Shown here piece after piece: positions 1 through 26,391 of a DNA stretch of 26,391 nt (the first letter of the stretch is position 1; each line of letters opens with the position of its first letter). Both the position numbers and the translations under genes were made by a program. The notes beneath the pieces were generated by a model. The model worked only from the letters and a program-made list of their open reading frames with translations. It did no database searches and was not told the DNA's origin. Source of the DNA: a virus; the IMG/VR virus record IMGVR_UViG_3300032070_000026, positions 1 through 26,391 of that record. The stretch is one strand, 5' to 3'.

Positions 1-2581
1 CGCCGTTGACCGCCAGAACCTGGCCCGCCGTTCCGATCGCTATCTCGCCGATGGTAGTCGCGGCAGAGGCGTAGGGTATGGCATATTGAGTGAAGGATGA
101 TTTCCCCGTTCCGCCGTCGGCCACGGCGACGTCCGTCCCGCTTACCCGATAAACATAGGCTGAACCTATCGTGACCGCCGTCGGAATATCCGTGCCCCAC
201 GCCGGATTCGTCCCCGCCCCTCCTCCGACAAGGATTTGTGTTGTCAGGCCAACCGCCAATGCCTCTATCGGATTTGCCGCCGCCCCAACCAATAATCCAC
301 CATCCGTGAACGTAGAAGCCCCGGTTCCCCCCTCAGAGACGGGCAAATCAGTCGTCAGGTGGAGGTGGTCAAAGGTTGGTCCCGCCGTAGTCCTTATGTC
401 CTGTATGGTATCCAACGTCGTCGTGGTAATAGCGACACTGTTCCCACAAGCGAGCCACTTCAGGTTGGTTTCGCTGTCGTCCCAGAACACGATGCGATCC
501 GCGCCGGGATCGGTCAATAATGCCAAACCGAGAAAGGCGGTAGCATGATACCCGTCAAGTAAATCCGAATTGAAATTCGTATTGACCGTTGTGGACGTGA
601 CGCGCAGGGGAGACGTTCCGGTCGCCTGACCGGAAATTATCTGTCCGGATGCCTTTATATTGCCTGATACGTCCAGTCGTTCCGATCCGCTCGATTTCCC
701 GATGCAGACGTTGACCGCATAAGTTCCTGTCCCGCCGAGCACGATAGTATTGTCATCGCTGACGCGGGACATGAATCCGATGGCCGTCGCGTTTTTGAGT
801 GCCGAGCTGGAAACGTCTGCCCCATATCCAAGACAAGTGTTCCCTAAACCTTCAATATTAACCACTCCCGCCACGCCGCCGATGAAAGTGTTATAGCAAC
901 CTTCGGATTCGTCCGGATAATATGCCGTCAGCCACGTCGTAGCCGTTCGGCGATAGACGTGTTTCCAATCGGATACCCAGAGATATCCATCAAATTCCAC
1001 CGGTCCGTCCGGAGGAGCCTGCGTAGTAACAAACGTTGTCTCTTTCGTTAAGGTCAGCGCCGTCATCGAAAGGTGATAGACGTCGGCATCGGAGGGGCCG
1101 CCCGAGTAAAAGGATGCGACAGTCAGGAATACTCCCTGATTGAAATATTTCACTCCGCAAACAGGACCGATATTGTCTCCAAAATCCTTCCAAACAGTCC
1201 ATGCCAACATATCGGTTGATCTGTAGACAATCAACCTTCCGTTCCCCCCTGACGCAGACCCATTTGTACCGAATTCAGAAAGAAACAAATAACCAACGCC
1301 GGACAGTTCTAGGAACCCGCAGGGGTGAAAATATGCCTCGTCCGGGGTAATGGTCGCAACCGTATCGAACCCCGACGCACCGTCGTATTTGAGTATTTTT
1401 GTTTCCCACCAGGAAGACATCGCGTTCCATTTTGAACAGTGTATATAAAGGTTTGCCCCGAAACTGAAAAAGCGCAGCGTGGAAGTCAAAAACTTTGGTT
1501 CTACATAACTTCCGCCCGGACTGTAATATGCCGCCGCATCATAATCCGAAAGATCGGTCCAAGAGGCCGGACTCCCCCCGGAAGCCGTGCCGTTCGTGTA
1601 ACTGACTATCCATCTTTCATAATAACCCGACCACCGGGTAGCCCAGAGATAATTGTCCCAAACATATAGATGGGGTATGTTGAGATATCCGTACGATGTT
1701 TGCGAAAGATGATTCGTCTTGGTTGATCCGTCCCACTGCTGGACCGTTCCCGTAGTATTATAATAAATCGAATACCAAAACGATCCCTTGAACGAGGCCG
1801 TGGAACAACGATAAGTATTAATCCCACTGTCCGAAGTAGTAGAAAGCAGAGTATCCCATGTTATCCCGTCAACGGAACCCAGGATTTTATAAGCCGTATC
1901 AGACGTTCCATCGGCGTCCAGGGTTACGATCATCCCATCCCATGAACAAATAGGCGACGGGTTTGGGGGATGATCTGCCGTCGATGTATATTTCGTATCG
2001 TAACTTGTCGCCGTAACCACCTCTTCTATAATCGACGGATCGCCGCCCAAATATCCGGTCCTGACGCCATAAAAGGTATTCCCTCTTTCGACGGTCAGAT
2101 ACTTCCCGCTTTCATGGCCCATAAGTGTATTCTGGGTTCCGGTTGTAATTTTACACCCCGCTCCAAGGCCGACAAAAACACTCTCTTCCGGCTTCCATCC
2201 CCATTGAAGTTTATGATGACCGCGACAAAAAAGAGGTTCATAGAGGTCGCCATTTCCGGGAAACGGCCAGTTTTCTTTCAGAAGAAGTCCTTTTTCGGAT
2301 TCATCGACAAAAGGAATAAATCCCTTTTTTCCTTTATAAGTCGTATCGAAAGTATCGTCAAGTCCAAGATAGGTTTGAGCCCCGGCAGCCCCGACACCCC
2401 CAGCAACCCCGGTACCCCCTATAACTCCAGCCGCCCCAGCAATCCCGCTGGGTCCGTTAGCCCCGGCAACGCCATCCAAGGTAAGGCCGATCGGAACCGT
2501 ACCCGTTTTAGATTTAAGGGCACAGACATTAAAATCCTTATCCATCCAAGGATTTTTAACAGTCAGCTCTAATTCCGGCAT
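1..2581 (-). CDS. Tail fibre protein, C-terminus cut by window edge
   Basis: An uninterrupted reading frame of 860 codons runs off the left edge, so the C-terminus is missing. Residues 37-69 form eleven perfect Gly-X-Y triplets (collagen-like). Around residues 134-180 and 558-625 there are NTxxG/GxGA-type segments resembling YadA-like beta-roll repeats. Between them lie Asp-box-like motifs (GSVDGITW near 235, STDMLAW near 455) that suggest a sialidase-like propeller. Near 635-690 and beyond are typical tail-fibre motifs (LDVSGNIKASG, DLLDGYHATAFLG, GGTGASTFTDGG). The role inferred is host recognition at the tail tip. It is the last gene seen of the late operon and lies 9 bases after the nozzle gene. 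The start is uncertain: ATG at 2581, or in-frame GTG at 2590 directly after the nozzle stop, neither with a strong SD. A self-cleaving chaperone domain could follow beyond the edge. Confidence 0.85.
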   Translation of the reverse strand, partial: MPELELTVKNPWMDKDFNVCALKSKTGTVPIGLTLDGVAGANGPSGIAGAAGVIGGTGVAGGVGAAGAQTYLGLDDTFDTTYKGKKGFIPFVDESEKGLLLKENWPFPGNGDLYEPLFCRGHHKLQWGWKPEESVFVGLGAGCKITTGTQNTLMGHESGKYLTVERGNTFYGVRTGYLGGDPSIIEEVVTATSYDTKYTSTADHPPNPSPICSWDGMIVTLDADGTSDTAYKILGSVDGITWDTLLSTTSDSGINTYRCSTASFKGSFWYSIYYNTTGTVQQWDGSTKTNHLSQTSYGYLNIPHLYVWDNYLWATRWSGYYERWIVSYTNGTASGGSPASWTDLSDYDAAAYYSPGGSYVEPKFLTSTLRFFSFGANLYIHCSKWNAMSSWWETKILKYDGASGFDTVATITPDEAYFHPCGFLELSGVGYLFLSEFGTNGSASGGNGRLIVYRSTDMLAWTVWKDFGDNIGPVCGVKYFNQGVFLTVASFYSGGPSDADVYHLSMTALTLTKETTFVTTQAPPDGPVEFDGYLWVSDWKHVYRRTATTWLTAYYPDESEGCYNTFIGGVAGVVNIEGLGNTCLGYGADVSSSALKNATAIGFMSRVSDDNTIVLGGTGTYAVNVCIGKSSGSERLDVSGNIKASGQIISGQATGTSPLRVTSTTVNTNFNSDLLDGYHATAFLGLALLTDPGADRIVFWDDSETNLKWLACGNSVAITTTTLDTIQDIRTTAGPTFDHLHLTTDLPVSEGGTGASTFTDGGLLVGAAANPIEALAVGLTTQILVGGGAGTNPAWGTDIPTAVTIGSAYVYRVSGTDVAVADGGTGKSSFTQYAIPYASAATTIGEIAIGTAGQVLAVNG
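2375..2473 (-). repeat. Collagen-like Gly-X-Y run in the tail fibre
   Basis: Eleven consecutive codon triplets encode Gly at every third residue (residues 37-69), rich in Ala and Val. In phage fibres such runs form short triple helices that help trimerise the fibre. This suggests a trimeric fibre here. Confidence 0.85.
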
Positions 2582-2590
2582 TTCATTCAC

Positions 2591-5221
2591 TTAATCAGGA
2601 GTGATCTTCCCTTTCCTTGTCATCTCCTGATAGAAGATCTTCAATAAATTGACCCTGAGAGAAGCCCCGACGTTCTCGGCATTCGTTAGTTCTATGGCCG
2701 CATACTTTCCCCGGAGTGCCATATCCATCTTATCCTTTATCGGCCAGCGGTAGTCCTGATCCGCTGTCGCACTCGGCGTCGCTCCCGTGAAGGACTTTGT
2801 CCTGAAGGCATCCTTGTCCATATTGATATACATATTGAGCGTGAGCGTATTTCCCGTAGGACATTCATGCTCAATTTCGAGATATCTCCAGTATTTGTAT
2901 TTTTCCTCTCTTATCCAGGGGAGCCTTATTTTCGCCGTGATGTTCGTCGTGCCGTCCTGTGTTCCACTGTCAACTTTATAGACATACCCATCCCGCGTCC
3001 CCAGGTAAAGCTGGCGTCTTTTGGACGAATCTCTCGCTTCGCCCAGGAAACTCGGCGTCTGGTGCCAGTAGAAAAGATAATCGCCGGTGTTCATGTAATT
3101 GCAGACAGCCGTTCTTGCCGATCCGCTTGTGCGGTCTGAAATCGTAAGCAGAATCTCGTTATATTTTCTGTGGTGGGCGGCGCAGATAAAGTCAAGCTTC
3201 GTATCGTCTATCGTTTTAAAAGTTCTTTCAATGGGCTTAGAAATCGGGATCGGGTAGGGACTACATCCGTTGAAGGACTCCCAGCCACGTTCGCTGAGAA
3301 AAGTCAGCAGATCGTTGGCCCCGACAATGGACCATGGAGCCCGGCATCCGTGATCCGATTCGCAGTCATAAATCCCATAGGTTCCATCATCCTTTTTGAC
3401 AATGTATTTTATACTGTTTCTCTTGAAAACATAGAGGTAGGATTTATAGGGATAGATTCCCGTGATGACATCTTGGGTTTCTCCGGATTTTGCAGAGATC
3501 CAGTTGTCCGCAATATAGAAAGCATCGGGAACACTTGTCTTTGAATAATAAACAAGATTATCGTCATCATCCGCGACCCAGAGCCTATCGTCCCACCAGG
3601 TAAAATACTTCCCCAGAGGGACGATATCGTGATCCTCTTCCATGTCCACGCCCAAGGCCGTATCGTGGAGGTTGTCAACAAAGGTTGTCGTCGTATTGTC
3701 ATTAATAATGGCTACGAGGAAATAATCCTCTCCTCCGGCAAGAGTACGGAAGATATAACGCTGATCGACCTGCCCGGTGTCTAAAGATTTTGGAATGTTG
3801 GTAAGCGTGACTTTCTGATGTACGCAATCGACGGCCAGGGCCGAACAGGTGAAGTTCCAGTAATCGCCGGATGTGTGTCCTGTTGCCGCGCCGAACGCAA
3901 GTTCTATCCCATAGGAAAGGTAAACCGTCGTAGCAAGCGGGATTCCCGTCGAAACCCAGGTGATGCCGTTGTCTTCCGACCATTTCATCGTATCCGCAGC
4001 GCTGTCGATCTGGACCCGAATGTTCTTATTGACATCCGCCGTGTAGGTCCCACCCGGAGTCAAGTCATTAAGGCCGGAGCCTACAAAAGTCTTGCTCCCG
4101 ACAAGCGATTTAATGGGATTGCTTAGGTTGCCATAGTTCCCGGACCTGGTGAAAGCGACGGCGTAGCGCCTCATGCCAGTGATTTTCCCGCCGGCGGTCG
4201 AACCAATCTTGATGGAATCAAGGTAGGCGGTCGTAGCCACGGTAGAACCATAAAGACTGAGTTGGACCTTCCCGGCGCTTGTTGTATCCGGACAAATCGT
4301 GTAATACTCGCCGATGGAGACACCATCCATGAAAACTTCGCAGTATTCCTCTCCGGGTTCTCTTGAATCGACGTAAATTTTAAATGTTACCCACTTATCC
4401 TGATAAACCTTTACTCCGGCGGAGACCCAGTCGGATCCGTTCTTGACATAGACATCGCTGGAATCGACAATGAGCTGGAAGTGGATGCTGCCGTTTCGGA
4501 TGGAAAGACCATAATAATCATTCGCCGCCTTGGTCCCGAGGGTGTCGAAATAGATGGAAAACTCAACTCCATATTCCGGACCAAGTCCCGTGATCGTCCT
4601 GTATCTTGAAGAGATGTCGCCGGAAGCCCCCGTGTTCAGAAACTTCATCGTGCTCTTGCTGTCGTAAGTCGCTTGGCTCGTCGCTCCGGATCCGGCATCA
4701 GCACTCGTCCAATCGGTTATAGCCGCGCAGTCCTCATCGAGAAGGGTTTCCTCAAAAGAAGCCGTAAGGGTCGGAATTGTCGTAGGGGCCGAGATCCCGG
4801 CCTGAACAACCGTGCCGGAGCCCAGAATCATCTTGTTTTGGATTTCGCTTATAATGAATTGCTTCCCCTGAATCTCAAGTGGACGCAGAGGATGGGCCAG
4901 AGAGGATGCCCAAGCATGAATTGAACCCCACGGATCTGCGCCACTCCATCTCCAGATTTTATCTTTGCAGATCGCAAGTTGGCAGAACGTGCCCGCCGCA
5001 TTGTAGTAGGTCGTGTAGCCGTAAACATCTGTCGTAAATCCTCCGTAAACAAGACTGAGGCCGTCTCTTTTCTCGATTCTTAATCCATCGGTACTTATTC
5101 GCCAGTTCTCCATGAGAAGTGCTTGGTTCATGGGTATCGCGGTTACGGCAGAGATTTCATTCATCCCGCCGTTGGGCGTTATCTCAAGAGACTTTAATCC
5201 GCGTCCAGTTTCAAATCCCAT
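2591..5221 (-). CDS. Tail nozzle-like protein with inserted LamG-like domain
   Basis: This 876-residue virion protein follows the adaptor gene by 3 bases. The N-terminus (about 20-60: ALLMENWRISTDGLRIEKRDG-type pattern) and the later beta-rich segments with KYFTWWDDRLWVADDD and KSGETQDVITGI resemble the beta-propeller tail nozzle or hub proteins of podoviruses (T7 gp12 or P22 gp10-like). This is a pattern match, not a search. Residues about 152-342 look like an inserted concanavalin/LamG jelly roll (WVTFKIYVDSR, EVFMDGVSIGEY, AYLDSIKIGS), a fold often used for carbohydrate binding. Gene order (adaptor, nozzle, fibre) supports the call. The start is ATG 5221 with only a weak SD (GGGAC), so translation may be coupled to the gene upstream. 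Confidence 0.65.
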   Translation of the reverse strand: MGFETGRGLKSLEITPNGGMNEISAVTAIPMNQALLMENWRISTDGLRIEKRDGLSLVYGGFTTDVYGYTTYYNAAGTFCQLAICKDKIWRWSGADPWGSIHAWASSLAHPLRPLEIQGKQFIISEIQNKMILGSGTVVQAGISAPTTIPTLTASFEETLLDEDCAAITDWTSADAGSGATSQATYDSKSTMKFLNTGASGDISSRYRTITGLGPEYGVEFSIYFDTLGTKAANDYYGLSIRNGSIHFQLIVDSSDVYVKNGSDWVSAGVKVYQDKWVTFKIYVDSREPGEEYCEVFMDGVSIGEYYTICPDTTSAGKVQLSLYGSTVATTAYLDSIKIGSTAGGKITGMRRYAVAFTRSGNYGNLSNPIKSLVGSKTFVGSGLNDLTPGGTYTADVNKNIRVQIDSAADTMKWSEDNGITWVSTGIPLATTVYLSYGIELAFGAATGHTSGDYWNFTCSALAVDCVHQKVTLTNIPKSLDTGQVDQRYIFRTLAGGEDYFLVAIINDNTTTTFVDNLHDTALGVDMEEDHDIVPLGKYFTWWDDRLWVADDDDNLVYYSKTSVPDAFYIADNWISAKSGETQDVITGIYPYKSYLYVFKRNSIKYIVKKDDGTYGIYDCESDHGCRAPWSIVGANDLLTFLSERGWESFNGCSPYPIPISKPIERTFKTIDDTKLDFICAAHHRKYNEILLTISDRTSGSARTAVCNYMNTGDYLFYWHQTPSFLGEARDSSKRRQLYLGTRDGYVYKVDSGTQDGTTNITAKIRLPWIREEKYKYWRYLEIEHECPTGNTLTLNMYINMDKDAFRTKSFTGATPSATADQDYRWPIKDKMDMALRGKYAAIELTNAENVGASLRVNLLKIFYQEMTRKGKITPD

Positions 5222-5224
5222 GTT

Positions 5225-5938
5225 TTAGTCCCAAAAACCATCGTAAAAGGCTTTGTCGCGCGCCTCTACTGATTCAAGACTCAAGACAGACTCGCCAAGG
5301 GACCTTGGTTGCTGCTGAACTTGAACGCCGATAACGCCCCTGACCTGACCCAAGAGCCGTGCGTAAAGGGTTTCAAGGCCAGTCACCGAGACCTCGTTCA
5401 TAATCGCCACCAGGATGCAGGCTTGAATCGAGATAAGATCATGCGCGATCTTGGGGATGATCGCCGGGCCCGTTACCGCCCACGATGCCGATGCCAATTC
5501 GGGTTGGATGATCCAGACGCGGGCGTAGGATGCCTTAGCCACACTCGGTGTCGGCCAGAAACAGATCGATCTTCCCTTGAGATACCAACACTTAGGATAT
5601 TCCGCCGTCTCGCCCACATATCCCTTGAAGGGCAAGAGTTTTACGTCTCTGTAGGGAATAAGTTTCGGCACCTCGCTCGTGACGTTTTTCTGGATCGCCC
5701 AAATCTGAAGCCATTCAGCTGTGAGGGCATAAGGGACCTGACTTGCGACTAGGGTTATATCCTCGTAGGTTAAAAAAGTTTCCGGCAGGAACTCCACAAG
5801 ATCCAGAACGACCTGCCTACAGGCCCAATTTATGTAGATATCGATAAGAGCATTATCCGACGGTAAAAGAGTGCCGCTATCCGTCTCCCAGTCTTTCGAA
5901 AGGTACCTTACCGCACTTCTGATTTCAGCGAGCGTCAT
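5225..5938 (-). CDS. Putative head-tail adaptor protein
   Basis: The product is 237 residues. The N-terminal helical pattern (MTLAEIRSAVRYLSKDW, then DNALIDIYINWACRQVV) is typical of the adaptor ring that sits between portal and tail nozzle in podoviruses (T7 gp11 or P22 gp4-like). It is followed by a beta-rich middle with a PYALTAEWLQIWAI-type strand that fits these families. Its position directly before the nozzle gene supports this. ATG 5938 has a strong SD (AGGAGG, 7 bases upstream). The family assignment is inferred from pattern and synteny only. A generic structural protein is the alternative. Confidence 0.55.
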   Translation of the reverse strand: MTLAEIRSAVRYLSKDWETDSGTLLPSDNALIDIYINWACRQVVLDLVEFLPETFLTYEDITLVASQVPYALTAEWLQIWAIQKNVTSEVPKLIPYRDVKLLPFKGYVGETAEYPKCWYLKGRSICFWPTPSVAKASYARVWIIQPELASASWAVTGPAIIPKIAHDLISIQACILVAIMNEVSVTGLETLYARLLGQVRGVIGVQVQQQPRSLGESVLSLESVEARDKAFYDGFWD

Positions 5939-5968
5939 ATTTTCCCTCCTATGAGCCCGCCGTCTGTC

Positions 5969-6361
5969 TTACTTTTCTGGAACAGAAACCTTCATGTCAA
6001 ACTGCTTCGACTTTCCCCAGTTTAAAATCTTCATCATTCCTTCCGTCGCCATTTCAACCGCGAGAGCGCTTTTCTTGGCCTTCGATTCTTTCGCCTGATC
6101 CATGATCCACTTAAAGTAGGATCCGCCAGGGTAAAGGATGCTCAGTTTTTTTCTCTGCCGAATATTATCGAGGACGTTGTTATTGAGTTCCTTGAAGACG
6201 CCGATTGTCGGGTCTATGACCTCCGCAACGAAACCCCTGCTCATGTAATATTCGTGCATCTTCTTTTTGATTTCCCAGTATCCGGCTTTTTCATTCCAGG
6301 CCGGGAAATAGGACTTGTCGATTATTTCCAAGTCCCTGAGAAACCACTTTGGAGCGATCAT
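5969..6361 (-). CDS. Hypothetical late protein, 130 aa
   Basis: I do not recognise this gene. The product is basic and largely helical, with an aromatic N-terminus (KWFLRDLEIIDKSYFPAWNE) and a Lys/Ala-rich segment near residues 90-110. There is no signal peptide, membrane segment or cysteine pair. Its ATG overlaps the stop of the preceding gene (ATGA), so the two are translationally coupled. A virion or assembly role is inferred only from its place among structural genes. Confidence 0.7.
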   Translation of the reverse strand: MIAPKWFLRDLEIIDKSYFPAWNEKAGYWEIKKKMHEYYMSRGFVAEVIDPTIGVFKELNNNVLDNIRQRKKLSILYPGGSYFKWIMDQAKESKAKKSALAVEMATEGMMKILNWGKSKQFDMKVSVPEK

Positions 6362-6750
6362 GTACCCTTTTTTGCCTCGTCGATCTTAATGGCAAGCTCG
6401 GCGAAGTCCTGCTTGATCTTGTTTTCGCCACTCAACTTATTGACGACCTTTTTCAGAAAGTCGATCTCGATTCCAGAGAGAGAAACCTTCAGGGGTTTCT
6501 CTTTTTTGCTCTCCCACTTCACCCTTCCAGTCGGCTGTCCTTTAGGGTCGAGAATATCGTGATAGTTGAGTGCGGTGAGTTCCTCTGCACCGAGCTCGAC
6601 CTTTCGCTCAATCTGCTTCACGATCTTCATCTCCAGAAGATTGCCTTGCTCCGGGAAAATGCTACCGAAAATAAGTCGGTCGCGCACGGAGAACTCCAGC
6701 GTTACTCCGGGATCAGCCGGAGTCGCCGGAACAGACGGTCTCTTGCTCAT
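6358..6750 (-). CDS. Hypothetical late protein, 130 aa
   Basis: I do not recognise this gene. The N-terminus is Pro-rich and probably disordered (residues 1-16). A beta-rich middle follows (LEFSVRDRLIFGSIFPEQGN), then a charged helical C-terminus (about 85-130) heavy in Lys and Glu. ATG 6750 has a good SD (AAAGGAGA). The gene overlaps the next one by 4 bases, which suggests the two products act together. A tail or connector accessory role is possible but unproven. Confidence 0.7.
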   Translation of the reverse strand: MSKRPSVPATPADPGVTLEFSVRDRLIFGSIFPEQGNLLEMKIVKQIERKVELGAEELTALNYHDILDPKGQPTGRVKWESKKEKPLKVSLSGIEIDFLKKVVNKLSGENKIKQDFAELAIKIDEAKKGT

Positions 6751-6761
6751 GCTTTCTCCTT

Positions 6762-7070
6762 TTAGTTTTTACCTAAATATACATAAAGTGTCCCACCGTC
6801 GATGACGGAGAGATTGAATCCGTTAAGCCTTCTTCCGGAACGTCCGAAGTCAAGAGAAACCAGGTTCACGTCCGTATGGTTTGCCCTCAAGACCATCGCC
6901 GATCTTGCAGCTCCATCCGAGCCGTATTCCTGAATCACAACGTCATCATCGACGGCCCCTGGAGTGAAAACGATCTTTCTGATAATCACTTCGGTTCCGG
7001 TAGCTTTGATGTCTCCGCCCGTTGCCGTCGTGAAGCTCCACAGTCTTTCGCTTGTAGTGTCGTTTGCCAT
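6762..7070 (-). CDS. Small beta-rich virion protein
   Basis: This is a 102-residue protein of alternating short beta strands and turns (VIIRKIVFTPGAVDDDVV, then GGTLYVYLGKN at the C-terminus). It has no cysteines and no membrane segment. The composition and position suit a small capsid- or tail-surface protein such as a decoration protein, but I cannot assign a family. ATG 7070 has an SD (AGGAGC). It starts 9 bases after the stop of the repeat-bearing protein gene. Confidence 0.7.
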   Translation of the reverse strand: MANDTTSERLWSFTTATGGDIKATGTEVIIRKIVFTPGAVDDDVVIQEYGSDGAARSAMVLRANHTDVNLVSLDFGRSGRRLNGFNLSVIDGGTLYVYLGKN

Positions 7071-7079
7071 GTCTTGCTC

Positions 7080-8309
7080 CTAATCTTTTAATCCGGTTCC
7101 TAAAGATAAACCCGTCGTTGTTCCAGCATCCGGAAAATCTTCTCCCTCGGTTAAGGTCGGCATTTCAGAAAATTGCGTTTGATAGCCCTTCTGAACTTCG
7201 AGAATAAAAGTGAGATAGAGGATTGCCGCGTCGGAGAGTTGTTCCTGATGGTCTTCGTCGGTTACTAGGTTGTGCACTTGGCTAAGAGCCGGAGAATCCG
7301 AAACCTCGGCTTGCGCTCCCTCCGCGACGGTGAGGTTATGAATCTGGCTTAGGGCAGGCGCGTCGGATATTTCGGCCTGGAATCCCTCCGACGGGACGAG
7401 CGGAATTACCTGCTCAATCGCCGGAGAATCGGAAGTCTGATTTTGCGCTCCTTCATTGGCCGCCAAGACGAACGTCTGTGTTAATGCTGGAATATCCGAA
7501 AGTTCGGTCTGATAACCTTCTGCCGCCGCGAGTTGATGCTCCTGTGTCAGCGCTGGAGCGTCGGAGAGTTGCGTCTGCACGCCTTCGGCAATGGCGATAT
7601 TGTGTTCCTGGGTCAATCCGGGTGCATCGCTACCCTCAGTCTGAAAACCCTCAGCCGCGATGAGATCGACCGGGGGAGCCGCAGGCGTCAACGCTACCGC
7701 GTGCCCGCTACTGACGGCTGACGTGAAGGTGCTCAGGGAATGGGCGTCGATGGCATCCGTGCCGGACTTCACCCCGCTGAAACAGGCCAGCGCACAATAC
7801 GTGCTATAGGCAACGGCATATCCAATGGTGATCGTGCAGACCGGGTCAGAGCCGGAACAGGCGGACGCCACGCCGCCCAAGGCATTACTACCGAAGGCCA
7901 GGAATAATCTACCATCCGTGACCGTTGGGGTCGGGACAGCTATCGAGGTTCCGGCTGAGTTAATCTGTTGGTTCGCAACGTCTATCGGGCTTGTCGTATC
8001 GACGCCCAACAGCGCCATCATCTCTCCACGGTTGCGCCCCGATGTGCCGAGAGTAAAAGTAAAAGTGCTGGCGGCAACGTCGGCGGCGTCTGCAAACTTA
8101 TAGAACAGCGCCGAGCGGGAGCTTGCCGTGTTGGACTGCGCCCCGATTATCGTCCAATTCGCTGGCGGCGCGATAGTGCCGGACGTCGCCTTGTTGACAA
8201 CGTGCGCCAGCATGAAGTCGCCGAGAGCCAGACCCGCGGGCTTCGTGATAATACAGTTTGCAGAATTCGCCCCAGGGCTGGCCCCAACGGACCGTAATGA
8301 AATAGCCAA
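7080..8309 (-). CDS. Virion protein with C-terminal 22-residue tandem repeats
   Basis: The product is 409 residues in two parts. Residues 1-212 look like a beta-sandwich domain rich in Ala, Ser, Thr and Gly. Residues 216-391 are eight contiguous 22-residue repeats with approximate consensus LxxAEGxQTExSDAPALTQxHN. They are followed by a short Gly/Thr tail. Similar short D/S-x-P-L-T-Q repeats occur in uncharacterised phage structural proteins, from memory only. The start codon is TTG at 8309, behind an SD (AAGGAG, 5 bases away). No ATG lies near a comparable site. Its role may be a head fibre or tail appendage. The last two repeats are the most diverged. Confidence 0.75.
   Translation of the reverse strand: MAISLRSVGASPGANSANCIITKPAGLALGDFMLAHVVNKATSGTIAPPANWTIIGAQSNTASSRSALFYKFADAADVAASTFTFTLGTSGRNRGEMMALLGVDTTSPIDVANQQINSAGTSIAVPTPTVTDGRLFLAFGSNALGGVASACSGSDPVCTITIGYAVAYSTYCALACFSGVKSGTDAIDAHSLSTFTSAVSSGHAVALTPAAPPVDLIAAEGFQTEGSDAPGLTQEHNIAIAEGVQTQLSDAPALTQEHQLAAAEGYQTELSDIPALTQTFVLAANEGAQNQTSDSPAIEQVIPLVPSEGFQAEISDAPALSQIHNLTVAEGAQAEVSDSPALSQVHNLVTDEDHQEQLSDAAILYLTFILEVQKGYQTQFSEMPTLTEGEDFPDAGTTTGLSLGTGLKD
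7137..7664 (-). repeat. Eight tandem 66-bp coding repeats
   Basis: Eight 22-residue units fit exactly into 176 residues with no gaps. The EG or near-EG pair at positions 5-6 and the SD/SE pair at positions 12-13 are largely kept. The DNA copies have diverged at third positions, so these are old protein repeats rather than a recent slippage expansion. Confidence 0.85.
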
Positions 8310-8318
8310 GTAAACTCC

Positions 8319-8693
8319 TTACGCCACGTCTCGGATTTCGTCCACGTCGGTCGCCGGGAAGTTGACCAGGTTGCCGTTCGTCAGCACTTGACTTGTCAGC
8401 GTCCCGACCAGGAGCAGGGTCGTTGTGGCCTCGATGCCCAGGGCGTAATGCGTCGCCGTCCCGTCGTGGTCGACGGTGATCCCGTTCTGTGCCGCCAGGA
8501 TGAGCTTCCGGCCCGACGTGTCCCCATAGCCCTTCGAAAAGTCTCCGCTCGTCAGGATGTGCGTCGCCAAGTCGACCGTGTCCCGTGCATTCGCGTAACT
8601 CGACGGCTCAGCTGAACAGATGAACAGCCGCGTGGCCGCTCCAATCTGATCCAGCATCAGGTCGATGATCGCATCTGGAATGAGTTTTGCCAT
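8319..8693 (-). CDS. Conserved-looking small virion protein
   Basis: This 124-residue protein begins MAKLIPDAIIDLMLDQI and has a central Gly/Thr-rich segment (SGDFSKGYGDTSGRKL). Its C-terminal stretch runs VLTNGNLVNFPATDVDEI. I associate this pattern with uncharacterised tailed-phage structural proteins near the capsid gene, but I cannot name the family. ATG 8693 was chosen because GGAGG lies 7 bases upstream. A longer in-frame start at 8732 would add 13 residues over that SD and overlap the upstream gene. The function is unknown, with a minor head or tail component most likely. Confidence 0.75.
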   Translation of the reverse strand: MAKLIPDAIIDLMLDQIGAATRLFICSAEPSSYANARDTVDLATHILTSGDFSKGYGDTSGRKLILAAQNGITVDHDGTATHYALGIEATTTLLLVGTLTSQVLTNGNLVNFPATDVDEIRDVA

Positions 8694-8709
8694 GTTATAC
8701 CTCCATTCT

Positions 8710-8913
8710 CTATTCAACCTTGTCCGCATCAATCGGAGTAAAAAAATTATGCTCGGAACCGGTTTGTTCCTTGGCCTTTTTCTCTATAAACTTAATCTTG
8801 TCCAGTTGTTCATCCGTGAGCGTTGGTCCCCAATCTTTTCGAAGGTTCTTTTCTTGCTCAGAGCGAGTTTTCCCGAAGTTTTTTTTGCCTCTGATGATGA
8901 TCTGCAAACTCAT
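8710..8913 (-). CDS. Small basic hypothetical protein, 67 aa
   Basis: This is a 67-residue, Lys-rich, mostly helical protein. The C-terminal half is predicted coiled (LTDEQLDKIKFIEKKAKEQ). ATG 8913 has GGAGG 8 bases upstream, so it is probably translated. The function is not recognised. It sits between a beta-helix protein and a small virion protein. Confidence 0.65.
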   Translation of the reverse strand: MSLQIIIRGKKNFGKTRSEQEKNLRKDWGPTLTDEQLDKIKFIEKKAKEQTGSEHNFFTPIDADKVE

Positions 8914-8974
8914 CTTTCAAACCTCCAAGAGGAAGGGGAGGGACTTCTCCCTCCCATTCTCTTAAAATTCGTTC

Positions 8975-10003
8975 TTACGATACGGTTTCTGCCATCAATG
9001 CGCCGTTTGTATAGTTGGCACCCTGACTGACGTTGGCAGGAAAAACGAACGCGCTGCCTGTCGCGCCCGCCGTCAAGTGGGTTCCTCCCTGCACTCCGGC
9101 GATGTGATTGTTGGTAACTAAGCCTTGCCGAACATCAGCGGTGAGATAGATGTACCTTAACCTGCCCCCACCACTAAGAGTAGGAATAAGGTGGGCGAAT
9201 AAATTACCTTCAATCAAAAGGCTGACCGAACCCTGGGTGTACATGAAAATATCACAGTCGATTTCGCTTGCAGCCGTATTTCTGCTGGCGAAAATGTTTT
9301 TTTGGACGATGAAGCTTCCCGCCGACGCTCCGCCGGATTGAAAACTTATCCCCTGTCGGCAACCCAGGAAGTAGCACTTCCTTACGGTTAAACCCCATAC
9401 CTGGTCGGCCATAACCGCGCCGCCCCATCCACCCGGACCCGTTGTTCCATTGGCGTAGTAGAAATAGCAGTTGTAAACGGTGCCTCCGTTGCCTTCATAG
9501 GTAACTGGGGTTCCGCCCTGGAAAACGATTTGGCCACCGGTTTCTGTCCCGCCTCTTTCGAAAACGAGGTTTTCAAAATCACAAAGCGGGGCATAGACCT
9601 TCAGATTGGCCGTGATCGCGCTCAGAGTTTCTCTGATTACAACACCGTGCGGAATTCCCCTAAAGCCCTGGTTGCCGACGCCAATGACGGCAAGGCCCGC
9701 CTTTGCATAAGGAATAATGAGCGACTCGGCGTATGCGGTGTTTAATCCAGGGTAGGAATAAGGAAGAGAAGTCCAGGTCTTTGGCCTGATGTAAACGACA
9801 TCCTCTCTCGCAGCCGCCGTTATTGCCGCCTGGATCGTTTTCTTGGACGACTCTGCACTCAACCCACTGAATGAGTCCGAACCATTGTCGCCGTCAACGA
9901 ACCAGGGAACCGACCAAAGTTCTTTAAAGAGAACCGACTTGTTGAACTTGACATTCTCGTTGATGAGAATTTGACCATCCCGTTTCATTCCTCGTAAATA
10001 CAT
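8975..10003 (-). CDS. Right-handed beta-helix virion protein
   Basis: The product is 342 residues. Residues about 35-75 contain WFVDGDNGSDSFSGLS, then KKTIQAAITAAAREDVVYIRP, the usual opening of pectate-lyase-like (DUF1565-type) beta-helix proteins. Repeating short strands with Asn and Gly turns follow (ENLVFERGG, GGTVYNCYFYYANG, VQKNIFASRN, VTNNHIAGVQGG), consistent with stacked coils. No catalytic residues can be assigned. It may be a capsid-surface spike or head fibre, since it lies close to the capsid gene rather than with the tail fibre. ATG 10003 has AGGAGG upstream. Confidence 0.75.
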   Translation of the reverse strand: MYLRGMKRDGQILINENVKFNKSVLFKELWSVPWFVDGDNGSDSFSGLSAESSKKTIQAAITAAAREDVVYIRPKTWTSLPYSYPGLNTAYAESLIIPYAKAGLAVIGVGNQGFRGIPHGVVIRETLSAITANLKVYAPLCDFENLVFERGGTETGGQIVFQGGTPVTYEGNGGTVYNCYFYYANGTTGPGGWGGAVMADQVWGLTVRKCYFLGCRQGISFQSGGASAGSFIVQKNIFASRNTAASEIDCDIFMYTQGSVSLLIEGNLFAHLIPTLSGGGRLRYIYLTADVRQGLVTNNHIAGVQGGTHLTAGATGSAFVFPANVSQGANYTNGALMAETVS

Positions 10004-10109
10004 GTTTGTCCCCTCCTGAAGGACGTTTTTAAATCGAGGGTCGGCAGGCTACAGGAGAACCACATCCGACCCCCTTCATTCAAAAAATACTCCTCGCCAT
10101 ACTCCCGTC
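10004..10109 (-). other. Intergenic gap with a 7-bp hairpin
   Basis: This 106-base gap is long for such a packed operon. It holds an inverted repeat, GGGTCGG at 10038-10044 and CCGACCC at 10066-10072, with a 21-base loop. On the minus-strand transcript the stem is followed by a UCGAUUUAAAA stretch, which is not a classical U-tract. It could be a weak terminator or an RNA-processing site that sets capsid messages above downstream ones. Confidence 0.3.
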
Positions 10110-10544
10110 TTATGTCGTAACGGTCAGCGTGTGCGCTCCGAGAGTGACGGCGTTCCAGAAGTTCCCGTCGCCGAAGATCAGAGTGCAGGCCGCAATCAGG
10201 TTGCTCCCGGTAACAAATGTCACCGCATCGGCGTCAAGGTCATTGAATGCCTTGATTTGGTTTGCCGACGCCGAAGCGACCGACATGTTCTGATCGACCG
10301 ACTGGAAGAAGAGAAAGAAAACTCCCTTCTTGGGAAGCGCCGGCAACGTGTAAACGATGGCGTCGGTGTCGCCGTGTGTCGTGAAGAACGTCCCCGAATC
10401 CGCGTAGGTGACGGTATAGCTCGCCGTCTTCGTCTGGACCCTCAGCAAAATCTGCGGGCCGCTTGCGTAGTTCTGAGACAGATCCAGGAGTTCATCAACC
10501 CTGAGCTTTTTAAGCCATTGATTTGCCGCTTGAAAAAATCCCAT
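10110..10544 (-). CDS. Probable head decoration or virion beta protein
   Basis: The product is 144 residues. The N-terminus is helical (residues 1-25, GFFQAANQWLKKLRVDELLD). It is followed by a beta domain with YTVTYADSGTFFTTHG, VYTLPALPKKGVFFLF and GDGNFWNAVTLGAH, a pattern common in small phage virion proteins encoded next to the capsid gene. Its position immediately after the major capsid gene (10 bases) suggests a decoration or head-fibre role. ATG 10544 has GGAGG 6 bases upstream. No enzyme motif is seen. Confidence 0.65.
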   Translation of the reverse strand: MGFFQAANQWLKKLRVDELLDLSQNYASGPQILLRVQTKTASYTVTYADSGTFFTTHGDTDAIVYTLPALPKKGVFFLFFQSVDQNMSVASASANQIKAFNDLDADAVTFVTGSNLIAACTLIFGDGNFWNAVTLGAHTLTVTT

Positions 10545-10554
10545 CTTGTCCTCC

Positions 10555-11838
10555 TTACGCAGCCGCGTGCTTCACGGCATAGAGTTTGCCGAGACCCTGG
10601 GGCTTGTTCGACCCGAAGTTGTAATAATGCACCAGCGACGCGACCCATTCATCCTTTCCGGCTACGCGGGTTAAGATCCCGTTGTCGCCGGGGAGCCAGG
10701 TCATTCCGCCCTTTTCATAGGGGGAGTAAACCTGGAGGAAGTTCTCGTCGATGAACATCATGATATTATCCGGGCAGTCGAAGTCGTAGATGACCGGAAG
10801 CTTTCCCGACTTGCCGCCATAAAAGGTGAGGCCGCTTGTGCCTGCCCAAAGGGCAGGTTCGGGCTTGAGTCCGATCGTGCCTTCCCACTGTTCGAAAATC
10901 GCACGCCAGATGATCTCATTCGTGATGATGACGCTGGCCTTGCCGAACTTTTCGATCGCCATGATCGTTTCCAGGATCTTCGAATTCGTGACGGCTTCGG
11001 AAGCCATGTTCACTTCCTGAGCTCTCGCCCAGGCGTAGGTATCCCGGTCGATATTCTGGAACGATGTCTCCTGGATTCCGGTATAAGGATCGGAAGCCTC
11101 GATAATTCCGTGAAGACCCATAGGAACACCCGTCCCTGCGGCCTGTGAAGCCGCGAACGTGTCGTGATCGAAAATCCAGGCGTCGGCGCTTACCGTGATT
11201 GCCCGGTCGAACGTGACAGCCCTGTAACCGGCCGTCTGAGTGCCAAGGGCACTGATCGTAACGCCCTCTTCCTCAAGATTGCCCGAGGTGTCGTAAATGT
11301 CGTATTCTCCGCCTGCATCGATGTAGTTCGTCGGATCAGTGTACCCGGCGGAGTCCGTCCCGAAGTTTGGGGAGTCGATATACCCGGCGGTCGAGTTCGA
11401 TACGGCGGCATACATCGCGGCCAAGCGGCCTGATCCATCACCCCAGAACTGCCGATTGAGTTTCCGGGCGATCTGAATGCTCATGCCTTCCATCTCGGCG
11501 TTGAGCACATCCATGACGGCCCCCTTGCCCTTCGAGCAAGCCAGAGCCAAGCCGTCGAACTGAAGCTGGGCGTACATGCCGCGCTTCATGTAGATGATGA
11601 ACTCGTCGTAACTCCCCTGCTTTGCCGTGGGAAGAGTCGAACTTGAAGATGGCCTGGCGCTCTTCGGCGATGCTGTCAGGCATTTGAAAACGGCGTGGTT
11701 TCCTACGACGTGTGATGTGTCGGTTTTGAACCGATCGTAGAGTTTGCTGTGCTCTTTTATCTGAACGTGGAAACCAGGCATGACGAACTCTAAAAAGAGT
11801 TTGTCCGTGGCATTGGTCCCCATTGAGAAAACTGCCAT
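10555..11838 (-). CDS. Major capsid protein (HK97 fold)
   Basis: This 427-residue protein lies directly after the scaffold gene, as expected. Recognisable HK97-type capsid features include the spine-helix region (KGAVMDVLNAEMEGMSIQIA), LNRQFWGDGSG, and GVPMGLHGIIEASDPYTGIQ followed by NIDRDTYAWARA. Also present are NSKILETIMAIEKFGKASVII and a C-terminal VYDFDCPDN-like segment that ends in DEWVASLVHYYNFG. It forms the icosahedral shell. There is no N-terminal protease-cleaved delta domain of the HK97 type, as a separate scaffold is encoded upstream. ATG 11838 has AGGAGG 9 bases upstream. Confidence 0.88.
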   Translation of the reverse strand: MAVFSMGTNATDKLFLEFVMPGFHVQIKEHSKLYDRFKTDTSHVVGNHAVFKCLTASPKSARPSSSSTLPTAKQGSYDEFIIYMKRGMYAQLQFDGLALACSKGKGAVMDVLNAEMEGMSIQIARKLNRQFWGDGSGRLAAMYAAVSNSTAGYIDSPNFGTDSAGYTDPTNYIDAGGEYDIYDTSGNLEEEGVTISALGTQTAGYRAVTFDRAITVSADAWIFDHDTFAASQAAGTGVPMGLHGIIEASDPYTGIQETSFQNIDRDTYAWARAQEVNMASEAVTNSKILETIMAIEKFGKASVIITNEIIWRAIFEQWEGTIGLKPEPALWAGTSGLTFYGGKSGKLPVIYDFDCPDNIMMFIDENFLQVYSPYEKGGMTWLPGDNGILTRVAGKDEWVASLVHYYNFGSNKPQGLGKLYAVKHAAA

Positions 11839-11856
11839 GTGAGTAGTCCTCCTGTG

Positions 11857-12978
11857 TTATTGGTTGAGTCTGAACTTTCGTCCTAACTCTCCGAGCCCTT
11901 CGATGATTTCCGGGTCGGCCATGCCCTGTTCAAGGGCATCGCTTATTCCTTTGAACTTTCTTTTCGGAGGACGGACGGAAGGTTCCGTCTTGGTCGCCCT
12001 GACAACGGGTTCTCCGGATTCTTCAAGATTCTTGAGATAAACGTCTATCGCTTCCTGGCCGAGAGCTTCCGCGACTTTGGGGAACTTCGTTTTGACGATG
12101 TCGGCCGAAACTTCGCCCGGCCCATTTCCTCGAAAATACTTTTCGAGATAGGCCAGGTCCGTTGCCGTGTCTTTCATATATTCGGTCATCGTCTTCATCT
12201 TGAATCCCCGCTCGGACTTCATCCGAAGCGCGTCTTTGTTCGCTTTCAAAGCGATAAGACCTGAGAAAAGCTCCTGGCTGATGTTGCGTCCGTTTTCATC
12301 CAAGACCTGCTCGAATGGGACTTCCTTTGTGACTGAATTGAATGTTTCGGTGAGTTCCCTTTGGGCTCTTTCGAAGGAATCCACCTGCGCCCGACCTTTG
12401 AGGTTTTTATTCTCGCTTTCGAGAGTTCCCAGCCGTTCCTCCAGGCGCTTCATTCTTTCTGCGGCTATGGGGTCGAGTATTTCTTCCTCGGGCAGAGGTT
12501 CTTCCCTTCTCGGCACTCTCGCGCCTGGAAGTTCTCCGCCTCCGTCAAGAAATTCGACAATTCTCTCGATGTGCGGTGAAAGTCGCTCGATGCGCTCCTC
12601 CCGCGCTTGCAAATCCCTTTCCCATTCCGAATCCTTCTGACGCTCCTGGGTGTAGTGAGCGCCTTTCTGAGCGAGCGCATCGTGCTCTTCCTCAGAATAA
12701 ACAGGAAAATCCTTTCCCTTGACCTTGAGAACTTTGTAAGGCTTCCTTTCTTCCGTCGGCTTGGCCTTCTTCTCTTCGTCGGGGCAGGGTGCGCCTTCGG
12801 GACAAGGGCGCTTTTCTTTCTTCTCGGGAGTTGGGGCGGTTTTTCCAACCTCCTCCATTTGCTCCGCGAACTTCATCATTTCATCGCCCTGAAAGAATCC
12901 TCTTTCCGGGAGTTTATAGCCTTCTTCAGACTTCGGAGCTTCGGTCGCTGCCGATTGGTCTTTCTCTTCTTCTGGCAT
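11857..12978 (-). CDS. Capsid scaffolding protein
   Basis: This 373-residue protein is very acidic and charged, dominated by Glu and Lys. It has a disordered N-terminus (1-110) and long coiled-coil stretches (about 115-145 and 175-215). A helical region follows, then a basic C-terminus (VRPPKRKFKGISD), the region that binds capsid subunits in known scaffolds. Its location between portal and capsid gene is the standard place. No protease motif is visible, so it is probably a classical scaffold. ATG 12978 has AAGGAG, which overlaps the stop of the HNH gene. Confidence 0.8.
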   Translation of the reverse strand: MPEEEKDQSAATEAPKSEEGYKLPERGFFQGDEMMKFAEQMEEVGKTAPTPEKKEKRPCPEGAPCPDEEKKAKPTEERKPYKVLKVKGKDFPVYSEEEHDALAQKGAHYTQERQKDSEWERDLQAREERIERLSPHIERIVEFLDGGGELPGARVPRREEPLPEEEILDPIAAERMKRLEERLGTLESENKNLKGRAQVDSFERAQRELTETFNSVTKEVPFEQVLDENGRNISQELFSGLIALKANKDALRMKSERGFKMKTMTEYMKDTATDLAYLEKYFRGNGPGEVSADIVKTKFPKVAEALGQEAIDVYLKNLEESGEPVVRATKTEPSVRPPKRKFKGISDALEQGMADPEIIEGLGELGRKFRLNQ

Positions 12979-12987
12979 TTCGTCTCC

Positions 12988-13512
12988 TTAACCGTCAATT
13001 TCTAACATAGGACCGTTCCTCTCTTCTGTCAAGGACGAAAAATATTCGTTTAATCCTAATCTTTTTATTTTTTGCTCAAGTCGTGTATGATAACCTTGAT
13101 TGCAAATTAAAAGATTTTGATTTCTATCATCATCCTTTTTCCCATCTATATGATGAACCATTTCTCCTTTTTTGGTATTCAAACAACGACCAAGGGCTTT
13201 TTCCACCACAAGATGAGAACGACGAACATATCCTAGTTTATTGACATTGGGATGATCGGATTTCAAAACGAAAATACGTCCATCTTTATTTATAATCCCG
13301 CCCTTCCAAGTTGCACATTTTTCCCTGACATTAACTTGTCTTTCTTTATGCGTTTTGCTTATTTTTTCCCTTATTTCTTTTGGATAATGTTTTCCTTCCC
13401 AATAACCTTTGTGCCCTTTCAACGCATCACTTCTTTTTTTTATAGTCTCTTCTGATTGTTTTTTCCCTTTATGGGATTCACTCATTCTTCTTCTTGTTTC
13501 TTCAGAAATCAT
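12988..13512 (-). CDS. HNH homing endonuclease with NUMOD3 motifs
   Basis: The product is 174 residues. The N-terminal third carries repeated NUMOD3-type DNA-binding motifs (SEETRRRMSESHKGKKQSEE, then KEIREKISKTHKERQ). A WKGG motif is at 69-72. The HNH core follows, with VHHIDGKKDDDRNQN around residues 119-133 and a downstream His at 142. Such proteins nick or cut DNA and spread themselves. It sits between portal and scaffold, which are normally adjacent. Its DNA is clearly more AT-rich than its neighbours, suggesting recent acquisition. The frame is intact and the SD is weak. It is free-standing, with no intron signals seen around it. Confidence 0.85.
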   Translation of the reverse strand: MISEETRRRMSESHKGKKQSEETIKKRSDALKGHKGYWEGKHYPKEIREKISKTHKERQVNVREKCATWKGGIINKDGRIFVLKSDHPNVNKLGYVRRSHLVVEKALGRCLNTKKGEMVHHIDGKKDDDRNQNLLICNQGYHTRLEQKIKRLGLNEYFSSLTEERNGPMLEIDG

Positions 13513-13526
13513 CTTTTACCCCGTTT

Positions 13527-15518
13527 TCACATTCCGGGTCCGCCCATCCCCTCGATCATTGGCTCGTTTCCTTCGGTTGTCAAGGGGCCGGGCGGTGGGA
13601 CCTCTCCGGCGGGGGCTGCGGCAGGCTGCAGGGCTGCAAGATAAAACTCTCTGTGTTTTTCGATGTGATCTTGAATGGCCTGCCATCTTTTCTCTTCCCA
13701 CTTGGCCGCTTCTTCGGACTTTAAAAGGACGACGTGGATCTCAAGGTGGATCTCGTGATCGTCGTCCTTGAGCCAATTGACACCGCCCTCCTCTCTCGTT
13801 TTCTCATAGGTGTCGTCCATGAAAGCCTGGTTCTCGCGCATGGCTTTTTCGGTATCGGCCATGTCTGTCCTGAGCGCCTGCTCCGCCGTCCCCAGGTTCA
13901 GGAGTTGGTTGATCTTATTCCTGTTCTTATCATTCTGTTCAATAATCCCCTTCTCCCAGAGTTCGATGAGAAGGCGCTGCTGGATGGTCGTCGATTGGTT
14001 GAGCGAGACGCCGATCTCAAGCCGGACGTCGAAATTCGAGTTCAGGTCGGCCTTGTTGAAATAATCGATCGACGCCTTTCTTCCTTCGCCCATAATCTTC
14101 GTAAGACGCGGGTTGTCGTAGTGCTGGTCCATGAGAAGAAGCCTGAACTTGCACATCTCGATGATCGTTCGGTTTGTGCGCCTGACCATCGGGTCGAGTT
14201 TGATATTTTCCTGCTCAAGCATCATCGAATAGAGCGAAGCCGGGGCTCGGCTGGCATACTGGGGAAGCCTGGCATAACTCACCTCATGAATGTTCGAGAC
14301 CCTGTCAATGGAACTTATAAGAAAATCCCTCCAGGCCATGACCTGCGCCGAAAGTTCCGGCATATTGATGGGCCGCGGTTCCCCGCGGCTGTAATCGACT
14401 TCGACAATCTCGAAGGAATCTATCGTCAACGAGTTGGCTCGCTTCAAAGCTCCTTGGCCCACGGACATCTTGGGCCTCCATGCTTCCAAGTGTTCGGAGA
14501 TGATGGAGACGGTGCGGTTGAATTCCCGTTGAATCGGCTGAATGTAGCTGAGGGGGGAAGTGCCCCAGAAAGAATACGGGCTTTTCTTATAGAAAAAGAA
14601 GAAATAGCCGAGTTCCGTCTTCGGGTTCTTATTCGGGCCGCAGTAAACGGCGTGCTTTCCGAAAACTATGATCTTGCGGCCCTTGGGATAGTCCGCCGAC
14701 TTCTTCTCAAGAAGGGTTTTGATCGTAAGGCCGTCCTCATCGCTTTCGCCCAGAGCCGTATCCTTGTCTTTTTTCTCCGATTCGACCGTTTCTTCTATTT
14801 GCTCGGAAGTTATTCGGCCGTATTTCAGAAAAATATCCTTGACCTCTTCCTTTGTTATCTCTGCAATTTCGATGATCCCCTTCATCTGCTTCGGATTCTT
14901 GGCCGTATAAGGGAGTGGCCTGATATTGAAAATCGGGACGACCTCGACAACGACTTCTCCGGGAACGGTTCTCGGTTCCCCGCCTTCTTTTATCCTCTCC
15001 TTCGCCTCGGCCCCGGGATCCCAGAACCATTTCATGCAGCCCAACCCGGGTCTGGTCATGTCGTACTTGACTTCCTCGAAGATGTCCTCGATGCCGTTCG
15101 TATAATCGTTGTAATCGAGAAGCCGGCCGGCGACCTCCGCGCCGCGAATATCCTTCATCTCTGAGGAATTGGGAGTACCCGTCACTTTATAGGAAAGATT
15201 GATCTTGCTTTCTATGGCTTCGACAAGCGGTTTCATGAGGTTGATGACGACCTTCTTTTTCCTTCTCACGAGTTCGACCGGAATCATCGCCCGCTTGCTT
15301 TCGCTCCACTCGGAGAATTGTTCCCCCTCTTCCGCCCAGGCGATAAGTTCCCTCCATCTTCCGTGATGCTTCTTGACGACGGGATGATTTACGACCTGAT
15401 CGGTCATCCAGGCGCAGAACTCCTCCTCTGTTTTCTCGACGCCATCGACCATAAACCATGAACCCGGCTCTTCGCCGTTTTTTTTCTGCGCTCTATCTTC
15501 TTCTTTTTCTTCGGCCAT
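13527..15518 (-). CDS. Portal protein (P22-like)
   Basis: The 663-residue length suits the large portals of podoviruses. Features include an N-terminal acidic segment, GWxxD-like helices and VEVVPIFNIRPLPYTAKNPKQ in the wing. The sequence YSFWGTSPLSYIQPIQREFN near the middle is characteristic of P22-type portals, followed by the long stem helix region. The C-terminus is Pro/Gly-rich. It forms the dodecameric channel for DNA entry and exit and binds terminase and adaptor. ATG 15518 has GAGG 6 bases upstream. It lies between the terminase genes and the scaffold, the normal order. Confidence 0.88.
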   Translation of the reverse strand: MAEEKEEDRAQKKNGEEPGSWFMVDGVEKTEEEFCAWMTDQVVNHPVVKKHHGRWRELIAWAEEGEQFSEWSESKRAMIPVELVRRKKKVVINLMKPLVEAIESKINLSYKVTGTPNSSEMKDIRGAEVAGRLLDYNDYTNGIEDIFEEVKYDMTRPGLGCMKWFWDPGAEAKERIKEGGEPRTVPGEVVVEVVPIFNIRPLPYTAKNPKQMKGIIEIAEITKEEVKDIFLKYGRITSEQIEETVESEKKDKDTALGESDEDGLTIKTLLEKKSADYPKGRKIIVFGKHAVYCGPNKNPKTELGYFFFFYKKSPYSFWGTSPLSYIQPIQREFNRTVSIISEHLEAWRPKMSVGQGALKRANSLTIDSFEIVEVDYSRGEPRPINMPELSAQVMAWRDFLISSIDRVSNIHEVSYARLPQYASRAPASLYSMMLEQENIKLDPMVRRTNRTIIEMCKFRLLLMDQHYDNPRLTKIMGEGRKASIDYFNKADLNSNFDVRLEIGVSLNQSTTIQQRLLIELWEKGIIEQNDKNRNKINQLLNLGTAEQALRTDMADTEKAMRENQAFMDDTYEKTREEGGVNWLKDDDHEIHLEIHVVLLKSEEAAKWEEKRWQAIQDHIEKHREFYLAALQPAAAPAGEVPPPGPLTTEGNEPMIEGMGGPGM

Positions 15519-15530
15519 TTTCTGCCTCGG

Positions 15531-15800
15531 TTAATATAACAAATCGCCTTTTGTGGGCGGGGCGGATTCAACCGCTTCCATTTCTCTTAGACGTTTGAGT
15601 TCATAATCGAAATACTTTGAAAGAGAATCCGTCGCCTTCGCTATCTTCTCCAGGTTTCCGGACATTCCGCGAAAAACTTCCTTCATTTCCACGACCTGCG
15701 TCTCTATGACCCTGAGCGTCAGTTCGGTCGCCGGTTTATCCTCTTTTTTTTCAACCTTTTTCGGTCCTAGAATTCTTTTAATAAATCCTGTCGTTCTCAA
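15531..15800 (-). CDS. Small coiled-coil protein between terL and portal
   Basis: The product is 89 residues. It has a basic N-terminus (FIKRILGPKKVEKK), then a heptad-like helix (about 25-75) with Leu, Ile and Val at regular spacing. The start is TTG at 15800, supported by GGAGG 9 bases upstream, and the gene overlaps the 3' end of terL by 23 bases. The function is not known. It may be a packaging or portal accessory factor. No ATG near the SD competes with it. Confidence 0.6.
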   Translation of the reverse strand: MRTTGFIKRILGPKKVEKKEDKPATELTLRVIETQVVEMKEVFRGMSGNLEKIAKATDSLSKYFDYELKRLREMEAVESAPPTKGDLLY

Positions 15801-17328
15801 GGTTCGAATCCTCCTCTCTGGCTCTAAAATACCGAGAAGCCCTCGCCATCTCGTCCTCGAAATCGGTTGTTCTTCTCTCTTCGGGCGTGCGGTCTATCCC
15901 CTTTTTCGGCGGGTTCATCTTATCGACAAAATAAGCGGCGCAGTCCAAAAGGTGCTTCGGGCAGTCCGGAAAATTCAAAAGTCTGTCCTCAAGCGTATTC
16001 ATTCCCCTGCCCAAAAGAAAGCGTCCCGTCTCGACGTACTGCTTGATCCGTCGTATTCTTGAAATCTTGTCCCGTCCATACGGCGAAACCGTCGAGAAAT
16101 TGGGCATCGATTCGATCTTTTCCCGGAATCCGCTCAGAACGATCTCGTATTTTTCCCTTTCCATCAAAATGTCGTCGGGATCGTATTCTCCCTTGAGTTT
16201 TATCATGAGTTCGACAAGCGCGAGTGGCGTTACGTTGACCTCTTCGGCAAAAAGACTGTAGATGTAGCCGGCCGGATCCACATCGCCAATATAAATTCCG
16301 GTGGCCGGATCGTCTTTCGAATCCAGTCCGCCGGGGTCTATAATCATCATGCGCTGATAGGACTTGGGAAGTTCCGACCAATACCTGATCCAGTCCGGAT
16401 AACAAAGCCTGTCGGCATCGTCGATGACGACGAGCTCGTACTGGGTCGCAAAAAGGGAGCCTCCCATTTCAATCCGCTTTTCCTGAAAGTCTTCCCAGCA
16501 GTACATTTCCGGCATCGCCAGGATCCCGATCTCGTCTTTTATCGAAAGCGCCCCCCGGTCATCCGGGAAGGCATAGGGGACGATGAATTTGTCGTATGTC
16601 GAAACATTCTTCATGATATGCGAAATCAAATCCTTGTGATGATAGGGGGTTCCGACATCGACCTCCATCCCGATATTGAATTTCTTGTATTTCGTCAGGA
16701 TGGATTTCTGGAGTTTCCATTTGCGGATGACGGATTTTCTTTCCGTTTCCGAAAAGGCGTTGTCGTCGTTTACCAGGTCGTCGTTGATGATGACCTGATA
16801 ATGGCGCATGACCTGGCGCGTTTCAAGGGACGCAACGTGGAACCTGACATCCTTATACTCGACCATCTTCTGCGTCCAGCGCCGGTAGGAGGCGGGGTTC
16901 GACGGCACTTCCGGGAAGATCCAATGAAGGCGCTTGCAGTTGAGAATCGTCTGCCTGAAGTCTTCTGAGAAAATGGCGGCGTTGTCCTTGGAAGAAGTAT
17001 TGTAGCAGATCCCCAGGCTCTCGCCTTTGGCGACGGCCCAGCAGAAAAGGAAGAGACAGAAGCCGAGAAGGACGGTTGTCTTGAAACTTCCCCGGAACAT
17101 GGAAATGAATTTCTTTTTGGCGTTCTTGTTTTCGAGAAAGCGGGAAAGGTGTTTCTGAAGGATGCCGAAATTCTGGAACTTATCCTGCCAGGCGGTCGAA
17201 AGAACCTCGGTCATGAAAAAGAAAAGAAGTTTCGACGCGTTCCTCCACCACGACCTCGGTTTGAGGTCGGCTTCGTTAGAGGAGGGGGCGTTCGGCTTCG
17301 GAAAGTTCTTCTCTATTGTCATTTCCAT
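15778..17328 (-). CDS. terL: Terminase large subunit
   Basis: The product is about 516 residues, the DNA-packaging motor. The Walker A-like loop is FRGSFKTT near residues 78-85. Walker B is YQVIINDDL near 178-185. The C-terminal nuclease domain begins at RMMIIDPGG near 327-334, with its first catalytic Asp. Further acidic residues include GIYIGDVD (near 345), and LLDCAAYFVD lies close to the C-terminus. It cleaves concatemers and translocates DNA into the prohead through the portal. The start is uncertain: ATG 17328 is chosen, with TTG 17334 and ATG 17322 as alternatives. It overlaps terS by about 50 bases, so they are co-translated. Confidence 0.9.
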   Translation of the reverse strand: MEMTIEKNFPKPNAPSSNEADLKPRSWWRNASKLLFFFMTEVLSTAWQDKFQNFGILQKHLSRFLENKNAKKKFISMFRGSFKTTVLLGFCLFLFCWAVAKGESLGICYNTSSKDNAAIFSEDFRQTILNCKRLHWIFPEVPSNPASYRRWTQKMVEYKDVRFHVASLETRQVMRHYQVIINDDLVNDDNAFSETERKSVIRKWKLQKSILTKYKKFNIGMEVDVGTPYHHKDLISHIMKNVSTYDKFIVPYAFPDDRGALSIKDEIGILAMPEMYCWEDFQEKRIEMGGSLFATQYELVVIDDADRLCYPDWIRYWSELPKSYQRMMIIDPGGLDSKDDPATGIYIGDVDPAGYIYSLFAEEVNVTPLALVELMIKLKGEYDPDDILMEREKYEIVLSGFREKIESMPNFSTVSPYGRDKISRIRRIKQYVETGRFLLGRGMNTLEDRLLNFPDCPKHLLDCAAYFVDKMNPPKKGIDRTPEERRTTDFEDEMARASRYFRAREEDSNLENDRIY

Positions 17329-17809
17329 CTTCAATCGGCTCCACGTCGATGCACTCCTGAAATGTTTTTTCCGCTTTCCGCTGGTCTTCTATGGAAATAT
17401 GATACTCTTCGGAATGATGGACATCGACCTTTTGAACGGGCACGGGATATCCGCCGTAAAGCTTGACGCCTTCCTGCCAGGCTTTAAGTTGCACGACATT
17501 ATCGGGCATGTCGGGGGCGAAGGGATGCTTGGCCTCAAGGAGCTGGGCGTGTTTCTCGACAAGTCGTTCGAGCGTGATGTTTTTCTTCACCATGATGGCC
17601 CGAACAGCCTTGTTCAGATTCGTTGAATAGAGCGTTTCGTAGGCGTTTTTCGCGGCGTAAAGCGGAGCATATCCGGCCTCTACGTAGGCCTTTTTAAGAC
17701 TTCCCCCTTCAAACGAGAAATTGTACTTCGTCCCCCAGATCTCGAAAAACTTCCTCTGTTTTTCCGTCGTCTTCGGCGGCAGGGCGGGAAGGAGTTCTTC
17801 CGTCATCAT
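17276..17809 (-). CDS. terS: Terminase small subunit
   Basis: The product is 177 residues. The N-terminal region (about 15-75) has the helix-turn-helix pattern of small terminase subunits, with TEKQRKFFEIWG, SLKKAYVEAGY and the A-rich helix AAKNAYETLYSTN. The C-terminal part is acidic. It recognises packaging initiation sites and regulates the large subunit. It directly precedes and overlaps terL. Two ATG codons are adjacent, 17809 and 17806, and both overlap the stop of the upstream gene, indicating translational coupling. Confidence 0.75.
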   Translation of the reverse strand: MMTEELLPALPPKTTEKQRKFFEIWGTKYNFSFEGGSLKKAYVEAGYAPLYAAKNAYETLYSTNLNKAVRAIMVKKNITLERLVEKHAQLLEAKHPFAPDMPDNVVQLKAWQEGVKLYGGYPVPVQKVDVHHSEEYHISIEDQRKAEKTFQECIDVEPIEDGNDNREELSEAERPLL

Positions 17810-18009
17810 GATACCTTAACAGGAATATCAATGAAAACTTCTTTTGCATTATGAGTGTGAGGAGGAACAGTAATCATTTCCTCGGATACTTCTACCCATC
17901 CCTTTCCATTACAACCATAACAGGTTTCATCAGGCCAAGAAAATGTTGAACCATAAAAACCATAAACCCTCCCGCTTCCTGAACACACAGGACATAAAAC
18001 AGCTTTCAT
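17806..18009 (-). CDS. Small Cys-rich zinc-finger-like protein, 67 aa
   Basis: The product has two CxxCxGxG-type motifs, CPVCSGSGRV near residues 6-15 and CYGCNGKGWV near 30-39, as in the DnaJ central zinc domain. That is enough for one zinc site. The rest is a short beta tail. ATG 18009 is chosen because GGAGG lies 10 bases upstream and the upstream stop overlaps it (TAATG). A longer start at 18036 lacks a good SD. The DNA is more AT-rich than flanking genes, a sign of separate origin. Function unknown, perhaps nucleic-acid or protein binding. Confidence 0.65.
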   Translation of the reverse strand: MKAVLCPVCSGSGRVYGFYGSTFSWPDETCYGCNGKGWVEVSEEMITVPPHTHNAKEVFIDIPVKVS

Positions 18010-18542
18010 TAAAGTTTTGCCTCCGCCACCGGGCATCCGCGTCTCTTTACTGTTTCCGATTCCCGCGTAAGGGGCGCGGCTTTTCCGATCTCCTTTTTCA
18101 GGTCTTTGCGCAAATCTTCAATAGACATCTTTTCCCGGCTGGGAACGTCCTGGTCGCGGGGGGGCGGCAAAGGCATTATTGCCGACGCCCGGGGTCGCGG
18201 GGTGGGCGTGGGATGGGGCTTGAGTTCCGTTCCGATTCCGGCGGAAATCCTGAGTTCGGCTTCGAGTTCGGCGTTCCGCTTGCGAAGATATTCAAGTTCC
18301 TCCTTGGCCGACATCCTGGATACCGGCCTGGCATGGTCCTTGAAATATTCCTGGATGAGCCCGAGCGGAACAATGAACCTCGTGTCCTGATGGACGATCC
18401 TGAAGTCTTCGCCTTTTTGTTCTGCCGCCGAAAGCATCGAAACCAACTGGTCAACGCTGAAGGCGGTCCCACCCCCGATTGCTGTCACCAGTTCGGGAAA
18501 CGAGACTTGCCGCCATTCGTGCGCTACTTCTTTTCGTGGCAT
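18009..18542 (-). CDS. Hypothetical protein with coiled coil and Pro-rich segment
   Basis: The product is 177 residues. The N-terminal part (to about 70) is a compact mixed fold with VSFPELVTAIGGGTAFS and RFIVPLGLIQEYFKD. A coiled-coil helix (about 78-98, AKEELEYLRKRNAELEAELR) leads into a Pro/Thr/Arg-rich linker (about 107-130) and a charged C-terminus. No family is recognised. ATG 18542 has AAGGAG upstream. It lies in the packaging end of the late operon and overlaps the next gene by one base. Confidence 0.65.
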   Translation of the reverse strand: MPRKEVAHEWRQVSFPELVTAIGGGTAFSVDQLVSMLSAAEQKGEDFRIVHQDTRFIVPLGLIQEYFKDHARPVSRMSAKEELEYLRKRNAELEAELRISAGIGTELKPHPTPTPRPRASAIMPLPPPRDQDVPSREKMSIEDLRKDLKKEIGKAAPLTRESETVKRRGCPVAEAKL

Positions 18543-18551
18543 GATAACTCC

Positions 18552-18719
18552 TTATCCTTTTTTATTTTTCTGGCTTCTCAGGAGGCCCTTGTGGGCCATA
18601 TTGAGAACCTGAAGATACGGTATCGCTTCGCTCTTTGAAGAATAACATTTCTTGACTTTTCCCGTATCCACCTCTACGACGCAAAATTTTCCGCCTTTGA
18701 CTTTTAATTTGACTGGCAT
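18552..18719 (-). CDS. Small basic protein, 55 aa, first gene of late operon
   Basis: This short frame encodes 55 residues (MPVKLKVKGGKFCVVEVDTG at the N-terminus), Lys-rich with a beta-like start and a basic C-terminus. An SD (GGGGAG) lies 7 bases before ATG 18719, and its stop lies 9 bases before the next start with that gene's own SD between, a normal operon arrangement. The function is unknown. Confidence 0.6.
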   Translation of the reverse strand: MPVKLKVKGGKFCVVEVDTGKVKKCYSSKSEAIPYLQVLNMAHKGLLRSQKNKKG

Positions 18720-18800
18720 TTAAGTTCTCCCCTTAATAGAAAAATGTGCATAACAATAGAAACTTAACACTAATTTTTGGAAAGTCAAGGAAAAGATATG
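18720..18800 (-). promoter_or_regulatory. AT-rich gap, candidate late promoter
   Basis: This is the largest gap in the minus-strand block and separates two gene groups. On the minus strand a TTGACT -35-like box is at 18788-18783, but no good -10 lies 16-18 bases downstream (best is TAAGTT, 3 of 6). Late genes may therefore need a phage factor, or no promoter may be here. Confidence 0.25.
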
Positions 18801-18870
18801 AAGCCGCCGACCCGCTCCGAAGATAGTGAAAGGAGGTTGACGATGGTCAGGATCGGGGAGCCGGCGGCTT
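18801..18870 (-). terminator. Candidate terminator hairpin, early minus unit
   Basis: Nine-base arms AAGCCGCCG (18801-18809) and CGGCGGCTT (18862-18870) pair, with a further 4-bp CTCC/GGAG helix inside. The loop is long, about 38 bases. On the minus transcript the stem spans the last codons of the gene ending at 18847 and is followed by CAUAUCUUUUCC, a modest U-tract. It could end the early minus-strand unit. Confidence 0.35.
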
Positions 18871-19095
18871 TTGTTCCGGCTCCAATGCGTTGGCGATTTC
18901 AGAATGCTTGAGGACATATATCAAATCGATATTAGCTTTTTCCCTGTCGTGGAACCTGAGTTCAAGCGCCGGAGAAAGAAGAAAAGAATTCATCAGTTGG
19001 AACAGGAAATCCTCACGGCTGACGGGCTTCTTGCTTTTAGCCTGGAGAATATCGTACAGTTCCTTAACCGTTACCTGTTTTATGACTTCTCGCAT
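18847..19095 (-). CDS. Hypothetical protein, 82 aa
   Basis: The product is 82 residues. It begins MREVIKQVTVKELYDILQAK, and a central helical part runs about 25-65. It has no cysteines and no membrane segment, and no family is recognised. ATG 19095 overlaps the 3' end of the preceding gene by 16 bases and has GGAG upstream, so coupling is likely. It is the last gene of a four-gene minus-strand group that probably belongs to early rather than late expression. Confidence 0.6.
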   Translation of the reverse strand: MREVIKQVTVKELYDILQAKSKKPVSREDFLFQLMNSFLLSPALELRFHDREKANIDLIYVLKHSEIANALEPEQKPPAPRS

Positions 19096-19565
19096 TCTGC
19101 TCCGCTCTTGAGCTTTTTCAGGATGAATGTCAGAAGAGCATCGAGGAGGTTCCCGCCCTTTTCAAAAGCAAGGTTCCCGTCCTCCAGCCTGAAATAAATG
19201 TCGGCGTGCCCCGTCTCGGCGAACTGATAAACGGCGTGAACGTCGCATCCCTGTTTCCTTATCCAGACAATCGCATCCTCGATTGTCCAGAGCGGCCAGA
19301 AATTCGCAGGCTCTTTCGGCCTCGACCCGGACTCTTTCTCATACCGGGCCATGACCTCTCCGACGTCATCGTCCCAGAAAATATCGGCTGGGCCCTCAAG
19401 CAGACGCCAGCAGAGTTTGGAAATCTCTCTGGATAATTCGACCTGCTCTTTATCCGGCTTGAGGTTATCCTTGTGGGGACCTCTCGTCATGCCGAATACG
19501 ATCGCCTCTTTATGAAGAAGCGCCTGCTGGATCCGGCCTCTGCAAAGCGTAACGTCGATTAACAT
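19080..19565 (-). CDS. Hypothetical early protein, 161 aa
   Basis: The product is 161 residues. The centre carries an aromatic/acidic patch (GPADIFWDDDVGEVMARYEK, then FWPLWTIEDAIVWIRKQGC). The C-terminal half is an alpha/beta pattern (HADIYFRLEDGNLAFEKGG, then LLDALLTFILKKL). The layout faintly recalls small phage alpha-beta-alpha sandwich proteins, but I do not claim that family. ATG 19565 starts 4 bases after the upstream stop, with a weak AGGG-type SD. Confidence 0.6.
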   Translation of the reverse strand: MLIDVTLCRGRIQQALLHKEAIVFGMTRGPHKDNLKPDKEQVELSREISKLCWRLLEGPADIFWDDDVGEVMARYEKESGSRPKEPANFWPLWTIEDAIVWIRKQGCDVHAVYQFAETGHADIYFRLEDGNLAFEKGGNLLDALLTFILKKLKSGAECEKS

Positions 19566-19568
19566 GGC

Positions 19569-19931
19569 CTAGCCCTTAATCCTTACTCCAAGAAACAGGA
19601 GGAATTCGGGAAGTTTGGAGGAACGAATGACAGACACCGCAGCATGAACGATGGTTCCGGCCGTCGAGAAAGAATCTTCCGGCCCCGACGGTATCTGATA
19701 TGGTGCTACCATCGTTTCCTGAAACTTCTCCACCGCAGCCTCGTAGAGTTGCCCGTCAACGGTAAAGATGCCCGACTTTTCTCCGATGAAAGTATTGTGG
19801 TCGGCATTAATCATTTCCCGGTGCATCTTCAAGTGGACATCCAGAAGCCTCTGCAGCGCCCTGTCGGAAGTCCGCCTCTTCTTCCTGTGAAACAACCTCC
19901 AAACAATCGGCCTTACTTTCCTCACCTTCAT
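19569..19931 (-). CDS. Hypothetical early protein, 120 aa
   Basis: The product is 120 residues with a strongly basic N-terminus (about 1-22: Lys/Arg-rich, suggesting nucleic acid binding). A His- and Met-containing helix follows (HLKMHREMINADHN), then a mixed alpha/beta body and a hydrophobic C-terminus (LPEFLLFLGVRI). That last stretch is too short for a confident membrane helix. ATG 19931 has a strong AGGAGG 6 bases upstream. Function unknown. Confidence 0.6.
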   Translation of the reverse strand: MKVRKVRPIVWRLFHRKKRRTSDRALQRLLDVHLKMHREMINADHNTFIGEKSGIFTVDGQLYEAAVEKFQETMVAPYQIPSGPEDSFSTAGTIVHAAVSVIRSSKLPEFLLFLGVRIKG

Positions 19932-19940
19932 GTCAACCTC

Positions 19941-20300
19941 CTATGACCTTAAGACACAGACGCCGTCCTTTAAAAAATCAAGTGCCTCATCCAGCTTCTT
20001 AAAGAACGTTTCCCCGAATTCCTGCTTCTTGCCGGCTTCTCTCCTGCCCTCTGCATCAAGATTGTCTTTCGGATAATAGACTATCCAGCCATTCTCGATC
20101 TTGTGAATTGTATAGTTTATGTCAACCTCCCATAGTTTTTTACCTTCGGTAAGTGAACGGATGGACCTATAAAGGTCGAGATCATATTTCCATATTACAA
20201 TCGCCGCCTTTGACCAAAGCGGTTCCGTCCGGATTCTTATAAACCGTTCTAATCGTTCAATCTCTTCATCAACCCTTGTCAGGACTTCTTTTCTTGTCAT
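19941..20300 (-). CDS. Hypothetical early protein, 119 aa, promoter-proximal
   Basis: The product is 119 residues. A charged helix at the N-terminus (MTRKEVLTRVDEEIERLERF) is followed by an aromatic beta region (GKKLWEVDINYTIHKIENGW) and a C-terminal helix (FFKKLDEALDFLKDG). No family is recognised. ATG 20300 has GAGG upstream and lies about 15 bases downstream of the -10 element of the minus-strand early promoter, giving a very short leader. Confidence 0.65.
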   Translation of the reverse strand: MTRKEVLTRVDEEIERLERFIRIRTEPLWSKAAIVIWKYDLDLYRSIRSLTEGKKLWEVDINYTIHKIENGWIVYYPKDNLDAEGRREAGKKQEFGETFFKKLDEALDFLKDGVCVLRS

Positions 20301-20315
20301 CGTCAGCCTCTACCC

Positions 20316-20344
20316 ACTATCACGATTACAGGGCCCCATGTCAA
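20316..20344 (-). promoter_or_regulatory. Early promoter, minus strand
   Basis: On the minus strand there is a perfect TTGACA (20344-20339), a 17-base spacer and GATAGT (20321-20316, 4 of 6 to TATAAT). It is positioned about 15 bases upstream of ATG 20300. It matches the plus-strand promoter at 21 of 29 positions, including both hexamers in full, which makes chance unlikely. Confidence 0.75.
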
Positions 20345-20442
20345 CCCACTACCCTAAAAATTCCTAGAAAATTGATGAGAAAATGACATAATCACAATCC
20401 TTCCCCAGTACCAACTATTCCCTCAGGGGTACGGCCTCTTTC

Positions 20443-20570
20443 TAATAGTACTATTATCTAAGATAGTTGTATCTATTTACTATTATGAATAGTAAGTGAT
20501 AATCTTAATAGTAATATTCTATTATATAATAGATATTGTGTAGGATGATTAATAGTAGGGTGATTAATAG
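20443..20570. repeat. TAATAG/CTATTA palindrome and direct-repeat array
   Basis: Eight exact copies of the hexamer occur in 128 bases: TAATAG at 20443, 20506, 20527, 20550 and 20565, and CTATTA at 20451, 20480 and 20519. They form a perfect 14-bp palindrome (20443-20456), an 8-bp inverted repeat with a 3-base spacer (20477-20495) and a perfect 16-bp palindrome (20518-20533). A 10-bp direct repeat TGATTAATAG is at 20546 and 20561. The arrangement looks like multiple sites for a dimeric DNA-binding protein. Confidence 0.75.
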
Positions 20571-20684
20571 AATGTGTTCAACAGGTATCAATAGATATCC
20601 AACAGATAATAAGTATTCACTAAGTACAATCTGCCTTACATTACACTATAGCGACAACAAGGTTATGGATTCTTTTCAGTCAGG

Positions 20685-20713
20685 TTGACAGGTGGGCCGG
20701 ATTCCGTGATAGT
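20685..20713 (+). promoter_or_regulatory. Early promoter, plus strand
   Basis: A perfect TTGACA (20685-20690), a 17-base spacer and GATAGT (20708-20713) lie about 15 bases before the first plus-strand gene at 20729. The spacer shares a GGxCC core and CGT end with the minus-strand partner. The host sigma-70 holoenzyme is the likely user. Confidence 0.75.
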
Positions 20714-20728
20714 AGTTGAGACCGAAAG

Positions 20729-20911
20729 ATGGAAGCATCCAAACAGACTGAACGAAAGCCGAGGATAGTGATCCGGCGGCAGCCGGACGCCCGTCTTACT
20801 AAGATGATGCTAAACGCTGTAGATAAGCGGCTTTCAAAAACCGAGAGGGCGTTATGGCAGAAACAGGCATGGATGACGGCGAAAAGAATCGAAGGGGGAG
20901 GGTATAATTGA
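20729..20911 (+). CDS. First early-operon gene, 60 aa basic protein
   Basis: The product is 60 residues and strongly basic (KPRIVIRRQPDARLTKMM and later WQKQAWMTAKR), probably helical. The ATG is only about 10 bases after the expected transcription start, and no clear SD is visible. The message may be nearly leaderless. It overlaps the next gene by one base (TGATG). Small basic early proteins often bind nucleic acid or host factors, which is inference here. Confidence 0.55.
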   Translation: MEASKQTERKPRIVIRRQPDARLTKMMLNAVDKRLSKTERALWQKQAWMTAKRIEGGGYN

Positions 20912-21090
20912 TGCCCTACAAGGATTCTGAACAAGCGAAGATTTATGCCAGAGCGTGGTATATGCGCAACAGTAAGCGTCTTCGCGCGAAGAAGGACAGC
21001 GACGAGTATCGCGCTAAGCGGCGGCTATGGGAAGAATTATTCGCTCGTTATTATGCCGACGGGGGGATTTTGCCTGGAGAGAAACCATGA
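20911..21090 (+). CDS. Small basic early protein, 59 aa
   Basis: The product is 59 residues. It begins MPYKDSEQAKIYARAWYMRN, a highly charged amphipathic N-terminus like that of several small phage proteins, and is followed by an Arg/Lys-rich helix. ATG 20911 overlaps the previous stop and has GGGGGAGGG upstream, a strong SD. A longer TTG start at 20908 is less likely. Function unknown. Confidence 0.6.
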   Translation: MPYKDSEQAKIYARAWYMRNSKRLRAKKDSDEYRAKRRLWEELFARYYADGGILPGEKP

Positions 21091-21512
21091 GTTGCCACAA
21101 ATCCCCCGAGCGAATGCAAAGCGACATGGACAAGGCCATCCGCAAGGAACGACGGGAGCGGAAGCGGCAGGAGCGGGACGAAAGACGCAAACTCAGGAAA
21201 GAAAAACAGCGCGTCCGGGAAAGCATCGCCAAGAACGGCGTGCCCGGGGTTCAATTCCATGAATCGTCTTTCGGATTCTGGGATGCCATTCATCATGACG
21301 CCTTGACCTGCTGCGAAAGCTGCAATCGCGTGGTTTACGAAAGCCGAATGATGGGGGACATCTGCGAACAGTGCTTTTATTCAAAGGAGGCGATCCGCGA
21401 CGAAGGATTAAAGTCGGAAACACAAAGAGACGCGCCGGAGGCGGATCGACTGACAGCAACGGGTAAATCCCTAGAGGTTCCGCCTTCCGGCCAATTAAAA
21501 CTTGAGCTATGA
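21087..21512 (+). CDS. Cys-rich early protein with basic coiled-coil, 141 aa
   Basis: Residues about 9-55 form a very basic Arg/Lys/Glu helix (KAIRKERRERKRQERDERRK), and about 70-105 hold a CCESC ... CEQC pair that could bind one zinc ion. The C-terminus is disordered. ATG 21087 overlaps the previous stop (ATGA) and has TGGAGAG upstream. An upstream in-frame start at 21027 would lie inside the previous gene. It may be a nucleic-acid-binding early regulator, inferred from composition only. Confidence 0.6.
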   Translation: MSCHKSPERMQSDMDKAIRKERRERKRQERDERRKLRKEKQRVRESIAKNGVPGVQFHESSFGFWDAIHHDALTCCESCNRVVYESRMMGDICEQCFYSKEAIRDEGLKSETQRDAPEADRLTATGKSLEVPPSGQLKLEL

Positions 21513-21520
21513 GGGAGACA

Positions 21521-21805
21521 ATGGAAAAGACAAAACACACCCCGGGACCGCTTCCAGGCGTTGAGCCTTATGTAACAACGAGAGGCGGCGTTGTTATCCT
21601 GAACGGCCCCTTCGACATCGATCAGGCCCGCCGGATTGCGAGGCTATGCAAGGCCGCGCCGGAAATGTTGATTGCGTTGCGAGATGTCTTGGAACTCCTT
21701 ATGAACATGGACGAGGATGCCCCATACAGCAACAACAACAGGGGCCGGCGGATGGCTGCCATAACAAAACTGGCCGCCGCCATAGACAAGGCCGAGGGCT
21801 GCTGA
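21521..21805 (+). CDS. HTPGP-type conserved small phage protein, 94 aa
   Basis: The product starts MEKTKHTPGPLPGVE. The N-terminal HTPGP motif and the later ARLCKAAPEMLIALRDVLELL segment match a widespread small phage protein pattern of unknown function, recalled from general knowledge. ATG 21521 is chosen because GAGG sits 6 bases upstream. ATG 21509 is also in frame and overlaps the preceding stop, but has no good SD. No domain of known activity is visible. Confidence 0.65.
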   Translation: MEKTKHTPGPLPGVEPYVTTRGGVVILNGPFDIDQARRIARLCKAAPEMLIALRDVLELLMNMDEDAPYSNNNRGRRMAAITKLAAAIDKAEGC

Positions 21806-21955
21806 TTGTGGGAAGCTATAGGATGGATATCGTTCTGGTTTCTGGTCGGATTGATAGGCCGCGGGCTGAGCACGGAATCGCGCAGGGCAGGAAACAGGAA
21901 ATCGAAAACGTATAAACCGTGGAGAGAAGCGATAGAGAAATGGAAGCCGCGATGA
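21806..21955 (+). CDS. Putative small membrane protein, 49 aa, TTG start
   Basis: A frame begins with TTG right after the previous stop, with GAGG about 8 bases upstream. The N-terminus is a hydrophobic, Trp/Phe-rich segment (GWISFWFLVGLIGRG, residues 6-20), then a basic tail (KSKTYKPWREAIEKWKPR). That fits a single short membrane anchor with a cytoplasmic tail. Its TGA overlaps the next ATG (ATGA), which supports real translation. Confidence 0.5.
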   Translation: MWEAIGWISFWFLVGLIGRGLSTESRRAGNRKSKTYKPWREAIEKWKPR

Positions 21956-22242
21956 GAAGAACCTGGAAAACAAAAGACGGGACAAAGATAAAGATTAAAG
22001 ACATGGAATCTTCTCATATCAAAAACTGCATCCGGATGTTAGAGCGATGCCACGAACATGAGAAATATCTTGGGTGGACGGCAATAGGCGGGCTTACGGG
22101 TGAAATGGCTATTGAGGCGGCAGAGACCGCCATGCTGAGCCTTGAAGAGAACGGGTTTAACGACAGGGCAGATGAATTTATATTTGCATTTGAGCAGGAA
22201 TTAGAGAGACGACAGAGAAAAGAAAATGAAGCAATTTTTTAA
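21952..22242 (+). CDS. Conserved small phage protein, 96 aa
   Basis: The sequence RRTWKTKDGTKIKIKDMESS, then HIKNCIRMLERCHEHE, matches a pattern I associate with uncharacterised small proteins of many tailed phages. The C-terminal half is helical and acidic. ATG 21952 overlaps the previous stop (ATGA) and has GGAAG 5 bases upstream. The alternative start at 21919 lies inside the upstream frame without a good SD. Function unknown. Confidence 0.65.
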   Translation: MRRTWKTKDGTKIKIKDMESSHIKNCIRMLERCHEHEKYLGWTAIGGLTGEMAIEAAETAMLSLEENGFNDRADEFIFAFEQELERRQRKENEAIF

Positions 22243-22567
22243 ATGGAAAAAAATAAGAAGCTACGGAAAGCGTAGTCCGATCTTTTATAAAAGCGACAGG
22301 AAACGAGTCGGCATTGAACACAATAAAATGTTCATTATGGCAGAGGTTCAAACTCGCATTAACGGCCCAAACACGGCCTGGGGAAGGATTTATTTAACGG
22401 TCGAATGGCCTACGTTTGACGAACAAAAATGGGGATGGCAATTATACAGACACGAAAGTGGTCATAATGCCTCACATAAAATCCGGGCTTGGTGTAATTA
22501 TTTATTAAATTATTTTCCTTATGGAATATCAAAAATAGAAGGCGCGGTAAAATGGGAGGAGGAATGA
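22226..22567 (+). CDS. Hypothetical AT-rich early protein, 113 aa
   Basis: The product is 113 residues, basic and aromatic-rich. It begins MKQFFKWKKIRSYGKR, and a Trp-rich centre (WGRIYLTVEWPTFDEQKWGW) suggests beta structure. The DNA is more AT-rich than its neighbours. It overlaps the previous gene by 17 bases with a weak SD, and its stop overlaps the next ATG. No family is recognised. Confidence 0.6.
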   Translation: MKQFFKWKKIRSYGKRSPIFYKSDRKRVGIEHNKMFIMAEVQTRINGPNTAWGRIYLTVEWPTFDEQKWGWQLYRHESGHNASHKIRAWCNYLLNYFPYGISKIEGAVKWEEE

Positions 22568-22776
22568 GCAACCACGCTCGGAAGGCAGTCGTCGCGCAGA
22601 ATGGCCGATGTATTACAGTGCTCGGTGCCGGCGGCAAGAAATGGAAATTGCGTCCTGCTTCTTTCTGCGCTTGGGCGGCTAAGAGTTCAAATAGACGGAA
22701 AATCATCGGGTTCGGCGATACGGTTTGGAAAGCAATTCAAGACGGAGAAAAAATAATCAAAGGAGAAAGGAAATGA
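22564..22776 (+). CDS. Small basic early protein, 70 aa
   Basis: The product is 70 residues with a basic, Gly/Lys-rich core (TVLGAGGKKWKLRPASFCAW) and a helical C-terminus. ATG 22564 overlaps the preceding stop (ATGA) and has a strong GGAGGA. Upstream in-frame ATG 22552 would add four Gly-rich residues from the SD region itself. Function unknown. Confidence 0.6.
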   Translation: MSNHARKAVVAQNGRCITVLGAGGKKWKLRPASFCAWAAKSSNRRKIIGFGDTVWKAIQDGEKIIKGERK

Positions 22777-23693
22777 CCGAAAAAAAAGAGACAAAGACAA
22801 CAGCGATTGTAAGGAAAGAGGCCGAACCGCTTGTCCCGGACGCGGAGAATATGACCAAAGTTATCAAGGTTCTTCTCGCTTCCGGAATGTGGCCGCAGTT
22901 TGAGAATGAGCCTCAAGCCTGGGCTGCTGCGGAGTATGGACGGGAACTGGGGCTGGGTCCCGCGATGTCTCTCAATTCGATCTTCCCGGTCAACGGCAAG
23001 CTCGGCATAATGACAAACGTTATGCTGGCTGTCGCCGCTCAAAAAGCCGGAGTGACCTGGAAGGTTGAAGGCATGACGCCGAAGGGCTGCATTATCGTTT
23101 TCATGAGACCGGGATTCGAACCGCTGAAGGTGAGTTTTGATGAGTCGGACGCCCGAGCCGCCGGGCTACTCTCGAAGGACAACTGGAAGGGGTATCCGAC
23201 CGACATGTATTATATCCGGGCTGCAGCCAGGGGGATCAGGAAGATCGCGCCCGATGCCGTCCTGGGAATCTATTCCGTGGAGGAGCTCCGCGACGTGGGA
23301 CCGGACATCATGCCGAAGCCGGAGGAGATCAAGGAGGCGGAAGTCGTCAAGGAAAAAGCCGTGGAGTCCGTGAAAAAGGCCAAAGAGAAGCCGAAAGAAG
23401 AAGTGAAACCGGAAGTCCAGCCGGAACAGACGGAACTCGACAAAACAAAGAAAGCGATCCTCCGGATGCTCGAAACACTTACCGTGGACTACAATCATTC
23501 CGCCGATGAGTTTCTTGGAAAGATCCAAGCGAGACTTCTCAAGGTATTTGGCCGGGCCGTGGAAAGGATTCCCGAAGACCTCACCCAGAAAGAGGCGACG
23601 ATTATCCTCAATGCCCTGAAGAACACCTTGGACGCGGAGCAGGCTGCGGCGGCAAAGAAAGAAGATGAAAGAGAGAAGGAGGACGTGCTGTGA
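22773..23693 (+). CDS. RecT-like single-strand annealing protein
   Basis: The product is 306 residues. Residues about 25-175 carry the RecT/RedB-like pattern: IKVLLASGMWPQF, EYGRELGLGPAMSL, NSIFPVNGKLGIM, then YIRAAARGIRKIAPDAVLGI and the IYSVEELRDV-type end. A Lys/Glu/Pro-rich linker (about 180-240) joins a helical C-terminal domain (about 243-306), which may bind SSB or the nuclease partner. It would anneal complementary strands in phage recombination and replication. It is coupled to the nuclease gene downstream by a GTGA overlap. ATG 22773 has AGGAGAAAGG upstream. Confidence 0.75.
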   Translation: MTEKKETKTTAIVRKEAEPLVPDAENMTKVIKVLLASGMWPQFENEPQAWAAAEYGRELGLGPAMSLNSIFPVNGKLGIMTNVMLAVAAQKAGVTWKVEGMTPKGCIIVFMRPGFEPLKVSFDESDARAAGLLSKDNWKGYPTDMYYIRAAARGIRKIAPDAVLGIYSVEELRDVGPDIMPKPEEIKEAEVVKEKAVESVKKAKEKPKEEVKPEVQPEQTELDKTKKAILRMLETLTVDYNHSADEFLGKIQARLLKVFGRAVERIPEDLTQKEATIILNALKNTLDAEQAAAAKKEDEREKEDVL

Positions 23694-24694
23694 TAAGTGA
23701 AAAGATATCCGGCTTGCTTACAGAGGCAGGAACGCGGCAGGACAAAAGCGATTCGGAAGCCAGAGAAAAGGTCGTCTCCGGATTTACCGGGGCGTCCGAA
23801 CTCGGATGGGTATCGGATTGTCCGCGACGGCTTTGCCTTTCGCGGCTCTGTCCCGAAAAAAGAAAGGACTTTGACGAAAAGACAAAGGTCAGGTTCCAAG
23901 AAGGGAAAAAACAGGAATACTTGATTAGGGAGGATCTCCTGGCGGCCGGAATAAAGCTCATTCACCCGGGGCGGTTGACCTGGCCGGCGCTTGAACTTAC
24001 GGGGGAACTTGACGATCTCGTGGTCCTGGACGGCAAAGAATATCCCATCGACTACAAGACGTGTTCCTCGGCGATGTTCTCAAAAGTCCAGCGGGCTCGG
24101 TCAAAGGACGACCTTTTGAAGTCTCCGTTTATTTGGATTCGCCACTATCCCGCTCAGCTTCAAGCCTATATGCTGATGACCCGAAAAATGCCTTCGGTCC
24201 TGTTTTTTAAGGACAAGGAGTCCGGCCAGCGACACCTCGTGGACGTGGAACTCGATCCGGCTTACGCCTCCGGGCTTCTCGAAGGTCTCCGCTATGTCAA
24301 CGAGTGCGTAGTGAAAGAGGATCCGCCGAAAGCGGAAATAAAAGAAGCCTGCAACGCTTGCGGGTTCTCCGATCATTGTTTCCCGGACGTGGTGGGGGGC
24401 GCCTCGGCCGGAGAACTTGAAATCGTAACCGAAGAGACATGGCTCATGAAGCTCAAGGAATACCAAATGCTCCTGGATTCCGGGGCTCAGAAGGCCGCAA
24501 AGGAATTCGATAAGCTGGACAAGGAGATCAAGGAAGAGTTCCGGGGCCGGAAGGTTCTCTGCGGCAGCCATCTCATCGAATCCAAACCGTACTTCGTCCC
24601 ATTTTACGATGTGCCGAAAGAAGAAAAGGAGAAGTACCTAAAACAGAGAGAGCAATTTCGAACCAGCATAAAACTTGCGGCTGGAGCATTTTAG
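23690..24694 (+). CDS. Cas4/RecB-like Fe-S nuclease, phage recombination
   Basis: The product is 334 residues. Four Cys are placed as in Cas4/AddB nucleases that hold a 4Fe-4S cluster: Cys44 and the trio CNACGFSDHC at 221-230. The PD-(D/E)xK core is LTGELDDL (near 103-110) with IDYKT (120-124), then a QxxxY-type motif (PAQLQAY, about 154-160). It probably trims DNA ends for the annealing protein encoded just upstream. The start is GTG at 23690, with AGGAGG 7 bases upstream and a stop/start overlap. The C-terminal region (about 250-334) is helical and of unknown role. Confidence 0.75.
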   Translation: MISEKISGLLTEAGTRQDKSDSEAREKVVSGFTGASELGWVSDCPRRLCLSRLCPEKRKDFDEKTKVRFQEGKKQEYLIREDLLAAGIKLIHPGRLTWPALELTGELDDLVVLDGKEYPIDYKTCSSAMFSKVQRARSKDDLLKSPFIWIRHYPAQLQAYMLMTRKMPSVLFFKDKESGQRHLVDVELDPAYASGLLEGLRYVNECVVKEDPPKAEIKEACNACGFSDHCFPDVVGGASAGELEIVTEETWLMKLKEYQMLLDSGAQKAAKEFDKLDKEIKEEFRGRKVLCGSHLIESKPYFVPFYDVPKEEKEKYLKQREQFRTSIKLAAGAF

Positions 24695-24703
24695 GAGGTT
24701 AAG

Positions 24704-24892
24704 ATGGAATGGAAGGAAACGAAGGGTTGGGCTCTTTTTAATGACCTTGGAGTTCTCTATTTTACTGTTGCAGAAACCAAGCAGGAGGCAATCGGAAACA
24801 TGGAATATATGACTGGAATGAAATTAAAAGCATCGAATTCGATTCCGGGCGGAAAGGTTTGGCCCAAAAGAATAAGAATTTTGTATAAATAA
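24704..24892 (+). CDS. Small hypothetical protein, 62 aa
   Basis: The product is 62 residues with an alpha/beta pattern (KGWALFNDLGVLYFTVAETK, then KQEAIGNMEYMTG). It has some likeness to small phage proteins that begin with such a KGW segment, but no family is named. ATG 24704 has AGGAGG 5 bases upstream. The DNA is somewhat AT-rich. It lies between nuclease and SSB genes and is probably co-transcribed. Confidence 0.6.
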   Translation: MEWKETKGWALFNDLGVLYFTVAETKQEAIGNMEYMTGMKLKASNSIPGGKVWPKRIRILYK

Positions 24893-24910
24893 ATAGACAG
24901 GAGAAAAACC

Positions 24911-25339
24911 ATGACAATCTTTGCTGAGCCCGGCAGTAGAAAATTCGCCGAAGGCGCTTATGTTTTCCGGATCGAACAGGAACCGACCTTCGTCACCGAC
25001 CGCTACTTCAATAAGAAAAAGCAGGAATATCAGCCGATGAAAAAAGTTGTCCTCAACCTCATGGCGATAAGTGAAGACGGCGAGTTCCCCTTTGAAGAAA
25101 GAATCCCGGTCTGGGATGACCGCTACACTGATTTCCTCAAGGCTCTGGGAATTGAGCACCTTGTTCAGGATGGGGTCGATGTCGATGTTATCGGCAAGAC
25201 GTTTGAGGCCGAGATCAAGTATCTGGCTGATCCTAAGCGCCCCGGAAGGTCCTGGCCACATATTGTCAATATCAAGGTTCCGGAAGGTGAGCAGGAAACG
25301 ACGGCGGGAGGCAGAGAAGACGACGATCTTCCGTTTTAA
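24911..25339 (+). CDS. SSB-like protein with DDDLPF C-terminal tip
   Basis: The product is 142 residues. Its body is beta-rich, with FVTDRYFNKKKQEYQ and VVLNLMAISEDG strands that could form an OB fold. The C-terminus is a Gly/Glu linker that ends in DDDLPF, closely matching the acidic tip by which bacterial SSB recruits partners. I infer a phage single-stranded DNA-binding protein. It follows the recombination genes, consistent with a replication-recombination unit. ATG 24911 has AGGAGA upstream. The body does not look like classical bacterial SSB. Confidence 0.65.
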   Translation: MTIFAEPGSRKFAEGAYVFRIEQEPTFVTDRYFNKKKQEYQPMKKVVLNLMAISEDGEFPFEERIPVWDDRYTDFLKALGIEHLVQDGVDVDVIGKTFEAEIKYLADPKRPGRSWPHIVNIKVPEGEQETTAGGREDDDLPF

Positions 25340-25342
25340 CAC

Positions 25343-25432
25343 ATGAATCAAAAGGCCCGGCTGTCCATGTTTCTGGCACAAATGGAGCGACTCGATAAGA
25401 TCGTCTCTCCCGGCCGGGCCTTTCTAAAATAA
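25343..25432 (+). CDS. Possible 29-aa peptide before the control region
   Basis: A frame of 29 codons (MNQKARLSMFLAQMERLDKI at the N-terminus) lies right after the SSB-like gene. It has no SD and overlaps the long hairpin at 25351-25423. Its body is amphipathic and helical. It may be an accident of the hairpin sequence rather than a gene. Confidence 0.25.
   Translation: MNQKARLSMFLAQMERLDKIVSPGRAFLK
25351..25423 (+). terminator. GC-rich inverted repeat, possible attenuator
   Basis: AAAGGCCCGGC (25351-25361) pairs with GCCGGGCCTTT (25413-25423), 11 perfect base pairs plus a wobble and one more pair. The loop is about 49 bases and the stem is followed by TTTCTAAAATAA, a weak U-tract. It sits between the SSB-like gene and the initiator leader, so it could limit read-through. 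An RNA stability element is also possible. Confidence 0.35.
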
Positions 25433-25435
25433 CTC

Positions 25436-25464
25436 TTGACTTTAATTTTTTGGAGGAATAGGCT
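25436..25464 (+). promoter_or_regulatory. Weak candidate promoter before replication initiator
   Basis: TTGACT (25436-25441) is followed by a 17-base spacer and TAGGCT (25459-25464), which matches TATAAT at only 3 of 6 positions. It lies directly upstream of the folded leader. A GGAGG at 25452-25456 inside the spacer is an SD candidate for an in-frame TTG at 25464, so the site could equally be a translation start. Confidence 0.3.
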
Positions 25465-25470
25465 TGCTGT

Positions 25471-25548
25471 ATGAGATCCGGCGATGCCAACGAATAACAA
25501 GGCCCATCGGCTTGTCTGCCCCCTGCACATTCCGTGCGCCGGTCTCAT
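25471..25548 (+). ncRNA. Candidate structured leader RNA, three-way junction
   Basis: Outer stem: ATGAGA-T-CCGGCG (25471-25483) with CGCCGGTCTCAT (25537-25548), 12 pairs and one bulge. Inside are a 7-bp hairpin with one bulge (25497-25515, loop CATC) and a small 4-bp hairpin (25525-25537, sharing one base with the outer stem). It is not a tRNA: there is no T-loop and no CCA-type acceptor. It lies 50 bases before the replication initiator ATG, so it could be a cis-regulatory leader. Confidence 0.4.
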
Positions 25549-25598
25549 CAGGCTTGCCCCTGGGCCTTTACCTTTCCTTGATTCTAGGAGCCTGTCAG

Positions 25599-26391
25599 AT
25601 GGGGTTTACAAAGCTTGATGAGCGGTTAGTTCAGTCTTCAATAATGTCCGAAGATCCAAACACATTTAAGGTATTTATAACGCTTCTCGCTTCCTGTGGC
25701 TATGATGGGATCGCCCGGATTTCTTCAACGTTTCTGGCGGCGGCTTGTTATATGCCCATTGAGGCCATTGACCATTCGCTCTCAATTTTAGAGGCTCCGG
25801 ACAATCGCTCCCGCTCCCTTGAAGACGAGGGTCGAAGAATACGGCGGGTGGACGGCGGATACTTCATTGTGAACTATGATAAGTATAGAGAACACACTTA
25901 TTCCAACAAAGATGCCGCCACAAGACAAAGAAAACATAGAGCAAAAAAGAGACTCCTTCGTGACATTCCTGTGACAGTTGTGACATCCGGTGACGTATCT
26001 GCTTCTGCTTCTGCTTCTGAAATTAAGAAGAATCTTAACAATACCGTCACCGCGATATTTGATAAATGGAATTCTTTTGCAGAGGTTCATGGCTTGGCAA
26101 AAATAAAAGAAATTGAAAAAGGATCAGCAAGAGAATCCCACCTACAGAACAGGATGAAGAAAGGATTCAACTTCGATTCCCTGTTGGAGATTATTGGTAA
26201 ATCTCCGTTCCTTCTAGGAAAGGTAGATCCCAAGCCGGGATCGGCAAGGTTCTTTGCGACATTCGATTGGATTATAGACAAGACGAACTATCAGAAAGTG
26301 ATTGAGGGCAATTACCTTGAGCGGATGCCGACCCGGGGCGAGGACAAGTGGCTTACGCACAGGAAAGAATTAGAGGCGAAAATAAATGCCA
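25599..26391 (+). CDS. Replication initiator protein, C-terminus cut by edge
   Basis: This is an open frame of 264 codons that runs off the right edge. Residues about 1-100 match the N-terminal winged-helix of phage O-like replication proteins: FKVFITLLASCGYDGIARIS, then LEAPDNRSRSLEDEGRRI and GGYFIVNYDKYRE. A basic patch (RQRKHRAKKR) and a Ser/Ala linker (SASASASE, from a GCTTCT triple repeat at 26001-26018) follow. Then comes a helical segment with ARFFATFDWIIDKTNYQKV, a pattern of DnaD or helicase-loader-like C-terminal domains. It would bind the origin and load the host helicase. ATG 25599 has AGGAG 8 bases upstream. An in-frame TTG at 25464, with GGAGG 7 bases upstream, would add 45 residues. 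Confidence 0.75.
   Translation, partial: MGFTKLDERLVQSSIMSEDPNTFKVFITLLASCGYDGIARISSTFLAAACYMPIEAIDHSLSILEAPDNRSRSLEDEGRRIRRVDGGYFIVNYDKYREHTYSNKDAATRQRKHRAKKRLLRDIPVTVVTSGDVSASASASEIKKNLNNTVTAIFDKWNSFAEVHGLAKIKEIEKGSARESHLQNRMKKGFNFDSLLEIIGKSPFLLGKVDPKPGSARFFATFDWIIDKTNYQKVIEGNYLERMPTRGEDKWLTHRKELEAKINA

Follow-up and report, generated by a model that had tools for sequence, protein, structure and literature searches.

The closest described counterparts of the locus analyzed here are phage operators and replication origins. In phage 186, seven Apl sites at pR–pL mediate cooperative repression of both promoters (PMC7498355). These promoters face each other, and the sites are direct repeats placed every 10-11 bp (PMC7498355). 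In the origins of phage lambda and of iteron plasmids, initiator-binding repeats form an ordered array that adjoins strongly AT-rich DNA, with a replication operon on one side (PMC5043065). In P22, the operator recognized by the ribbon-helix-helix repressor Arc is built on the box TAGA (PMC12645479). Mycobacteriophage stoperators are many copies of one repressor site per phage genome, asymmetric and distributed genome-wide (PMC9283540).

The 26,391-bp stretch of DNA examined, hereafter the window, is one incomplete virus record from an uncultured tailed phage. The site cluster analyzed in it shares something with each of these systems: several putative regulator sites clustered between two phage promoters, as in 186; repeated sites next to strongly AT-rich DNA with a replication operon on one side, as in lambda and iteron plasmids; a small phage protein nearby, a TAG core and approximately one-turn spacing in the central palindrome, as at the Arc operator; and many copies of one site, as for stoperators. 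It also departs from each. Unlike in phage 186, the promoters face away from one another, each is some 100 bp from the sites, and the sites differ in spacing and orientation; none of the family matches to the window's proteins points to an Apl relative. Compared with the ordered origins, the sites are irregular and the initiator is only a candidate for binding them. The repeated word is ATAGTA rather than TAGA, and the protein of 60 aa nearby has no match among ribbon-helix-helix families or structures. Whereas stoperators are scattered and asymmetric, the copies here lie in one region and are mostly palindromic. The kind of system is already known; the ATAGTA site family was not found in a limited literature search. 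An earlier note on this DNA recognized no standard family of such sites. The features discussed below are as follows:

19941 to 20300, minus strand: first leftward gene, 119 aa, no assigned function
20316 to 20344, minus strand: left outward promoter, TTGACA-17-GATAGT; the next base is G in the window and A in L006, L012 and L002
20379 to 20392, plus strand: conserved 14-mer GAAAATGACATAAT, identical in both phages compared
20415 to 20431, no strand: conserved CTATTCCCTnAGGGGTA with a short dyad, CCCTnAGGG, from alignment with L002
20443 to 20570, no strand: ATAGTA/TAATAG array, 79% AT, the least stable duplex of the window
20443 to 20456, no strand: perfect palindrome TAATAGTACTATTA, two overlapping convergent AATAGTA; no aligned counterpart in L002
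20477 to 20495, no strand: central palindrome TTACTATT-ATG-AATAGTAA (TACTATT-N3-AATAGTA), half-site centers about 10 bp apart
20506 to 20533, no strand: split inverted repeat TAATAG/CTATTA (20506/20519) and palindrome TCTATTATATAATAGA (20518-20533)
20540 to 20569, plus strand: two 15-bp direct repeats GTAGGRTGATTAATA (20540-20554 and 20555-20569), 14/15 identical
20579 to 20608, plus strand: imperfect direct repeats CAACAGGTA/CAACAGATA, 21 bp apart
20685 to 20713, plus strand: right outward promoter, TTGACA-17-GATAGT; the next base is A, giving ATAGTA
20729 to 20911, plus strand: first rightward gene, 60 aa
25599 to 26390, plus strand: DnaD/O-like replication initiator or helicase loader, extending to the record end

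The array occupies a 428-bp gap flanked by two genes, one starting at 20300 and reading leftward, the other starting at 20729 and reading rightward. Protein scans place terminase, portal, head and internal virion proteins among the leftward genes, and RecT, a Cas4-type exonuclease and the DnaD/O-like initiator among the rightward ones. A search of viral_contigs yielded three related contigs: 3300044799_000425 (represented by L002, L008, L010 and L013), 3300032118_000085 (L006, L009 and L014) and 3300037493_004623 (L011 and L012). Public phage records contain no DNA match to the region, and searches of the same records with the terminase and initiator returned distant matches only; GTDB genomes yielded no relative via terminase or portal. 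Among the three contigs, only 3300044799_000425 (L002) holds the whole syntenic gap, which leaves a single comparison as the basis for conservation of the array. L012 starts shortly before the left promoter, while L006 and L014 match the window at 99% identity as far as 20363, beyond which they continue into unrelated DNA with its own small ORF. In L006 (1-416, against window 20363), a contig with 99% identity to the window over the leftward genes, this ORF is 74 aa long, and an inverted repeat, CCCACTACC/GGTAGTGGG, spans the switch point. The switch may be a prophage junction, a recombination event or a chimeric assembly.

The earlier note had reported eight exact copies of TAATAG/CTATTA in 128 bases, a density said to exceed chance even in AT-rich DNA. 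Both statements hold. Eight copies lie in 20443-20570 (at 20443, 20451(-), 20480(-), 20506, 20519(-), 20527, 20550 and 20565), and counting both strands of the entire 26,391 bp gives 11, leaving three in the remaining 26.2 kb. None of 5000 dinucleotide-preserving shuffles of the 128-bp, 79% AT segment reaches eight TAATAG (mean 0.70, maximum 5). When any hexamer is allowed, 0.54% of shuffles hold some hexamer at least eight times. The TAATAG excess is therefore real, but with a post hoc probability of about 0.005 that does not yet allow for the choice of segment, which was made by eye. The base composition and this figure count toward a rival reading of the stretch as largely neutral AT-rich filler, in which slippage and drift would have raised similar words around one conserved palindrome of some function.

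A shorter core proved the better-supported unit. All six AATAGTA in the window fall inside the array, and ATAGTA occurs six times in the window's 170-bp core and six times in the L002 core, making it the most frequent hexamer of the two together; the TAATAG hexamer is probably a by-product of this unit in an AT-rich stretch. Six ATAGTA in either core alone were never obtained in 3000 shuffles. A shared hexamer as frequent as ATAGTA appeared in 1 of 3000 paired shuffles, a test that shuffles two homologous regions independently and so overstates significance for a conserved pair; the six-and-six counts are likewise not independent trials, because the regions share ancestry. The repeated palindromic word is thus above chance in the window and kept in a relative, the one relative compared.

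Alignment with that relative shows where conservation lies. By blastn, window 20316-20731 matches L002 at 68% identity (E 3e-25). The central palindrome is 82% identical, against 53% and 45% for the array on either side, and the right promoter stretch (20683-20731) is 90% identical; further identical blocks include the 14-mer listed above, CTATTCCCT and TACATTACA. Only the right -10 site and the pair of half-sites in the central palindrome occupy the same aligned columns in both phages. The four other core ATAGTA sites of each phage do not, and whether they moved or arose anew hinges on an alignment that is loose in the array stretch. A 12-bp part of 20506-20533 is a gap in L002, and at about the place of the imperfect direct repeats L002 has ATATCATCAGGTA-like repeats 19 bp apart. 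The arrangement given earlier, with two perfect palindromes, a split inverted repeat and a 15-base direct repeat, was reproduced, although that list lacked TTACTATT-ATG-AATAGTAA, the only array element that keeps its aligned position. For neutral filler, the low identity of most of the array (45-53%) is as expected. The preserved central palindrome is not, nor is the equal lead of ATAGTA in both cores (six and six) when most positions differ, and we consider this explanation unlikely. Because the central palindrome is conserved and the number of sites is kept while other positions differ, the data support a protein-bound cluster. The window contains no known RNA family, and single-strand DNA folding of the array gives a z of -1.6.

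The twin promoters described as flanking the array are real as consensus matches and are conserved in L002. Two near-identical outward copies of the form GGTTGACA-N14-CGTGATAGT(A) are present in the window, and every one of the four contigs has GGTTGACA-N14-CGTGATAGT at the left or right gap end. In both phages, coordinate arithmetic puts the array midpoint no more than about 10 bases from the point halfway between the two -35 boxes. Most promoter copies carry ATAGTA at the -10 position. That the array and the -10 boxes share this word is suggestive of one recognizing protein, though the match may be coincidence, as -10 boxes are AT-rich. The conserved 14-mer at 20379-20392 is a possible third promoter, with an extended -10 (TGaCATAAT) reading into the array. 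Promoter-pattern matches in four other viral contigs (L016, L018, L019 and L020) were dismissed as chance, as these have no DNA similarity to the window; in L016, L018 and L019 the matches fall inside one coding-like sequence.

Taken together, these data suggest that the cluster is most probably an ordinary type of control region, comprising regulator sites and possibly a replication origin. We regard a bidirectional control region, with ATAGTA sites bound by a predicted regulator, as the best reading of the sequence, and give it about even credence. The segment would then form the protein-bound center of a conserved control region working in two directions. From it, two near-copies of one promoter would read outward, leftward into an operon leading to the packaging and structural genes and rightward into an operon for replication and recombination. 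The ATAGTA half-sites would be occupied by a DNA-binding protein, probably a dimer encoded by the phage, which would fill the conserved palindrome TACTATT-N3-AATAGTA first and adjoining sites thereafter. The same core within GATAGTA would bring the protein to the -10 boxes, such that both operons would be repressed or timed together. The cluster, the promoter-like twin sequences, the conserved central palindrome and the kept site number are observed directly; we infer promoter activity, protein binding, the use of one protein for array and promoters, and the direction of the effect. Several observations stand against the control reading. A distance of about 100 bp separates the array from each -35 box, which is unusual for simple repression; the spacing and orientation of the sites vary; and a single relative has the complete region, the other two contigs stopping or switching at the left promoter. 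No repressor or other regulator gene was identified in the window, itself an incomplete record.

The first rightward gene encodes a candidate for the binding protein. The core of its 60-aa product shows 15 synonymous vs 3 non-synonymous codon differences from its relative. The structural model (pLDDT 73.8, pTM 0.37) predicts an extended N-terminus followed by helices at residues 21-34 and 37-55, with no strand in the monomer. This is the order of elements in ribbon-helix-helix proteins, and the protein is a weak candidate for that class. Searches with its sequence gave no match in Pfam, PHROGs or PDB sequences, and Foldseek gave no structure match.

The array may alternatively, or in combination with an operator role, be a replication origin, with the AT-rich segment as strand-opening element; we hold this as a tentative possibility. 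The DnaD/O-like initiator (25599) or another protein would bind either the palindromes or the CAnCAGGTA direct repeats alongside, with outward transcription aiding strand opening. The least stable 120 bp of the window is 20438-20557 (z 5.1), and the matching stretch is the least stable of L013 (z 5.8), a piece covering 21.6 kb of the relative's 23.9-kb contig; promoter regions, however, are also commonly AT-rich. Repeats next to AT-rich DNA are also the arrangement that a review describes for phage lambda and for iteron plasmids (PMC5043065), and RecT, a Cas4-type exonuclease and an O/DnaD-like initiator are products of the rightward operon. Within the initiator gene no iteron family was evident, and therefore the origin could be elsewhere, the array included. 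Direct repeats occur as two copies only (15 bp; 9 bp at 21 bp). Against an origin, the ATAGTA sites are irregularly spaced and of mixed orientation. A DnaA box, allowing up to one mismatch, is absent from 20300-20728; such boxes are present in many iteron origins and are not required in lambda. The flip in strand skew at 20.4 kb arises mainly at first codon positions; four-fold sites do not show it, coding-strand GC skew there being -0.12 in leftward genes and 0.00 in rightward genes. As the flip follows codon position and coding direction, strand skew was rejected as origin evidence. Nothing ties the initiator to the array sites, and its structure model (mean pLDDT 35.8) is too poor to be used. 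Of the iteron or origin proposal in the earlier note, the duplex instability fits, whereas the DnaA-box and four-fold-site results speak against it or are neutral; of its wider proposal that a dimeric repressor, initiator or partition protein binds here, the cluster of protein-bound sites is supported, but operator and origin are not separable with these data.

The partition variant, a centromere-like site of a plasmid-living phage, draws on the clustered palindromes only. No ParA or ParB match was found among the proteins scanned, which represent part of the genes of an incomplete record, and we regard this explanation as highly improbable. It is also improbable, if less remotely so, that one regulator reads ATAGTA in both the melting-prone array and the -10 boxes, coupling the start of replication with two-way transcription, a proposal that supposes an undescribed phage group.

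If binding to the array were shown, the locus would be the control region, and perhaps also the origin, of a group of phages represented here by four metagenome contigs only. Short, specific targets for simple binding and reporter tests are offered by the palindrome that is conserved and by the shared promoter word. L002 carries two exact copies of the promoter and two variants, at about 2279, 3130, 3430 and 3802, one variant before a C-5 methyltransferase-like gene and the other within its 3' end. These copies and variants lie at accessory-gene boundaries, including those of the methyltransferase-like gene, and the repeated promoter thereby provides a handle on gene acquisition by these phages. 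Elsewhere in the window, a NUMOD3/HNH endonuclease gene at 12990-13526 separates the portal gene from the scaffold-like gene, within a stretch of 34% GC. L012, L013 and L014 lack the gene at this position, and a few bases link the flanking sequences instead.
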